Origin: an uncultured Alphaproteobacteria bacterium
GTDB lineage: Bacteria > Pseudomonadota > Alphaproteobacteria > Geminicoccales > Geminicoccaceae
Length of the DNA stretch: 64,000 nucleotides
Assembly (NCBI GenBank): GCA_937926445.1
Contig: CALBAK010000002.1
Location: forward strand, 124,001 to 188,000
Reading direction: 5' to 3'
The notes below the pieces were generated by a model. It was not told where the DNA came from, made no database searches, and was given only the letters and a program-made list of their open reading frames with translations. The translations under genes and the position numbers were made by a program. Positions 1 through 64,000 of the stretch are shown in pieces (positions within the stretch are counted from its first letter, which is position 1; each line of letters begins with the position of its first letter).

Positions 1-909
1 GGCATGGATCTCGCAGCCGGCGGCCACCTCACCCACGGCGCCAAGGCGGCCCTTTCCGGCAAATGGTTCAAGGCCGTCCACTACGGGCTCGACGCGAACG
101 GCTGGATCGACCACGACGAGGTTCTGCGCCTCGCTCGCGAACACCGGCCGCGGCTGATCATCGCCGGGGCCTCGGCCTATTCGCGGATCATCGATTTCGC
201 CCGCTTCCGGGCGATCGCCGACGAGGTCGGCGCCTGGCTCATGGTCGACATGGCGCACATCGCCGGGCTCGTAGCCGCCGGCGTGCACCCCTCGCCCTTC
301 CCGCACGCCCACATCGTCACCTCGACCACCCACAAGACCCTGCGCGGGCCGCGCGGCGGCCTCATCCTGACCGACGACGAGGCCCTCGCGAAGCGGATCA
401 ACAGCGCCGTCTTCCCGGGTCTGCAGGGCGGTCCGCTCATGCACGTGATCGCCGCCAAAGCGGTCGCCTTCGGCGAGGCGCTCCGGCCGGAGTTCAAGCT
501 CTACGCGCAGAACGTGGTGGCGACCGCCAAGGCGCTCGCCGCGGTGATGGTCGAGCGCGGCGCCGCGATCGTCTCGGGCGGCACCGACAATCACCTCATG
601 CTGGTCGATCTCCGGCCCAAGAAGGTGACCGGCAAGGCGGCCCAGGAGGCCCTCGAGCGAGCGCACATCACCTGCAACAAGAACGGTGTGCCGAACGATC
701 CCGAGAAGCCGATCGTGACCTCGGGCATCCGGCTCGGCACGCCCGCCGGCTGCACGCGCGGCTTCGGCATCGCCGAGTTCCAGCGGATCGGCCATCTCGT
801 GGCCGACGTGCTCGATGCCCTCGCCGCCCGCCCGGAGGGCGATCCCGCGGTCGAGGCCCGGGTGCGGGAAGAGGTGGCGGCCCTCTGCGCCCGCTTCCCG
901 ATCTACTGA
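1..909 (+). CDS. glyA: Serine hydroxymethyltransferase, 3' part (5' end outside window)
   Basis: PLP enzyme that interconverts serine and glycine with tetrahydrofolate, feeding one-carbon units to purine, thymidylate and methionine synthesis in the cytoplasm. The reading frame is open from base 1, so the start and roughly the first 125 residues lie upstream; 302 residues are visible. The sequence opens in the conserved GMDLxxGGHLTHG segment. The PLP-binding lysine is in [14 protein letters not shown], about visible residue 112, and the C-terminal domain is complete, with motifs such as SGIRLGTPA. The stop overlaps by a few bases the 3' end of the convergent deacetylase gene. Nothing in the visible part looks damaged. 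Confidence 0.97.
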
Positions 910-2297
910 TCGACCGACCCGTCGCGACTGGCCGGGCCGGCCTCGGTGGCGCCGGCTCGGGGTGCAGCTCTCGCCGCCGGGCAATCCGTCCCGCAAGCCG
1001 GCAGCCGCTCGCCGGCATCCGGCTCGCTCGTCGCCCGCAACAGGCAGCCGCCGCGGCCGGCCGCCTCGACCGCACAGCCGCGCAGTTCGATCACCGCGGT
1101 CGCCGGCACGAGCCGCAGGCCTCGTTCGACCGCACCCGGCAGCCAGTGGGCCAGCACCTGGAGCGTCGAGGGATAGGGGTGGCCGATCGCCACTGCCGAG
1201 CCGGTCCGCCGGGCGAGCCTCTCGGCCCGCTCGAGCTGGGCCAGAATCGCCGCCGGCGCCGGATCGTTGTCGAGAAAGACGTCCCGGACAGTGGTCGGTA
1301 CCCCGCCCGCGAGCGCCACCCGAGCGGCCACACTGGCGCCGGTCGTCAAGCTGTCGACGAAGGGCAGCCCCAACCGGCCGAGTTCACCCATCACCACGGC
1401 CATGGCGCGTGCATCGGCGGTGAGCCGGCTGCCCATGTGGTTGTTGACCCCCGCCGCCCCCGGCACCCGACCGAGCGCCCACGAGAGCCGTCGCCGGAGC
1501 TCTTCGGGAGCGAGCGAGGAGAGGAGCGCCATGGGGCCCGGATCCTCGCCGCCGAGCGGCTCCATCGCGAGGTGCAGGAAGACCTGGTGGCCGGCCGCCC
1601 TGGCCTCGCGGGCGAGCTCGGGCGTGCTCTCCCCGTAAGGCAGAAAGGCCAGGGTCAAAGGACCGGGCAGGCGAATGGTCCGCCGGGTCGCGGGCGCATT
1701 CGGACCGAGATCGTCGACGATCACGGCGAGCGCCGGCCGAGGCCCGGGCGGTGGGCGGACGACCGGCCCGGGAAAGGCGACCGGCAGCGGCCGGACGAGC
1801 TCGAGCGTCGGCACCGGCAGCGGCCGCCGGACCACGGGCGCCGGCTCGCCCGCCGGCCGCTCCCGCGCTGACGGCAGGAGCCCGGCGAGCCGCACCCGCT
1901 CTTCTCCCGTCCCCGGCGCGGGCTCGCCGGCCGGCACGGGCGCCCGCGCGCTCGGAGCCTCGCCGGCCTGGACGGACGACGCAGTGGCCGGCGTCGCCTC
2001 GGGGGTGACCCGCGGCTCGACCGGACGAGGGCTTCCCGCCGGCAAGGGTGCCGGCGCCGCGGCCGTACGCTCCGGCACGAGCGCCGTGAGCTCGACCGGT
2101 GCGGGAGCCGGGGGAGGCGCCCGCCGCTCGCGGCGCGGCTCGGGCTCGATCATCGAGAGCAGGAGGAGGAGCGCGAAGCCACCGAACAGGCCGAAGCGCA
2201 CGAGCCGACGGAGTCGCCGCCTCGAGCCGCGGCGCCGGCGCGGGCGGATCTCGAGACGCCTCGGCGACCGGCCGGCGACCGGCTCGATGGTGGGCAA
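903..2297 (-). CDS. Divergent polysaccharide deacetylase family protein (YibQ type)
   Basis: Predicted envelope protein of 464 residues. A basic N-terminus is followed by one membrane anchor ([14 protein letters not shown], about residues 30-45), then a Pro/Ala/Glu-rich linker of about 130 residues, then a divergent polysaccharide deacetylase domain. That domain begins at [10 protein letters not shown] and contains VNNHMGS and AIGHPYPST. Members are thought to act on envelope glycans, but the substrate is not established. No ATG lies near the anchor. I chose the TTG at 2297 because GGAGGAG lies just upstream at a good distance and it leaves room for the divergent trpG. The 3' end overlaps glyA by 7 bases. 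The linker is much more Pro/Ala-biased than the domain. Confidence 0.8.
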
Positions 2298-2390
2298 GCT
2301 CTCCTCCGGCCCGGGCGCACGACCTTGACGCGGCCACGGGCCTCGGGTTTCCTCCCGCGGCTCGAAGGCACCGCGCGCCGGGCGTCGCCC

Positions 2391-2975
2391 ATGCTGCTCT
2401 TGCTCGACAATTACGACAGCTTCACCTGGAATCTCTACCATTATCTGGGCGAGCAGGGGGCTCGAATCGAAGTCGTGCGCAACGACGCGATCACGGTGCA
2501 AGAGGCCCTCGCCCGGTCACCCGAGGGGATCGTGATCTCCCCCGGCCCCTGCGATCCCGACCGCGCCGGCATCTCGCTCCCGCTGATCCGGGCCGCCGCC
2601 GGCCGCTGCCCGATCCTCGGCGTCTGCCTCGGCCACCAGGCGATCGCCCGGGCCTTCGGTGCCCGCATCGTCCGCGCAGCCGTACCGATGCACGGCAAGA
2701 TCGGTCGGATCGAGCACGACGGTACCGGCGTGCTCGCGGGCCTGCCCTCGCCCTTCGAGGCGACCCGCTACCATTCGCTCTGCGCCGATCCCGCGACGAT
2801 CCCGGACGAGCTCCTGGTCAACGCCCGGAGCGAGGACGGGGTGATCATGGGCCTGCGCCATCGCAGCCTGCCTATCCACGGCGTCCAGTTCCACCCCGAG
2901 AGCATCGAGACCAGGGTCGGCAAACGGCTGCTGCGGAATTTCCTCGATCTCTGCCGCAAGGCGGTGCCGGCATGA
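2391..2975 (+). CDS. trpG: Anthranilate synthase glutamine amidotransferase component
   Basis: Releases ammonia from glutamine for anthranilate synthase (TrpE), the first step of tryptophan synthesis. TrpE is not in this window. The 194 residues make one class I glutamine amidotransferase domain. The N-terminal [14 protein letters not shown], the nucleophile Cys79 in GVCLGHQ and the His168/Glu170 pair in HPES are all present. The start is the ATG just before LLLLDNYDS; an upstream in-frame extension has no homology to the family. It is the first gene of a tightly packed run with trpD, trpC and moaC, and overlaps trpD by ATGA. Some homologues also serve para-aminobenzoate synthesis (PabA), but the trp neighbours favour TrpG. 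Confidence 0.95.
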
Positions 2976-4003
2976 GCGCCGACCTCCAGCGCTTCAAGGA
3001 GATCCTGGCCGTCGTCGCGGACGGACGGCCGCTCGCCTTCGACCAGGCGCGCGAGGCCTTCGCCATCATGATGGCGGGCGACGCCACGCCCGCGCAGATG
3101 GCGGGCTTCCTCATGGCCCTTCGGGTGCGTGGCGAGACGGTCGAGGAGATCGCGGCCGGCGCCTCCGTCTTGCGCGAGCGCATGGTCCGCGTGCGCGCAC
3201 CCGCGGGGGCGATCGATACCTGCGGGACCGGCGGCGACGGGGCCGGCACCTACAACATTTCGACCGCCGCGGCGCTCGTCGTCGCCGCCTGCGGCGTGCC
3301 GGTCGCCAAACACGGCAATCGCGGCCTGTCCTCGCGCTCCGGCTCCTCCGACGTGCTGCAGGCGCTCGGTGTCGACATCGAGGCCCCGGTGCCGGTCATC
3401 GAGGAGGCGCTCGAGACCGCCGGCATCGGTTTCATGATGGCCCCGCGCCATCACGGCGCCATGCGCCACGTCGCCGGGCCGAGGCTCGAGCTGGGCACGC
3501 GCACGATCTTCAACCTCTTGGGCCCACTCGCCAATCCGGCGGGTGTGCGGCGCCAGCTCGTGGGCGTTTTCGCGCCCCACTGGGTCGAGCCCATGGCCCG
3601 CGTGCTCGGAAGGCTCGGTGCCGAGCGGGCCTGGGTCGTGCACGGCTCGGACGGGCTCGACGAGCTCACGACGACCGGCCCCTCGCTCGTCGCCGAATGG
3701 GACGGTGCGAGCGTGCGCACCTTCGAGGTCACTCCCGAGGCGGCCGGCCTGCCGCGCGCCCGGCCCGAGGACCTGAAGGGTGGCGATGCCGTCCACAATG
3801 CCGAGGCCATCCGGGCGGTGCTCGCGGGCGTTCGCGGCCCCTACCGCGACGCGGTGCTGTTGGGCGCCGCCGGCGCGCTCGTGGTCGCGGGCCGGGTCGA
3901 GGATCTCGCGAGCGGCGTGCGGCTCGCCGCCGCGGCGGTCGACGAGGGCCGGGCGGCTGCCACCCTCGAGCGCCTCGTGCGCGTCACCGCGCGGCGCGAA
4001 TGA
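2972..4003 (+). CDS. trpD: Anthranilate phosphoribosyltransferase
   Basis: Transfers phosphoribosyl from PRPP to anthranilate, the second step of tryptophan synthesis. It is 343 residues, normal for the family. The PRPP-binding loop [10 protein letters not shown], the [15 protein letters not shown] stretch and the [10 protein letters not shown] motif are all present. The start ATG overlaps the trpG stop (ATGA), and the stop overlaps the trpC start in the same way, so translation is probably coupled along the operon. No anomaly is seen. Confidence 0.97.
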
Positions 4004-4809
4004 GAGCGCCCGTGGCCGACGTCCTCGAGCGGATCTGCGCGCGGACCCGGGCGGAGGTCGAGCGCCGGCGCGTCCTGCGCCCGCTCGGCGAGCTCGAGCG
4101 GGCGCTCCCGAACGCCCCGCCGCTTCGCGGGTTCGCGGCCGCCCTCGAGCGGACCGCGGCGTCGGGCCGCCTCGCGCTGATCGCCGAAATCAAGAAGGCC
4201 TCGCCCTCGCGCGGCCCGATCCGCGCCGATTTCGACCCGCCGAGCCTCGCCCGCGCCTATGCCCGGGCCGGCGCCACCTGCCTCTCGGTGCTCACCGACG
4301 GCCCCTGGTTCCAGGGCGAGGACGCGCATCTGCTCGCCGCCCGCGCGGCCGTCGGCCTGCCGGTGCTGCGCAAGGACTTCACCCTCGATCCCTACCAGGT
4401 TGTCGAGGGTCGGCTCTTGGGCGCCGACTGCATCCTCCTGATCCTGGCCGCCCTCGAGGATGCGACCGCGGCCGCCCTCGCCCGGCTCGCGGCCGGGCTC
4501 GGCATGGACGTGCTGGTCGAGGTCCACGACGGGGCGGAGCTCGAGCGCGCGCTCGGGCTCGGGGCCCGGCTGATCGGCATCAACAATCGCAACCTCAAGA
4601 CCCTCGAGATCGATCTTCGGACCACGCTCGAGCTCGCACCGAAGGTGCCTTCGGACCGGCTCCTCGTGGCCGAGAGCGGTCTCTCCTCGCATGCCGACCT
4701 GGTGTGTGCGCGCGCAGCCGGAGCGCGCGCCTTTCTGGTCGGCGAATCCTTGATGCGCGAGCCGGACGTCCTAGCCGCCACCCGCCGGCTCCTGGGAGAA
4801 TCGGTGTGA
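4000..4809 (+). CDS. trpC: Indole-3-glycerol phosphate synthase
   Basis: Ring closure of carboxyphenylamino-deoxyribulose phosphate to indole-3-glycerol phosphate, in the cytoplasm. A single TIM-barrel domain of 269 residues. Diagnostic segments are [14 protein letters not shown] near residue 60, [12 protein letters not shown] (catalytic Lys), GINNRNLKT and VAESGLSS near the C-terminus. It is not fused to TrpF. The start ATG overlaps the trpD stop and the GTG of moaC overlaps its own stop, so a molybdenum cofactor gene is coupled directly to the trp genes. This trpGDC-moaC-moeA order is, to my knowledge, common in alphaproteobacteria. Confidence 0.97.
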
Positions 4810-5282
4810 GCGGGCTCACCCATTTCGATACGGCCGGCAACGCCGTCATGGTCGACGTCGCCGACAAGGCGGTGACCGCGCGGACCGCCACCGCCAAGGG
4901 CCGCGTGCTCGTGGCGGCGGAAACCCTGCGGCTGATCGCCGAGCGTGGCTTCAAGAAGGGCGACGTGCTCGCGGTCGCCCAGCTCGCCGGCATCATGGGC
5001 GCCAAACGCACCCCGGAATTGATCCCGCTCTGTCACCCCCTGCCGCTCGAGAAGGTCGAGGTGAAGCTCGAGCTCGTCCAGCACCCGCCCGCGGTCGAGA
5101 TCACCGCCACCTGCAGGATCACCGGCAAGACCGGCGTCGAGATGGAGGCCTTGACCGCGGTGGCGACCGCCGCCCTCACGGTCTACGACATGTGCAAGGC
5201 GGTCGACAAAACCATGCGGATCGTCGACATCCGCCTCGTCCACAAGGCCGGCGGCCGCTCCGGGGAGTTTCGGGCGGCGTGA
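4806..5282 (+). CDS. moaC: Cyclic pyranopterin monophosphate synthase
   Basis: Makes cyclic pyranopterin monophosphate from the MoaA product, an early step of molybdenum cofactor synthesis. It is 158 residues, the normal length. Conserved segments include [11 protein letters not shown] at the N-terminus, [17 protein letters not shown] with the family's conserved Lys and His residues, [11 protein letters not shown] and the YDMCKA helix. The GTG start forms a GTGA overlap with the trpC stop. Followed after 25 bases by moeA, which works later in the same pathway. Confidence 0.96.
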
Positions 5283-5307
5283 GTCCGGGCGGCGCCGGAG
5301 ACCGTTG

Positions 5308-6516
5308 ATGCTGCCTCTCGAGGAGGCTCGCGCCCGAGTACTGGCGGGCGCTCGCCCCGTGGGCATCGAGTGGCTGGCCCTCCCCGAAGCGCTCGATCGG
5401 GTGCTGGGCCGCGATGTGGTGGCTCGTCACGACCAGCCGCCCGTCGCCGTCTCGGCGATGGACGGCTATGCCGTGCGCGCCGCCGACACCGAGCCCACCG
5501 GCCGCTGGCTGCGCCTGGTCGGCGAATCGCGGGCGGGCGGCCCCGCGCCCCCGGCGCTCGCACCGGGCGAGGCCGTGCGGATCTTCACGGGCGCACCCTT
5601 GCCGGCCGGCGCCGATGCGATCGCCATCCAGGAGAACGCGGAGCTCGCTGACGGCCGCGTCCGCTTCTCGCGGGCGAGCGAACCGGGCGAGTTCGTTCGC
5701 CCCGCCGGCCTCGACTTCCATGTCGGCAGCGTCGGCCTCCCGGCCGGCCGGGTGCTCGACCCGCGGGCGATCGGGCTCGCTGCCGCCCTCGGGCACGCCT
5801 GGCTGCCGGTCCGCCGCAGGCCGCGAGTGGCGATCCTCGCCACCGGCGACGAGCTCCTCTGGCCCGGCGAACCCGTCGCACCGGGCCGGGTCGCGAGCTC
5901 GAACAGCGTGGCCCTCGCCGCCCTCGTCCGTAGGCTCGGCGGCGAGCCGATCGATCTCGGCATCGCCCCCGACACGCCCGACGGACTCGCCGGCGCCCTC
6001 GACCGGCTGGGTGCCGTCGATCTCCTCCTGACCTCGGGCGGTGCGTCGGTCGGCGATTACGACCTCGTCCGCCGGGTGCTCGGCGGTCGCGGCCTCGAGC
6101 TCGACTTCTGGACGGTCGCGATGCGGCCGGGCAAACCTTTGATCTTCGGTCGGCTCGAGGGCGTGCCTGTCCTGGGTGTGCCGGGCAACCCGGTCTCGGC
6201 TCTGGTCTGCGGCATCGTCTTCCTGCGCGCGATGCTCCTCGCCATGCTCGGCCTCGAGACCGCGCTGCCGGTCGAACACCGGCCTGTTCTGCGCGATCTC
6301 CCGGCCAACGACCAGCGCTTCGACCATCTGCGCGCCCGTCTCCTGCGTCGCGAGGACGGCCTCGCGGTCGAGCCCTTCGAGCGGCAGGACAGCTCGATGC
6401 TCGCCACCCTCGCCGCGGCCGATGCGCTGATCCTCCGCCCGCCGCACGCGCCGCCCGTGGCGGCCGGATCTCTCGTGCCCTGCGTCCTGCTCGAAGCCGC
6501 CCTGCGGCTTCCCTGA
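5308..6516 (+). CDS. moeA: Molybdopterin molybdenumtransferase MoeA
   Basis: Inserts molybdate into adenylylated molybdopterin, the last common step of molybdenum cofactor synthesis. It is 402 residues with the usual four-domain order. [12 protein letters not shown] lies near residue 50, the MoCF-like domain carries ATGDEL and [11 protein letters not shown], and MRPGKP and GNPVSALV follow before a C-terminal beta domain. The ATG is chosen because GGAG lies 7 bases upstream; a TTG immediately before it is in frame but worse placed. Probably cotranscribed with moaC. Confidence 0.95.
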
Positions 6517-6553
6517 CACGATCCGCCGCCACCCCTGTCACCCCTTTGCCAGA

Positions 6554-6582
6554 TTGACGGGAGAGGGGAACGTCCTTAGAAC
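6554..6582 (+). promoter_or_regulatory. lexA promoter with alphaproteobacterial SOS box
   Basis: TTGACG at 6554-6559 and TAGAAC at 6577-6582 are separated by 17 bases and make a sigma70-type promoter. The direct repeat GAAC-N7-GAAC occupies 6568-6582 and so covers the -10 element. This is the known alphaproteobacterial LexA-binding motif (GTTC-N7-GTTC on the other strand). Its position fits autorepression of lexA, which starts 55 bases downstream. Confidence 0.85.
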
Positions 6583-6637
6583 ATTTTCGGTCCAGCGTAT
6601 CACCTTCCCTCTGCGAGCGGGCCGCCGGAGACCGGGC

Positions 6638-7372
6638 GTGCTGACCCAGCGCCAGTTCCAGCTCCTCAAGTTCATCCAACAGTTCATGCAGGAGCACGGT
6701 GTGCCGCCCTCCTTCGAGGAGATGCGCACGGCCCTCGGCTTGCGCTCCAAATCGGGCATCCACCGGCTGATCTCGGGCCTCGAAGAGCGCGGCTACATCC
6801 GCAGGCTCGCCTATCGGGCCCGTGCTCTCGAGGTGGTCAAGCCGCCGCTCGCCACCGGCCCGCGAAGCCGCACGACCGGCCGCGAGGTCCAGGCGATGCC
6901 GTCCCCCTCGCGGCTCCCCGCCGCCTCGAACGTGGTCCGCGCCGAGTTCGGCACGCCGCGCCGGCCGGGGCCGCTAGCCGGGGTGGCCGGCAACATCGAC
7001 CTGCCGGTCTACGGCCGGATCGCCGCCGGCACACCGATCGAGGCCCTCGCCGACTATGGCACGACCATGGACGTCCCGGCCGTGTTGGTCGGCGAGGGCG
7101 AGCACTACGTCCTCCAGGTCGTCGGCGACTCGATGATCGAGGCCGGCATCCAGGACGGCGATTGGGTCGTCATCCGGCGCGCCGAGACCGCCGAGAGCGG
7201 CGAGATCGTCGTCGCGCTGATCGACGACCGCGAGGTCACCTTGAAGCGGCTGCGCAAGCGCGGCGGCTCGATCGCCCTCGAGGCCGCCAACCCGGCCTAC
7301 GAGACCCGCATCTTCGGCCCCAACCAGGTCAAGGTCCAAGGCAAGCTCGTGGCCCTCCTGCGCCGCTACTGA
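6638..7372 (+). CDS. lexA: LexA repressor, SOS response regulator
   Basis: DNA-damage repressor that cleaves itself when stimulated by RecA filaments. It has 244 residues: a winged-helix domain at 1-70 ([21 protein letters not shown]), a long linker, and an S24 peptidase domain. The cleavage site is Ala130-Gly131 in GRIAAGTP, and the catalytic pair is Ser165 (VGDSM) and Lys203 (VTLKRL). It is longer than the E. coli protein because of the linker, as is usual in alphaproteobacteria. The GTG start is preceded by GGAG at 7 bases; an in-frame upstream ATG at 6554 would place the promoter inside the gene. The SOS box at 6568-6582 indicates autoregulation. Confidence 0.96.
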
Positions 7373-7454
7373 GCCACGCCCGCCGCGCCCCGTCTCCGTT
7401 CCCCCCGAGCGCGCGCCGGGCGCCGATCCTCCGCGCCGGCACCCGTCGGCTCGC

Positions 7455-8258
7455 TCAGCTCCAGGCGTGCGGCAGCGGCGGGGCCACCGGTGCGATCACC
7501 TCCGGCACGTCGCTGAACACTGCCCGCACCCCGTGGTCGAACAAGCGCCGTGCCTCCTGCGGATCGTTCACCGTGTAGACCAGCACCGGCACCGCCTCGC
7601 GGCGGAGCTCGCGCAGCGTCGCCGCGTCGAGATGCGCGCGACCGAGATGCAGGGTGGTGCAGGCGAGCCGCTCCATCGCCACCCGCCAGTCGGGCCCCGC
7701 CCGCTCGCGCAACAGCCCGCGCGGCAGCTCGGGCACCGCTCGGCGGGCCGCATCGAGGGCCTCCTCGGCGAAGGAGGAGAGCAGCACGGGCGGGCCGTCG
7801 GCCGGCCAGGCCCGCGCCACGAGCCGGGCGACCTCCGCACCGGTCCGCCGCTCCTCGCCCGCATCGGCCTTGAGCTCGACGTTCACCGCGAGGCCGAGCC
7901 GAGCGAGGAGCTCGAGCGCCTGTTCGAGGGTCGGCACCCGCTCGCCGCGAAAGCGCGGGTCGAACCAGGCACCGGCATCCAGGAGCGCGATCCGTTCGCT
8001 GTCGCTCGCGAGCACCCGGCCGTGCCCGTCGGTGGTCCGATCGAGGGTCGAATCGTGGATCACCACCGGCACCCCGTCGCGGGCGAGGCGGGTGTCCAGC
8101 TCGACCATCGCGGCCCCGCGCTCGGCCGCCAACCGGAAGGCGGCGAGCGTGTTCTCCGGTGCCGCGGCCGAGGCCCCGCGATGGGCGATCACCCGCGGCA
8201 GACCCGGCAGCGGCAGCTTCCGTCCCGGCTCCCACGGCTCCCAACCCCGTCCCCGCAT
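7455..8258 (-). CDS. Glycerophosphodiester phosphodiesterase
   Basis: Hydrolyses glycerophosphodiesters to glycerol-3-phosphate and an alcohol. 267 residues form a single GDPD TIM-barrel. IAHRGASAAAPENTLAAF lies near residue 30, followed by VELDTRLARDGVPVVIHD with the metal ligands Glu and Asp and the second catalytic His, then ELKAD. There is no signal peptide, so it is probably cytoplasmic like UgpQ rather than periplasmic like GlpQ. The ATG has an almost perfect AAGGAGG 5-6 bases upstream. Divergent from the RecD2-type helicase gene, with only 13 bases between the chosen starts. Confidence 0.92.
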   Translation of the reverse strand: MRGRGWEPWEPGRKLPLPGLPRVIAHRGASAAAPENTLAAFRLAAERGAAMVELDTRLARDGVPVVIHDSTLDRTTDGHGRVLASDSERIALLDAGAWFDPRFRGERVPTLEQALELLARLGLAVNVELKADAGEERRTGAEVARLVARAWPADGPPVLLSSFAEEALDAARRAVPELPRGLLRERAGPDWRVAMERLACTTLHLGRAHLDAATLRELRREAVPVLVYTVNDPQEARRLFDHGVRAVFSDVPEVIAPVAPPLPHAWS

Positions 8259-8271
8259 CCGCCCCTCCTTC

Positions 8272-10605
8272 GTGAGCTCGCGCCCCTCCGCTACGATCGC
8301 TTCCGTTAGGCCCACCACCGGCGCCCGGCAAGCCGGCGCCACGAGCCGGAGCCGTCCCCTGCAGCTTCTGCCCCCCGCGCGGGAGCCCGCCAACTCGAGC
8401 GCGCCGATCGACGAGCCGGAGACCGTCGTCACCGGTGTGATCGGCCGGGTGATCTTCCACCGGCCGGAGACCGGCTACAGCGTGCTGCGGCTCGACCGCA
8501 CGGGCGAGGTCCCCCTCACCCTCGTGGCGATGCTGGTCGAGCCGCACGAAGGAGATTCGGTCCGTGTGCGTGGCCGCTTCCGGGACGACCCGGCCTGGGG
8601 TCGGCGGCTCGTGGCGAGCGCGGTCGAGATCCTGCCGCCCGCCTCGCCCGAAGCGCTCGCCGACTATCTGGCCTCGGGCATCGTCCCGGGCCTCGGTCCC
8701 AAGACTGCCGCCCGGCTCGTCGCGGCCTTCGGTACCGAGCTGCCCGAGGTCCTGGAGCGCAGCCCCGAGCGGCTGCGCGAGGTCCCCGGCCTCAAGCGCG
8801 GCATCGCCGAGCGGCTCGTCGAGGCGTGGCGCGCGCGCCGCGCCGGCCGCGACCTCCTGCTCTTCCTCCACGCCCACGGTGTAGGCCTCGCCCGCGCCCG
8901 AGCGGTGCTCCAGGCCTGGGGCGAGGACGCGCTCGAGCGCGTCCGGGCCGACCCCTACGCGCTCGCCCGGGAGGTCCCGGGTGTGGGCTTCCGCACCGCC
9001 GACGCGCTCGCGCTCCGCCTCGGCCTCGCCGAGACCGCTCCGGTCCGCCTCGTGGGCGCGCTCGAGGAAGCACTGCGGCGCGCGGCCGAGGAGGGCCACA
9101 CCACTCTCCCGCGCGGGGCCCTGCTCGCCGAGGCCCGCGAGCTCCTGGGCCGCACCGCCCCGGACCTCGAGGCGGCCCTCGACAGCGCCCTCGCCCGAGG
9201 CCTGCTGTTCACCGGGCCGCGGACAGAGGAAGGCTGGATCCAGCTGGCCGAGCTCGCCCGCGCGGAGGAAGCGATCGCCCGCGAGCTCGCCCGGCTCTCG
9301 GCCGTGCCGCTGGGGTGGCGCCTCGCCGATCCCGAGGCCACCCTCGCCCGCGCCGTCGCGAGCCTGGGCCTCGAGCCGGCCCCTGGACAGCGGGCGGCGC
9401 TCAGGGCCGCCCTCGAGAGCAAGCTCCTGATCGTCACGGGCGGCCCCGGCACCGGCAAGACCACGCTCGTGCGCGCGATCCTGGCGGCGCTCGAGGAGCC
9501 GGGGCTTGAGGTTGCGCTCGCGGCACCCACCGGCCGGGCCGCCCGGCGCCTTTCGGAGAGCACCGGCCGCGAGGCCAGGACCCTCCACCGCCTGCTCGAG
9601 GCCGAGCCGGGACGCGGCTTCCGGCGCGGCCGCGCCCGTCCCCTCGAATGCGATCTCTTGATCGTCGACGAGGTCTCGATGGTCGACACGCTCCTCATGC
9701 GCGCGACCCTGGAGGCGCTGCCCGACGGCGCCTCCCTCCTCCTCGTGGGCGACGCCGACCAGCTCCCCTCGGTCGGCCCCGGGAGGGTGCTCGCCGATCT
9801 GATCGACAGCGGTCGGGTGCGGGTCGTGCGCCTGGTCGAGATCTTCCGCCAGGCGGAGGCGAGCGGGATCGTCCGCAATGCCCATCGCATCAACCGCGGC
9901 GAACTGCCCGAGCTCGCCCGCGGCGAGGATCCCTCGGGCGACTTCTTCGGCATCAAAGCCGGCGACCCCGAGACCGCCGCGGCGCGGATCGTCGAGCTCG
10001 TGGCCGAGCGGATACCCGAGCGCTTCGGCCTCGACCCCTGGGCCGACATCCAGGTGCTCACCCCCGTCAACCGCGGCCCGGCCGGGGTGCGCGAGCTCAA
10101 CCGGCTGCTCCAGGCACGGCTCAACCCGACCCCGAGCGCGGCCGTCGAGCGGGCCGGCCAACGCCTCGCGGTCGGCGACAAGGTCATGCAGCTCGTCAAC
10201 GACTACGAGCGCGAGGTCTACAATGGCGACCTCGGCCGGATCACCGCGATCGACACCAAGGCACGCACCCTCGAGGCCGAGTTCGACGGCCGCCCCCTCG
10301 CCTACAGCTTCGACGAGCTCGACGCCCTTGCCCCGGCCTTCGCCGCCACGGTCCACAAGGCCCAGGGCTCCGAATACCCGGCGGTCGTCCTCGCCCTCTG
10401 TCGGGCCCACGGCCGCATGCTGAACCGGCGGCTCCTCTACACGGCGGTCACCCGCGCGCGCCGGCTCGTGGTCCTGGTGGCCGAGCCCGGGGCTCTCTCC
10501 CGGGCGGTCCGCGAGGGCGGTGGCGATGCGCGCCGGACCCTTCTCCGCGAGCGCTTGGCCGTGCTCCATGAGCGCCCGGCGACGGGCACGGGAGAGAGCC
10601 GATGA
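8272..10605 (+). CDS. recD2: RecD2-type ATP-dependent DNA helicase (SF1B)
   Basis: About 777 residues. An N-terminal OB-like region (GRVIFHRPETGYSVLRL) is followed by helix-hairpin-helix repeats (GLGPKTAARL, VPGVGFRTADAL) and the ATPase core. That core has Walker A GGPGTGKTT near residue 390, VDEVSMVD and GDADQLPSVGPG. The UvrD_C_2 motif ATVHKAQGSEYP and the VTRARRLVVLV end follow. This is RecD-like helicase without RecBC, with 5'-3' polarity in characterised members. The start is uncertain. GTG 8272 is in frame but has no good ribosome site; the next GTG (8437) would cut into the OB-like region. The stop overlaps the next gene by ATGA. Confidence 0.92.
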   Translation: MSSRPSATIASVRPTTGARQAGATSRSRPLQLLPPAREPANSSAPIDEPETVVTGVIGRVIFHRPETGYSVLRLDRTGEVPLTLVAMLVEPHEGDSVRVRGRFRDDPAWGRRLVASAVEILPPASPEALADYLASGIVPGLGPKTAARLVAAFGTELPEVLERSPERLREVPGLKRGIAERLVEAWRARRAGRDLLLFLHAHGVGLARARAVLQAWGEDALERVRADPYALAREVPGVGFRTADALALRLGLAETAPVRLVGALEEALRRAAEEGHTTLPRGALLAEARELLGRTAPDLEAALDSALARGLLFTGPRTEEGWIQLAELARAEEAIARELARLSAVPLGWRLADPEATLARAVASLGLEPAPGQRAALRAALESKLLIVTGGPGTGKTTLVRAILAALEEPGLEVALAAPTGRAARRLSESTGREARTLHRLLEAEPGRGFRRGRARPLECDLLIVDEVSMVDTLLMRATLEALPDGASLLLVGDADQLPSVGPGRVLADLIDSGRVRVVRLVEIFRQAEASGIVRNAHRINRGELPELARGEDPSGDFFGIKAGDPETAAARIVELVAERIPERFGLDPWADIQVLTPVNRGPAGVRELNRLLQARLNPTPSAAVERAGQRLAVGDKVMQLVNDYEREVYNGDLGRITAIDTKARTLEAEFDGRPLAYSFDELDALAPAFAATVHKAQGSEYPAVVLALCRAHGRMLNRRLLYTAVTRARRLVVLVAEPGALSRAVREGGGDARRTLLRERLAVLHERPATGTGESR

Positions 10606-11387
10606 GCGAAGAGGAGATCGCGGCACGACTGGCCGCGGCGCGGACGATCGTGCGGGAGGCCGGGGCGCTCGCCCTCGCCCATTTCCGCGCCCGCGACGGC
10701 CTCGCGGTCGAGCACAAGGGGCCACAGAACCTCGTGAGCCGCGCGGACCGCGAGAGCGAGGCCTTGATCCGCGCGAGGCTCGCCGCCGCCTTCCCGGGCG
10801 ATGCCGTGCTCGGCGAGGAAGAGGGCGGGGTCGAGGCCGACCGGCTCTGGGTGATCGACCCGATCGACGGCACCGCCAACTTCCTCAAGGGCCTGCCCTA
10901 TTGGTGCGTGGCCGTGGCCTTCGTGGCGGAAGGCGCCACGCGCCTCGCCCTAACCTACGATCCCGTGCACGACGAACTCTTCGAGGCGCAGAAGGGCTGC
11001 GGCACGCGGCGCGACGGCCGTCCCACGCGGGTCGCGGAGCGGTCCCGGGAGGCCGCCTGCGTCGGCTTCTCGCACAACTTCGAGACCCCGCCCGAGCCCT
11101 ATCTCGAGGCGATGCGGCGGCTGCTCGCGGCCGGCGTCGACCACCGACGGATGGGCTCCGCCGCCCTCACCTTCGCCCACGTCGCGGACGGCAGGCTCGA
11201 TGCGGCCATCGCCTTCCGTACCAACGCCTGGGACGTGCTCGGCGGGCTGCTCCTGGTCGCGGAGGCCGGCGGCGCCACGACGCCCTTCCTCGACGGCCGG
11301 CCGCTGCTCGAACGCCGCACCGTGATGGCCGGTGCTCGCGGCCTCCTGACCCTGCTCGCCGGCATCGAGCCCGCCGTGACCCGTTGA
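10602..11387 (+). CDS. Inositol monophosphatase family protein
   Basis: Metal-dependent, lithium-sensitive type sugar phosphatase of 261 residues. The metal-binding motifs are GEEEGG near residue 75 and DPIDGTANF starting at Asp86. The C-terminal motif NAWDVLGGLLLVAEAGG supplies the last metal-binding Asp. Family members hydrolyse inositol phosphate, histidinol phosphate or PAP, and the sequence alone does not decide which. The ATG overlaps the stop of the helicase gene by ATGA, so the two are translationally coupled. Confidence 0.9.
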   Translation: MSEEEIAARLAAARTIVREAGALALAHFRARDGLAVEHKGPQNLVSRADRESEALIRARLAAAFPGDAVLGEEEGGVEADRLWVIDPIDGTANFLKGLPYWCVAVAFVAEGATRLALTYDPVHDELFEAQKGCGTRRDGRPTRVAERSREAACVGFSHNFETPPEPYLEAMRRLLAAGVDHRRMGSAALTFAHVADGRLDAAIAFRTNAWDVLGGLLLVAEAGGATTPFLDGRPLLERRTVMAGARGLLTLLAGIEPAVTR

Positions 11388-11518
11388 ACACGTTGCGGAT
11401 CGCGGGTTCGCCCTGGGGTTGACTCCGGTGCGACCGACCCGCCAAATGCGCATGTCTCGCTCGCGACGCGCGCACGGCTCGCCCGGCAGCGGCAGCCAGA
11501 GCCAGTGAGAGGATCGGG

Positions 11519-12544
11519 GTGGCGGAGGACTACCTCGCGCACCTGCAGGCGGCCGGCGAAAAGGCACTCGCCTCCCTGCGACGGCACGCCGTGCCGCCGA
11601 CCGCGATCAATTATGCCGTCTGGTTCACCCACCACGCTGGTCAGAACCCCGCCCTCAGCCGGGTGCTGCGCGGGCTCGAGGCTCGTGGCGACCCCCTCGA
11701 CGAGGTCCGCCATCTCGAGCTCGCCGAACGGTTTCTCGGGCGTGCCGCCCAGCTCGAGCGGATCCAGGCGCTGGTGGGCGAGGCGGATGGCACCGTCGAG
11801 GCGATCGCCGGGGAGATCGGCGGCTTCCGCACCGACGCCGCGGCCTATGGGGCCACCCTCGAGGGTGCCGCGAGCCGGCTCGAGGGAGCCGCCCGGCTCG
11901 ACGCCCTTGCGGTCCTCTTGGCCGAGCTCAAGGCCGCCACGCTCGCCATGCGCGAGCGGGCGGATGCGCTCGAGCGCGAGCTCGGCCGCCGCGACGCCGA
12001 GCTCGCGGCGGTCCGGGCCGCTCTCCTCAAGGCCGAGGAGGCGATCAGCCGAGATCCCTTGACCGGGATCGGCAACCGCCGGCTGTTCGATCGGGCGCTC
12101 AAGAAGCTCGCGGCCGAGGCGGCCGCGACCGGCGCGCCGCTTGTGATCCTCATGGTCGACATCGACCATTTCAAACGCTTCAACGACACGCACGGCCACC
12201 CGGTGGGCGATCTCGTCCTCAAGCTCGTCGCCGCCAAACTCGCCGAGCGGGCGAAGCCGCCGCGGATCGCGGCCCGCTACGGCGGCGAGGAGTTCGCGCT
12301 GCTCCTGCCCGGCAGCGATCTCGCGGCGGGGGCGGAGCTCGCCGAAGGGATCCGTGCCGAGGTCGCCCACCGCGAGATCGTGCTCAAGTCCGACGGCCGC
12401 AGCCTCGGCACGGTGACGCTCTCGATCGGCGTGGCCCAGCTCCGCCCGGGCGAGTCGGCCGACCGCTTCCTCGCCCGCGCGGATGCCGCCCTCTACCGGG
12501 CCAAGGAAAAGGGCCGCAACCGAGTCGAGCGCGCGACCGACTGA
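11519..12544 (+). CDS. Diguanylate cyclase (GGDEF domain), soluble
   Basis: Makes cyclic di-GMP from two GTP. 341 residues. The N-terminal half (1-170) is helical with an Ala/Glu/Arg-rich coiled-coil region and no recognisable sensor domain. The GGDEF domain follows, with DPLTGIGNRRLFDRAL, VDIDHFKRFND and the active-site GGEEF at residue 255. The RxxD inhibitory site normally five residues before GGEEF is absent (KPPR stands there), so product inhibition at that site is unlikely. No membrane helix is seen. The start is GTG with a GAGAGG-like ribosome site. It faces sufE tail to tail. Confidence 0.93.
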   Translation: MAEDYLAHLQAAGEKALASLRRHAVPPTAINYAVWFTHHAGQNPALSRVLRGLEARGDPLDEVRHLELAERFLGRAAQLERIQALVGEADGTVEAIAGEIGGFRTDAAAYGATLEGAASRLEGAARLDALAVLLAELKAATLAMRERADALERELGRRDAELAAVRAALLKAEEAISRDPLTGIGNRRLFDRALKKLAAEAAATGAPLVILMVDIDHFKRFNDTHGHPVGDLVLKLVAAKLAERAKPPRIAARYGGEEFALLLPGSDLAAGAELAEGIRAEVAHREIVLKSDGRSLGTVTLSIGVAQLRPGESADRFLARADAALYRAKEKGRNRVERATD

Positions 12545-12549
12545 GCCGC

Positions 12550-13008
12550 TCAGGCCGGTGCCGGGGCGCGCGCACCCTCGTCCGCGAGCGCACGGGCGTG
12601 CGCCTGGATCCGCGCGATCATGCTCGCGAGCCCGTTGGCGCGGCCCGGGGTGAGGAAACGGGCCAGGCCCACCTCGTCCAGAACCTCGGGTGGGTTGGCC
12701 AGGATCTCCTCGGGCAGCCTGTCGTCGTATAGCTGCAGCAGGAGGGCGATCAGCCCCTTGACGATGAAGGCGTCGCTGTCGGCCAGAAGACGCACCCGGC
12801 CGGTCGCCGGGTCGCGCCGGGCCACAAGCCAGACACGGCTCTGGCAGCCCGGCACGAGATGAGCGTCGACCTTGAGCTCCTCGGGCATGGGCGGTAGGCG
12901 GCGGCCGCGGTCGAGGATGTACTCGATCTTGTCGCGATACTCGTCGAAGAGCGCGAAATCCTCCGCGATCGCCTGCGCGGCCTGTGCGATCGTCGCCGTG
13001 GCGGGCAT
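12550..13008 (-). CDS. sufE: SufE family cysteine desulfuration protein
   Basis: Accepts persulfide sulfur from a SufS-type cysteine desulfurase and passes it to Fe-S cluster assembly. 152 residues. The acceptor cysteine is Cys55 in HLVPGCQSRVW, and the downstream FIVKGLIALLL segment is typical. The ATG is chosen because AAGGAGGAG lies directly upstream. No suf genes are adjacent. The nearest metabolic neighbour is the divergent D-cysteine desulfhydrase family gene 125 bases away, so both deal with cysteine sulfur, but a functional link is only a guess. Confidence 0.93.
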   Translation of the reverse strand: MPATATIAQAAQAIAEDFALFDEYRDKIEYILDRGRRLPPMPEELKVDAHLVPGCQSRVWLVARRDPATGRVRLLADSDAFIVKGLIALLLQLYDDRLPEEILANPPEVLDEVGLARFLTPGRANGLASMIARIQAHARALADEGARAPAPA

Positions 13009-13133
13009 GAGCTCCTCCTTCGAAGCCGCAATCTGGCCTCGCGACCCGCCGCGATCAACCGCTGCCGCGCGCGGGCGGGAGCCATGCGATGGATCGTCTC
13101 GACCGCCGCGGGCGTCGGGTCCACGCTGCGCCC

Positions 13134-14162
13134 ATGACCCCACGCGCCGATCTCGAGGCTGCGCTGGCCCGCGAGCCGCGGGTCCTGCTTGCCTGCCTGC
13201 CGACGCCGCTGCACCCTCTGCCGCGCCTCTCCGCGGCCCTGGGTGGGCCGGAGATCTGGGTCAAGCGCGACGATCTCACGGGGCTCGCCTTCGGCGGCAA
13301 CAAGACGCGCCAGCTCGAGTTCCTGTTCGCCGATATCCTGGCCTCGGGCGCCGACACGGTGGTGGCCGGTGCCTACACGCAGTCCAACTGGTGCCGGCAG
13401 ATGACCGCCGCCTGCGCCCGGCTGGGCCTCTCGATCGCGCTCGTGCTCGTGCACGGCCAGAAGGGCGCCAGGCTGCAGGGCAACCTCCTGCTCGACCGGC
13501 TCATGGGCGCCGAGGTCACCATCGTCGAGCTCGACACGATGGAGAAGCTGCAGCCCTTGCTCGACGAGCGCGCCGAAGAGCTCCGCCGGCAGGGCCGGAG
13601 GGTCTACGTCGTCGAGCCTCTGGGCCTCCGAGCCAACGTGCTCGGCACGCTCGGTTACGTCGCCACCACGCTCGAGCTCGCCGACCAGATGGAAGCCACG
13701 GGCCACGTCTTCCACGAGCTCTGGCAGTGCGGCGCCAACATGCAGCCCGCGGGCCTCGTCCTCGGCCTGAAGGCACTCGGTCTGTCCACCCGGCTCAGGA
13801 CCGTGACCTCGATCCGCTGGTCGAAGCCGCGCGATGTCGACATCGCCGACATCGCCAATGCCACCGCCGAGCGGCTCGGCATCCCCACCCGGGTTCTGCC
13901 GGCCGAGGTCGGCGCCACCGACGACTACATCGGTCCGGGCTACGGCATCTTGACCGAGGAAGCGCGCCAAGCTCTCCTCCTCTGCGCTCGCACCGAGGGG
14001 CTGATCCTCGATCCGGTCTACACCGCCAAGGCCATGGCCGGGCTGATCGACGCGATCCGGCAGGGCCGCATCGGCGCCGACCGACGGGTGATCTTCCTCC
14101 ATTCGGGCGGCACCCCCGCACTCTTCGCCTATGCCGAGGATCTGGGCCTCGAGCGAGCCTGA
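13134..14162 (+). CDS. D-cysteine desulfhydrase / ACC deaminase family PLP enzyme
   Basis: Fold type II PLP enzyme of 342 residues. The PLP lysine is Lys57 in FGGNKTRQLEF, preceded by VKRDDLTG and LPTPLHPLPRL. The later segments GAYTQSNW and HSGGTPALF are typical. The subgroup acts on D-cysteine (giving pyruvate, sulfide and ammonia) or on 1-aminocyclopropane-1-carboxylate; these cannot be separated by eye. ATG 13134 leaves 17 residues before the first conserved motif. An in-frame ATG at 13089 has a GGGAG upstream and would add 15 residues. Confidence 0.9.
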   Translation: MTPRADLEAALAREPRVLLACLPTPLHPLPRLSAALGGPEIWVKRDDLTGLAFGGNKTRQLEFLFADILASGADTVVAGAYTQSNWCRQMTAACARLGLSIALVLVHGQKGARLQGNLLLDRLMGAEVTIVELDTMEKLQPLLDERAEELRRQGRRVYVVEPLGLRANVLGTLGYVATTLELADQMEATGHVFHELWQCGANMQPAGLVLGLKALGLSTRLRTVTSIRWSKPRDVDIADIANATAERLGIPTRVLPAEVGATDDYIGPGYGILTEEARQALLLCARTEGLILDPVYTAKAMAGLIDAIRQGRIGADRRVIFLHSGGTPALFAYAEDLGLERA

Positions 14163-14270
14163 AGGCTCGGGCGCCCCCCGGCAGGATCACGCAGCCGATC
14201 CGCGCACCGATCGTGGGGTGCCGCCGGGCACCGACAGGCGCCCGGCCCTAGGGTGAGGCCATCGGCAGGA

Positions 14271-14477
14271 CTAGCTCCCGGGGAATCGCCCGGCAGCTCC
14301 CGAGAAAGGCGAGGCCCTCCCGCGCTTCCGCGGTCGTCCAGGGGGCACGGACTCGCAGTCCCGGGCGTTGCAGCAGAGCTCGCCCCTTCCGTTGCGCAAC
14401 CCGCCGTACCAGTCGTGCGCCGCGGCCCGCACGGCGAGGCCGGCCAGGCAGAGAAATGCCGCAAGCGGGGCACGCAT
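14271..14477 (-). CDS. Small secreted Cys-rich protein, probably frameshifted
   Basis: Not assigned to a named family. The start ATG at 14477 has GAGG 7-8 bases upstream. A signal peptide (MRAPLAAFLCLAGLAVRAAA) is followed by HDWYGGL and CCNARDC, an arrangement seen in small exported alphaproteobacterial proteins. As written, the frame ends at 14271 after a basic, low-quality tail. If one more G stood in the G-run at 14341-14345 (plus strand), the reading frame would continue with WTTAEAREGLAF, then SCRAIPRELVLP, to a stop at 14248. That alternative tail has the G/C-rich third positions of real genes here, so I infer a 1-base deletion or a sequencing error. It lies downstream of the photolyase gene on the same strand. 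Confidence 0.55.
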   Translation of the reverse strand: MRAPLAAFLCLAGLAVRAAAHDWYGGLRNGRGELCCNARDCESVPPGRPRKRGRASPFSGAAGRFPGS

Positions 14478-14580
14478 CGTCTGGTCCTCGTGCGGGTGCG
14501 CCTCCCTCCGCCCGCTCGGCGTAGGATAGCGCAGCGGGCGGGACCCGCCAGCCCCGCGCCTTCGCTCTCGGCCGGCGACC

Positions 14581-16029
14581 TCAGCCGGCCCGACGCAGCG
14601 CCTCGAACGCCTCGAGCGCCCGCCGCCTAGCCGGCTCGTGGGCGACGATCGGGCGCGGATAGGTGACCCCGAGCCGCACCCCGGCGGCCGCCAGGACCTC
14701 TTCGGGCGCCTCCCAGGGGGCGTGCAGGAAGGTATCGGGCAGCCGCGCCAGTTCCGGCACCCAGCGGCGGACATAAGCCCCGTCCGGGTCGAACTTCTTG
14801 GCCTGCAGCACCGGGTTGAAGATCCGGAAATAGGGGGCGGCGTCGATCCCGCAGCCCGCCACCCACTGCCAGCCCATGGCGTTGTTGGCGAGATCGGCAT
14901 CGACGAGCGTGGCCCAGAACCAGCGCTCGCCCTCCTGCCAGGGGATCAGGAGATCCTTGGTCAAAAAGGAGCCGACGATCATCCGCACGCGGTTGTGCAT
15001 CCATCCCTTCCGCCAGAGCTCGCGCATCCCCGCATCGACGATCGGATAGCCCGTGCGTCCCCGCCGCCAGGCCCGCAACCCCACCTCGTCCTCGCGCCAG
15101 GGAAAGCCGCGGAACTCCGCCCGCAGCGCCCGCTCGGGAAGCTGCGGAAAGTGGAAGAGGGTGTGGTAGGCGAAGTCGCGCCAGATCAGCTGGCGAAGGA
15201 AGGGCCAAGCCTCTGCCTCGCTCCGGCCCTCGCCCGCCGCGCGGGCCCGCACCGCAGCCAGGATCCGCCGCGGTCCGATCGTGCCGACCGCGAGATGGGG
15301 CGAAAGCCGGGACACTGCGGCCCGACCCGGAAAGTCGCGCATCCGCCCGTACGACCAGACCGGACCGTTCAGGAAGCGCTCGAGCAGCGCGCGCGCCCCG
15401 GCCTCGGAAGGTTCCCAACTCTCGCGCAGCCCTGCCGCCCAGTCCGGCCGCGAGGGCCGGAGCTCCCAGCTCTCGAGCGGCTCGCTCGCGATGCCCTCGG
15501 GATCGGCGAAACGCAGGCCGGGAGGGACGGGAAGCGGGGCGGGCGGCGGCTCGCGACCGGCCCAGGCCCGCGAGAACGGGGTGTAGACCTTGTAGGGTGA
15601 ACCGTCCGCCTGGACGATCTCGAAGGGCTCGAAGCCGAGAGACGCATTGAAGCTCGCGACCTCGACACCGTCGGCCCGTAGTGCCGCCTCGAGCGAGCGA
15701 TCGGCCGCCACTGCCCAGGGCTCGTAGCGCCGGCTCCAAAAGACGCGGCGGGCACCGAGCTCGCGCACGATCCGCGGCACGACCTCGGCCTGCGGCCCCC
15801 GCCGCAGGATCAGCCGGCCGCCATGCTCCGCGATCGCGGCGGCGAGGCTCTCGAGGGCACCTGCGAGGAACCAGCGGGAAGCCGCCCCCCGCCGCCAGGG
15901 TCCCGGGGTCTCGTCGTCCAACAGGAAGAAGGCTACGATCGGCCGGCCGTCGGCCGCGGCCGCGTGAAGCGCCGGGTGATCGTCGAACCGCAGATCGTTG
16001 CGGAACCAGAGAAGGACGGGTGCGCGCAT
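14581..16029 (-). CDS. phrB: Deoxyribodipyrimidine photolyase (class I cryptochrome/photolyase family)
   Basis: Uses blue light and FAD to split cyclobutane pyrimidine dimers. 482 residues, the normal length. The N-terminal photolyase alpha/beta domain starts VLLWFRNDLRFDDHPAL. The FAD-binding domain includes WPFLRQLIWRDFAYH, GRTGYPIVDAGMREL, GWMHNRVRMIVGSFL, NNAMGWQWVAGCG and NPVLQAKKFDPDG, all typical of CPD class I photolyases. Transcribed after pdeM with a 35-base gap, so light repair is combined with the nuclease/helicase pair in one minus-strand operon. Confidence 0.95.
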   Translation of the reverse strand: MRAPVLLWFRNDLRFDDHPALHAAAADGRPIVAFFLLDDETPGPWRRGAASRWFLAGALESLAAAIAEHGGRLILRRGPQAEVVPRIVRELGARRVFWSRRYEPWAVAADRSLEAALRADGVEVASFNASLGFEPFEIVQADGSPYKVYTPFSRAWAGREPPPAPLPVPPGLRFADPEGIASEPLESWELRPSRPDWAAGLRESWEPSEAGARALLERFLNGPVWSYGRMRDFPGRAAVSRLSPHLAVGTIGPRRILAAVRARAAGEGRSEAEAWPFLRQLIWRDFAYHTLFHFPQLPERALRAEFRGFPWREDEVGLRAWRRGRTGYPIVDAGMRELWRKGWMHNRVRMIVGSFLTKDLLIPWQEGERWFWATLVDADLANNAMGWQWVAGCGIDAAPYFRIFNPVLQAKKFDPDGAYVRRWVPELARLPDTFLHAPWEAPEEVLAAAGVRLGVTYPRPIVAHEPARRRALEAFEALRRAG

Positions 16030-16064
16030 GCGGGCAGGGCTTCCTCGGGTCGGCGACGCCGCTT

Positions 16065-16793
16065 CTACGGCCGAAGCCGGAGCCGGGATCGCCCGCGCCC
16101 GGCCGCCTTCCCCGGCTCGCCGCCGGCTGCGAGCAGATGCCCGGGCACGGCGAAGACGCGCCGCTCGCCGGTCAGCCAGGCAGTGAAACCGTCGGCGAAG
16201 AGCCCGGCGATCGCCGCATCGCGCACGTCGAGCCCGCCCGTGAAAGCACCGAAGGCCGGCAGGAGCAGCCGCCGCCCGTCGCCCACGAAGCAGGGCCGGG
16301 CGAGGCTCCGCCGGCGCGGAAGACGCGCCTTGGGATGCAGATGGCCCGCGATCTCGGGCTCGCCCGGCGGCCCGGCCGACGGGGCGTGACGCAAGCGGAT
16401 CCCGTCGAGGGCGAGCACGTCGAGCAGCGCCCCGCCGAGGGCGAGCGGGATCGTCGGGTCGTGATTGCCGGCGAGCCAGATCCAGCGTCGGCCGCGCACC
16501 AGGCCCGCTAGCCGATCGAACAGCTCGCCCTCGAGGGTGCGGGCCGCCGCGGCATCGTGGAAGCCGTCGCCGAGGCTCACGACCGTCTCCGGATCGAGCC
16601 GGGCGATCACCGCCTCCATCCGGTCGAGCGTGGAGGCCGTATCGTGCGGCGGCAGGAGTGCGCAGCCCGAGCGGGCGAGAGCCACCGCCTTCTCTAGATG
16701 GAGATCGGCCACCACGAGCAGCCGCTTTTCCGGCCAGAAGAGCGCTCCGGAAGGGTCCAGGAGCATCTCCCGGCCAGCGAGCCGGATCAGCAC
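16065..16793 (-). CDS. pdeM: Ligase-associated DNA damage response endonuclease PdeM
   Basis: Calcineurin-like metallophosphoesterase of 242 residues found with DEXH helicases and ATP-dependent ligases in bacterial damage-response clusters. Metal-binding motifs in order are VVADLHLEKA, LGDGFHD, GNHDPTI and GHLHPKA. The GTG start lies in a 7-base overlap (GTGCTGA) with the helicase stop, so the two are coupled. The C-terminal end after FAVPGHLL is basic and poorly conserved. The ligase and the exonuclease of the classical cluster are not in this window. Confidence 0.9.
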   Translation of the reverse strand: MLIRLAGREMLLDPSGALFWPEKRLLVVADLHLEKAVALARSGCALLPPHDTASTLDRMEAVIARLDPETVVSLGDGFHDAAAARTLEGELFDRLAGLVRGRRWIWLAGNHDPTIPLALGGALLDVLALDGIRLRHAPSAGPPGEPEIAGHLHPKARLPRRRSLARPCFVGDGRRLLLPAFGAFTGGLDVRDAAIAGLFADGFTAWLTGERRVFAVPGHLLAAGGEPGKAAGRGRSRLRLRP

Positions 16794-19660
16794 GGCACCT
16801 CGCCCATCGCCTCCGCCACGAGCTCGGCGACGGCCGCCTCGAGCGCCTCGTCGAGCCCCTCGCCCGCCACGAGCTCCTTGCCGATTCCGGCCACGATCGC
16901 CACCGCGAAGGGCGAGATGCGCGACAGCCGCTGATGCCGAATGCGCCCCTGCACCTTGCTCAGGAGATCCGAGAGCCGGCGGATGTCGGTCAGCTCCTGC
17001 GCCGCCTCCGCCCGCGCCGCCCGCAGGAGCACGTGGTCGGGCTCGTAGCGGCGCAACACGTCGTAGATCAGATCGGCGCTCACCGTGACCTGCCGGCCGC
17101 TCTTGCGCCGCCCCGGTAGGTTGCGCTCGATCAGGCCAGCGACCACCGCACAGTTGCGGAACGTCCGTTTGATCAGCGAGCTCTCGGCCATCCACTCCTC
17201 GAGATCGTCGGCCAGCAGATCGAGGGTGAAGAGCGCCTCGGGCCGCTCGACCGGGCGGCGGCCCCAGACCGCGATGCAATAGTCCGACGCCACGAAACCC
17301 TGGGGTGCGAGGCCGAGCCGCTCCATCCGCCGGGTCAAGAGCATGCCGAGCGTCTGATGCGCGTTGCGGCCGGCCATCGGGTAGGCGACCAGAAAGGCCC
17401 GCCCACCGCGCGGGAAGGTCTCGACCAGGAGCTCATCGGGGGCTGCCGTACCCGAGCGGCGAGCCTGCGCGTCGAGCCACTCCCGCACCGGCGCCGGAAG
17501 CATCGCCCAGCGTTCGGGATCGGCGAGCATCGCGCGGACGCGGTCGGCGAGGGCGGCCCCGAGCGGCAGCCGGCCGCCGGCATAGGCCGGAACCTTGGGC
17601 TCGCCCTTCCGGCCGGCGAGCTTCACGATCGCCTCGTCCTCGCGGATGCCCACAAATTCGAGCACCCGACCGGCGAAGAGGAAGGTGTCGCCGGGTGCGA
17701 GCGTGCTCACGAAATATTCCTCGACCTCGCCGAGCCGCCGGCCGCGCGGCCCGAGCCGTACCTTCATCACGGGTGCTTCGACGATCGTGCCGACGTTCAT
17801 CCGCCAGGCGCGGGCGAGGCGGGGGTCGGCCAGGCGGTAGCGCCCGTCCGCCTCGCGCACGAGCCGGCGGAAGCGCTCGTAGCGGCCGAGCGCATAGCCG
17901 CCGGTCGCGACGAAGTCGAGGACCGCGTCGAAATCGGCGCGGGCGAGTTCGGCGAAGGGAGCGCTCGAGCGGACCTCGGCATAGACCGCGTCGGGGTCGA
18001 ACGGTCCGGCGCAGGCGAGGCCGGTCAGATGCTGGGCGAGCACGTCGAGTCCGCCGGGTACGACCGTCCCGCCGTCGAGCGCCCCCTCGGCCAGCGCCTC
18101 GCACGCCGCCATGCATTCGAGCACCTCGAACCGGTTGGCCGGCACGAGGACCGCCCGCGAGGGCTCCTCGAGCCGATGGTTGGCGCGGCCGATCCGCTGC
18201 AGGAGCCGGGCCACGCCCTTGGGTGCCCCGACCTGCACGACGAGATCGACATCGCCCCAGTCGAGCCCGAGATCGAGCGAGGAGGTGGCCACCACCGCCC
18301 GCAGCCGGCCGGCCGCCATCGCCGCCTCGACCTTCTTCCGCTGCGCCACCTCGAGCGAGCCGTGGTGCAGAGCGATCGGCAGGTTCTCGGCATTCAGCCG
18401 CCAGAGGAGGCCGAACAGCACCTCGGCCTGGGCGCGAGTGTTGACGAAGACGATGCTCGTCCGATGCGCCGAGACGAGGTCCAGGATCGCGCCTGCCGCG
18501 TGGCTCGCGTAATGGCCCGCCCAGGGCATGGGCCCGGGCGGGATCAGGATGTCGACCAGCGGTGCCGCACCCGCCTCGCCCCGCACGAGCGCCACCGCCT
18601 CGGGCTCGGGCCAGAGGAAACGCCCGAGCGCGTCCGGGTCCGCCACGGTCGCCGAGAGCCCGACCCGGCGAGCGGCCGGTGCGAGCGTGCGCAGTCGGGC
18701 GAGGGCGAGCGCGAGGAGCGTTCCTCGCTTGCTCTCGGCCAGCGCGTGCAGCTCGTCCACCACGATCGCCCGCAGCCCCGCGAAGCGCTCGGCCGCGTCC
18801 GGGTAGGAGAGCAGAAGCGCGAGCGATTCGGGGGTGGTGAGCAGGATGTCGGGCGGCCGCCGGCGCTGGCGGGCGCGCTCACTCGCAGTACTGTCGCCGG
18901 TTCGCTGCGCAACGCTCAGCGCGAGGCCGCATTCGCGGATCGGCGTCTCGAGGTTGCGAGCGACGTCGGCCGAGAGCGCCTTCAAAGGCGAGACGTAGAG
19001 CGTGTGCAGGCCGCGCCCACCGCCCTCGCGGGCGAGCTCGACCAGGCTCGGGAGGAACCCCGCGAGCGTCTTGCCACCACCCGTGGGCGCCACGAGCAGC
19101 GCGTGCCGGCCCGCCCGGGCGAGCTCGAGCATGGCGAGCTGGTGCTTCCTGGGCCGCCAGCCGCGCCCGGCCATCCAGGAAGCGAACGGCTCCGGCAGCT
19201 CGCCGCCCGCCGACCCGCAGATCGATCCCGCGCCCGCCGGCGCGCCGATCGATCGGCCACCGTCCGCTCCGCCGATCGCCCCGGTACTCCTCGACCCGCC
19301 GACCCGTACCGCGCCCGGCGCCCCGAGGTTCGACGCGGCTGCCCGCGGCCGAGGAGCCACTCGCGGACGTGGCGGTTCGCCGCTCGCCCCGGTACTCGCC
19401 GACCCGGCGACACGTCTCGCCTCCGCCGCCCCGGAAGAGCGTCCGCCATCCGTCGGCCCGCGGCCCCTCGGTCGGGAAACCGATCGTCGGACGGACGGCC
19501 CGTCGCTCGCCTTCGCACCCGGCTCGGGGCCCGCCTCGCATCCGGATCTTTCAGCGGCGGCCGCCCGCCCGGCTCGCGCACCCGATGCCGCACCGGCGTC
19601 GAGGCCCGAGACCGCGATCTCGCTCGCCAAAGTCTCGACGGTCGACGGAAAGGTGCCCAT
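16787..19660 (-). CDS. Ligase-associated DNA damage response DEXH box helicase
   Basis: Large Lhr-like SF2 helicase. The conserved part begins about 19203 (LPEPFASW, then GWRPRKHQ). It includes Walker A APTGGGKTLAG, the DEXH motif VDELHALAESKRG, SATVADPDALG, motif VI QRIGRANHRLEE, and a C-terminal winged-helix and helicase-associated region. The start is the problem. ATG 19660 has GAGGAG six bases upstream and gives a 957-residue protein with an N-terminal extension of about 160 residues made of Gly, Ser, Ala, Arg and Pro. GTG 19360 or ATG 19174 would be shorter; the last cuts into the conserved start. It is the first gene of the operon with pdeM and photolyase. Confidence 0.88.
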   Translation of the reverse strand: MGTFPSTVETLASEIAVSGLDAGAASGARAGRAAAAERSGCEAGPEPGAKASDGPSVRRSVSRPRGRGPTDGGRSSGAAEARRVAGSASTGASGEPPRPRVAPRPRAAASNLGAPGAVRVGGSRSTGAIGGADGGRSIGAPAGAGSICGSAGGELPEPFASWMAGRGWRPRKHQLAMLELARAGRHALLVAPTGGGKTLAGFLPSLVELAREGGGRGLHTLYVSPLKALSADVARNLETPIRECGLALSVAQRTGDSTASERARQRRRPPDILLTTPESLALLLSYPDAAERFAGLRAIVVDELHALAESKRGTLLALALARLRTLAPAARRVGLSATVADPDALGRFLWPEPEAVALVRGEAGAAPLVDILIPPGPMPWAGHYASHAAGAILDLVSAHRTSIVFVNTRAQAEVLFGLLWRLNAENLPIALHHGSLEVAQRKKVEAAMAAGRLRAVVATSSLDLGLDWGDVDLVVQVGAPKGVARLLQRIGRANHRLEEPSRAVLVPANRFEVLECMAACEALAEGALDGGTVVPGGLDVLAQHLTGLACAGPFDPDAVYAEVRSSAPFAELARADFDAVLDFVATGGYALGRYERFRRLVREADGRYRLADPRLARAWRMNVGTIVEAPVMKVRLGPRGRRLGEVEEYFVSTLAPGDTFLFAGRVLEFVGIREDEAIVKLAGRKGEPKVPAYAGGRLPLGAALADRVRAMLADPERWAMLPAPVREWLDAQARRSGTAAPDELLVETFPRGGRAFLVAYPMAGRNAHQTLGMLLTRRMERLGLAPQGFVASDYCIAVWGRRPVERPEALFTLDLLADDLEEWMAESSLIKRTFRNCAVVAGLIERNLPGRRKSGRQVTVSADLIYDVLRRYEPDHVLLRAARAEAAQELTDIRRLSDLLSKVQGRIRHQRLSRISPFAVAIVAGIGKELVAGEGLDEALEAAVAELVAEAMGEVPC

Positions 19661-21953
19661 CGGCCGCTCCTCGCCACCGAGCCCGGGGTCGATCGCGCCC
19701 GGCGCGCGCCCCGGGACCGCCAGGCCTCCCCGCACCCGTGCGGCCCGAGCCTGCCCACCCGCGGGCTCCGCCCGGACGGGCCGCTGTCGCTCGGCATCGA
19801 GACCCCGGCCGTCGATCGCCACGTCGCGAGCTCGCGCCGCCTTCTCCGGGACCTCCCCAGACCCGACCGCCGCGGCGCGCGCGGACGGTCGCCCGCACTC
19901 CGGGCGTTCGGCCGACGGCGGACCGGCAGGGGGTCGAAGGAATTGCACCTCCGTGCATCTAGCGCGACCGTGGCTTCGGATCACGGTCGGCCGCCCACAG
20001 CCCGCTCGGGCGGCCCTCCCGCCGCGCGGTGCGTTCGACGCCACCCCATGGAACCGCGGCCTGCGATCCCGTGCCCCCTCGGCGCCGCGCGGTCAGCCCG
20101 GCCGCCGACTCCGGCACGCTTTGCAACGATCGGACATGTCGAGGTCGGCGATCCGCCCGTGGACACGGTCGTGAACCGCGCCCGAGACCGGCGCTCGCTA
20201 CCATCTCGCCCTCAACGGCTGCTCCCACTCCGGCCCGTCGCACCCATCGAACCCGACGAGCGAGTGAGCCGGCACGAGCGGCACGGACGCGTAGGGCACG
20301 TCGCCGGCGCCCACGGCGAACAGCCTCTCCCGCCGTTCGACCGCGCACCGCTCGTCAGTCGGCTTGAGATCGCGCGGGACCGTCGCTTCGGCATCGGTCA
20401 CCTCCCGCGGCCCTCTCGGGTCGCCCCCGGCGCTGCGCAACCCGCGAAAGCGCCAGCGGGCCTCCCCGCCCGGCCGAGCGGCGCCGCGGCCGAGCCGCGC
20501 CGCCCGGAACTCCGCCCGGCCCTCGTTCCGAGGTGTTCCGCTCACCGCGCGCGCCGATCGCCCTTCGTCAGGAGGCTGGCGCCCTTCTCGCCGCCTCGCC
20601 GGCAACGATGGCCGCGGCCACCGAGGTCTGCGCCGCGTGACGGAATGCGTCGCAGGTCCCGCGCGCGGCCTTCGGCACCCCCGGGTCGCGCCGCACGGGC
20701 TTCGCCCACACCCCGCCCGCGATCGGTTTCCGGCGATCGGCTCCTCGCGGATCGACGGCGATCGGCCCGGCCTCGCGAAGCGCCGGCGCAAGCGATGGCC
20801 CGGGTATCGCCGTCCTCGGCGTTCGACAGGGAGACCGGAGCCGGACGACCGCGGCTCCCGGCCGCCGGCGCGGTCTCTCCGGAGGTCCTCGTCCGCGAGG
20901 CCGACGCACCTGCCGGGGCGACGCCGCCTCCGCTGCCTCGAAGCCGCCGCCGGGCGGCCCTCGGCGGGCCGGCGAGGAGATCGGCCCGAGGCGCTCGTCG
21001 CCGGCACCCCCGATCCGAGGCCCGTGCCCGACCGGCTCGCTCCGACCCGATCTTCGAGCCTCCGACCGCGCCACCCCCCGCCGCGGATCTCGACCGACCG
21101 GCAGGTCGATCGCCCGGGTGCAGGCGTCCCGCGCGCTCGCCAGGAAGACGCGAACCGAAGGACAAGGGCGCGGCTCATGCCACCGAGCGGCCGGACTCCC
21201 GACGACGGACCTCGGTCGCCCCCCGAGGCCCCGCCGACAGCCGGCGACCTACCGGTCCTCGGCCGAACTGTTCGATACCACTCGCGACGCCGGCGCCGGG
21301 CTCGCGGGAAGAGCCTCGCCACCTCGGCCCCGGCGCGCCATGGGGCGCGGCCCCCGCGGTCGGTACCGGGCCGCACGCCGCCGCCAAACCGGGCTCGCTG
21401 GAGATCTTCGCGCGCGCGAAGCCGCCGGCAGCGGCCCCGACCGCCGGAGAAGAGGGAGGTGCGGACGGAGCCGGTCGCCGAGTCGGCCGGGCCGACGGAA
21501 GCCGCGAGATCGCGCCGTCGGCCCGGGGCACCCCCGGTCGACCTTTTCGCATCGGGCGTGCGGTCACGGCCGCACTGGTTCCGATGCGGCTCCCCGAACT
21601 CCACGGATTCGAGCCGGCCTGTCCGGTACGGCTGCCTTCTCCGAAGCCGGGCGGTGGGACAGGGGAATCGCCGTCGCGGGACGGGTTCCGGGCGGGCCCT
21701 GGACCGGCCGGCCGCCGCTTCCTCGATCGCGCCGCCGGCGGGCCCGTCCGATGAAAGGCCGCGCTCGAGGGCCCTCGTGACGACCGGGCCCGTCGGCCCC
21801 TCGATCCGCCCGCTCGGCCTTTCTCGCGGAACCGGGTATGGCCGCCACGACCTCTCCGCGCCGCCGCGGGCGGGTCGGGTCCTCGGCGCGACGGCTCGAC
21901 CCCGGTACCGCGCCCGCCTATGCTGTGCCGCGGCGAGGCGGAGGCCGAGAGCC
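19661..21953 (-). other. Long GC-rich spacer, almost gene-free
   Basis: About 2.3 kb between the helicase start and argC. Several frames are open on both strands, but translations are dominated by Arg, Pro, Gly, Ser and Ala and show no domain, signal or conserved motif. The openness is what very GC-rich non-coding DNA gives. The only stretch that looks coding is the small minus-strand frame at 20198-20401. I saw no tRNA, rRNA, transposase remnant or clear repeat array here. CCGG, GATCGG and CGATCG words are frequent. Confidence 0.5.
20198..20401 (-). CDS. Hypothetical 67-residue protein in the spacer
   Basis: I do not recognise it. The frame starts at a GTG directly after GGAG and ends with TAG at 20198. 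Unlike the surrounding spacer, its composition is protein-like: acidic residues and Val are common (segments such as [17 protein letters not shown] and [14 protein letters not shown]), and nearly all third positions are G or C. The ribosome site is too close to the GTG. It could be a small orphan gene or the 3' remnant of a larger decayed gene. Confidence 0.3.
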
Positions 21954-22883
21954 ATGGCGGCACGCATCTTCATCGACGGCGAAGCGGGTACCACGGGTCT
22001 CGGCATCCGCGAGCGGCTGGCGCGCCTGCACGGTGTCGAGCTCGCAGCGATCGACCCGGCCCGGCGCAAGGATCCCGAGGCCAAGCGAGCCCTGCTCGCC
22101 GAGGTCGATCTCGTGATTCTCTGCCTGCCGGACGGGGCGGCGCGCGAGACCGTGGCGCTCGTCGACGAGCTCGGGGAGCGCGCTCCGCGCGTGCTCGACG
22201 CCAGCACCGCCCATCGGGTCGCACCGGGCTGGATCTACGGCCTGCCCGAGCTCGCGCCGGATCAGCCCGCGGCGATCGCCGCGGCCCGCCGGGTGGCCAA
22301 CCCCGGCTGCTACCCGAGCGGGGCGATCCTGCTGCTGCGGCCGCTGGTCGACGCCGGACTCCTGCCGGCCGACTTCCCGGTCGCGATCCATGCCGTCTCG
22401 GGCTATTCCGGCGGCGGGCGCGCCATGATCGAAGCGTACGAGAGCGGCCGCGCCCCGCCGTTCGAGCTCTACGGGCTCGGCCTCGAGCACAAACACCTTC
22501 CCGAGATCCAGCTGTACGCGCGGCTCGCCCGGCGGCCGATCTTCGTACCCTCGGTCGGCAACTTCCGTCAGGGCATGCTGGTCTCGATACCCCTGCACCT
22601 CGACGAACTGCCGACCCGGCCGAAGGTGGCCGACTTCGAGGCCGCTCTCGCCGCCCGCTATCGCGGCACGCAGCTCGTGCGCGTGTTGCCGGCGCCGCGG
22701 GAGGGCCGGCTCGACGGTGCGGCACTCGCCGGATCCGACCATCAGGAGCTGTACGTCTTCGGCAACGAGGCGCGCCGCCAGGCGGTTCTCGTCGCCCGCC
22801 TGGACAATCTCGGCAAGGGAGCCTCGGGAGTGGCGGTGCAGAACGTCGAGCTGATGCTCGGGCTCGATCGGAGGGCGGATTGA
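21954..22883 (+). CDS. argC: N-acetyl-gamma-glutamyl-phosphate reductase (type 2)
   Basis: NADPH-dependent reduction of N-acetylglutamyl phosphate to the semialdehyde, the third step of arginine synthesis. 309 residues, the short type 2 form. An N-terminal Rossmann motif ([12 protein letters not shown]) precedes the active-site Cys119 in [11 protein letters not shown], then [10 protein letters not shown] and the helix with [10 protein letters not shown]. The ATG has GAGAG upstream and sits 26 bases after a stop-free but non-coding leader. TGATG overlap with the carbonic anhydrase gene shows an operon. Confidence 0.95.
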
Positions 22884-23434
22884 TGCTCTGGGCACTCGGT
22901 TCGGTCGAACCGGAGACCGAGAGCGAGGAATGGTGGGTCGCCCCCACCGCCGTGCTGATCGGCCGGGTCCGGCTCGGGCACGAAGCGAGCGTGTGGTGGA
23001 ACTGCGTGTTGCGGGGCGACGGCGAGCCGATCGAGATCGGCGCGCGCAGCAACATCCAGGACGGCACGGTCGGCCACACCGACCCGGGCTGTCCGCTGAT
23101 CGTCGGGCCGGACGTCACGGTCGGGCATTCGGCCGTGCTGCACGGCTGCACGATCGGCGCGGGTTCGCTGATCGGCATCGGCGCCATGGTGCTGAGCGGC
23201 GCCAGGATCGGCCGGAACTGCCTGATCGCCGCCAAGGCTCTCGTGGGCGAAGGCAAGGAGATCCCGGACAACAGCGTGGTCATGGGGATCCCCGGAAAGA
23301 TCGTGGGCGAGGTGCGCTCGGACCAGCTCGAGCGGATGGCGCGTGGCACCCGCGCCTATGTCGAGAACTGGAAGCGTTACCGGCGGGAGCTCCGCCGGCT
23401 GGAGGCCTCCTCCGGCCCCGAAGCCGGCGGTTGA
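22883..23434 (+). CDS. Gamma carbonic anhydrase family protein
   Basis: Left-handed beta-helix protein of 183 residues of the Cam/YrdA/PaaY type. Hexapeptide repeats run through residues 30-135. His residues in VGHTDPG and [12 protein letters not shown] match the metal-binding positions. Whether it hydrates CO2 or only has the fold cannot be told from sequence. It is coupled to argC by a TGATG overlap. Arginine synthesis uses bicarbonate through carbamoyl phosphate, so a CO2-related role is possible but inferred. Confidence 0.92.
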
Positions 23435-23537
23435 GCGGAGCCGGCCCTCGCCGGCCGACGCGCGGCGACCACGGACCGGCTGGCCGGCCGCGACGAACAC
23501 GGTATGGTGGCGGCCGCCCGGTCGCCGGGTGGTCGAT

Positions 23538-25142
23538 GTGGAGTCGAAACCCTTGAGCGAGCCCGTCCCGCGCGAGCTTTTCGCCCGCTGCAAGGCCTGG
23601 CCGGTGGTCGAGGCCCTCAAGGTCGTCGAGCGGGTGCGCCACCGGCCGCCGGTCAAGGGCTACGTGCTGTTCGAGACCGGCTACGGGCCTTCGGGCTTGC
23701 CGCACATCGGGACCTTCGGCGAGGTCTTCCGGACCACCCTCGTCCGCCGTGCCTTCGCCCGGCTCTGCGAGCTGCCGACCGAACTCTTCGCCTTCAGCGA
23801 CGACATGGACGGGCTGCGCAAGGTCCCGGACAACGTCCCCAACCGGGAGATGGTGGCGCAGCATCTCGGCCGGCCGCTCACCGCCATCCCCGACCCGTTC
23901 GGCACGCACGAATCCTTCGGCGACCACATGAACGCCCGGCTCAAGGCGTTTCTCGACGATTTCGGTTTCCCCTACACTTTCAAGAGCGCCACCGAGTGTT
24001 ATCGTTCGGGGGTGTTCGACGCCACGCTCCGCAAGGTGCTCGAGAACCACGAGGCGATCCGCCGCGTGATCCTGCCGACCCTGGGCCCGGAGCGGCGCGC
24101 CACCTACTCGCCGATCCTGCCGATTTCGCCCAAGACCGGCCGCGTCCTGCAGGTGCCGATTCTCGAGACCCACCCCGACGCTGGCACCGTTGTCTTCCGC
24201 GACGAGGACGGGACGCTGACCGAAGTCCCAGTGACCGGCGGCCACTGCAAGATGCAGTGGAAGTGCGACTGGGCGATGCGCTGGGTCGCCCTCGATGTCG
24301 ACTACGAGATGTCCGGTAAGGATCTGATCGACTCGGTCAAGCTCGGCGCCCAGATCTGCCGGATCCTGGGTGGAACTCCACCCGAGGGTTTCACATACGA
24401 GCTCTTCCTCGACGAGAACGGACAGAAGATCTCGAAATCGAAGGGCAACGGTATCACCATCGAGGAATGGCTTCGCTACGGGACCCGCGAATCGCTCTCC
24501 CTCTTCATGTACAAAGATCCCAGAGCCGCGAAGCGTCTCTATTTCGACGTCATCCCTCGCCACGTCGACGAATACCAGCAGCTTCTGGAGGCGTTCCCGG
24601 AGCAGGACACTGAGAAACGGCTTGCGAACCCGATCTGGCACCTGCACGACGGTGACCCGCCGGTCGACCGCCTGCCGATCTCCTATGCCATGCTCTTGAA
24701 CCTCGCGACGGTCCTGAACGCCCAGTCGGCCGAGCTGCTCTGGGGTTTCATCACGCGCTACGCGCCCGGGGTCACGCCCGAGAGCCACCCCAAGCTCGCC
24801 CGGCTCGTCGAACACGCCCTCGCCTATTGCCGCGACTTCGTGCTGCCGCAGCGCCGACTGCGTGCCCCGGACGCGCGCGAACGGGCGGCACTTCGCGACC
24901 TCCGCGGGCGCCTTTTGGCCCTGCCCTCCGGCACGGACGCCGAAGCGATCCAAGATCTCCTCTACGCGTTGGGTCGCAGCCACGGGTTCGAGCCCTTGCG
25001 GGAGTGGTTCAAAGCCCTCTACGAGACCCTGTTGGGCCGGTCCGAGGGACCGCGCTTCGGCACGTTCGTCGCGCTCTACGGGATCGAGGAGACCGTGGCT
25101 CTGATCGATTTGGCGCTCGCCCGCGAAGCGGCCGCCGCATGA
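23538..25142 (+). CDS. lysK: Lysyl-tRNA synthetase, class I
   Basis: Charges tRNA-Lys. This is the class I form, unrelated to the common class II LysS and known in archaea, spirochaetes and many alphaproteobacteria. The HIGH-type motif is PHIGTFGE near residue 60, the KMSKS-type motif is KISKSKGNG, and the rest matches the family ([32 protein letters not shown]). Length is about 534 residues. The start is uncertain: GTG 23538 is chosen, GTG 23529 is also possible, and neither has a strong ribosome site. Its substrate tRNA-Lys(CTT) lies 10 kb away and carries the integrated element. Confidence 0.95.
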
Positions 25143-25934
25143 GCGGCGGGCCGCGATCGACGGCCAGGGACTGCCGGCCAGTGGGCCGCCGCTCGCCGTG
25201 GGCCGCCGCTGTGCGGCCCGCCCAGCGCGGCACGGCTCTCGGCTTCCGGTCCGAGCGGGAGCGTTCCCGGCTTCGGTGCCCCTCCGTCCGCCCTGGAGAC
25301 GCGCTCGGTCGGCCAACGGTCTGCCGGGCGGCTCGACCTCGCCCCGACCGGACCAGGAGGACCGGCTGGCCGCTGCCTCGGCGGGGTTGGAGGCCGCATC
25401 GCTCGCCCGGCCGGCCCTCCACCGGGCGCTTCCGGCTCTGCACCTTCGCTTCCCTGTCGACAGCGCAGCGATGAGCCCTGTCGGTTCGACCGCGTCCCGG
25501 CTCGTCCATCGATCCCGTGCCACGGGAGAATGCTCGGCAGGGCCGTCCGTCGAGGGAACCGCGAAACGCTCGTTGGCCGGCGGAGCCCAGCTCGGCCGTT
25601 CTTTCGTCGAGATCCCGACCCACGCCGTCCGGGGCCTCCGTGCCGTGGCGGGCCCCGAGGCTGCGCCGACCGGACGGTCGGCACCGGTTCGCTCCGCGGA
25701 TGCTGCGAACCCGCTCGATCGAGCGCCGGCTCCGTTGCCGGGCCCCATCCTGCAGAGCCGCGCTGCGACGATGGCCGGCGAGGTCCCGGGACCCGCCAGG
25801 TCGGTGCCGACCGGCTCGGTGCCCGCGGAGGACACGAACATCGGCCGGAGCGCCGTGGCCCGCCACCGATTGCCGAGCGCCTCGGACGGGTGCCGAGATC
25901 GAGCGGGAAACGCGCTCGGCCCGGAGGGGGTGGC
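25143..25934 (+). other. GC-rich spacer without a recognisable gene
   Basis: About 790 bases between lysK and rsmB. Several frames stay open, but translations are Arg/Pro/Ala/Ser-rich with no motif, and none has a convincing start. I saw no RNA gene or repeat. Its character matches the 2.3-kb spacer before argC. Confidence 0.5.
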
Positions 25935-27323
25935 GTGAGGGGACGGAACGAGGAGCCGCCGCGGCGTCGAAAGGGGCCGCCCGAACCGCCGCCCCGCCGC
26001 GGCCCGGCGCACGGCGGTCCCCCGGTTCTCGAGGTTCGGCGGCCACCCGTCTCCGCCCGCTCGCTCGCCCTCGACGTGCTCGACGCCGTGCTGGGTCCCG
26101 ACCGCCGGCGGCTCGAGGAGGCTTTCGCCGAGCATCCCCAGCTCGGCCAGCTCGCGTCTCGCGATCGCCAGCTGGCCCGCCTGCTGATCGCGACCGTGCT
26201 CCGCCGGGCGGGAGAGCTCGACGCCCTGGCCGCTCCTTTCCTGCGCTTCGTCCCGGAGCCGCTGCGGCTGCGCAACATCCTGCGTATCGGTGTCGCCCAG
26301 CTCGCCCTGCTGAGGACGCCGCCGCACGCCGCCGTTCACACCACGGTCGAACTCGCGCGGCACGGTCACGAGAAGGCCGTACCGATGCTCAACGCCGTGC
26401 TCCGGCGCCTCGCCGGCCACGCCGCGGCGCGCCTGCCCGAACTCGACGGCCCGCGTCTGGATACCCCCGACTGGCTCTGGCGGAGCTGGGTAACGGCCTA
26501 TGGCGAGCCGACCGCAAGGGCGATCGCCGAGATCCACTTGCGCGAGCCGCCACTCGACCTCGTGGTGCGCGGCGATCCGGCGGACACGGCAGCTCTGCTC
26601 GAAGCCGAGCCGCTCTGGCGCGACGTCGTGCGGCGCCCGATCGGCGGTGCGATCGAAGAGCTGCCCGGCTACGACGAGGGGAGCTTCTGGGTGCAGGACG
26701 TCGCGGCGAGCCTGCCGGCTCGCCTCCTCGGTCCGGTCGAGGATCAACCCGTTTTGGATCTGTGCGCCGCGCCGGGCGGCAAGACGCTGCAGCTCGCCGC
26801 CGCGGGGGCCCGCGTCACGGCGGTCGACCTCTCGGCCGCCCGCCTCGAGCGGGTGCGTGCCAATCTCTCCCGCACCCGGCTCAAGGCCGAGCTCGTGGCG
26901 GCCGATGTCACGGTCTGGCGCCCCCCGGCGCCGGCGGCACTCGTGCTCCTCGACGCGCCCTGTAGTGCCACCGGCACGATCCGCCGCCATCCCGACATCC
27001 TCCACCACAAGCGGCCGCAGGACGTCGCCCGGATGGCCGAGCTGCAGGATCGGCTGCTCGATGCGGCAGCCGCCATGCTCGCCCCTCTCGGTCGGCTGGT
27101 CTACGCCGTCTGCTCGCTTCAACCCGAGGAGGGCGAACGGCGCATCGAAGCGCTCCTCGGTCGCACGCCCGGACTGCGGCGTGACCCGATCCGGCACGAG
27201 GAGCTCGAGGGCCTGCCGGTCGTCCCGGACCCGACGGGGGCGGTGCGTACGCTGCCCTGCCACTGGGCCGAGCGCGGCGGGATGGACGGCTTCTTCATCG
27301 CTCGTCTCGCCCGCGCACCCTGA
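25935..27323 (+). CDS. rsmB: 16S rRNA m5C967 methyltransferase family protein (RsmB type)
   Basis: SAM-dependent cytosine-5 methyltransferase acting on ribosomal RNA. 462 residues: a basic Pro-rich leader of about 40, an N-terminal NusB-like RNA-binding domain (SARSLALDVLDAVL to about residue 170), then the methyltransferase domain. That domain carries DLCAAPGGKTLQLA (SAM loop) and the two catalytic cysteines, in LDAPCSATGTIRRHPDI and VCSLQPEEGE. The GTG start has GGAGGGG upstream. purH follows after 24 bases, likely in the same transcript. Confidence 0.93.
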   Translation: MRGRNEEPPRRRKGPPEPPPRRGPAHGGPPVLEVRRPPVSARSLALDVLDAVLGPDRRRLEEAFAEHPQLGQLASRDRQLARLLIATVLRRAGELDALAAPFLRFVPEPLRLRNILRIGVAQLALLRTPPHAAVHTTVELARHGHEKAVPMLNAVLRRLAGHAAARLPELDGPRLDTPDWLWRSWVTAYGEPTARAIAEIHLREPPLDLVVRGDPADTAALLEAEPLWRDVVRRPIGGAIEELPGYDEGSFWVQDVAASLPARLLGPVEDQPVLDLCAAPGGKTLQLAAAGARVTAVDLSAARLERVRANLSRTRLKAELVAADVTVWRPPAPAALVLLDAPCSATGTIRRHPDILHHKRPQDVARMAELQDRLLDAAAAMLAPLGRLVYAVCSLQPEEGERRIEALLGRTPGLRRDPIRHEELEGLPVVPDPTGAVRTLPCHWAERGGMDGFFIARLARAP

Positions 27324-27347
27324 GCTTTCGCGAACCGGAGTACGTCG

Positions 27348-28895
27348 ATGACCGTCCGGCCGATCCGCCGCGCGCTCCTCTCGGTTTCCGACAAGACCGG
27401 GCTCGTCGAACTGGCCCGTCCGCTCGCCGAACGCGGCGTCGCGCTGGTCTCGACCGGGGGGACGGCCGGCATCCTGCGCCAGGCGGGGCTCGCCGTCCTC
27501 GAGGTGAGCGCGCTGACCGGCTTCCCGGAGATCCTGAACGGTCGGGTCAAGACCCTCCATCCCCGGATCCACGCGGGCCTGCTCGCCACCGACACCGAGG
27601 AGCATCGGGCCACGCTCGCCGAGCACGGGATCGCCCCGATCGACCTCCTGGTCGTCAATCTCTACCCGTTCGCCGCCACTCGGGCGCGCAGCGCTACCTT
27701 CGCCGAGTGCATCGAACAGATCGACGTGGGCGGACCGGCCATGCTGCGGGCCGCCGCCAAATGCCACGAGCGCGTGACGGTGCTCGTCGATCCGGCCGAC
27801 TATTCCGCTTTTCTCGTCGAGTTCGCCGAGGCCGGCGGCACGCGCCTCGAGACCCGCCGCCGATTCGCCGCCAAGGCCTTCGCGCTGACCGCCGCCTACG
27901 ACGCGGCGATCGCGGCCTTCCTCGACGAGACCCGCGGCGAGACCTTTCCGGAGCGGTTCGTGCTGGCGGCCGAGCGGGTCGAGCGGCTGCGCTACGGCGA
28001 GAACCCGCATCAAGCCGCAGCCCTCTACCGGCTGGGCGGGCCGCGGCCCGGTGTCGCCGCCGCCCGCCGTCTCCAGGGCAAGGAGCTCTCCTACAACAAC
28101 CTGCTCGATGCCGATGCCGCCCTCGAGGCGGTCGCCGAGCATGCCGAGCCGGCGGTCGCGATCGTCAAGCACGCCAATCCCTGCGGAGTAGCCCTCGGGG
28201 CGACCCTGCGCGAGGCATGGGAGAAGGCTGTGGCGTGCGACCCGGTCTCGGCCTTCGGCGGAATCGTGGCGGTCAACCGTCCACTCGATGGCGAGACGGC
28301 CGCGGCGATGACCGGTCTCTTCCTCGAAGTGGTGGTGGCTCCGGCCGTTCTGCCGGAAGGGGCCGAGGTTCTCGCGCGCAAGCCCGCCCTGCGATTGCTG
28401 GTGACCGAGAGCCTGCCCGACCCGGCAGCGCCCGGGCTCGTGATCCGCTCGCTGGGCGACGGCCTGCTAGTCCAGACCCGCGACCACGGTGCCGACGAGC
28501 GTGCCGACTGGCGAGTGGCGACGCGTCGCGCGCCGAGCGCGGAGGAATGGGCCGATCTGACTTTCGCCTGGAAGGTCGTCCGCCACACCCGCTCGAACGC
28601 CATCGTGCTCGCCCGGGGCGGTGCCACGGTCGGCATCGGGATGGGCGAGACCAGCCGCGTGGATGCCGCCCGGCACGCGGTCGAGCGGATGGAACGCGGT
28701 CCCGGCCGCGGCCCCTGTGTGGTCGCCTCCGACGCCTTCTTCCCCTTCGCCGACGGCCTCGAGGCAGCGATCGCCGGCGGGGCCACGGCTTGCATCCAGC
28801 CCGGCGGCTCGCGGCGCGACGAGGAGGTGATCGCCGCCGCCGACCGCGCCGGCCTCGCTATGGTCTTCACCGGCCGCCGCCATTTCCGCCACTGA
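27348..28895 (+). CDS. purH: Bifunctional AICAR formyltransferase / IMP cyclohydrolase
   Basis: Catalyses the last two steps of purine synthesis, to IMP. 515 residues. The N-terminal IMP cyclohydrolase (MGS-like) domain has SVSDKTGL and [12 protein letters not shown]. The C-terminal AICAR transformylase domain has [22 protein letters not shown] and the catalytic KHANPCG with its Lys-His pair, then a DAFFPFADG segment. The ATG is preceded by GGAG at a good distance. It is the last host gene before the integrated element. Confidence 0.97.
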
Positions 28896-29308
28896 GGACG
28901 GCGGACCTCGGCCCGGCCGGTCGCGCGTCGAGCGGCCCCGGTAGGGCGACGGGGCGGCAGGCTGCACGGAGCGGCGCGGGGCCGCACCCGGCACCGGCAC
29001 CTCGTTCGTGCCGGCCGGACGCAGTGGCACGGCGAGGGCCGCGAGAGCGAGCCCCGCGACAACCGTGAGCGTGAAAGCGACGAGGAGTTCGAGCATCCGT
29101 TGCTCCGTCTCTCGAACGGAGCATGCGGCGGAAAGGTTACGGAGCGGTTAACGAACCGAGAGGCCACCCGACGGCGTTCTCTCGGCTCTGCTGTGCGGGA
29201 CGGCTTGGGCGGCGGTGCGGACTGTCGACGGTTCGCTCGCGAAGTTGCCTATCGCGCCCCGGCGCTACCGCCGACTGCCCCTTCGCGTCCTCGATTTTTC
29301 GGGCTTTT
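28896..29308 (-). other. Intergenic region; possible small membrane ORF
   Basis: No convincing gene. The only candidate is a minus-strand frame starting with ATG at 29096, preceded by GGAG. It begins with a hydrophobic helix (MLELLVAFTLTVVAGLALAA), then a Pro/Arg-rich tail, and runs on antisense into purH to 28467. Such overlap argues against the full frame. A short one-helix membrane protein or a decayed gene is possible. A spacer of ordinary composition separates it from the att repeat. Confidence 0.3.
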
Positions 29309-29361
29309 CGGTGGTGGGCGCACAAGGACTCGAACCTTGGACCCGCTGATTAAGAGTCAGC
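29309..29361. repeat. att repeat, displaced tRNA-Lys 3' fragment (left end)
   Basis: Perfect copy of 35543-35595. It contains the minus-strand 3' half of tRNA-Lys, including CCA, T arm and anticodon loop (29312-29361), but beyond 29361 the sequence no longer matches the tRNA. Identity ends at 29308 on the other side, with a short imperfect continuation. This is the duplicated core made by site-specific integration; it is not a working tRNA. Confidence 0.92.
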
Positions 29362-29476
29362 GCCCGGCACCTTTCACGAGCGCTCGTGCACAATCGCGAC
29401 TGGTCACAAACCCTTGCCGTGGCCTCGCTACTCGCTGTACCCTCTGATTAGGAAACAGCGGGAATGGTCGCGAATG

Positions 29477-29498
29477 TGTGCACGTGATGTGCACGCGG
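29477..29498 (+). repeat. Putative integrase arm-type site, left
   Basis: Contains GTGCACGTGATGTGCAC, that is two GTGCAC hexamers 11 bases apart. The same 22-base block with one mismatch lies at 35457-35478 near the other end, in the same orientation. A further GTGCAC occurs at 29386. Position just inside the att core and before the integrase start suggests arm-type sites for integrase or its excision factor. Confidence 0.5.
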
Positions 29499-29514
29499 GG
29501 CCAAGCGAGGTCCT

Positions 29515-30783
29515 ATGACGAAAGGAACTATCTCTCCCGAGAAGCCTGCGGTCCGGCTCGACCAGCGCGCCGCCCGGTCGCTCCCGGGCCCGGGCGACGG
29601 CAAGGGCGACGTGCTCTACCCCGACCTCGAGCTGCCCGCGCTCAACCTGCGCGTGTTCGCCTCGGGTCATCGCTCCTGGATCGTCCGCTATCGGGTCGGG
29701 CCGCGCCAGCGCGCCGTCACCCTGGGCTCGGTCGCTGAGCTCTCGGCCGGCGAGGCCCGCCGGCGCGCCAGGGAGATCCTCGCCCAGGTCCGCCTCGGCC
29801 GCGACCCGGCCGCCGAGAAGGCCAAGGCCCGCGAGGCCGCCGCCGCCACCTTCGGCGCCATCGCCGAGGCCTTCCTCGAGGAGCGCGCGGCCGAGCTGCG
29901 GCCCGCCACGCTGCGCGAGTATCGCCGGCATCTGCAGATCTACCTCGCCCCCTGGCGCCCCCTGCCCGCGGTCGAGCTCGACCGGGCGACGATCGCCCGC
30001 CGGCTCGCCGCGCTGGCGAAGGCGAGCGGCGCCGTCACCGCCGCCCGCACGCACGCGACCCTGTCGGCCCTGTTCTCCTGGGCGATCCGCCGCGGGCTCC
30101 TCGAGCTCGATGCCAACCCCGCCGCGCTCGCCTGGAAGCCCGAGCCGCCGCCGGCCCGCGACCGCGTGCTCTCCCTCGAGGAGCTCGCGGCGATCTGGCG
30201 CGCGACCGACCCGGCGAGCGACTTCGGCGCGATCGTCCGCCTGCTCGTGCTGACGGGTTGCCGGCGCGAGGAAGCGGGCGGGATGACCTGGGCCGAGCTC
30301 GACCTCGAGCGCGGCGCCTGGCTCCTGCCCGCGACCCGCACCAAGAACCGCCGGCCGCACCTGGTTCCGTTGAGCCCGCCCGCGCGCGCGCTCCTCGAGC
30401 AACGGCCGCGCCGCTACGGCCGCCCCTTCGTCTTCGGCACCGGCGCGAACGGTTTCGTCGGCTGGTCGCACGCGAAGGCCCGGCTCGACGCGGCGCTCCC
30501 CGAGGCCCTCGGCCGGCCGATCGCGCCGTGGCGGCTGCACGATCTGCGCCGCTCGGTCGTCACCGGCCTCGCCGAGCACGGGCTCGCCCCGCCGCACATC
30601 GTCGAGGCGATCGTCAACCACGCGAGCGGACACAAGGCCGGGGTCGCCGGGGTCTACAACCGCGCGGCCTACGAGCCCGAGAAGCGCAGCGCGCTCGACC
30701 GCTGGGCCGCGCTCCTGCTCGAGGCGGCCGGCGAGGCCCTCCCCGAGGCGAAGGTGGTCGCCCTCGCCGGAGCCCGCCCGTGA
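29515..30783 (+). CDS. int: Tyrosine site-specific integrase
   Basis: 422 residues. The N-terminal arm-binding/DUF4102-like domain has VLYPDLELPALNLRVFASG and KSWI/RSWIVRYR-type motifs, followed by a SAM-like core-binding domain and the catalytic domain. Catalytic residues are Arg250 (TGCRREEAGG), Lys277 (RTKNRRPH), His342 and Arg345 (HDLRR), His369 (NHASGH) and the nucleophile Tyr381 (VYNRAAYEP). This is the P4/CP4-57 subgroup that typically targets tRNA genes. It starts 154 bases from the left att repeat with GAGG five bases before the ATG. Its stop overlaps a GTG of the next frame. Confidence 0.95.
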   Translation: MTKGTISPEKPAVRLDQRAARSLPGPGDGKGDVLYPDLELPALNLRVFASGHRSWIVRYRVGPRQRAVTLGSVAELSAGEARRRAREILAQVRLGRDPAAEKAKAREAAAATFGAIAEAFLEERAAELRPATLREYRRHLQIYLAPWRPLPAVELDRATIARRLAALAKASGAVTAARTHATLSALFSWAIRRGLLELDANPAALAWKPEPPPARDRVLSLEELAAIWRATDPASDFGAIVRLLVLTGCRREEAGGMTWAELDLERGAWLLPATRTKNRRPHLVPLSPPARALLEQRPRRYGRPFVFGTGANGFVGWSHAKARLDAALPEALGRPIAPWRLHDLRRSVVTGLAEHGLAPPHIVEAIVNHASGHKAGVAGVYNRAAYEPEKRSALDRWAALLLEAAGEALPEAKVVALAGARP

Positions 30784-31631
30784 GCCGCCGCCGCGAGGCC
30801 GAGCGGCCCGGCGAGAAGAAGGCGCGCCCCGAGAAGGAGCCCCCGCCCGGCCGTCTCGCCCGCCGCGGGCCGCATCTGGTCGACGGGCGCGGCATGTCAC
30901 CGGAAGGGTTCGTTATTTTGGACCAGCTGCTGAGTTCGCCAGAGGCGAAGGCCGACCTGCGCGCGCGGCACCCGTTCCTTCTCGGCCTCAAACTATTGGA
31001 TGGAACGCTAGGAGCCGAAGAAGCAGCCGCGCTCGCGTACCGTTATCTGCGCAAGGCCGAGGCGGAATTCGACGATCTCATGAAGCGAGCAAACGAACAA
31101 ACGGCGTTCGGGGAGCCCCCGATCAACGAAGTCGCGCTCGGCACGGAGGGTCGCCTCACCATGGAGCTCGCCAAGCCGTTGCTCGTGAGACTTCCGCCCG
31201 AGGCCTGCGTGGTCGCCGCGCTGGCGTTGCGGGCCGGGATCGATATCGGCCGGCTGCACGAGGCCGAGTTGCAGGCCACAGAGATCGTCGCCGGCGACAA
31301 GGTGCGGCGAGGCGCCGAGCAAGGTGGATTGGAGGCGCGCGGGAAGGGGCGGAAAGGTCGCAAATCGGACGTTCGCTCGCTGCCCACGGAGGAACGCATC
31401 CGCGTCTGGCGAGAGGAGCTCGCGGAGCTGCGACTAGAGAACGGCTCCCTGCCGCACGGCGCGATCTCGCACGTCGCCCGACGTCTCGCGAAGCAGCAAG
31501 CGAGGCAGCAAGAATGTGCCAGTGAGGAGAGCTTGAGACACCTCACCGAGGCGGAGCGTATCTTCTTCAACCGCTATCGGGACAAGATCCTCGGGCCCGA
31601 GCCGAGCAGAGCCCTCAGCGAGAAATTGTAA
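30780..31631 (+). CDS. Unknown protein of the element
   Basis: I do not recognise this 283-residue protein. The GTG at 30780 overlaps the integrase stop (GTGA); ATG 30894 is an alternative start giving 245 residues. The first 35 residues are very basic and Pro-rich. The middle (residues 40-190) is helical with leucine-rich segments such as PFLLGLKLLDGTLGAEEAAALAYRYL. The C-terminal third is Arg/Lys/Gln-rich, with GKGRKGRK and a possible helix-turn-helix before HLTEAERIFFNRYRDKIL. From about 30900 to 31640 the DNA is clearly less GC-rich and the codons less biased than in neighbouring genes, so this gene has a different or more recent origin. A DNA- or RNA-binding role is only a guess. Confidence 0.75.
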   Translation: MSRRREAERPGEKKARPEKEPPPGRLARRGPHLVDGRGMSPEGFVILDQLLSSPEAKADLRARHPFLLGLKLLDGTLGAEEAAALAYRYLRKAEAEFDDLMKRANEQTAFGEPPINEVALGTEGRLTMELAKPLLVRLPPEACVVAALALRAGIDIGRLHEAELQATEIVAGDKVRRGAEQGGLEARGKGRKGRKSDVRSLPTEERIRVWREELAELRLENGSLPHGAISHVARRLAKQQARQQECASEESLRHLTEAERIFFNRYRDKILGPEPSRALSEKL

Positions 31632-31652
31632 CAACACCCCCCTTAGTTACAA
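31626..31652. promoter_or_regulatory. Operator-like inverted repeat before AlpA-like gene
   Basis: TTGTAAC and GTTACAA form a perfect 7-bp inverted repeat with a 13-base spacer. It overlaps the stop codon of the orphan gene and lies 46 bases before the AlpA-like start. It is the most AT-rich spot of the element's left half. It may be a binding site for the AlpA-like regulator; a weak terminator is possible, but the spacer is C-rich and no T-run follows. Confidence 0.4.
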
Positions 31653-31698
31653 ATCGCCAAGCCATGTCCGGCGCGGTTCCGCCTCGTGGAGATCGCGC

Positions 31699-31917
31699 AT
31701 GCCAGATTTCTCGGTCCCCGATCGCCTCGCCGATGACGCGGTAGTCGACTACGTCACCGCGGCTCGCGTCGCCGGGCTCTCGCTCTGCACGTTGCGCCGC
31801 TTGGTCGCCCGCGGCGAGGGTCCGCCGGTCGTGCGCCTGTCGCCCCGCCGCGTAGGCGTTCGGGCGTGCGATCTGCGCGCCTGGCTCGCGGCGCGCACCG
31901 CGCGGCCCGCCGCCTGA
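31699..31917 (+). CDS. AlpA-like helix-turn-helix regulator / excisionase
   Basis: 72 residues. The helix-turn-helix is carried by VDYVTAARVAGLSLCTLRRLVARGEGPP, with a beta-hairpin/wing (PVVRLSPRRVGVRACDLRAWLAAR). This is the MerR/AlpA-like excisionase fold that in phages and satellites regulates int or directs excision. The ATG has a GTGGAG ribosome site at 7 bases. It is flanked upstream by an inverted repeat (31626-31652) and downstream by a strong hairpin, as expected for a control gene separating the integration and replication modules. Confidence 0.8.
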   Translation: MPDFSVPDRLADDAVVDYVTAARVAGLSLCTLRRLVARGEGPPVVRLSPRRVGVRACDLRAWLAARTARPAA

Positions 31918-31925
31918 GACGGAAA

Positions 31926-31949
31926 GGGCCGGTCCTCGCGGACCGGCCC
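31926..31949 (+). terminator. Terminator-like hairpin after the regulator gene
   Basis: GGGCCGGTC pairs with GACCGGCCC around a 6-base loop, nine perfect G/C-rich pairs, starting 8 bases after the regulator stop. No T-run follows. It may be a Rho-assisted terminator or an attenuator that lowers expression of the primase-helicase operon. Confidence 0.5.
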
Positions 31950-31969
31950 GACGTCTTCATCGCCCAGAG

Positions 31970-32887
31970 ATGATAGCGCTGTTCGATCCCGGCCGCGAGG
32001 CCCTCGCCGGGCTCGCGGTCGCCCGCCGGCCGGGCGAGCATCGCCTCGCCTGCCCGCGCTGCGCCGAGAGCAAGCCGCGCCGGCGCGATGATGCGCTCGC
32101 GCTCAGGGTCGAGCCGGACGGCGGCCTGGTCTGGATCTGTCACCGCTGCGGCTGGAAGGGTGCCCGGCCCGCGGATCGCCCCGCCGAGGCCGGAGCGCGG
32201 TCCGCTACCTTCCCACGGGCTCGGGCCGCGAGCCGCCCGGCGCCCGCCGCGCGCCTGGAGGAAGCGCTCGCCCGCTGGCGTCGCGCCCGGCCGATCGAAC
32301 GCGGCACGGTCGCCTGGCGCTACCTCGAGGGCGCCCGCGGGCTGCCGATCGCGGCGATCGCCGACCGCCTCGCCGAGGGCGATCTCCGCTGGTCGCCCGA
32401 GGAAGCGCACCCGTGCGGCTTCCGCGGCCCGGCGCTCCTGGCGCTGGTCACCGATGCCGTCGACGCGGCGCCCATGACCGTGCACCGCACCTGGCTCGCC
32501 CAGGACGGCGCGGCCAAGGCGCCTATCGAGCGGCCGCGTCTGCTCTGGCCGGGTCTCGGCAAGCGCGGCGGCTGCGTGCGGCTGTTCGCGGATGCCGAGG
32601 TCGGCCTCGCGCTCGGCCTCGCCGAGGGGATCGAGACCGCCCTCGCCCTCGCCCTCGCCGTTCCGGTGCCGAGCTGGTCCGTGCTCGATGCGGCGAACCT
32701 CGCCGCGTTCCCCGTGCTCGCGGGCGTCGAGACGCTCTGGATCGCCGCCGACCACGATCCGGCCGGGCTCGCCGCCGCCGCGAGCGTGCGCGCCCGCTGG
32801 CACGCTGCCGGCCGCGAGGTCCTGACGGTGCGCCCGCGCACTGCGGGAGCCGACCTCGCCGATCTCGCTTCTGGAGAGATGCCATGA
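31970..32887 (+). CDS. Zinc-finger / Toprim domain primase
   Basis: 305 residues. The N-terminal zinc ribbon has Cys28-x2-Cys31 and Cys57-x2-Cys60 (CPRC, CHRC), as in DnaG and P4-type primases. The C-terminal Toprim domain has Glu219 in AEGIETALA and Asp261/Asp263 in AADHDPAG. The middle (about 95-200) resembles the Toprim-associated region of mobile-element primases. It probably primes replication of the element. The ATGA overlap with the helicase gene couples the two, so they likely form one replication complex. Confidence 0.88.
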   Translation: MIALFDPGREALAGLAVARRPGEHRLACPRCAESKPRRRDDALALRVEPDGGLVWICHRCGWKGARPADRPAEAGARSATFPRARAASRPAPAARLEEALARWRRARPIERGTVAWRYLEGARGLPIAAIADRLAEGDLRWSPEEAHPCGFRGPALLALVTDAVDAAPMTVHRTWLAQDGAAKAPIERPRLLWPGLGKRGGCVRLFADAEVGLALGLAEGIETALALALAVPVPSWSVLDAANLAAFPVLAGVETLWIAADHDPAGLAAAASVRARWHAAGREVLTVRPRTAGADLADLASGEMP

Positions 32888-34866
32888 CTGTCTTGGCAGG
32901 GCTTCCGCCCGAGCTGCGCGACAAGCTTGTGGTCGAGCACGATCCGCCCTGGCCGCCGGCCGAGCCCGCCCGGGCCGCGGCCGCGGACAAGGTCTCGGTC
33001 CACGAAGCGGTCGCCGAGCTGCTCGGGCCGCGTTGGCGGATCGTCGAGGCCGAGGCCGACGGCACCCGCTGGCTCGCGGTCGAGGCGCGCGACGGTGGCG
33101 CGCCGAGGCTCGCCCATCCGACGGGCCGGGCGGCACTGGCCTATGCGCGGCGCATCATCCGCTCGCTCGGGCAGCGCGTGCCGAGGGACGATACCCTGGC
33201 GGCAGCCCTCGAACTCCTGCGCGACCTCGCCGAGGACGAACGGTTGCCGCGCCTCGCGGTCGGGATCCGGACGGTGCGCGATCGGGCCCGAGGCGTGGTG
33301 GCGATCGATCTCGCCGACGGATCCGGCCGGGCGATCGTCGTCTCGCCCGAGGGATGGCGCCTCGCGAGCGAGCTGCCGGACGGCCTCGGGCTGCGCAGCG
33401 CGAGCACGCTGCGCCCTCTTCCCGAGCCCGTTCGCGGCGCGGCCGGCGCGCTCGCCCGCTACCTCGAGCGATGCTGCCGCGTGCCCGAGGCGATGCGCGA
33501 CGTGCTCGCCGGCTGGCTCGCCGGCGCGGCCGTCAATCTGCACCCGCTGCCGCTGCTCTTTCTCTACGGGCCACCCGGCGCGGCGAAGACCACCACCATG
33601 GAGATGCTGCGGCGGTTGATCGATCCGTCGCACCCGCCGCACGCGAGCCTGCCGCACGACGCCCGCGACCTCGCCTCGGCCGTGCAGCATCGCTACGTGC
33701 TCGCGTTCGACAACGTCGGATCGATCTCGGCCGAGGCGAGCGATCATCTCTGCCGCATCGTCACCGGCGCCGGGTTCGAGGCGCGGCGGCTCTACACCGA
33801 TGACGAGCTGCATGCGGTCGGCGGTGCCCGGCCGATCATGATGACGGCGGTGGGCGAGGCGCTCGCGCGCCCCGATCTGCGCGACCGCGGGATCATGGTC
33901 GAGCTCGCGCCGATCGGAGACGGGGAACGGCTCGATCGCGCCGAGGTCGAGGCCGAGGCCGAGGCGCTCGCGCCGGCCGCTCTCGGCGAGCTGCTCGACA
34001 TCGCCGCCCTAGGCCTCGGGCGCTGGAACGCGGTCGAGCGCCCGCCCGAGGGCTACGGCCGCATGGCCGACTTCGAGCGCTGGCTCATCGCCTGCGAGCT
34101 CGCGGAGGCGCGCCGCGCCTATCGCGAGCTGCGGGCCGAGATGAGCGCGGCCGAGCTCGACAATTCGCCCGTGGCATCGGCCCTGCTCGACTTCCTCGGC
34201 AAGGCGCCGGACCGCCGCTGGCGCGGCACCTGGAAGGAGCTCCTGGCCGAGCTCGACCGCTGCCGCGGCGAGGTTCGCCCGCCGCGCGGCTGGCCGGAGA
34301 CGGCCCGCAGCCTCGCATCAGCGGTCCGCTACCACCGCGCCGCGCTCGAACGCGCGGGCGTCACGATCGGGCACGCGCGCCGCGCCGCCGACAAGGCGCA
34401 CGTGGTCGTGCTCGCCCGACCGCGCCCCGGAGCATCTACCACTTCTGCCACTTCTGCCACTACGCCCGATAACCCTTGTGTCTCAATGGGTTATGGGGTG
34501 GCAGATGGGGTGGCAGATAGGTCTGGCGATCTGCCACCATCCGCCACCACGGTCCGGGGTGGCAGATCTCCCACCACTATCTGCCACCCTATCTGCCACC
34601 ACCAAGTCATTGATTCATCGTGGAAATCCGGCTCAGTGGCAGAAGTGGCAGAAGTGGTAGATGCTCCGGGGGAACATCCGGGCGATCCGATCCGCGCCGA
34701 GCGCCTCGCGCTCGCGGCCCGAGCCCTCGACCGGGCGCTGGCGCTGTTCCCCGAGGCCGTCGGCCGCGAGCCGCGCCATCGCGAGCTGTGGGAGCTGGCC
34801 TGCCGTCGCGAGCTCGACCGCATCCGCGCCAAGTTCGAGGCGCGCGCCCGCGAGGTTCCGGCATGA
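32884..34866 (+). CDS. P-loop replication helicase of the element
   Basis: 660 residues. Residues 1-200 are an N-terminal region of unknown fold. The ATPase core has Walker A GPPGAAKTT (Lys235), a Walker B-like LAFDNVG (Asp276) and a sensor IMMTAVG, typical of SF3/AAA-like helicases of plasmids and phages. The core continues to about residue 500. Residues about 514-596 are a Ser/Thr/Ala/Val-rich low-complexity linker coded by the repeat array at 34425-34671. A helical tail, basic towards its end, follows (ALDRALALFPEAVG, REPRHRELWELACRREL). The ATG overlaps the primase stop and its own stop overlaps the next gene by ATGA. Confidence 0.85.
   Translation: MTVLAGLPPELRDKLVVEHDPPWPPAEPARAAAADKVSVHEAVAELLGPRWRIVEAEADGTRWLAVEARDGGAPRLAHPTGRAALAYARRIIRSLGQRVPRDDTLAAALELLRDLAEDERLPRLAVGIRTVRDRARGVVAIDLADGSGRAIVVSPEGWRLASELPDGLGLRSASTLRPLPEPVRGAAGALARYLERCCRVPEAMRDVLAGWLAGAAVNLHPLPLLFLYGPPGAAKTTTMEMLRRLIDPSHPPHASLPHDARDLASAVQHRYVLAFDNVGSISAEASDHLCRIVTGAGFEARRLYTDDELHAVGGARPIMMTAVGEALARPDLRDRGIMVELAPIGDGERLDRAEVEAEAEALAPAALGELLDIAALGLGRWNAVERPPEGYGRMADFERWLIACELAEARRAYRELRAEMSAAELDNSPVASALLDFLGKAPDRRWRGTWKELLAELDRCRGEVRPPRGWPETARSLASAVRYHRAALERAGVTIGHARRAADKAHVVVLARPRPGASTTSATSATTPDNPCVSMGYGVADGVADRSGDLPPSATTVRGGRSPTTICHPICHHQVIDSSWKSGSVAEVAEVVDAPGEHPGDPIRAERLALAARALDRALALFPEAVGREPRHRELWELACRRELDRIRAKFEARAREVPA
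34425..34671. repeat. Iteron-like array inside a 37-bp perfect inverted repeat
   Basis: The outer arms 34425-34461 and 34635-34671 are exact reverse complements over 37 bases and each holds the 9-base step CTTCTGCCA twice. Between them GGGGTGGCAGAT occurs at 34495, 34507 (head to tail) and 34556, and ATCTGCCACC at 34529, 34579 and 34591. The core 34497-34520 is the reverse complement of 34577-34600 with one mismatch. A 7-bp hairpin (ATAACCC/GGGTTAT) and a less GC-rich stretch are included. It resembles an iteron replication origin lying within the coding sequence of the helicase. Confidence 0.85.
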
Positions 34867-35090
34867 TCACCGTCACGGAAGAGCCCGGCCCGGTGCTTCG
34901 GGTCTGGGTCGCGGGCGAGCTCCTGGCCGAGGTCCGCTTGTCGCCCAGCCGCGCCCTCGCCCTGGCCGAGGCATTGATCGCCGCGGCGCGACGCAGCGCG
35001 CTCGACGAACCATGGGCTTCCCGGCCGCCGGCCGGGTCCTTCCTCGATGGGGCCGGTATTGCTGCCCTAGACGGCGCGCCACCTCGCTAG
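34863..35090 (+). CDS. Small protein of the element (75 residues)
   Basis: Not recognised. It starts at an ATG overlapping the helicase stop. The N-terminal half forms beta strands (MITVTEEPGPVLRVWVAGEL), then one helix (LSPSRALALAEALIAAARRSAL) and a loose Pro/Gly-rich end. No signal peptide. Translational coupling to the helicase suggests a replication accessory or copy-control role, by position only. Confidence 0.6.
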   Translation: MITVTEEPGPVLRVWVAGELLAEVRLSPSRALALAEALIAAARRSALDEPWASRPPAGSFLDGAGIAALDGAPPR

Positions 35091-35133
35091 TGATACACCA
35101 TAACGTTGGGCATCCACCTCGGAGGAGCCGCGG

Positions 35134-35403
35134 ATGCAGGGTATGAGCGAGCGCCAGTACGCCGCCCATGCCGGTCTATCTCGGGGCGCGATCCAGAAGG
35201 CCAAGCGCTCGGGCCGGCTCGTGCTCTTCGCCGACGGGAGCATCGATCCCGAGGCGTCCGATCGACGCCTGCGGGCGACAACAAATCTTGGCCGCAGCTT
35301 CGCGGCGCGGATGCGGCACCGAACGTCGCGGGCGCCGACTCTGACCCTGGACGAGACCGAGGCGTTGTTCGCGCGGCTGAATGCCCTGTTCGGCTCGCGC
35401 TGA
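35134..35403 (+). CDS. Small HTH protein, terminase-small-subunit-like N-terminus
   Basis: 89 residues. The N-terminal half has the pattern ERQYAAHAGLSRGAIQKAKRSG, then LFADGSIDPEASDRRL. This resembles the Nu1-like DNA-binding domain of phage small terminase subunits and related small phage proteins. The C-terminus has a helix TLDETEALFARLNALFG. The ATG at 35134 has GGAGGAG 6 bases upstream; ATG 35143 is an alternative. It is the last gene before the right att site, the place where PICI satellites often carry a packaging gene. Similarity is judged by eye only. Confidence 0.65.
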   Translation: MQGMSERQYAAHAGLSRGAIQKAKRSGRLVLFADGSIDPEASDRRLRATTNLGRSFAARMRHRTSRAPTLTLDETEALFARLNALFGSR

Positions 35404-35456
35404 GGCCCTCGGCGACCCGCTCGCCCCCTCGCGCTCCCGCCCGAGCCGCGTCGGGA

Positions 35457-35478
35457 TGTGCACGTGACGTGCACGCGG
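35457..35478 (+). repeat. Putative integrase arm-type site, right
   Basis: Contains GTGCACGTGACGTGCAC, matching the left-end block at 29477-29498 with one mismatch, same orientation, hexamers again 11 bases apart. Another GTGCAC lies at 35490. Situated 65-86 bases inside the right att repeat. Confidence 0.5.
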
Positions 35479-35542
35479 CCGCTCTTCGCGTGCACACCAT
35501 ATCAGCGGCTGCCTGACTAACGCTTTGATCTGTCGAGCTTTC

Positions 35543-35621
<79 letters not shown>

Positions 35622-35828
35622 GCGCGACGGTCCGCATTTAGGCCCGGCGACCGGCCCGGTCAAGCGCACACGCACCGCCCGGGCCCGCCGCCCACTCCAC
35701 GCCCGCGCACAGCAGCGGCTTCCGGCCCCCACCCGGCGCCTCGCCCCAGCCGGCATCGCGCCCCATTGCCGCCCCGACCGCCCGGCGCTAGTCATGTAGC
35801 GTGGAGACGAACCGGAGGTTGCACGAGC

Positions 35829-37580
35829 GTGCCCCCCACCTCGAGCGAGCGTGCTGCCACGGTCCTGCACGCCGATCTCGAGAACTACACCGGCCGGATG
35901 GCGCGCGATCCGCACGGCACCGTCGCCTCGCTCAAGAGCTGCCGCGCGGTGTTCGCCGCCTGCGTCGCCGCCGCGGGCGGTCGGGTCGTCAACCAGGCCG
36001 CCGACAGCGTGCTCGCCGAATTCGGCGACCCCCGGAGCGGCGTTCTCTGCGCGCTCGCGATCCAGACCCGGCTCGCCGAGCCGCCCGCCGGCCGGGGCGA
36101 TCTCGAGCCCTTGCGCTACCGGGTCGGCCTCGACCACGGCGAATTGATCGCGGAAGGCGACGAGCTCTACGGCCTCGCCGTCAATCGTGCCGCGCGGATC
36201 CAGGAGATCGCCGAGCCCGGCGAGGTCCTGGTCTCGGCCGACGTCCAGGAGCGGGTCGGGCCGAGCCCGGAGATCGCCTTCGCTGCTGAGGGTGTGCTGC
36301 GCCTCAAGAACCTGCCCGAGCCGGTCGCCGTCTTCCGTGCCCGCCGCGCCGACGCGCCGGCCGATGCCGCCGGCCGGCGGCGGCCGCTCGGCGGACTCGC
36401 CCTGCCCGCGGTGCCCTCGATCGTCGTCCTGCCGTTTCGCGGCCTCGGCGTCGACCCGCGCGCGGCCCTCCTGGCCGAGGGGCTGACCGACGAGGTCATC
36501 GCCAACCTCTCCCGCTTCCGCGATCTGTTCGTGATCGGCCGCGCGAGCGCCTTCGCCTACCGCGACCGGGCCCGCTCGCCGGCCGCCGTCGGCTACGAGC
36601 TCGGCGTGCACTACGCCCTCGACGGCAGCCTCGTGGCCGAGTCCGGCCGGCTGCGGCTCACCGCGCATCTCGTCGAGACCGCGACCGGCAAAGTCGCCTG
36701 GAGCGAGCGTTTCGAGCGCACGCTCGAGGATCTCCTCGAGGCCGAGGCCGACCTCGCGCGCCGGCTCGCCGCCACCCTCGCCGGCCGGGTCGAGGAGCAC
36801 GAGCAGCAGCTTCTGCGCCACGGCCGCGGCCAACGGCTCGACGCTTACGGTCATCTGCTCGCGGGCCTCCACGAACTCTACCGCTACACCGCCACGGCCA
36901 ATGCGCGCGCCCGGCTCGCCTTCACGCGCGCCTGCGAGATCGACCCGGGCTATGCACGCGCCTTCGCCATGCTCTCCCGTACCCACAGCTACGACTGGCG
37001 CTACCGTTGGAGCGCCGATCCGGCCCGCTCTCTCGAGGAAGCGAGGAACCTCGCCGAGCAAGCGGTCGCCCTCGATCCGACCGACGCCCGCGGTCACGCC
37101 GAGCTCGGTTGGGTCAAGCTCTACGCCAAGGACGTAGCCGGCGCCCTCGAGGCCTACGTGACCGCCCATCGGCTCAACCCGAACGACCCGGACATCCTGG
37201 CGCTCATGGCGGACGCGCTCGTCTACGCCGGGCGACCCGCCGAGGCCCTCGACCTCGTGGCCCGCGCCAAGCGCCTCAACCCGCATTACCCGGACATCTA
37301 TCTCTGGAGCGAGGCCGACGCCCTCTTCTCGCTTCGCCGCTACGACGAGGTCGTCGCCACGATCGGCCGCATGCACGATCCGAGCGAGGGCTCGCGCTTG
37401 TTGGCCGCCAGCCACGCCCTCGCCGGCCGCCCGGCCGAGGCGCGCCGCTACGCCGAGATGGTTCTGCGCCGCCAGCCCGGCTTCAGCGTCGCCGACTGGA
37501 TCGCCACCCAGCCCGACACCGATCCCGAGGAGCGCGAGCATTTCCGCAAGGGCCTCCTGCTCGCGGGCCTGCCGCCGTGA
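35829..37580 (+). CDS. Class III nucleotide cyclase domain / TolB-like / TPR protein
   Basis: 583 residues. A class III adenylate/guanylate cyclase domain (1-165) is followed by a TolB/FlgO-like domain (about 195-330, SIVVLPFRGLG onward) and at least four tetratricopeptide repeats. In the cyclase domain the metal Asp residues (ADLENYT, ADSVLAEF) and the catalytic Asn/Arg pair (VNRAARI) are present. The two purine-specifying positions look replaced: Asn where Lys is usual (VVNQAADS) and Leu where Asp is usual (ELYGLAVN). No membrane helix. The GTG start has GGAGG ten bases upstream. It is the first host gene after tRNA-Lys. Confidence 0.88.
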   Translation: MPPTSSERAATVLHADLENYTGRMARDPHGTVASLKSCRAVFAACVAAAGGRVVNQAADSVLAEFGDPRSGVLCALAIQTRLAEPPAGRGDLEPLRYRVGLDHGELIAEGDELYGLAVNRAARIQEIAEPGEVLVSADVQERVGPSPEIAFAAEGVLRLKNLPEPVAVFRARRADAPADAAGRRRPLGGLALPAVPSIVVLPFRGLGVDPRAALLAEGLTDEVIANLSRFRDLFVIGRASAFAYRDRARSPAAVGYELGVHYALDGSLVAESGRLRLTAHLVETATGKVAWSERFERTLEDLLEAEADLARRLAATLAGRVEEHEQQLLRHGRGQRLDAYGHLLAGLHELYRYTATANARARLAFTRACEIDPGYARAFAMLSRTHSYDWRYRWSADPARSLEEARNLAEQAVALDPTDARGHAELGWVKLYAKDVAGALEAYVTAHRLNPNDPDILALMADALVYAGRPAEALDLVARAKRLNPHYPDIYLWSEADALFSLRRYDEVVATIGRMHDPSEGSRLLAASHALAGRPAEARRYAEMVLRRQPGFSVADWIATQPDTDPEEREHFRKGLLLAGLPP

Positions 37581-37629
37581 GCGCCGCCGCACGCTGCCGC
37601 CGGATGCGCGGGAGCGGGGCGATCGGCCG

Positions 37630-38199
37630 ATGAGCGAGGCCGACCGCGAGCGTTGGGAACGCCGCTGGCGCGAGCGCGCGGGCGCATCCGCGCCGCCCGA
37701 GCCCTGGCTCGTGGCCAATCTCGACCGTCTGCCGCGCGGCCCGGTCCTCGACGTCGCCGCCGGCGACGGCCGCAACGCCCTCTGGCTCGCCGAGCGAGGC
37801 TTCCCCGTCACCGCGATCGACATCGCCCCCACGGCCCTCGAGCGGCTCGCGCGTGCCGCGAGCGAGCGCGGGCTCGGGGTCGCCACCCGCACCGCCGATC
37901 TCGACGATCCGGCGGCGCTCGCAGGCCTCGGCCCATTCGCGAGCCTGGTCGTGATCCGCTACAAGCCTTCGCCCGAGCAATGGCGGCGGCTGCTCGCCGT
38001 GCTCGCCCCGGGTGGGCGGCTCCTGCTCTGCTCCTTCGGCCGCGAGCGGGCGGCGGCCGGTGGCTTCGATCCCGCTCATTGTCTGGAGGAAGCCGAGCTC
38101 CGGGCAAGGCTCGAGCCGACCCTCGCCTGCCTCGCCTACGAGCGGCTCGGCCCGGCGAGCGACTGGCTCGAGGGCTCGATCTGGGAGAAGCGGGCCTAG
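37630..38199 (+). CDS. Class I SAM-dependent methyltransferase (TehB-like)
   Basis: 189 residues. The SAM-binding motif is VLDVAAGDGRNALWLAERG near residue 40, followed by VTAIDIAPTAL (acidic end of beta 2) and LAPGGRLLLCSFG. This arrangement is typical of small TehB-like methyltransferases; the substrate is not evident. It starts 49 bases after the cyclase-TPR gene and its stop overlaps by 3 bases the stop of the convergent flavoenzyme gene. Confidence 0.88.
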   Translation: MSEADRERWERRWRERAGASAPPEPWLVANLDRLPRGPVLDVAAGDGRNALWLAERGFPVTAIDIAPTALERLARAASERGLGVATRTADLDDPAALAGLGPFASLVVIRYKPSPEQWRRLLAVLAPGGRLLLCSFGRERAAAGGFDPAHCLEEAELRARLEPTLACLAYERLGPASDWLEGSIWEKRA

Positions 38200-39395
38200 C
38201 CCACGAGCCGCAGCCGGGCGGGCGCGCCGAAGGCCCGCCCGACCGGGGCCAACAGGCGACGGTCGATCTCGGTGAGCCGGGCGCAACCGCAGAGCGCCAT
38301 CGCCCGGTCGAGCTCGCGCCGGAAGATGTCGAGCACGAGCGCCACCCCGGCCTCGCCGGCGACCGCCAGGCCCCACCAGTGCGGCCGGCCGATCGCCACC
38401 GCCCGAGCGCCGAGCGCGAGCGCCCGGAGCACGTCGACCCCGCGCCGCACCCCGCCGTCGAGCAACACCACGAGCCGGTCGCCCGCCGCCTCGACGACCT
38501 CCGGCAGCGCCCGGATCGCCGAGACCGCGCCGTCGAGCTGCCGGCCGCCGTGGTTGGACACGAACACCCCGTCGACCCCGTGCTCGGCGGCGATCCGGGC
38601 ATCGTCGGGATGCAGGATACCCTTGAGCAAAAACGGCCCCTTCCAGAGTCCCCGCAGCCACGCGACGTCGCTCCAGGAGAGGCCGGGGTCGAGCATCCGA
38701 GCGATATACGCCCCGAGCGAGACGATGTCCTCCTCGTGGCCGGCCGCCCCTCGGTAGTTGGCGAAGCTCACCCGGCGCGCCCCGCGCATGCGCAGGAGCC
38801 ACCGCCAATGCACGAGCATGTCCAGCGTACCGCGCAGTCCGAGCCGCGGCGGGATGGCGAAGCCGTTGGCGAGATCGCGTTCTCGTTGGCCCAGCACCTG
38901 GTTGTCGACCGTCAGGACCAGGGCCTCGCAGCCCGCCGCCCAGGCCCGCTCGGTCATCGCCCGGGTGAGACCGCGATCGCGGTAGAGAAAGACCTGGAAC
39001 CAGCGCGGGCCCGGCGCGCCCTTCGCGAGCTCCTCGATCGTGCAGGTCGAGCCGTGGCTCTGGCAATAGATCGTGCCGGCGGCCTGCGCCGCCCGGGCGG
39101 CGCCGATCTCGCCGTCCGGCCAGAGGATCCCGGAGAGCCCGGTGGGTGCGATCAGCACCGGCAACTCCAACCGCCGGCCGAAGAGCTCGACCGAGAGGTC
39201 GCGCTCCGCCGGCCCGGTGAGCATCCGCGGCACGATCTCGAGCGCGTCGAAGTCGCTCTCGTTCCGAGCGAGCGTGCGCTCGTCCTCGGCCCCACCGTCG
39301 GCGAAGTCGAAGATCACCTCGGGCAGCACGCGGCGGGCCGCCCGCCGGAGCCTCCCGATGTTGTAGTAGCGTCGGGCGAGCGCCTCGCGGTCCAT
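38196..39395 (-). CDS. lldD: FMN-dependent alpha-hydroxy acid dehydrogenase (L-lactate dehydrogenase type)
   Basis: 399 residues. The FMN TIM-barrel has LIAPTGLSGILWPDGE and SHGSTCTIEEL at the N-terminal side, LTVDNQVLGQRERDLANGF, and the active-site segment FVSNHGGRQLDGA with the catalytic His and Arg. DGGVRRGVDVLRALALGA binds phosphate. The family oxidises L-lactate, glycolate or mandelate; LldD is the commonest assignment but the substrate is not proven. The ATG has GGGGAGG upstream. Divergent from gnd across a 99-base gap. Confidence 0.88.
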   Translation of the reverse strand: MDREALARRYYNIGRLRRAARRVLPEVIFDFADGGAEDERTLARNESDFDALEIVPRMLTGPAERDLSVELFGRRLELPVLIAPTGLSGILWPDGEIGAARAAQAAGTIYCQSHGSTCTIEELAKGAPGPRWFQVFLYRDRGLTRAMTERAWAAGCEALVLTVDNQVLGQRERDLANGFAIPPRLGLRGTLDMLVHWRWLLRMRGARRVSFANYRGAAGHEEDIVSLGAYIARMLDPGLSWSDVAWLRGLWKGPFLLKGILHPDDARIAAEHGVDGVFVSNHGGRQLDGAVSAIRALPEVVEAAGDRLVVLLDGGVRRGVDVLRALALGARAVAIGRPHWWGLAVAGEAGVALVLDIFRRELDRAMALCGCARLTEIDRRLLAPVGRAFGAPARLRLVG

Positions 39396-39494
39396 GGCGA
39401 TCCTCCCCTCGCGGCCCGGCCCTTCCGCCCCGCCCGCGACCGTGGCATGCGGGCACCGGCGCCACAAGACACGGCAGCGGAGGCGGGCCCTGCG

Positions 39495-40886
39495 ATGACG
39501 GCCGGCCGCTCGATCGGTATCCTGGGGCTCGGCACGATGGGCCGCAGCCTCGCCCTCAATTTCTGCGGGCGCGGGATCGCGGTGGTCGGCAGCGACACGG
39601 GCGAGCCCGCCCGCCGGGCCGCGGCCAATGCCGGGCTCGAGGTCGCGGCCGACCCGGCCGGCCTCGTGGCCGCCCTCGCACCACCGCGCCGCATCCTGCT
39701 GATGGTTCCGGCGGGACCGCCGGTCGACGCTGCCCTCGAAGCGCTTCTCCCGCTGCTCGCCCAGGGCGACGTCGTGATCGACGGCGGCAACAGCCACTGG
39801 CGGGACAGCGCTCGCCGTGCCGCCCGCCTCGAGGCCGATGGCCTCGCTTTCGTGGGCCTCGGCATCTCGGGTGGCGAAGAAGGTGCCCGTCACGGGCCCG
39901 CGCTCATGGCCGGCGCCTCGGCCGAGGTCTGGGAGACGATCCGGCTCCTCCTCGAGACGATCGCCGCTCGCGCGGAAGACGGCGAGTCCTGCTGCGCCCG
40001 CTTCGGCCCGCCGCCCGCCGGCCACCTCGTCAAGACGGTCCACAACGGTATCGAGTACGCGGTCATGCAGGCCCTCGCCGAGGTCGTCGACCTCGCCCGC
40101 CGGGGCCACGGCCTCGATCTTCCGGCGATCGCCGGACTGCTCGAGAGCTGGGCCCGGGGGCCCTGTGGCGGCTTCCTGCTCGAGACCGCGATCCGCGTCC
40201 TGCGCACGGTCGACAAGGAGAGCGGCCGGCCGCTTCTCGCCTTCGTGCGCGACCGGGCCGAGCAGAAGGGCACCGGCGGCTGGACGGCGATCGAGGCGCT
40301 CGAGCTCGGGGTCGCCGCCCCCACGCTCGTCGAGGCGGTCCTGGCCCGCTCGCTCTCGGCCTTCCCGCCGCGCGCCGAGCTCGCCCGTACCCTGCCCCGG
40401 CCGGCCGGCACCGCCCCCGCGGGCCGCCCCGAGGATCTCGAGGGCGCGCTGCTCGCCACCCTCCTCGCCGCCCACGCCCAGGGCTTCGCGCTCCTCGCTG
40501 CCGCCCGGGCCGAGCGCGGCTGGCCCGAGGATCCGGGCCGGATCGCCCGCGTCTGGCGGGCCGGCTGCATCCTCCGCGGTGCCCTTCTGGAGCCGATCGC
40601 CCACGCCTTCGATCGCGACCCCGGCCTGCCCTTCCTCCTGCTCGACGACGAGCTCTTGGCGCTCCTCCTCGCCGGCCTCGCCGACCTGCGCGGGGCGGTC
40701 GAGGACGGCGCGCGCACGGGCGTGCCGCTGCCGGCGATGGCGGCGAGCCTCGCCTGGCTCGACGCGCTCGCGAGCCCGCGCCTGCCGGCCGACCTGATCC
40801 AGGGGATGCGCGACCGGTTCGGCGCGCACGGCTTCGAGCGGATCGACCGGCCCGGTCGCCAGCACGATCTCTGGCGGGGCGCATGA
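39495..40886 (+). CDS. gnd: 6-phosphogluconate dehydrogenase, decarboxylating
   Basis: Oxidises 6-phosphogluconate to ribulose-5-phosphate with NADP+. 463 residues, normal for the long form. The Rossmann start is IGILGLGTMGRSLALNF. DGGNSHWRDS, GLGISGGEEGARHGPALM and KTVHNGIEYAVMQ carry the catalytic Lys. The C-terminal FGAHGFERID tail reaches the active site of the partner subunit. Gluconokinase follows with an ATGA overlap; together they turn gluconate into pentose phosphate. Confidence 0.95.
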   Translation: MTAGRSIGILGLGTMGRSLALNFCGRGIAVVGSDTGEPARRAAANAGLEVAADPAGLVAALAPPRRILLMVPAGPPVDAALEALLPLLAQGDVVIDGGNSHWRDSARRAARLEADGLAFVGLGISGGEEGARHGPALMAGASAEVWETIRLLLETIAARAEDGESCCARFGPPPAGHLVKTVHNGIEYAVMQALAEVVDLARRGHGLDLPAIAGLLESWARGPCGGFLLETAIRVLRTVDKESGRPLLAFVRDRAEQKGTGGWTAIEALELGVAAPTLVEAVLARSLSAFPPRAELARTLPRPAGTAPAGRPEDLEGALLATLLAAHAQGFALLAAARAERGWPEDPGRIARVWRAGCILRGALLEPIAHAFDRDPGLPFLLLDDELLALLLAGLADLRGAVEDGARTGVPLPAMAASLAWLDALASPRLPADLIQGMRDRFGAHGFERIDRPGRQHDLWRGA

Positions 40887-41416
40887 GCAGCGGTCCGAGC
40901 CGCGGCCGGGCGATCGTGCTCATGGGGGTGACCGGCGCCGGCAAGACTACGGTGGGCGAGCGCCTGGCGGCCCGGCTGGGTGCCCGCTTCGTCGAGGGCG
41001 ACGCCTACCATCCGCCGGCCAACGTCGCGAAGATGCGCGCCGGCACGCCGCTCGAGGACGCCGACCGCTGGCCCTGGCTCGAGGCGATCCGCGCCGATCT
41101 GGCGCGCTGGCTCGCCGCCGGCGAGACCGCCGTGGTCGCCTGCTCGGCTCTTCGCCGCGCCTACCGCGACGTGCTGCGCGGCGCCGGCCCCGGGCTCCGC
41201 TTCGTCCACCTCGTGGGCCCCGGCGAGCTGATCGCCGCCCGCCTCGCCGACCGCCGGGGCCACTACATGCCACCGGGCCTCCTGCCGTCGCAGCTCGCCA
41301 CCCTCGAGGACCCGGCGGACGAACCAGACGTGCTCCCGGTGGCGATCGACGGCCCGCCCGAAGCGATCGTCCGGACGATCCTCGAGCGGCTGGAGCCCGA
41401 GCCGCCCACCCGCTGA
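40883..41416 (+). CDS. gntK: Gluconokinase
   Basis: Phosphorylates gluconate to 6-phosphogluconate, the substrate of the gene before it. 177 residues. The P-loop is GVTGAGKTTVGERLA near residue 15. Typical GntK segments are FVEGDAYHPPANVAKMRAGTPL, RWPWLEAI, CSALRRAYRD and the lid RRGHYMPPGLLPSQLATLE. Only 4 bases separate its stop from that of the convergent amidase. No gluconate transporter is in the window. Confidence 0.95.
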   Translation: MSSGPSRGRAIVLMGVTGAGKTTVGERLAARLGARFVEGDAYHPPANVAKMRAGTPLEDADRWPWLEAIRADLARWLAAGETAVVACSALRRAYRDVLRGAGPGLRFVHLVGPGELIAARLADRRGHYMPPGLLPSQLATLEDPADEPDVLPVAIDGPPEAIVRTILERLEPEPPTR

Positions 41417-41420
41417 GCCC

Positions 41421-42857
41421 TCATCCGTGCGGCGGCCGCGGGTCGATCGGCAGCATCGGCGCGATCCCGAGCAGATCCTCGAGCCTCGCGGCGGCGGCCA
41501 GGAGTTCGGCCTCGCCGCGCGGCCGGCCGACGATCTGCAGACCCACCGGGAGCCCTTCCTCGGTGAAGCCGCAGGGCAGCGAGAGCGCCGGCAGGCCCGT
41601 GAGCGTGATCGCGTAGGTGATCGCCACCCAATCGATGTAGCTCGGGAAGCGGTGGCCCCGCAGCTCTTCGAGATAGCGCCGCTCGACCGGGAAGGGCGGC
41701 ACGATCGCCGCCGGGCACAGGAGCAGATCGAAGCGCTCGAGGAACGCACTGGCCGCCTGCTGCATCCGGCCGCGGGCCCGCTCGGCCCGGCCGATCTCCT
41801 CGGCCGTGAGCTTCATGCCTGTCTCGATGTTCCAGATCACCTCGGGCTTGAGCAGCTCCCGATGCCGCTCGAGGAGGGGCGCGCGGCTCGTGACGAACAG
41901 CTCGGCCCGCAGGACCCGGAAGACCTCGACCGCCTCGGAGAGATCGGGGCAGGCGTCGAGCACCACTTCGCAGCCCAGTTCGGCGAAGCGCTCCGCCGCC
42001 GCCCGGCAGATCCGTGCGACCTCGGGATCGACCGGCGTGATCCCGCCGAGATCGGCGGAAAACGCCACCCGGACGAGCTCCACTGGCCGCTCGACCGCCT
42101 CGACGTAAGGAACCGCGGGCGGCTCGAAGCTCAAGGGATCGCGCGGGTCGAACCCGGCCTGGGCATCCAAGAGGAGGGCCAGATCGCGCACGTCGCGGGC
42201 CATCGGCCCCTCGACCGCGAGGGTCTGGAAGGGGCTCGCCACGGGCCCGTGCGGCACCCGCCCGGGCGAGGGCCTGAGACCCACGACCGAGCAGAAAGCG
42301 GCCGGGGTGCGCAGCGAGCCGCCGAGATCGGAGCCGTTGGCGAGCCAGCACTCGCCGGCTGCCAGCGCCACCGCCGAGCCCCCCGAAGAGCCCGCGCAGG
42401 TGCGATCGGTGTTCCAGGGGTTGCGGGTGACGCCGAACACCTCGTTGAACGTCTGGGCGCCGGCGCCGAACTCGGGCGTGTTCGACTTGCCGAGGATCAC
42501 GGCCCCCCGCGCCTCGAGCCGCTCGACCTCGAAACCCGACCGCTCGGGCACGTGATCCCGGAAGATCGGCGAGCCGTAGGTCGTGCGCACGCCCGCGACG
42601 TCGTTGAGGTCCTTGATCACGATCGGCAGCCCGGCGAGCCAGCCGCGGCCGTCCGGCGGCGGCTCGATCTCGCCCTTCTCGATCCGCTCGGCCTGCTTGC
42701 GGGCGCGCGCCTCGCAGAGGGTGGGGATGGCGTTGAGCCGCGGCTCGACCGCTTCGATCCGGGCGAGCGCAGCCTCGAGCGCCTCGGTGGGACGCACCTC
42801 CCTCGCCCGCAGCTCGGCCACGAGCGCCCGCGCCGAAAGCCGCCACAGCTCGTCCAT
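41421..42857 (-). CDS. Amidase (amidase signature family)
   Basis: 478 residues. The catalytic triad is readable: Lys in VIKDLNDVAGVRTTYGS, cis-Ser in AGSSGGSAVALAAGE and nucleophile Ser in GSDLGGSLRTPAAFC. The GLRPSPGRVP segment is also conserved. The family hydrolyses amides as diverse as indoleacetamide and acylated amines; it is not GatA, since the context and C-terminus do not fit. The ATG has GGGAGG seven bases upstream. Divergent from the aspartate dehydrogenase gene. Confidence 0.92.
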   Translation of the reverse strand: MDELWRLSARALVAELRAREVRPTEALEAALARIEAVEPRLNAIPTLCEARARKQAERIEKGEIEPPPDGRGWLAGLPIVIKDLNDVAGVRTTYGSPIFRDHVPERSGFEVERLEARGAVILGKSNTPEFGAGAQTFNEVFGVTRNPWNTDRTCAGSSGGSAVALAAGECWLANGSDLGGSLRTPAAFCSVVGLRPSPGRVPHGPVASPFQTLAVEGPMARDVRDLALLLDAQAGFDPRDPLSFEPPAVPYVEAVERPVELVRVAFSADLGGITPVDPEVARICRAAAERFAELGCEVVLDACPDLSEAVEVFRVLRAELFVTSRAPLLERHRELLKPEVIWNIETGMKLTAEEIGRAERARGRMQQAASAFLERFDLLLCPAAIVPPFPVERRYLEELRGHRFPSYIDWVAITYAITLTGLPALSLPCGFTEEGLPVGLQIVGRPRGEAELLAAAARLEDLLGIAPMLPIDPRPPHG

Positions 42858-43008
42858 CGCACGGCCTCCCCGTCCTCCGCCGGCGGGGCTAGCCCCTGTC
42901 GGCTCGGCCGTCCAGCGTCTGGCGTGCGCGCCTCCCGCGCGGTACCAGGGGAAAGCGCGCCGTGCCGCGGCCGGCCGTCCCCACGAGCCGGAACCCGGGA
43001 GAGCCCGC

Positions 43009-43821
43009 TTGCGCACGCTCACCGTCGCGATCGCAGGCTTCGGTGCGATCGGTGCCACCGTCGCCGAGCGGCTCGACCGCGGGATCGAGGGCCTCGAACT
43101 GGTCGCCGTGAGCGCCCGCGACGTCGAGGCGGCGCGCGCTCGCATGGCCGCCCGGCTCGCCCGGCCGGTCCCGGTTCTGCCCCTCGCCGAACTCGCCGCG
43201 CGTGCCGACATCGTCGTCGAATGCGCCCCGGCCGCACAGTTCCGCGCGATCGCCGAGCCCGCGGTGCGGGCCGGCCGGATCCTGATGCCGCTCTCGGTCG
43301 GGGCGCTCCTCGACCATCTCGACCTCGTCGATCGGGCCCGGGCGAGTGGCGCTCGGATCCTGCCGCCCACGGGCGCGCTCTTGGGCCTCGATGCGGTCCG
43401 CGCCGCGGCCGAAGGGACCATCCGCTCGGCCCGCATGGTCACGCGCAAGCCGCCGGCCGGGCTCGCCGGTGCTCCCTATCTCGTCGAGCGCGGCATCCGC
43501 CTCGACGGCCTCGAGCGGCCGCTTCGGGTCTTCGAGGGCACCGCCCGCGAGGGCGCCCGAGGCTTTCCGGCCAACGTCAACGTCGCGGCCGCCCTCGCGC
43601 TCGCCGGCATCGGCCCCGACCGGACGCGGCTCGAGATCTGGGCCGATCCGACCGTGACCCGCAACACGCACCGGATCGTGGTCGAGGCCGAGGAAGCCTC
43701 CTTCGAAATGACGATCGCCAACGTGCCGAGTGCCGAGAACCCGCGCACCGGGGAGATCACCGCTCTTTCGGTCGTGGCGGCGCTGCGTCGCTTGACCGCG
43801 CCCCTCGTGGTCGGCACCTGA
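43009..43821 (+). CDS. nadX: Aspartate dehydrogenase family protein
   Basis: 270 residues. NAD(P)-binding motif VAIAGFGAIGATVAERL at the N-terminus; DUF108-type catalytic domain with VTRKPP, FPANVNVAAALALAGIG and a conserved VTRNTHRI. The family oxidises L-aspartate to iminoaspartate, used for NAD synthesis or aspartate breakdown. No ATG is available; TTG 43009 has GGGAG seven bases upstream and sits immediately before the Rossmann strand. Some homologues have unknown substrates. Confidence 0.87.
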   Translation: MRTLTVAIAGFGAIGATVAERLDRGIEGLELVAVSARDVEAARARMAARLARPVPVLPLAELAARADIVVECAPAAQFRAIAEPAVRAGRILMPLSVGALLDHLDLVDRARASGARILPPTGALLGLDAVRAAAEGTIRSARMVTRKPPAGLAGAPYLVERGIRLDGLERPLRVFEGTAREGARGFPANVNVAAALALAGIGPDRTRLEIWADPTVTRNTHRIVVEAEEASFEMTIANVPSAENPRTGEITALSVVAALRRLTAPLVVGT

Positions 43822-43874
43822 GCCTCGCCCGGCGGCAGCCGTCGCGGGCCGCCGCACGAACCGGAGACCCCGCC

Positions 43875-44447
43875 ATGGCCGGATCCCGCCGCCGCCCGTC
43901 CGCCGTGGCCGCGCGTGCTCCCGCGGGTCTGCGGGCGGCGGTCCTGGCGGCGCTGCTCGCGGGCTGCACGGTCGCACCCCCAGTCGAGCCGGCCGCACCG
44001 GCCGCCGCCCCGGAGCCCGAGCCCGCGGCCGCCCGGGAGCCGGTTCTCCCCGGCGCGACGCTGACCGCTCGCGACTGGCAGTTGCGCACGCGCGAGACCT
44101 TCCGCCGGCTCGACCGCGACCGCGACGGTACCCTCGATCTCGCCGAGATCCGCCAGGGATTCGCCGTGCTCGACGCCGACGGCGACGGTTGGATCTCGCG
44201 CTACGAGGCGCGCGCGCTCGTCGAGGCCGGCGATCGCGACCGCGACGGCCGACTCTCGCGTACCGAGCTCGAGCGGCTGCCGGCGATCCTGCCCGAGACC
44301 GACCGCGACGGCGACAACCGGGTGAGCGCGCTCGAGTTCAGCCTCGCCCGAACGGAAGTCTTCGTGCGCGCCGATTTCGATCGCGACGGCCGGCTCTCGG
44401 CCGAGGAGCAGCGGGAGAGCGCTCGCTTCACCCTATTCCGGTTCTGA
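43875..44447 (+). CDS. EF-hand lipoprotein with five calcium loops
   Basis: 190 residues. Lipoprotein signal with lipobox LLAGC at about residue 34, a Pro/Ala/Glu linker, then five EF-hand loops in a row: DRDRDGTLDLAE, DADGDGWISRYE, DRDRDGRLSRTE, DRDGDNRVSALE and DFDRDGRLSAEE. Each has Asp at 1, 3 and 5 and Glu at 12 or nearly so. It is predicted to be membrane-anchored and calcium-binding in the periplasm; function otherwise unknown. The ATG has GGAG eight bases upstream. It stands alone between nadX and dgcN. Confidence 0.88.
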   Translation: MAGSRRRPSAVAARAPAGLRAAVLAALLAGCTVAPPVEPAAPAAAPEPEPAAAREPVLPGATLTARDWQLRTRETFRRLDRDRDGTLDLAEIRQGFAVLDADGDGWISRYEARALVEAGDRDRDGRLSRTELERLPAILPETDRDGDNRVSALEFSLARTEVFVRADFDRDGRLSAEEQRESARFTLFRF

Positions 44448-44589
44448 TCCGGCCACGCCGCCGCCCGGACCACCCCCTCCTTCGGGGGAGCGGGCAGCGA
44501 GCGCAAGTTGCTGGCGGCCGGAGGGCCGGGTACGATCTGGCCGGACGGGCGGCGCGCCCGTCCCCGCCTCGAGCCGGAAGCGGAGCCGG

Positions 44590-45582
44590 ATGCAACCGCC
44601 CTATCTCTTGTTCCTCGGCGATGTCCAGGACCAGCTCGCCGCCAAAACCGCGCACGGGCTCAAGGACTGGCGGCCGGAGCGCTGCCTCGCGCAGCTCCGC
44701 TTGGCCGGCTGCAAGGCCGATTGCGGCCTGCCCGAGATGAGCGTGCGCGAGGCGGCCGCCGCCGGCGCTCGCACCATGATCGTGGCGGTCGCCAATTCGG
44801 GTGGCTGGCTCGCCGAGCACTGGATCCCGGTCGTCGTCGAGGCGCTCGAGGCCGGCATGGACGTCGCCTCGGGCCTGCACCAGCGGCTCGTCGACATCCC
44901 GGCCGTGGCCGAGGCCGCGGCGCGCACCGGCAAGAGGCTGTTCGACGTCCGCCACCCCACCCGGCGCTTCCGCACCGGGACCGGCCTCAAGCGCAGCGGC
45001 AAGCGCCTCTTGACGGTCGGCACCGACTGCTCTTGCGGCAAGAAATACACGGCCCTCGCCCTCGAGCGGGAGCTCCGGGCGCGAGGCCGCAAGGTCACTT
45101 TCCGCGGTACCGGCCAGACCGGCGTCATGATCGCCGGCGCGGGGGTGGCGATCGACGCGGTGGTGGCCGACTTCATCGCCGGGGCGGCGGAGTGGTTGAG
45201 CCCGGACAACGAGCCCGACCATTGGGACGTGATCGAGGGCCAGGGCTCGCTCTTCCACCCGGCCTTCGCCGGCGTCACGCTCGGCCTCATCCACGGCAGC
45301 CAGCCCGACGCGCTGGTCCTCTGCCACGAGCCGACCCGCACCCACATGCGGGGCCTGGCGCACCAGAAGCTGCCGGGCCTGCGCGAGTGCCTGGACGCCA
45401 ACCTCGCCGCCGCCCGTCTCACCAACCCGGCGGTCCGCGCGGTCGGGGTGGCGGTCGACACCCACCGGCTCGAGCCCGACGCCCGTGCCGCCTGCCTCGC
45501 CCGCATCGAGGACGAACTCGGGCTGCCCACGGTCGATCCGATCGCCACCGGCGTCGGCCGCATCGCGGACGCGCTCTGGTGA
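44590..45582 (+). CDS. dgcN: DUF1611 family N-acetyltransferase DgcN
   Basis: 330 residues of the DUF1611 family. It has an N-terminal Rossmann-like domain (residues 1-130) and a P-loop-like domain with VGTDCSCGKKYTALALERE, RGTGQTGVMIAGAGVAIDAVVADF and EGQGSLFHPAF. Characterised members (DgcN) acetylate D-glutamate, with DgcA racemising the product. The directly coupled gene is of the DgcA type, which supports this. The ATG has a weak GGAG. The GTGA overlap with dgcA shows cotranslation. Confidence 0.9.
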   Translation: MQPPYLLFLGDVQDQLAAKTAHGLKDWRPERCLAQLRLAGCKADCGLPEMSVREAAAAGARTMIVAVANSGGWLAEHWIPVVVEALEAGMDVASGLHQRLVDIPAVAEAAARTGKRLFDVRHPTRRFRTGTGLKRSGKRLLTVGTDCSCGKKYTALALERELRARGRKVTFRGTGQTGVMIAGAGVAIDAVVADFIAGAAEWLSPDNEPDHWDVIEGQGSLFHPAFAGVTLGLIHGSQPDALVLCHEPTRTHMRGLAHQKLPGLRECLDANLAAARLTNPAVRAVGVAVDTHRLEPDARAACLARIEDELGLPTVDPIATGVGRIADALW

Positions 45583-46565
45583 GCGCCCGCACCCTTTCGG
45601 CCCGCCACGAGCGCTTCAAGGTCCGGGGCACCTTCACGATCGCCCGCGGCTCGCGGACCCATGCCGACGTGGTCCTGGTCGAGATCCGCGAGGGCGAGGC
45701 CCGAGGCCGGGGCGAGGGCGTGCCCTACGGCCGCTACGGCGAGACGGTCGAGAGCGTCCTCGCCCAGATCGAATCGCAGCGCACCCTGATCGAGGGCGGC
45801 GGCTCCCGCGCCGAACTCGCCAAGGCCCTGCTGCCCGGTGCCGCCCGCAACGCGCTCGACTGCGCCCTTTGGGACCTCGAAGCGAAGCTCGCCAAGAAGC
45901 CGGTCTGGCGGCTCGCCGGCGTGCAGGCCCCCAAAGCCGTGCTCACCGCCTTCACCCTCTCCCTCGGCACCCCCGAAGCGATGGCCGAGGCCGCCCGCCA
46001 GGCGGCCGATCGACCGATCCTCAAGGTCAAGCTCGGCGGCGAGGGCGATCTCGCCCGCATCCGCGCGGTCCGGGCCGCCGCCCCCAAGGCCAAGCTCCTG
46101 GTCGACGCCAACGAATCCTGGCACCCCGACTGGGTCGCGTCCTGGCTCGACGTGATGGCCGAGTGTGGGGTGGCCCTGGTCGAGCAGCCGTTGCCCGCCG
46201 GGCAGGACGCCATGCTGGCCGACATCCCCCACCCCGTCCCGGTGGGCGCCGACGAGAGCGTGCACGCCGCCGACAGTCTCGATCGGCTCGTCGGCCGCTA
46301 CGAAGTGGTCAACCTCAAGCTCGACAAGACGGGCGGCTTCACCGAGGGCCTGGCCTTCGCCCGCCGCGCCCAAGAGCTCGGCTTCGGCCTCATGGTCGGC
46401 TGCATGCTCGGCACCTCGCTCGCCATGGCACCGGCCGTGCTGCTCGCCCAGCGCGCCACCTTCGTCGACCTCGACGGGCCGCTCCTGTTGGCCGAAGACC
46501 GCACCCCGGCGCTGCGCTACCAGGGCAGCCTGATCCAGCCGCCGCCGCCCGAGCTCTGGGGCTAG
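45579..46565 (+). CDS. dgcA: N-acetyl-D-glutamate racemase DgcA (enolase superfamily)
   Basis: 328 residues. Enolase-superfamily fold of the dipeptide epimerase subgroup, with catalytic Lys in LKVKLGG, metal ligands in LLVDANESWHPD, VEQPLPAGQD and GADESVHAADSL, and the second catalytic Lys in VNLKLDKTGG. The pairing with DgcN points to N-acetyl-D-glutamate rather than a dipeptide as substrate. The GTG start overlaps the dgcN stop. The resulting N-acetyl-L-glutamate could be deacetylated or enter arginine synthesis. Confidence 0.9.
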   Translation: MSARTLSARHERFKVRGTFTIARGSRTHADVVLVEIREGEARGRGEGVPYGRYGETVESVLAQIESQRTLIEGGGSRAELAKALLPGAARNALDCALWDLEAKLAKKPVWRLAGVQAPKAVLTAFTLSLGTPEAMAEAARQAADRPILKVKLGGEGDLARIRAVRAAAPKAKLLVDANESWHPDWVASWLDVMAECGVALVEQPLPAGQDAMLADIPHPVPVGADESVHAADSLDRLVGRYEVVNLKLDKTGGFTEGLAFARRAQELGFGLMVGCMLGTSLAMAPAVLLAQRATFVDLDGPLLLAEDRTPALRYQGSLIQPPPPELWG

Positions 46566-46829
46566 CCGCGCCGCCCGCTGCTGGCGGCCTGCCGGCCCGG
46601 GTCTCGAGCGCGACCCGACGGCCGCTCGGCGAAATGGCGGGGCGGTCGCGGTACCGGTCGGGTCGGCCGTTCCTCCGCAACGAAGCCGAGCCCGAGCTCG
46701 GGCCGGGGCCGACGGTGCGGGATCGCGAGCGGGCGGACCGCGGCGCCCGTGACCGGCAGGGCCGAACGGCCCGGGGGCGGCAATCGCGAAGCGGGTGTCG
46801 ATAGCGAGGAGGCGGGTCGCGCGTTCGGA

Positions 46830-47468
46830 TCAGCTCGGGCAGCGCACGCCCGTCCCGCCGAGCCCGCAATAGCCCCAGGGCCGCTTGGCGAGATATTGCT
46901 GATGGTCCTCTTCCGCGTACCAGAAGGGCCCGGCCTCCCGTAGCTCGGTCGTGATCGGCCCGTAGCCGGCCGCGGCGAGCGCCTTTCCGTAGGCGGCGAT
47001 CAGCCGCTCGGCGCCCTCCCGCTGCGCCGCCTCGCTCCAATAGACGGCACTGCGGTACTGGGTCCCGACATCGTTGCCCTGGCGCATGCCCTGGGTCGGG
47101 TCGTGGCCTTCGAGGAAGGCCTTGAGGAGCGCCTCGTGGGCCAGGACCTTCGGATCGTAGACCACGAGGACGACCTCGGCGTGGCCGGTCCGGCCGCTGC
47201 AGACCTCCTCGTAGGTCGGGTTCGGCGTGTGCCCGCCGGCATAGCCCACGGCCGTGACCCAGACACCCGGCAGCTGCCAGAGGAACCGCTCTGCGCCCCA
47301 GAAGCAGCCCATACCGAGCTGGATCCGGGCGAGGCCTTCGGGGAACGGGGGAAAGATCGAGCGGCCGTTGACCGCATGGCTCCCGGTCAGCGGGAAGGGT
47401 CGCTCGGCGCGGCCCGGCAACGCTTCGCTCGGGCTCGGGACGGTCAGCGGCTTGCGGCTCGGCCACAT
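46830..47468 (-). CDS. msrA: Peptide methionine sulfoxide reductase MsrA
   Basis: Reduces methionine-S-sulfoxide in proteins. 212 residues with the catalytic Cys55 in GMGCFWGAE, then [33 protein letters not shown], which is near-diagnostic in pattern, and EDHQQYL. C-terminal Cys residues (YCGLGG, VRCPS) are the probable resolving cysteines. There is no signal peptide, so it is cytoplasmic. It lies downstream of a small unknown gene on the same strand. Confidence 0.95.
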
Positions 47469-47494
47469 GGCGGGTCTCCGTTCGATCCCGAGGC

Positions 47495-47860
47495 TCAATC
47501 GCCGAGGTCGATGCCGAGGTGGCGGGCGAGGTGCGGTGCCAGGTCGCGATGCGCGACGGTGGCGAAACGATCGAGCCCCGGTCGCACGATGTAGAGCCAA
47601 TCGCCGTCCGGCCGGCGGGCCCAGAGCTCGGCCGTGTAGACGTCGGCGAGCGCCGGGTTGGCCCGGCTCAGGAAGCGGACCCAGTGATATTCGATCCGCA
47701 CCGGACGGTCCTCGGCGTCGTAGCCGATGACGAGCTCGCCCTCCGCCCGGCCGATCCGATGCCAGTGCTGGTGCTCGACCCGCACCGGCCGGATCGTGCC
47801 GAGCGGCTCCGGCAAGGAGATCCGGGCGGGACGTTCGGGGATCGCGGGGCTCGAGCTCAA
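47495..47860 (-). CDS. Hypothetical protein upstream of msrA
   Basis: Not recognised. About 121 residues from TTG 47860, which has GGAAGG about 7 bases upstream; a further TTG at 47908 is in frame but without a ribosome site. The body is beta-rich with many aromatic and His residues ([36 protein letters not shown]) and ends RHLGIDLGD. No membrane segment. It lies 26 bases before msrA on the same strand, so it is probably cotranscribed. Confidence 0.6.
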
Positions 47861-47981
47861 GGCGGCACCTTCCAAAGGCAAGGTCGGTCGCCGGCCGCGC
47901 CGGGTCAAGCCGCCGAGGGCGCAGGGCTCGTCGCACGCGCAGGGGCGATAGCAACGGCCGGGCCGTGCGGGACCGATCGGC

Positions 47982-49175
47982 TCACTGGAACAGTCGGGCG
48001 AGCAGCTCGCTCCCGAGCGAGCCCGCCTGCGGCACGCTCGTGCGCGGGACGTAGTCCGGCGCGAACAGCCGACGAACCGCCGCCACCGCCCGCTCGAGGT
48101 CGCGCAAGGGCTCGACCGGCACCCGCCGCTCGGGCAAGGGCTCGCCGAGCCAGGCGGCCCGGCCGGCCTCGACCTGGCGGCGGTGCACGATGCCGACGTC
48201 GCGGGTGAGGCGCTTGGGTCCCACGAGCATGCCGAGCCGGTAGGCGATCGGCTGCAGGCGGATGTCGGCGAGCCGCTCGAGCAGCGTACGACGACGCACC
48301 GAGGGCGGCACGGGCGGTCGGTGCGAGCCCCTGCCGCGGGCGAGGTCGAATATGTAGACCGGCTTGCCGGTGGCGATCGCCTCGGCGAGCATCGACATGG
48401 AATCGCAGGTGACGATCAGCTCGTCGGCGAAGGCCAGGATCCCGAGATAGGGATTGTCGGGGTCGTCGCGGCGGAAGCGGTAGAGGAAGGCCGGCGCGTC
48501 GAGCTCGGCCTCGAGCGCATCGATCGCCTTCGCGGGCGTGCGCGCGCTCGAGGTCACGAGCAGCGAGCCGCCCGCTTCGCGGGCTCGCCGGGCGGCGTGC
48601 CAGCCGAGCACCGCCCCGTTCTCCCGGTCCATGCTGTAGGGCCCGGCGTGGCCGCCCAGGATCACCGCGATCCGCGGCCGCGGCAGATGCTCGAAGCGGC
48701 CGGCGAAGCGGGCCCGCGCCTCGGCCAGCCGGGACGCCGTGACCCGGTGCAACGGCGCCTCGTTGTGCAGGATGTTGGGCTTCTCGGGCAGCCGGTACTG
48801 CGGCGTCGTGACGATCAGATCGAAACATTCGTGGCGCGCCCAGGGCCGGCCGACATGCACGAGGCGCACTTTCCCGGGCCCGCCCGCCTCGCGCTGAATC
48901 CACCGCACGAGCGGCTCGTTGCGCCGGCCGGCCGAGATCACGAGCTCGGGCCAGGGCGGCTCGAGCGGGCTCGAGCGCTCTTTCACGAGCCCCATGAGGG
49001 TGGGACCGGCCAAAAGATTGGTGACGAGCTCGGTCTTCCGGTAGACCAGGTGCTTCACCTCGAAAGGCCAGCCCAGCCCCTCGGCGAGCGCCAGGATCTG
49101 GCCGTTGTCGCCGACCTTGTGGCCGAGCATGAGCCAGGTCCGGGGCGGCCGGTCGATCCCGGGGCGATCGCTCAT
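47982..49175 (-). CDS. Mitochondrial fission ELM1 family protein
   Basis: 397 residues. The family was named for plant ELM1, but most members are proteobacterial and of unknown function. Characteristic segments are LMLGHKVGDNGQILALAEGLG at the start, VISAGRRNEPLVRWI, VHVGRPWARHECFDLIVTTPQYRLP, VILGGHAGPYSM and FADELIVTCDSMSMLAEAIATGKPVYIF. The whole has the look of a GT-B-like fold. The ATG overlaps the stop of the acyltransferase gene (ATGA), suggesting an envelope lipid or glycan role, which is inference. Confidence 0.92.
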   Translation of the reverse strand: MSDRPGIDRPPRTWLMLGHKVGDNGQILALAEGLGWPFEVKHLVYRKTELVTNLLAGPTLMGLVKERSSPLEPPWPELVISAGRRNEPLVRWIQREAGGPGKVRLVHVGRPWARHECFDLIVTTPQYRLPEKPNILHNEAPLHRVTASRLAEARARFAGRFEHLPRPRIAVILGGHAGPYSMDRENGAVLGWHAARRAREAGGSLLVTSSARTPAKAIDALEAELDAPAFLYRFRRDDPDNPYLGILAFADELIVTCDSMSMLAEAIATGKPVYIFDLARGRGSHRPPVPPSVRRRTLLERLADIRLQPIAYRLGMLVGPKRLTRDVGIVHRRQVEAGRAAWLGEPLPERRVPVEPLRDLERAVAAVRRLFAPDYVPRTSVPQAGSLGSELLARLFQ

Positions 49176-50131
49176 GCCGCAGCCGGCTCTCCCACCGGCT
49201 CTCCGGTCTCCCGGGGCCAGCGCCGCTTGGCGCACAGCCACTGTTCCGGCCGCTCGCGGATCCAACCTTCGAACAGACGGTTGAGGGCGGCGGTGAGTGC
49301 GAAGGCCCGCTCCCGCGCATCACGGATGGTCGGGTCGGGCTCGAGCGGCGGCTCGATGCGGATCTCGAAGCGGCAGCCCTCGAGTCGGACGACCCGCGCC
49401 GCCACGAAGGGCAGCCCCATCCGCACCGCGATCCGGGCGGGGGCCACGGGCGTGGGCGCCGGTCGGCCGAAGAAGGGTACGAGCTCGCCTCCCTCGAAAC
49501 GCTGGTCGGGCAAGAGCCCCACCGCCCGGCCGGCTTCGAGTTCGCGCAACATGCCGCGGGCCGCCTCGCCGACCTCGAGGCTCCGCCAGGGCAGGCCCGC
49601 GCGGACGCGCGCGAACAGCGCCTCGATCCGCGGATTGGTCTGGGCGCGGAAAATCACCGTCGGCACGATCCCGGCCCGGATAGCCGCCACGGGCGTGAGG
49701 TTCCAATTGCCGAGATGCGCGGTGAGAAAGATCGCCGGCCGGTCGCGCAGACCGACGATCAGACGCTCCGGGTCGACCACCGCGATCGCCCCGCTGCGGC
49801 CCGCCACGAGATCCGGAAGATGCGGCAGCTCGGCCAGCATCCGAAAGGCGTTGGCCCAGCTCTCGCGGGCGATCGCAGCCCGCTCCTCGGCCGAGCGCTC
49901 CGGCAGGGCGATCGCGAGATTGGCGAGCACGTGGCGATGCTTCTTGAGCCTCGGCCCGAGTCGGCGGCCGAGCTCGGCGCCGAGGGCCGAGGCCCGCTCC
50001 ACGGGCAGGGACGCGAACAGCCGCCAGAGGCCGCTTGCGAGCCCGCCCTCGACCGCCTGGAGGGCGCGTTCGGGCAGGCCGCCCTCGCTCAGCCGCTCGC
50101 CGAGCCCAGCGAAGAGGAAATGCCGCGCCAA
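49172..50131 (-). CDS. LpxL/HtrB-family lysophospholipid (lipid A) acyltransferase
   Basis: 319 residues. An N-terminal region without a clear membrane anchor leads into the acyltransferase domain. It has LTAHLGNWNLTP (family motif HxxNWE/D), a VIFRAQTNPRIEALF block, LLPDQRFEGGELVPFFGRPAPT and a C-terminal EGWIRERPEQWLCAKRRW. All are typical of late acyltransferases of lipid A synthesis or related lysophospholipid acyltransferases. The usual acidic residue after NW is Asn here. Coupled by ATGA to the ELM1-family gene. Confidence 0.9.
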   Translation of the reverse strand: MARHFLFAGLGERLSEGGLPERALQAVEGGLASGLWRLFASLPVERASALGAELGRRLGPRLKKHRHVLANLAIALPERSAEERAAIARESWANAFRMLAELPHLPDLVAGRSGAIAVVDPERLIVGLRDRPAIFLTAHLGNWNLTPVAAIRAGIVPTVIFRAQTNPRIEALFARVRAGLPWRSLEVGEAARGMLRELEAGRAVGLLPDQRFEGGELVPFFGRPAPTPVAPARIAVRMGLPFVAARVVRLEGCRFEIRIEPPLEPDPTIRDARERAFALTAALNRLFEGWIRERPEQWLCAKRRWPRETGEPVGEPAAA

Positions 50132-50271
50132 TCCCGCCCATCCGAAGCTTCGAGCCCGCGCCTCTTAGCGCCTCCCGCCGCGGTCGGGCAAATGCCGCAT
50201 GCACTCCGCCCCCTGCCGCGCCGGCTCGGGCCCGGCTAGCCTTCCGCCGTAGCCAGCGAGGAGGGCCGCCC

Positions 50272-50931
50272 GTGTCGCTCGATCTCGACCAGCTCCGGGG
50301 CGTGCTCTACGCAGCCGTGCTCTGCGACACGCTCGACTCCCTGGGCCTTTGCAACCAGGCCATGCGGCCCTTCGTCCGCCCGCTCGACGAGAGCCTCGTC
50401 CTCTGCGGGCGAGCCCGCACCGGCCTCTACATGCCGGTCTGGGAGGTCCGCGCGGATGAGAACCCCTATGCCGTCGAGATCGCGCTGGTCGACGATCTGA
50501 AGCCCGGCGAGGTCGCGGTGCTCGCCTGCGGCGGCCCGACCGAGCGGATCGCCCCCTGGGGCGAGCTCTTGACCACCGCCGCCCGGGCGCGCGGTGCGGT
50601 CGGGTGCGTGACCGACGGGCTCGTCCGCGACGTCCGCCACATCCGCCAGGCGAGCTTCCCGGTCTTCGCAGGCGGCATCGGCCCGCTCGATTCCAAGGGC
50701 CGGGGCAAGATGATGGAGCGGGACTGCACGGTGATGTGCGGCGGCGTCGTGGTCCGCCCGGGCGATCTGGTATTCGGCGACGCCGACGGCGTGGTCGTGA
50801 TCCCGCAGGACCGGGCGGCCGAGGTCGTCCAGGCGGCGCTCGCCAAGATCCGCGGCGAGAACCACACCCGCGACGAGCTCCTCGCCGGCGCCACCCTCGC
50901 CGAGGTCTACGCGAAGTATGGGGTCCTCTGA
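50272..50931 (+). CDS. RraA family protein (HMG/CHA aldolase-like)
   Basis: 219 residues with the RraA-like fold. LCDTLDSLGLCNQAMRP lies at the N-terminus, followed by GELLTTAARARGAVGCVTDGLVRDV with the metal-site Arg-Asp, FAGGIGPLDSKGR, VVRPGDLVFGDADGVVVIPQD and a C-terminal LAEVYAKYGVL. Family members are RNase E inhibitors, or aldolases/decarboxylases on 4-hydroxy-4-methyl-2-oxoglutarate and related acids; the catabolic neighbours favour the latter. GTG start with GAGGAGG seven bases upstream. Confidence 0.9.
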   Translation: MSLDLDQLRGVLYAAVLCDTLDSLGLCNQAMRPFVRPLDESLVLCGRARTGLYMPVWEVRADENPYAVEIALVDDLKPGEVAVLACGGPTERIAPWGELLTTAARARGAVGCVTDGLVRDVRHIRQASFPVFAGGIGPLDSKGRGKMMERDCTVMCGGVVVRPGDLVFGDADGVVVIPQDRAAEVVQAALAKIRGENHTRDELLAGATLAEVYAKYGVL

Positions 50932-50940
50932 GGCGAGGTC

Positions 50941-51486
50941 TCAGAGCCCGGTGTCGGCGTAGAGCTCGTCGAGCCCGATCTCGTCGCCCAAGAGTTCGCT
51001 CGTGAAGCGGGCGACCCCGCGCATCGGCAGGGTGACACTCCAACCCTCGGCGAGCCGCCGCCAGATACGGACCCAGCGCCGCTCGCTGTCGATGAGCCAG
51101 ATCTCGCGGCAGGAAGGGAGCTCGCTATAGGCGTCGGCCTTGAGCCCGAGATCGAAGGATCGGGTGGCGGGCGAGAGCACCTCGACGATCAGGACCGGGT
51201 CGATCGTCCGGCCCTCGGCATCGCGCGGCGAGCAGCTCACGACGAGGTCGGGCACGAACAGGGTCGCCTCGTCGATTCGCACCCCGGCATCGACCACCGC
51301 CCGGCAGGGCGCGCGCAGCCGCCTTCGAATCGCGACGACCGCATTTGCGACGATCGTCCCGTGCTGGTCGCGCGCCGGCGCCATCGCGACGATGCGCCCG
51401 GCGTGCAGCTCCTCCCGCACCCCCGGCCGCTCGCCACGCGCCAGAAAGGCTTCGACCGTCCAGAGCTCCCGCGCGGCCTCGCTCAC
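50941..51486 (-). CDS. Uma2 family (DUF820) putative endonuclease
   Basis: 181 residues. PD-(D/E)XK-like core with EELHAGRIVAMAPA, VFVPDLVV-type strand (ATLFVPDLVVSC), VLIVEVLSPATRSFDLGLKADAY and REIWLIDSERRWVRIW. The family is widespread, and abundant in cyanobacteria and some alphaproteobacteria; its function is not known. GTG 51486 is chosen because GGAGG lies six bases upstream; a GTG at 51522 is in frame. Tail to tail with the RraA gene. Confidence 0.88.
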   Translation of the reverse strand: MSEAARELWTVEAFLARGERPGVREELHAGRIVAMAPARDQHGTIVANAVVAIRRRLRAPCRAVVDAGVRIDEATLFVPDLVVSCSPRDAEGRTIDPVLIVEVLSPATRSFDLGLKADAYSELPSCREIWLIDSERRWVRIWRRLAEGWSVTLPMRGVARFTSELLGDEIGLDELYADTGL

Positions 51487-51537
51487 GCTCTCCCTCCGGG
51501 CCCCCTTGCCCGATCCTAGCACGCCACCGCCCGCCCC

Positions 51538-52710
51538 TCACCCCTTCGGCGGGTGGCGGCGGATCGCCGCCTCGTTCACCTCAACCCCCCAGCCCGGCGC
51601 GTCGCCCAGGACCAAGTGGCCGTCCTCGATCCGCGGAGGCGGCACGATCTCGTCCTTCCACGGCACGTCGTCGATGTCGATCTCCATGATCCGAAAGTTG
51701 GGGATCGCCGCACAAAAATGTGCACTCATCGTGGTCGAAAGGTTGCCGTAGAAATTGTGCGGCGCGCAGTTGACCTCGAAGGCCTCACACAGAGAGGCGA
51801 TCTTGAACGCTTCGAGGATCCCGTTCCAGGGCACGTCCACGATCGCCACGTCCACCGCCCGCTGCTCGAGGAAGGGGCGGAACTGGCGGCGGTGGAAGAG
51901 CGATTCGCAGGACGCGATCGGCGTGCCGGCCCGGCCACGGATCCAGGCGAGGGCACCGGGGTCCATGAGATCGATCTCGAGCCAGAAGAGATCGAACGGC
52001 TCGATCGCCCGCAAAACTTCGAGATAGCCTTCGGTCTTGAAGTTGAAGTTGAGATCGAGGAGGAGGTCCACATCCGACCCCGCGCCTTCGCGGAAAGCCG
52101 CCATCTGCCGCTCGATCCGCCGCAGCGTCGCGCGGTCGACGTTGAGCTCGGGCCAGCCCGGCTGGTGCGCGAAGCCCGGCTGCCACATGGCCGGCGGGTC
52201 GCGATCGAACAGGAAGACGTTGGTCTTCATCGCGGTGAAGCCGCGCCCGCGGATCTCCTCTGCGAGCGCCCGGCAGCCCTCGAGGTCGCGCAGCGGCAAC
52301 GTCCCCAGGAGCTCGTGGAAGCGCAGCCGGTAGGAGCCCGCGTGGCTCCAGTAGAGCCGCAGCCGATCGCGCACGGGCCCGCCCAGAAGCGCCGAGACCG
52401 GCACGCCGAGCGCCCGGGCCTTGAGATCGACGAGCGCGTTCTCGATCGCCGCGATCGCCATCTGCGCGATCCCGCCCGGATGCGCGCGGGTGAGCGCGTG
52501 CATGAAGGCGGTGAGCCGCTCGACGGGCCGCGGGTCGAGCCCCAAAAGGCGCTCGCCGAGGCCGCGGATCACCGCGGTGAGCCCCTTCGCCCCGTAGCTC
52601 TCGTTGTACTCCGACCAGCCGACCGCCCCGTCCTCGGTCGTGATCTTGAGGAACGACCAGACCCGCCAGCCAGCATCGCAGTGCAGGTCCTCGATCCGCG
52701 CGATCCGCAT
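51538..52710 (-). CDS. Mandelate racemase / muconate lactonizing enzyme family protein
   Basis: 390 residues, enolase superfamily. The capping domain comes first (GWSEYNESYGAKGL), then the barrel with the Lys of AMKTN, metal ligands in LLDLNFNF (Asp), FWLEIDL (Glu) and ASCESLF (Glu), and the general base His in NCAPHNFYGNL. This metal triad with a C-terminal His is typical of sugar-acid dehydratases, but the exact substrate is not evident. The ATG has GGGAGG upstream. Divergent from the 2-hydroxyacid dehydrogenase gene; neighbours suggest catabolism of a hydroxy or sugar acid. Confidence 0.9.
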   Translation of the reverse strand: MRIARIEDLHCDAGWRVWSFLKITTEDGAVGWSEYNESYGAKGLTAVIRGLGERLLGLDPRPVERLTAFMHALTRAHPGGIAQMAIAAIENALVDLKARALGVPVSALLGGPVRDRLRLYWSHAGSYRLRFHELLGTLPLRDLEGCRALAEEIRGRGFTAMKTNVFLFDRDPPAMWQPGFAHQPGWPELNVDRATLRRIERQMAAFREGAGSDVDLLLDLNFNFKTEGYLEVLRAIEPFDLFWLEIDLMDPGALAWIRGRAGTPIASCESLFHRRQFRPFLEQRAVDVAIVDVPWNGILEAFKIASLCEAFEVNCAPHNFYGNLSTTMSAHFCAAIPNFRIMEIDIDDVPWKDEIVPPPRIEDGHLVLGDAPGWGVEVNEAAIRRHPPKG

Positions 52711-52857
52711 CGCCCGCCTCCCCGCCTCCACCGCGGCATCATCCCGCACCCGCTCCGGTGCGGCCAGAGCCGTCACCGCAGCACTGGGGCGAGGCCGGCG
52801 ACAGTCGACGGCGGCAGGAGGCCGGGCTAAGCCCGCGCCGGCCGCAGGGAGCCGTCC

Positions 52858-53913
52858 ATGTCCGAACTCTTGCTGTGCCTCGACTGGCACCTCGAGGGCC
52901 CGCCCGATCTCGAGCGGGAGGTGTTGGGTCCGGATTTCCGCCTCGAGGTCTTCCCCTGGAGCGAGCGCGAGCGGGTGCCGGAAGCCCTCCTCGCCGAAGC
53001 CCGCGGGCTCTTTTGCAACTACGCTGCGCGGGTGGACGCGGACCTCCTCGGGCAGATGCCGCGGCTGCGGGTCGTGACGCGCTGCGGCGTCGGCTACGAC
53101 AACATCGACATCGAGGCAGCCGGCAGGCTCGGTATCGCCGTCCTCAACGTGCCCGACTACGGCACGATGGACATCGCCGACCACGCCATCGGCCTCGCTC
53201 TGGCCTTCCTGCGCGGCATCCCCTTCTACAGCGAAGGCCTGCGCGAGGATCCGGTCGCCAACTGGCGCTTCGCCGCCGCCCGGACGGTCCGCCGGCTCGC
53301 CACGCTCGGCTTCGGAGTGGTCGGACTCGGCCGGATCGGCACCGCCACGGCGCTCCGCGCCAAGGCCCTCGGCATGCGGGTCCTGTTCTACGACCCCTAT
53401 CGGCCGACCGGCACCGAACTCGCGCTCGGAATCGAGCGGCGCGAGCGGCTCGACGAGCTGCTCGGGGAATCGGATGTCGTCTCGATCCACACCCCGCTCA
53501 CGCCCGAGACCCGGGGTATGATCGGCGCCGCCGCACTCGCCGTGATCAAGCCCGGAGCGATCCTGATCAACACCGCGCGCGGGCCGATCGTCGATCTCGA
53601 GGCGCTGCACGAGGCGCTGCGCTCGGGCCGGCTCGCCGGGGCGGGGCTCGACGTCCTGCCCGAGGAGCCGCCCTCGCCCGACCATCCCCTGATCCGAGCC
53701 TGGCGGGAACCCGGCTCGCCGCTCCGCCACCGGCTGATCCTCACCCCGCACGCCGCCTGGTACACACCCTCGGGGGTCGAAGACGTGCGCCGCAAATCGG
53801 CGCTTTCCACCCGCCGGTTTCTCGAAACCGGCACCTCGCGCGATCTCGTCAACGCCCCCTGGCTCGACACCGCCGCGGCGGCGGCGCGGGTCGGGGCCAG
53901 GAGGAAAGCATGA
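52858..53913 (+). CDS. D-isomer-specific 2-hydroxyacid dehydrogenase (CtBP-like)
   Basis: 351 residues. The N-terminal substrate domain has TRCGVGYDNIDIEAAGRLGI and VPDYGTMDIADHAIGL. The NAD domain has GFGVVGLGRIGTATA, and catalytic Arg in NTARGPIVD, Glu in LDVLPEEPP and His in PHAAWYTPSG. The last resembles C-terminal-binding-protein relatives. Substrate unknown. The stop overlaps the ATG of the M20 peptidase (ATGA), so the two act in the same pathway or at least the same transcript. Confidence 0.92.
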   Translation: MSELLLCLDWHLEGPPDLEREVLGPDFRLEVFPWSERERVPEALLAEARGLFCNYAARVDADLLGQMPRLRVVTRCGVGYDNIDIEAAGRLGIAVLNVPDYGTMDIADHAIGLALAFLRGIPFYSEGLREDPVANWRFAAARTVRRLATLGFGVVGLGRIGTATALRAKALGMRVLFYDPYRPTGTELALGIERRERLDELLGESDVVSIHTPLTPETRGMIGAAALAVIKPGAILINTARGPIVDLEALHEALRSGRLAGAGLDVLPEEPPSPDHPLIRAWREPGSPLRHRLILTPHAAWYTPSGVEDVRRKSALSTRRFLETGTSRDLVNAPWLDTAAAAARVGARRKA

Positions 53914-55088
53914 GCGAAGCCGTTCTCGATACCTGGCTCGCCGAGCGCGAAGCGGCGATGCTCGCGCTGCTCGAGCGGATCGTGAACATCGACAGCGGCT
54001 CCTACGACCATGCCGGGGTCACGGCCGTGGCCGAGGCGATCGCCGCCTTCCTCGAGGGCGAGGGGGTGGGCTGCGAGTGGTTGCCGCAGAGCCGCTCGGG
54101 CCACATCCTGCGTGCCCGGGTCGAGGGGCCGGACGAGGCACCGGTGCTCCTCCTGGGCCATTGCGACACCGTCTTCCCGAAGGGCGAGGCGGCGCGCCGG
54201 CCCTTCCGGATCGAGGCCGGGCGGGCCTATGGACCCGGGGTGTCCGACATGAAGGCGGGGCTCGTCATGAACGCCTTCGTCCTCGCGGCCCTGCGCGCCT
54301 GCGGCGCCCCCTGCCCCGTCCTCGGCCTCTTCACGAGCGACGAGGAGATCGGCAGCCCGGTGAGCCGGCCGGTGATCGAGGCCACCGCCCGGGGCTGCCG
54401 GGCGGTGCTCAACGCCGAGCCCGGGCGGCCCTCGGGCAATGTGTGCACCGGCCGCAAAGGCGGGGTCTTCCTGCGCACGACCGTGCACGGGCGGGCGGCG
54501 CATTCGGGCGGCGCCTACGCCGAGGGCCGCAGCGCGATCCTCGCGCTCGCCCACAAGACCGTGGCCCTCATGGGCCTCACCGACCTTCCGGCCGGCATCA
54601 CGGTCAATGTCGGGCGGATCGGCGGCGGACAGTCGGTCAACACGGTCGCCCCCGAGGCCTGGGCCGAAATCGATCTACGCTATGTCAAGGGCGGCGACCG
54701 GGCCCGGATGCTCGAGGCGATCGCGGCGATCGTCACGACATCGCACGTCCCCGACACGACGGCCGAACTCGCGATCGAGGGCGAGTTCCTGCCGCTCGAG
54801 CCGACCCCCGCATCCGAGCGTCTGTTCGAGATCTACCGGCGCTGTGCCCGCGAGGTCGGCCTCCGAGTCGAGGGCGAGTTCTCGGGCGGCTGCGCCGATT
54901 CCGGGTTCACCGCGGCGCTCGGCGTGCCCACCCTCTGCTCGACCGGCCCGGTCGGCGGCAAGGGCCACACCCCCGAGGAGTACACGGAGGTGCGCACGCT
55001 CGTGCCGCGCGCCCGTGCTGTCGCTCGCACGATCCTCGCCCTCGGCGCCGGTCGCGAGCGGGCGAGCGGTTCGGGCTCGCTTCAGTAG
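53910..55088 (+). CDS. M20 family metallopeptidase (carboxypeptidase G2-like)
   Basis: 392 residues. Two-zinc amidohydrolase: LLLGHCDTVFPKGE (His, Asp), GVSDMKAGLVM (bridging Asp), FTSDEEIGSPVSRPVIE (catalytic Glu pair), LNAEPGRPSG and a distal His in GGKGHTPEEYTEV. The dimerisation domain is in the middle (KGGVFLRTTVHGRAAHSGG). The CPG2 subgroup removes C-terminal glutamate or deacylates N-acyl amino acids. GAGGAAAGC serves as ribosome site inside the preceding gene. No signal peptide is seen. Confidence 0.92.
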   Translation: MSEAVLDTWLAEREAAMLALLERIVNIDSGSYDHAGVTAVAEAIAAFLEGEGVGCEWLPQSRSGHILRARVEGPDEAPVLLLGHCDTVFPKGEAARRPFRIEAGRAYGPGVSDMKAGLVMNAFVLAALRACGAPCPVLGLFTSDEEIGSPVSRPVIEATARGCRAVLNAEPGRPSGNVCTGRKGGVFLRTTVHGRAAHSGGAYAEGRSAILALAHKTVALMGLTDLPAGITVNVGRIGGGQSVNTVAPEAWAEIDLRYVKGGDRARMLEAIAAIVTTSHVPDTTAELAIEGEFLPLEPTPASERLFEIYRRCAREVGLRVEGEFSGGCADSGFTAALGVPTLCSTGPVGGKGHTPEEYTEVRTLVPRARAVARTILALGAGRERASGSGSLQ

Positions 55089-56212
55089 AGCCCGCCGAGC
55101 CCTGCCCGACCGTCGAGGCCGTCTCGAGGCTCGGGCGCGTCCTCGCCGGGCAGCGCCGCTTCCGCCGGCGCCTCCTCCGCCACGGACTCCTCCTCCGCAG
55201 CCGGGCCCTCGTCCGGCGCCGCGACCTCCTCGCTCGCCGGCGCCGCGAGCGGCAGGCTCACCCGCACCGGAATGCCGCGGCGGGCGACGAGCTCGGCCTC
55301 GACCCGGTCCCAGTCCACGCGCCCCACCTCCTCGCCCGCCTTCCGACGGACGAGTTCGAGGGCGGCCGGGTCGACCGCGCCCGGCTTGGGTGTGAAGCTG
55401 TAATTCTCCTCGAGCTCTTCGAGCTGGCCGAGATCGGGATGGGCCTCGAGGTGGAGCTCGCCTTCGTGCCACCCGACCTTGACCGGCTGGTCGACCACCG
55501 TCACGCGGGTGCCGATCGGTACCTCCTCGTAGAGCCGCTCGATCGCCGCCGGGTACATGCGGATGCAGCCGCGACTCACCCGCCGGCCCACACCGTAGGG
55601 CTTGTTGGTGCCGTGGATCAGGTAGGTCGGCCAGCCGAGATAGAGGGCGTGGCGGCCGAGCGGATTGTCTGGCCCGGGTGGGACGACCGCAGGCAGCTCC
55701 GGCCGATCGGCCCGGGTGCTGGCGGTCGGGTACCAGGTCGGGTCCTTCTGCTTGCGAACGATGCGGGTCTCGCCCACGGGCGTGTCGAAGCCCTCGCGAC
55801 CGACGCCGATGGCGTGGCGGCGCGGTGCGCCGCCACGCGGGAACCAATAGAGCCCGAGTTCGGCCTTGTTGATGACGATCCCCTCGCGCCGCGCGTCCGG
55901 CAAGAGATGCGCGGTCGGCAGGAGGACCAGCTGGTCGGCCCCGGGGATCCAGGGGTCGATCCCCGGATTGGCGGCCGAGAGGGCGAGGATGCCGATGTCG
56001 TTGGCGACCGCGATGTCGAGGAGAGTGTCCTCGGCGCGGGTCGGATGGAAGCGGAGCGCGCCGATCAGGTCGCCGGTGCGGAGCGCGGCGCTGATCCGCC
56101 CGGCGTGCAGCAGGAAGGGCAGCACGAGCCCGGCCGCCAGCAGCCCGCGGCGGGCGAGCCCGGCCCGGGCGCCTCCGCCCGGCAGCCGGGCGGAGGCGCC
56201 CGCCGCGTTCAC
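55082..56212 (-). CDS. L,D-transpeptidase (YkuD) with LysM-like region
   Basis: 376 residues. An N-terminal Arg-containing signal or anchor (RRGLLAAGLVLPFLLHAG) is followed by a LysM-like stretch (DTLLDIAVANDIGILALSAANPGID). The YkuD catalytic domain has TYLIHGTNKPYGVGRRVSRGCIRMYP with the nucleophile Cys216. The C-terminal 70 residues are acidic, Ala/Glu/Pro-rich and probably disordered. This is the ErfK/YbiS/YcfS type, which in enterobacteria links Braun lipoprotein to peptidoglycan. GTG start overlapping the stop of the lipoprotein gene by GTGA. Confidence 0.92.
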   Translation of the reverse strand: MNAAGASARLPGGGARAGLARRGLLAAGLVLPFLLHAGRISAALRTGDLIGALRFHPTRAEDTLLDIAVANDIGILALSAANPGIDPWIPGADQLVLLPTAHLLPDARREGIVINKAELGLYWFPRGGAPRRHAIGVGREGFDTPVGETRIVRKQKDPTWYPTASTRADRPELPAVVPPGPDNPLGRHALYLGWPTYLIHGTNKPYGVGRRVSRGCIRMYPAAIERLYEEVPIGTRVTVVDQPVKVGWHEGELHLEAHPDLGQLEELEENYSFTPKPGAVDPAALELVRRKAGEEVGRVDWDRVEAELVARRGIPVRVSLPLAAPASEEVAAPDEGPAAEEESVAEEAPAEAALPGEDAPEPRDGLDGRAGLGGLY

Positions 56213-56463
56213 TTGCGCAGACCGGCCCGGAAGATGCGGTCGGCCTTCTCGCCGGCCACCGCGGCGTCCTGCGCCGCCCGCTGGGCGTCGGCCGCCGCCT
56301 GCCGCGAACTGGCCTCGGCCGCCGCGGCCTTCTGCTCCGCGCTCTGGGCGATCGCCCGCACGCCGGCGATCTCCTGGCGCAGGGTCTCGATGTCGCCCTT
56401 GGTGGCGCAGGCGCCCAGGAGCAGGAGCGGCGCCACGGCCGCGATCGTCGAAAGCTTCCTCAT
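56209..56463 (-). CDS. Braun-type alanine-zipper lipoprotein
   Basis: 84 residues. Signal peptide with lipobox LLGAC (Cys19), then one long Ala-rich coiled coil (heptads through IETLRQEIAGVRAIAQSAEQ and following) to the C-terminus, which ends LRK. Size, single helix and a terminal Lys match the E. coli Lpp plan, whose last Lys is linked to peptidoglycan by L,D-transpeptidases. AGGAGGAG precedes the ATG. It lies between two L,D-transpeptidase genes and overlaps one, which is strong context for that role. Confidence 0.85.
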   Translation of the reverse strand: MRKLSTIAAVAPLLLLGACATKGDIETLRQEIAGVRAIAQSAEQKAAAAEASSRQAAADAQRAAQDAAVAGEKADRIFRAGLRK

Positions 56464-56522
56464 GTCGTCTCCTCCTCGCTGCGAAATCGACGGGGGCTCG
56501 GTCACCGTCCGGCCGGCACCCG

Positions 56523-57035
56523 TCACGGCCGGATGTCGATCGGGGTCCCGGGGGCGACGCTCGCCCACACGGTGTCCATCTCCTCGTCGGTGACCGCGAT
56601 ACAGCCCCGTGTCCAGTTGAACAACCAGTGTTCGTTGCGGAACTGCTTTTTGATCGCAGGATCCAGGCCGTGAATCAGGATGTCGCCACCGGGCCGCACG
56701 CCGAGCTCACGCGCCCGCCGCCGGTCCTCCGCGTTCGGGTAGGAGATCCGGATCGCCTTGTAGAAGTAGCTCCGCGGCAGGAACTCGACGAGCTCGTAGC
56801 GCCCCTCGGGCGTACGCCCGTCGCCTTCCTTGATCTTGTGCCCCTCCGGCCGGCGGCCGAGCGCCACCCGGAAGCGATACAGGAGAAGCTCGCCGTTCCA
56901 GAGCTCCATCACCCGCTCGCGCTTCCTGACCTCGACCCGGTCGGCCAAGAGCCCGGCCGGTGCCGCGCCGCGGGCCACGGCGGGCGCGAGCAGGGCGGAA
57001 GCGAGCGACGGCAGGAACGCCCGACGGGTCGGCAT
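56523..57035 (-). CDS. L,D-transpeptidase family protein (small, ErfK/YafK-like)
   Basis: 170 residues. Export signal at the N-terminus (RRAFLPSLASALLAPAVA), then a YkuD-like domain with GRRPEGHKIKEGDGRTPEGRYEL, ILIHGLDP and the catalytic NWTRGCIAVTDEEM with Cys145. This subgroup includes enzymes that make or break links between peptidoglycan and lipoprotein (DpaA-like) as well as cross-linking enzymes; which applies here is not decidable. First gene of the three-gene lipoprotein operon, 59 bases before the lipoprotein start. The ribosome site is weak. Confidence 0.9.
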   Translation of the reverse strand: MPTRRAFLPSLASALLAPAVARGAAPAGLLADRVEVRKRERVMELWNGELLLYRFRVALGRRPEGHKIKEGDGRTPEGRYELVEFLPRSYFYKAIRISYPNAEDRRRARELGVRPGGDILIHGLDPAIKKQFRNEHWLFNWTRGCIAVTDEEMDTVWASVAPGTPIDIRP

Positions 57036-57103
57036 CGCTGACGCGCGGATCCGACGGCTGCAGGTCCAAGACACTCGGGACAATAGGCACGCCCGCGCGA
57101 CGT

Positions 57104-58000
57104 TCAAGCGCGACCGGCTGCCACTACGCGCGACTGCGGATGCGCTGCAACGCCGCCCGCGCCGACCGGTCCGAGCGGCGGCAGGGGCGGCCGCCAGCGC
57201 CGCCTCGCTCCGGCAAACGGGACCGAACAGCCGAAAGGATCGGCACCCACGACCCGCAGCACGGCCTCGCTGCCGAGCTCGAGCAGGCCCATCGCCGCGG
57301 CCGGCTCGGGCTCGGTGGTGAAGGTCTCGGTCAAGGACTGGACGGTCAGGTGCGCGATCCCGTCGAGCAGTGTGACCCCGTTCCAATGGACGTGCCCGGC
57401 GATCGCGAGGAGCGGCACGGGGCAGGCCGCGAGCACCCTCCGGATCGCCGTCTGCTCGCCGTATCGGGCGTGCGTCGGCCGGTGCTCGAAATAGTGGTTC
57501 CCGGCCATCGCCTGGCCCGACAAGGGCACGTGGCTCGCGAGCAGGACCGGCCGGTCGGCGGCGGCGAGTGTCGCCTCGAGCCAGGCGAGATCGCCCTCGG
57601 CCAGAGCGAAGCCGCGCCCCGGCGCGAACGCCACCTCCGCCTGCCAGAGGACCAGCAGGAGCGAGGGCAGCTCGACCGTCCGGTGCCGCATCGAGCGGCC
57701 GAGTAGGGCGCCGTTCTCCGCCGGCGAGAGATGGACCACGTCGTGATTGCCGAGGAGCGAGGCGACCGGAACGCCGAGCGCGGCGAGCGCGTCCGCCACC
57801 TCGGCCATCCGCCGTCGGTCGAGCTCGGGCGTCTCCTCGGAGATCCGGTCGCCGAGCTCGAGGACGAGGTCGGGCGCGCCCTCGCGCACGAAGCCCGAGA
57901 ACCGCTCGAGCAACGGCAGTGCGGCCGAGCCCCGCTTGGTCGGCAGATCGGGCCCGTGATGGATGTCGGCGACGAGTGCGATTCGCACGCTCGCAGCCAT
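57104..58000 (-). CDS. Calcineurin-like metallophosphoesterase
   Basis: 298 residues. Metal ligands are in IALVADIHHGPD, ELGDRISEE, LLGNHDVVHL, ASHVPLSGQ and IAGHVHWNG. The distances are those of soluble metallophosphoesterases such as CpdA-like cyclic nucleotide or phospholipid phosphodiesterases. No signal peptide; substrate unknown. The last 40 residues are Pro/Gly/Arg-rich. The ATG has GGAGG six bases upstream. It stands 69 bases upstream of the L,D-transpeptidase gene on the same strand. Confidence 0.88.
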   Translation of the reverse strand: MAASVRIALVADIHHGPDLPTKRGSAALPLLERFSGFVREGAPDLVLELGDRISEETPELDRRRMAEVADALAALGVPVASLLGNHDVVHLSPAENGALLGRSMRHRTVELPSLLLVLWQAEVAFAPGRGFALAEGDLAWLEATLAAADRPVLLASHVPLSGQAMAGNHYFEHRPTHARYGEQTAIRRVLAACPVPLLAIAGHVHWNGVTLLDGIAHLTVQSLTETFTTEPEPAAAMGLLELGSEAVLRVVGADPFGCSVPFAGARRRWRPPLPPLGPVGAGGVAAHPQSRVVAAGRA

Positions 58001-58215
58001 GCGCGTCCTCCGCCGCGACGAGCCCGGCCCCGGCCCGTGCGACCCGCTCCGCGGGCGAAGGAACAGGGGTTCCGAGACGGGCGCATGACGGCGCGGCGAC
58101 CCGTCACCTAAGCCCGGGCGACCGTTGCCGGAAGGCCACGAGGCGGGTCGGCGCGGACGGGCGGGTGTGCCCTGCCCCTCCCCGGCCCGCCGATGCGCTC
58201 CTAGAAGTCCGCGCC

Positions 58216-59020
58216 ATGACTTGCGCCGCGGCGTGCCTCGCGCCCCACCTCGAGCTCGTCAACCCGGAGGGCCGGCCCGAGCTCCTCCTGCTCGCCGATC
58301 ACGCCGGCAACCGGGTGCCCGCGGAGCTCGCCGAGCTCGGTCTGCCGGCGAACGAGCTCCACCGCCACATCGCCTTCGACATCGGCATCGCCCCGCTCGC
58401 CCGCCGCCTCGCCGGCTCGTTCGACGCGCCGGCGCTCTTGAACCACTGCTCGCGCCTGGCGATCGACCCGAACCGGCGCCCGGGCGAGCCCTCCTCCATC
58501 CCCGAGCGAAGCGACGGAACCATCGTCCCCGGCAATCTCGGTCTCGATGCGGCCGAGAGGCTTAGGCGGGTGCGTCGGTACTTCCTACCCTATCACCGGG
58601 CGATCGCCCGCCGGATCGCCGGCTGCCGGCGATCCGGCATCGTCCCGGTGCTGCTCGCCCTGCACAGCTTCACGCCGCGCCTGGGCGGCATCGACCGGCC
58701 CTGGCAGGTGGGTGTACTCTGGCGCGGCGCCGATGCTCGCGAGCCTGCGCGCCCGCGGCGATCTGGTGGTCGGCGACAACCAGCCCTACTCCGGCAAGGA
58801 CGCCTTCGGCTACACGGTCGAGTTCCAAGCCCAGCGCACGCGGCTGCCGCACCTCATGCTCGAGCTGCGCCTGGACGAGATCGCCACGCCGGCGCGGGCC
58901 GAGGCCCATGGCCTCGGTCTCTGGCCGGGCCGCCCCGCGCCGCGCGCCTGGAAGCGGCCGACCGATGGCGCCCCGGCAAGCGTGCGCGGCGCCGGCGCCC
59001 TAGACGACCGCCCCGCCTAG
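58216..59020 (+). pseudogene. hutG: N-formylglutamate amidohydrolase, frameshifted
   Basis: The N-terminal part reads in one frame from ATG 58216: LLLADHAGNRVPAEL, FDIGIAPLARRLA, CSRLAIDPNR, LALHSFTPRLGGIDRPW and VGVLW. After about 58725 the family's sequence continues in the next frame as MLASLRARGDLVVGDNQPYSGKD, AFGYTVEFQAQRT and LPHLMLELRLDEI, stopping at 59020. The original frame runs on as Arg/Pro-rich nonsense to 59049. So a small indel lies between about 58722 and 58735. The enzyme would release glutamate from N-formylglutamate (histidine pathway or related). It may be a real null or a sequence error. Confidence 0.85.
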
Positions 59021-59049
59021 CCGCGCGGCCGCCGCGCTCGGGGCGGTGA

Positions 59050-59702
<653 letters not shown>

Positions 59703-59802
59703 GCCGCGTTCCGCACCTTTTCGAGAACCGGCGGCCGGATCGGCCGGCCGGGCCACCGCTCCTTCGGGAGCCCGATCAACCGAGCAACGGGGAACAGGGT
59801 CG

Positions 59803-61233
59803 ATGAGTTTGGGTTGCAAGACGTCCGCGGACGTCATGAAGGCCATCGCGGAGCACGGCGTGGAGATTGTGGACATCCGGTTCACCGACATGCCGGGCCT
59901 CTGGCAGCATACCTCTTACCCGGTTCAGGGCTTCGACCAGGACGCGATCGACGAGGGGCTGGGCTTCGACGGTTCATCGATCCGCGGGTTCAAGGTCATC
60001 AACGAGTCCGACATGCTGTTGATGCCGGATCCGACCACGGCTTTCATCGACCCGTTCTTCGAGCACAAGACGCTCGTCATGATCGCCGACGTCAAGGACC
60101 CGGTTACCAAGGAGTTCTACTCACGCGATCCGCGGGGTGTGGCCAAGAAGGCCGAGGCCTACCTGAAGAGCACGGGTATCGGTGACACCGCTTATTTCGG
60201 TCCGGAGGCCGAATTCTTCGTCTTCGACAACGTCCAGTACGGCACGGGGCAGAACTATTCGTCCTACCTGGTCGATTCGGGCGAGGGCCACTGGAACACG
60301 AACCGCGCGGAAGGCCCCAACCTCGGCTACAAGATCCGGCCGAAGGAGGGTTACTTCCCCTGCCCGCCGAACGACACCTTGCAGAACCTGCGCGCCGAAA
60401 TGGCGCTCACCATGATCCGCTGCGGCCTCACCGTCGAGTGCCAGCACCACGAAGTCGCGACCGCCGGCCAGTGCGAGATCGACATGAAGTTCGATACGCT
60501 CTTGGCGATGGCCGACCATCAGATGCTCTACAAATACATCGTCAAGAACGTCGCCCGCAAACACGGCAAGACGGCGACCTTCATGCCGAAGCCGCTCTAC
60601 GGCGACAACGGTTCGGGCATGCACTGCCACCAGTCGCTCTGGAAGGACGGCAAGCCGCTGTTCGCCGATCCGGCGGGCTATGCCGGCTTGAGCCAGATCT
60701 GCAAATGGTACATCGGCGGGCTCCTCCGTCACGCTCCGGCGCTGCTCGCCTTCGCGGCGCCCACGACCAACAGCTACCGCCGGCTGGTTCCGGGCTACGA
60801 GGCGCCGGTCAACCTCGCCTGGTCGATGCGCAACCGTTCGGCTGCCTGCCGTATCCCGATGTACAGCGACAGCCCGAAGGCCAAGCGCGTCGAGTTCCGC
60901 TGCCCCGACCCGTCCTGCAACCCCTATCTCGCCTTCGCCGCGATGCTGATGGCCGGTCTCGACGGCATCAAGAACAAGATCGATCCGGGTGATCCGATCG
61001 ACAAGAACATCTACGACCTGCCGCCCGAGGAGGCCGCCGCCATCAAGCAGGTGCCGGGCTCGCTTGATGCCGCCCTCGCCGCCCTCGAGGCCGACCACGA
61101 GTTCCTGCTCGAGGGTGGGGTGTTCACTCCCGACCTGATCGCGACCTACATCGACTACAAGAAGAGCGCGGAGGTCGACGCGATCCGCTTGCGACCGCAC
61201 CCCTACGAGTTCTTCCTCTACTACGATTGCTGA
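59803..61233 (+). CDS. glnA: Glutamine synthetase type I
   Basis: ATP-dependent synthesis of glutamine from glutamate and ammonia. 476 residues. [10 protein letters not shown] lies in the N-terminal domain; [10 protein letters not shown], the [19 protein letters not shown] active-site region, NRSAACRIP and [20 protein letters not shown] follow. The adenylylation site is Tyr404 in [10 protein letters not shown], so activity is probably controlled by GlnE and PII. It lies 100 bases after glnB and shares its sigma54 promoter. A strong terminator follows at 61260. Confidence 0.98.
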
Positions 61234-61259
61234 GTGTCGTACCTTCCCTCGGCTCGGCG

Positions 61260-61292
61260 GGACGGGGCCTTTCGGGGCCCCGTCCTCGTTTG
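61260..61292 (+). terminator. Rho-independent terminator after glnA
   Basis: GGACGGGGCC pairs with GGCCCCGTCC around a 6-base loop (ten perfect pairs), followed by TCGTTT. It lies 26 bases after the glnA stop and just before the convergent pilin gene. Confidence 0.8.
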
Positions 61293-61298
61293 CGGCCC

Positions 61299-61730
61299 TC
61301 AATAGCGCAGGGTGACCGCGAGCCGGTCGACATACTGGCCCTCGGCCTTGCCCGCCTGGCGGGGGATCACACCGTAGATCGTGAGCCGGACCGGCCGCTT
61401 GCCGTCGCTCTCGGCGGTGACCGTGGCGCCGCTTCCACCGCCGTCGCCCCAAGGCCGGCGATGGCCGGGATCGGCAAACAGCCGGTAGCGCAGCCGGGCG
61501 CCCGAAGGCGCGACAAGCTCGCGCTCCGCACCACCCTGGAGCGCGACCTCGAAGCGCGTCGGCCGCTCGCAGCGGACCACGATCTCCCCCTTGCCGTAAC
61601 TCTTGCGATCGAGGTCGATCGTGCCGAAGGCGAGCGGCCGGATGTCGACCCGGCAGCGCGCGAGGGCCGGCTCAGCGGCGAGGCCGAGCGCGACGAGGGG
61701 GAGGAGCAAGAGGGCCCGGTTCAGCGACAC
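61299..61730 (-). CDS. Spore coat U domain (SCPU) protein, pilin-like
   Basis: 143 residues. Signal peptide (LLLLPLVALGLAAEPALA), then an SCPU domain with Cys shortly after the cleavage site (ARCRVDIRPLAFGTIDL) and Cys in VVRCERPTRFEV. The ending TIYGVIPRQAGKAEG, then YVDRLAVTLRY, is typical of SCPU subunits of archaic chaperone-usher pili. The GTG start overlaps the usher stop by 10 bases. Being downstream of the usher, it may be the tip subunit. Confidence 0.88.
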   Translation of the reverse strand: MSLNRALLLLPLVALGLAAEPALARCRVDIRPLAFGTIDLDRKSYGKGEIVVRCERPTRFEVALQGGAERELVAPSGARLRYRLFADPGHRRPWGDGGGSGATVTAESDGKRPVRLTIYGVIPRQAGKAEGQYVDRLAVTLRY

Positions 61731-64000
61731 GGCGGGGTTCCGAGATCGGGCAGGAGCTCGCCCTCGGCAGCGGCCGGCAGGCTGCAGACGAAGCGCCGGC
61801 CGTCCCTCTCGCCCACGACCTCGACCGGCCGATCGAGCAGGCCGGTGATTCGGGCGAAGCCGTCGCGGCCGACCAGCACCTCCACCCCGGCCTCGGCATT
61901 CGCGAGCCCGAGGCCCGGCGGCAGCGGTTCGCCGGTCGCGGCGCGCAGGATCGCCGTCGCCTGGCGGCGGCGGTCGAGCGGGAAGCCGATTGTCACGCCA
62001 CTGCGATCGCGCGGTACCGTCACGGTCTCGGCCCGTTCGAGCCGGGCGTCGAGCGGCAGATCGTCGAGCTCGAGGCGGACCCGGTTGGCCTCCCAGGGCC
62101 GGAGCCCCGGCAGCAGCAGCCGGCCCTCGCCGTCGGTCCGACCGACCTCGCGATTGTCGAGATAGACCCGCACGTTCGGGAAGCCGGGCAGGTCGACGAG
62201 GCCGAAGGCCTGGCCGAGCCGGCGGGAGGCGGCGAAGGTGCCGTCGACATAGGCGAGGCTGCCGTCGACCCCGAACCGGAGTCGGTTCCGGTCGTCGAAT
62301 CGCTCGGCCTCTAGTGCGATCGCCCCCTTCTCGCCCTGCCAGCTCAGCCGAGCGTCGTAGCTGCGGGGCGCGTCGCCGACCTCGGCCCCCACCCGCCAGT
62401 CGAGGCCGAGATCGGAGGCGCCGCGGGTGCCGCGCGCCTGCAGCCGCGCCGTCTGCCGCCCGTCGCGGATCCGCGCCTCGGTCCCCAAGGTGGTCCGCTC
62501 GCCGAGCGGCAGGGTGTAGACGGCGGTGATCGCGAGATCGCGATCGGGCCTGAGGCTCTGGCCGGCAGAGAGAAGGAGCGCGCCGGGGCCGATCGGCAAC
62601 GACCAGGAGGCGGCGGCGACCGTGCGATCCTCGCCCCGATCGCGCTCCTCGTTGGCGAGCAACAGGCCGAGCCGGCCGAGGCTGCCGAAGTCGAGCCCGA
62701 GGTCGAGCTGGTCCTGGCGCCGGACGCCGTCGCGCCCGCCGAGCTCGCTCCAGTCCTCGCTCGCGAGGCGGGTGCGGGCGCCGAAGCTCCAGCGCGCCGC
62801 CCGGTACTCGTAGGCGAGCTGACCCACGGCGCCGAACCCGTCGTCCTCGTCCCGGCTCAGCCCCACCCCGGCGGTGAGCGTGCCCCAGAGGCCGAGCCGC
62901 AGGGTCCCGCCCGCGATCAGTGCCTGGCGATCGAGCTGGAGCTCGCCGTGCAGCTCGCCCGTGAGCGCGTCGGTGAGGCCGTAACGGTGCGTGCCCACCA
63001 GGAGCGCATCGCCGTAGGCGAAGCTCGCTTCGCCGTAGCGGCGCCGCTCGAAGCCCGCCTCGTAGGAATATTCTTGCAGGCCCTCCTTGAGGTTGCGGGC
63101 ACTCACGTAATAGGGCTGCGTCAAGATTCGTTCGCGTCCCAGAAGATCGGTCACCCGCAACTGCACCTCGCCGGCACCGGTCACCACGGGCAGGTTCTGG
63201 AAGCTGAACGGGCCCGAGGGTACCTGGCCGGTCGAGCGCTTGAGATTGTCGATGAACACGTCGACCACGGAGGGCTGCTCGGCGAGCCCGCCGATCGCCG
63301 GCAGAGGGAAGGTCACGAAGCCCGGATCGAGGGCGAAGTTGGTCGCCCATTGGATCCCGCCGAAGCGGATCGAGGAGGCGAAGGAGCCGCCCGCAGTGAG
63401 GCTGTCGCCGAGCCTGAGGCTCGCCCGCCGCTCCGGCAGGTCGCGGAAGAACCGTGTCTCGAGCCGAACGAGCTCGGTATCGCCCGTCGCGTCGCGCAGA
63501 AGCGCACTGCCCGTGAGCACGCCGGGCTCGCCGAACAGCCCGCCCTCGAGGAGGCCGTCGAGCCGCTCCTCGACCCCCTGCCCGGCGGTCGCCAGGAGGT
63601 CGTAGTCGAGGAAAGCTCCCCGGGCGCTCGCGGGCGGCGGGCCGGGCTCGGGCCCATCCTCGAGGGCATAGGGCTCGAAGGCCTCGGGCGGCAGCTCGAG
63701 GGTGAGGGTCAAGGCCTCGCGATCGGCCGCGACCCGCTTCGCCCCGAGCGCCTCGAGCGGCAGGAAGGGCTCGCCCTGCAGCGTCACGACCCGGGCCGGA
63801 TCGACCCGCACCCGCCAGAGCCGAAGCTGAGCCAGCGGGATCGCGAGCCGGCCGCTCTCCGGCTCCTCGGCGATCAGGCTGCCCTTCGAGACTTCCTCGC
63901 CGTTGAGGGTGACGGCGAGCACCCACTCGCGCCAGCCGTCGGGCCCGAGCGGCGGCTCGAGCGGATCGCGGCGCAGTACCCGACGCGGCGGCTCGACCGG
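61721..64000 (-). CDS. Fimbrial outer membrane usher, 5' end outside window
   Basis: 759 residues are visible and the frame is still open at base 64000, so the start, and probably the chaperone and other pilin genes, lie beyond the window. An N-terminal domain (EWVLAVTLNGEEV, LRLWRVRVD) is followed by a 24-strand-barrel-type region with many alternating aromatic/charged strands. A plug segment (FSFQNLPVVTGAGEVQLRVTDLLGRE) and C-terminal beta-sandwich domains (LPGFPNVRVYLDNREVGRTD, ending LLPDLGTPPCR) are present. This is the usher form found with SCPU pilins; it secretes and assembles the pilus. Confidence 0.92.
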   Translation of the reverse strand, partial: PVEPPRRVLRRDPLEPPLGPDGWREWVLAVTLNGEEVSKGSLIAEEPESGRLAIPLAQLRLWRVRVDPARVVTLQGEPFLPLEALGAKRVAADREALTLTLELPPEAFEPYALEDGPEPGPPPASARGAFLDYDLLATAGQGVEERLDGLLEGGLFGEPGVLTGSALLRDATGDTELVRLETRFFRDLPERRASLRLGDSLTAGGSFASSIRFGGIQWATNFALDPGFVTFPLPAIGGLAEQPSVVDVFIDNLKRSTGQVPSGPFSFQNLPVVTGAGEVQLRVTDLLGRERILTQPYYVSARNLKEGLQEYSYEAGFERRRYGEASFAYGDALLVGTHRYGLTDALTGELHGELQLDRQALIAGGTLRLGLWGTLTAGVGLSRDEDDGFGAVGQLAYEYRAARWSFGARTRLASEDWSELGGRDGVRRQDQLDLGLDFGSLGRLGLLLANEERDRGEDRTVAAASWSLPIGPGALLLSAGQSLRPDRDLAITAVYTLPLGERTTLGTEARIRDGRQTARLQARGTRGASDLGLDWRVGAEVGDAPRSYDARLSWQGEKGAIALEAERFDDRNRLRFGVDGSLAYVDGTFAASRRLGQAFGLVDLPGFPNVRVYLDNREVGRTDGEGRLLLPGLRPWEANRVRLELDDLPLDARLERAETVTVPRDRSGVTIGFPLDRRRQATAILRAATGEPLPPGLGLANAEAGVEVLVGRDGFARITGLLDRPVEVVGERDGRRFVCSLPAAAEGELLPDLGTPPCR

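Follow-up and report, generated by a model that had tools for sequence, protein, structure and literature searches.

A 247-bp iteron array nested inside a helicase gene is very probably the replication origin of a small integrated element and would be read by the winged helix of that same helicase. The array (34425-34671) lies in a window of 64,000 nucleotides, the whole stretch of DNA that was analysed, and comprises 12 copies of the word GTGGYAGA, six per strand. The array itself, the predicted fold of the helicase, the fixed position of such arrays among homologues (about 150 loci were compared) and the plasmid homologues together make it very probable that the element carries an origin bound by its own Rep helicase, similar to SaPIs and PICIs.

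The outermost parts of the array are two arms (left 34425-34461, right 34635-34671), which form an inverted repeat with exact complementarity over 37 bp and none beyond. Each arm harbors three iterons at a pitch of 9 bp, reading TCTRCCAC in the left and GTGGYAGA in the right arm. The inner iterons (34496-34601), three copies of GGGGTGGCAGAT and three of ATCTGCCACC, are mostly spaced by 12 bp and occur in all three codon phases. Two inverted iteron sets flank less GC-rich gaps, one of them located between outer and inner iterons and including an ATAACCC/GGGTTAT hairpin (34462-34494), the other (34601-34634) being a candidate melting site. The lowest-GC 40-mers of the array are found at about 34588-34630 (45% GC), and with about 45-48% GC in the gaps versus 73% in the genome, the AT-rich character of this candidate site is modest. 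The array as a whole has a GC content of 58.7% compared to 73.1% in the window. A first-pass annotation of this DNA had already described the perfect 37-bp inverted repeat, the three GGGGTGGCAGAT and three inverted ATCTGCCACC copies, the hairpin, the less GC-rich segment and a reading frame running through without a stop. All of these features were recovered, and the arms add six copies of the same word. Absent from that description were the 6.2-kb host element and the nested arrangement, in which the whole 247 bp represent one near-palindrome that folds as a single strand into a nearly continuous hairpin (fold z about -17.8). The identity of the two arms reaches past the iterons, which suggests that they have been homogenised.

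Just one further copy of GTGGYAGA occurs in the 64-kb window. When the same peptide was recoded synonymously 300 times, the best 8-mer count was 2.7 on average and five at most (10 in the actual sequence); for the longest inverted repeat, the mean was 10.8 and the maximum 24 (37 in the actual sequence). Since both the word count and the inverted repeat lie far outside these recodings, the array is not a chance product. Furthermore, the iteron word is read in three codon phases within one protein, as SAT/VAD/VAE, LPP and ICH/GGR.

The gene that contains the array (32884-34866, + strand) encodes a putative initiator (Rep) helicase of 660 amino acids. No Pfam or NCBIfam model scored above its cut-off for this protein, and sequence profiles of Pfam, NCBIfam and the PDB gave P-loop matches only. 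An AlphaFold model made with 73 relatives shows an AAA+ core modelled confidently, a winged helix (residues 429-511; pLDDT over 90, with a fitting pattern of helices and strands), a disordered linker (519-582) and C-terminal helices (600-657). The winged-helix codons (34168-34416), encoding the presumed iteron reader, directly precede the array, and the array-encoded residues 519-582 have a pLDDT under 50, followed by the helical tail. The best match among solved folds is the SaPI5 Rep/primase-helicase (7ola; Foldseek E-value 3.1e-9), with an alignment to chain 7ola_C of Z 18.9 over 372 residues (model residues 33-505), and the poxvirus helicases D5/E5 come next. The protein is thus predicted to adopt an AAA+/SF3-like fold with a C-terminal winged helix. 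As its reading frame continues through the putative origin, the origin DNA would also be translated, namely into the disordered linker, which should tolerate any reading of this DNA.

The helicase gene belongs to an element of 6.2 kb that is integrated in a tRNA-Lys gene and has all its genes oriented rightward (+ strand). It starts with attL (29309-29361), an exact 53-bp copy of the 3′ part of the tRNA-Lys, and ends with attR (35543-35595), likewise an exact 53-bp copy, which lies within the intact tRNA-Lys gene (35546-35621, - strand). The attL remnant at 29312-29385 was itself called as tRNA-Lys by ARAGORN; its match to the intact gene stops at 29361, so that it is probably a degenerate copy. 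A 22-bp sequence, TGTGCACGTGAYGTGCACGCGG, is present just inside both element ends (29477-29498 and 35457-35478; 21 of 22 positions identical) and possibly represents integrase arm sites or repressor sites. The genes upstream of the helicase encode a tyrosine integrase (29515-30783; Arm-DNA-bind_3 and Phage_integrase domains), a protein of 245 amino acids with no assigned function (30894-31631), an AlpA/excisionase-like HTH protein (31699-31917; phrog_66, E-value 3.6e-6, a weak assignment) and a Toprim primase (31970-32887; DUF7146 and Toprim_3, phrog_510). Downstream, an ORF of 75 amino acids overlaps the helicase stop codon (34863-35090) and is followed by a gene for an HTH protein of 89 amino acids that resembles the N-terminus of terminase small subunits (35134-35403; phrog_57, E-value 3.1e-9). 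This resemblance would be in keeping with a phage satellite, although of a TerS-like protein the HTH part alone is present. The 6.2 kb contain no recognisable capsid gene. In four sister species of the same genus, a single tRNA-Lys gene lies beside the flanking DNA with no element at this site, and the helicase gene was found in none of the five sister species examined.

Bacterial elements, viral contigs and plasmids contain homologues of the helicase, and so do two archaeal loci. The first-pass annotation had proposed a comparison of homologous genes as a check, and this was carried out with 154 loci from genomes, viral contigs and plasmids, mostly 26-38% identical. An array was called if an 8-mer word occurred at least four times in 350 bp at the helicase 3′ end, which was the case for 42% of these 3′ regions compared with 1.6% of background regions of equal size taken from other parts of these loci. 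The majority of the loci lack such an array behind the helicase, and many of those without one belong to a single viral cluster (L107-L155), whose members mostly show no detectable array there. Among the 63 dense arrays, 34 are located inside the ORF, 12 straddle the stop codon and 17 lie entirely downstream of it. With a conserved residue close to the winged-helix end as anchor, the median distance to the array start is 97, 86 and 108 nt for these three groups (96 nt in the window), in a scan that begins just behind the matched domain, thus favouring nearby positions, and reaches 350 bp past the stop. The stop codon, on the other hand, follows the same anchor after a median of 344, 164 and 84 nt. 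A search of whole loci for clustered 8-mers, blind to genes, agrees with the positional scan on the places of the arrays and located the densest cluster of many loci at the 3′ end of the helicase gene. In members with such an array, the putative origin therefore appears to keep a constant distance from the winged-helix codons on their 3′ side and the stop codon to move; the linker peptide is variable and may be missing altogether.

The commonest spacing is 9 bp both in coding (64 of 114) and in noncoding arrays (30 of 59), which assigns this pitch to the binding protein rather than to codons. Most arrays contain both iteron orientations, and the family shares the word core A-N-CGTC-[AC]-[GC]-C-A, from which the window word TCTGCCACC diverges. 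The word count of 25 of the 34 arrays inside ORFs exceeds that of all 200 synonymous recodings. Position, pitch and inverted layout are thus conserved independently of coding, and an array found at one place whether it is translated or not is a real DNA signal and no protein quirk. Translation of the putative origin looks optional, a by-product of repeats that contain no stop in the frame used. Covariation between iteron letters and winged-helix residues showed no excess over other protein columns in about 50 sequences from different subfamilies, and a conserved AT-rich core was not found among the arrays, which share only the weak hexamers TTGAAA, GAAATC and CATTGA. When viral contigs were scanned for the word of the window itself, spaced at 9 bp, four contigs were returned, none with a helicase homologue and three with low-complexity proteins. 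As for the archaeal loci, a Nitrososphaeraceae contig (L084, 6001-7146) has a ATCGTTCG array at the gene end, and the main array of a 12-kb Methanothrix plasmid (L159, 1608-4982) is located upstream of the gene.

The plasmid homologues include those of the Streptomyces plasmids pFP11 and pSTS2, two plasmids of 23-26 kb, a linear plasmid of 51 kb and a Chlorohelix plasmid, all with 9-13 copies of GCGTCACC, TGCGTCCC or AGCGTCAC behind the helicase gene. No such array was detected in the plasmid homologues L158, L160, L161 and L192. The RepA protein of pFP11, a theta-type replicon, binds in vitro to the iterons of this plasmid (PMC3583192). The homologue of the window helicase on pFP11 is likely this RepA. 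It is followed by an array of nine copies with a CGTC-type core; unlike that of the window, this array is noncoding and starts downstream, 556 nt past the stop codon.

Other functions of the array were considered. It could serve as a parS-like partition site, a packaging site or an accessory site for another protein of the element such as the TerS-like HTH protein, whose gene lies 460 bp downstream, and in some Streptomyces plasmids parA adjoins the array. We regard this as improbable, because in bacteria as well as archaea the array keeps its fixed distance to the helicase winged helix, the window element has no recognisable ParA, and the solved fold that the helicase resembles most belongs to an iteron-binding Rep. 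There is equally little to be expected from a cis-regulatory role, be it as an RNA hairpin affecting attenuation, termination or mRNA stability, or as an operator through which rep is autoregulated. The window segment folds extremely well and the inverted arrangement is common in the family, but the median fold z of the homologue arrays is only about -5 and several of them do not fold, whereas tandem 9-bp words are general, as for a protein binding duplex DNA, and the location 3′ of the gene is ill-suited for an operator. No other array of the family is as palindromic as that of the window (fold z about -17.6 versus a median near -5). Both groups of alternatives become less likely as the array position tracks the winged helix. 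Finally, a protein-level repeat, in which the linker amino acids are selected and the DNA just follows their codons, would explain the open frame and the 9-bp pitch of three codons (SATSAT, VAEVAE), but was rejected as highly implausible given the reading of one word in three codon phases of a single protein (SAT, LPP, ICH; VAD, GGR), the failure of synonymous recodings to reproduce the array and the 17 homologue arrays entirely past the stop.

If the array is the origin of the element, replication may proceed as follows. The SaPI5-Rep-like AAA+ helicase would bind the iterons through its C-terminal winged helix and probably form a pair of opposed hexamers at the inverted outer iteron sets. 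It could then melt the less GC-rich gaps and load itself, and after excision of the element the Toprim primase, encoded just upstream, would prime synthesis.

For the family as a whole, we consider it rather likely that these helicases, for which no Pfam cut-off is passed, represent an unnamed family of initiators in which many members have their cognate origin attached at a constant place after the codons of the winged helix, translated or not. If so, the iterons evolve under a double code, with the stop codon drifting around a fixed origin. The combination of an origin inside the initiator gene, a Rep helicase with adjacent iterons and such a drifting stop in an unnamed helicase family was not found in the literature searched, which left most subscription journals outside. 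The resulting sequence rule, that inverted repeats of 9-bp pitch just behind the winged helix of these helicases predict origins, would be applicable to many unannotated satellites, phages and plasmids. In addition, the family provides a natural set of about 60 pairs of initiator and iterons for deriving a recognition code. As the origin position would be fixed, with an open frame across it in some members and not in others, peptides of low-complexity appearance such as SATSAT, VADVAD or DGADGAD can be misread DNA signals.

Different replication systems share parts of this organisation. Origins inside the initiator gene are also known from some plasmids. The alpha protein of the satellite P4 is an initiator helicase with a C-terminal origin-binding winged helix acting on ori/crr. 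In alpha the primase is fused, whereas the window element has a separate Toprim primase gene. In SCCmec, the helicase Cch2, like the window helicase the product of a mobile element, binds repeats that lie behind the gene encoding it (PMC7581432). These are only three iterons, which are noncoding, and the integration system is a different one. The first-pass annotation had interpreted the repeats as an origin inside the helicase gene and called this arrangement unusual. The homologue arrays and the SaPI5 Rep fold support the interpretation; the location is not unprecedented, since iterons inside the coding sequence of the initiator are classical for lambda O (PMC7466680). In both cases the iterons lie in the open frame of the initiator, in a part not expected to touch DNA. 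In contrast to the window protein, which is a putative initiator of helicase-type AAA+ fold, O is no helicase but recruits a separate one, and its iterons are located mid-gene, whereas the window array is inverted, palindromic and close to the end of the helicase gene.

The closest counterparts are SaPIs and PICIs such as those with SaPI5 Rep and EcCICFT073, for which a Rep helicase with adjacent iterons is classical. The C-terminal domain of SaPI Rep recognises iterons directly downstream of its gene (PMC7581432), and the rep-ori region of a PICI drives plasmid replication (PMC6092414). Differences concern the putative origin of the window, which forms part of the translated rep reading frame, the small size of the element (6.2 kb) and a sequence identity of only about 12-14% between SaPI5 Rep and the window helicase. 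PICIs of the Gram-negative type are induced by a phage and packaged into phage particles, for which the TerS-like HTH protein of the window element is at most a lead. As in these PICIs, the window element combines an integrase and attachment site with an AlpA-like gene (weakly assigned) and then primase, Rep helicase and putative ori in this order and in one direction. The SaPI-type Rep is matched by the predicted AAA+/SF3-like fold, to which the above Z score refers, with its C-terminal winged helix. It is also matched by the iteron sets, which surround less GC-rich DNA directly behind the codons of the winged helix, just as ori in these islands lies at the very 3′ end of rep (PMC6092414, PMC7581432).
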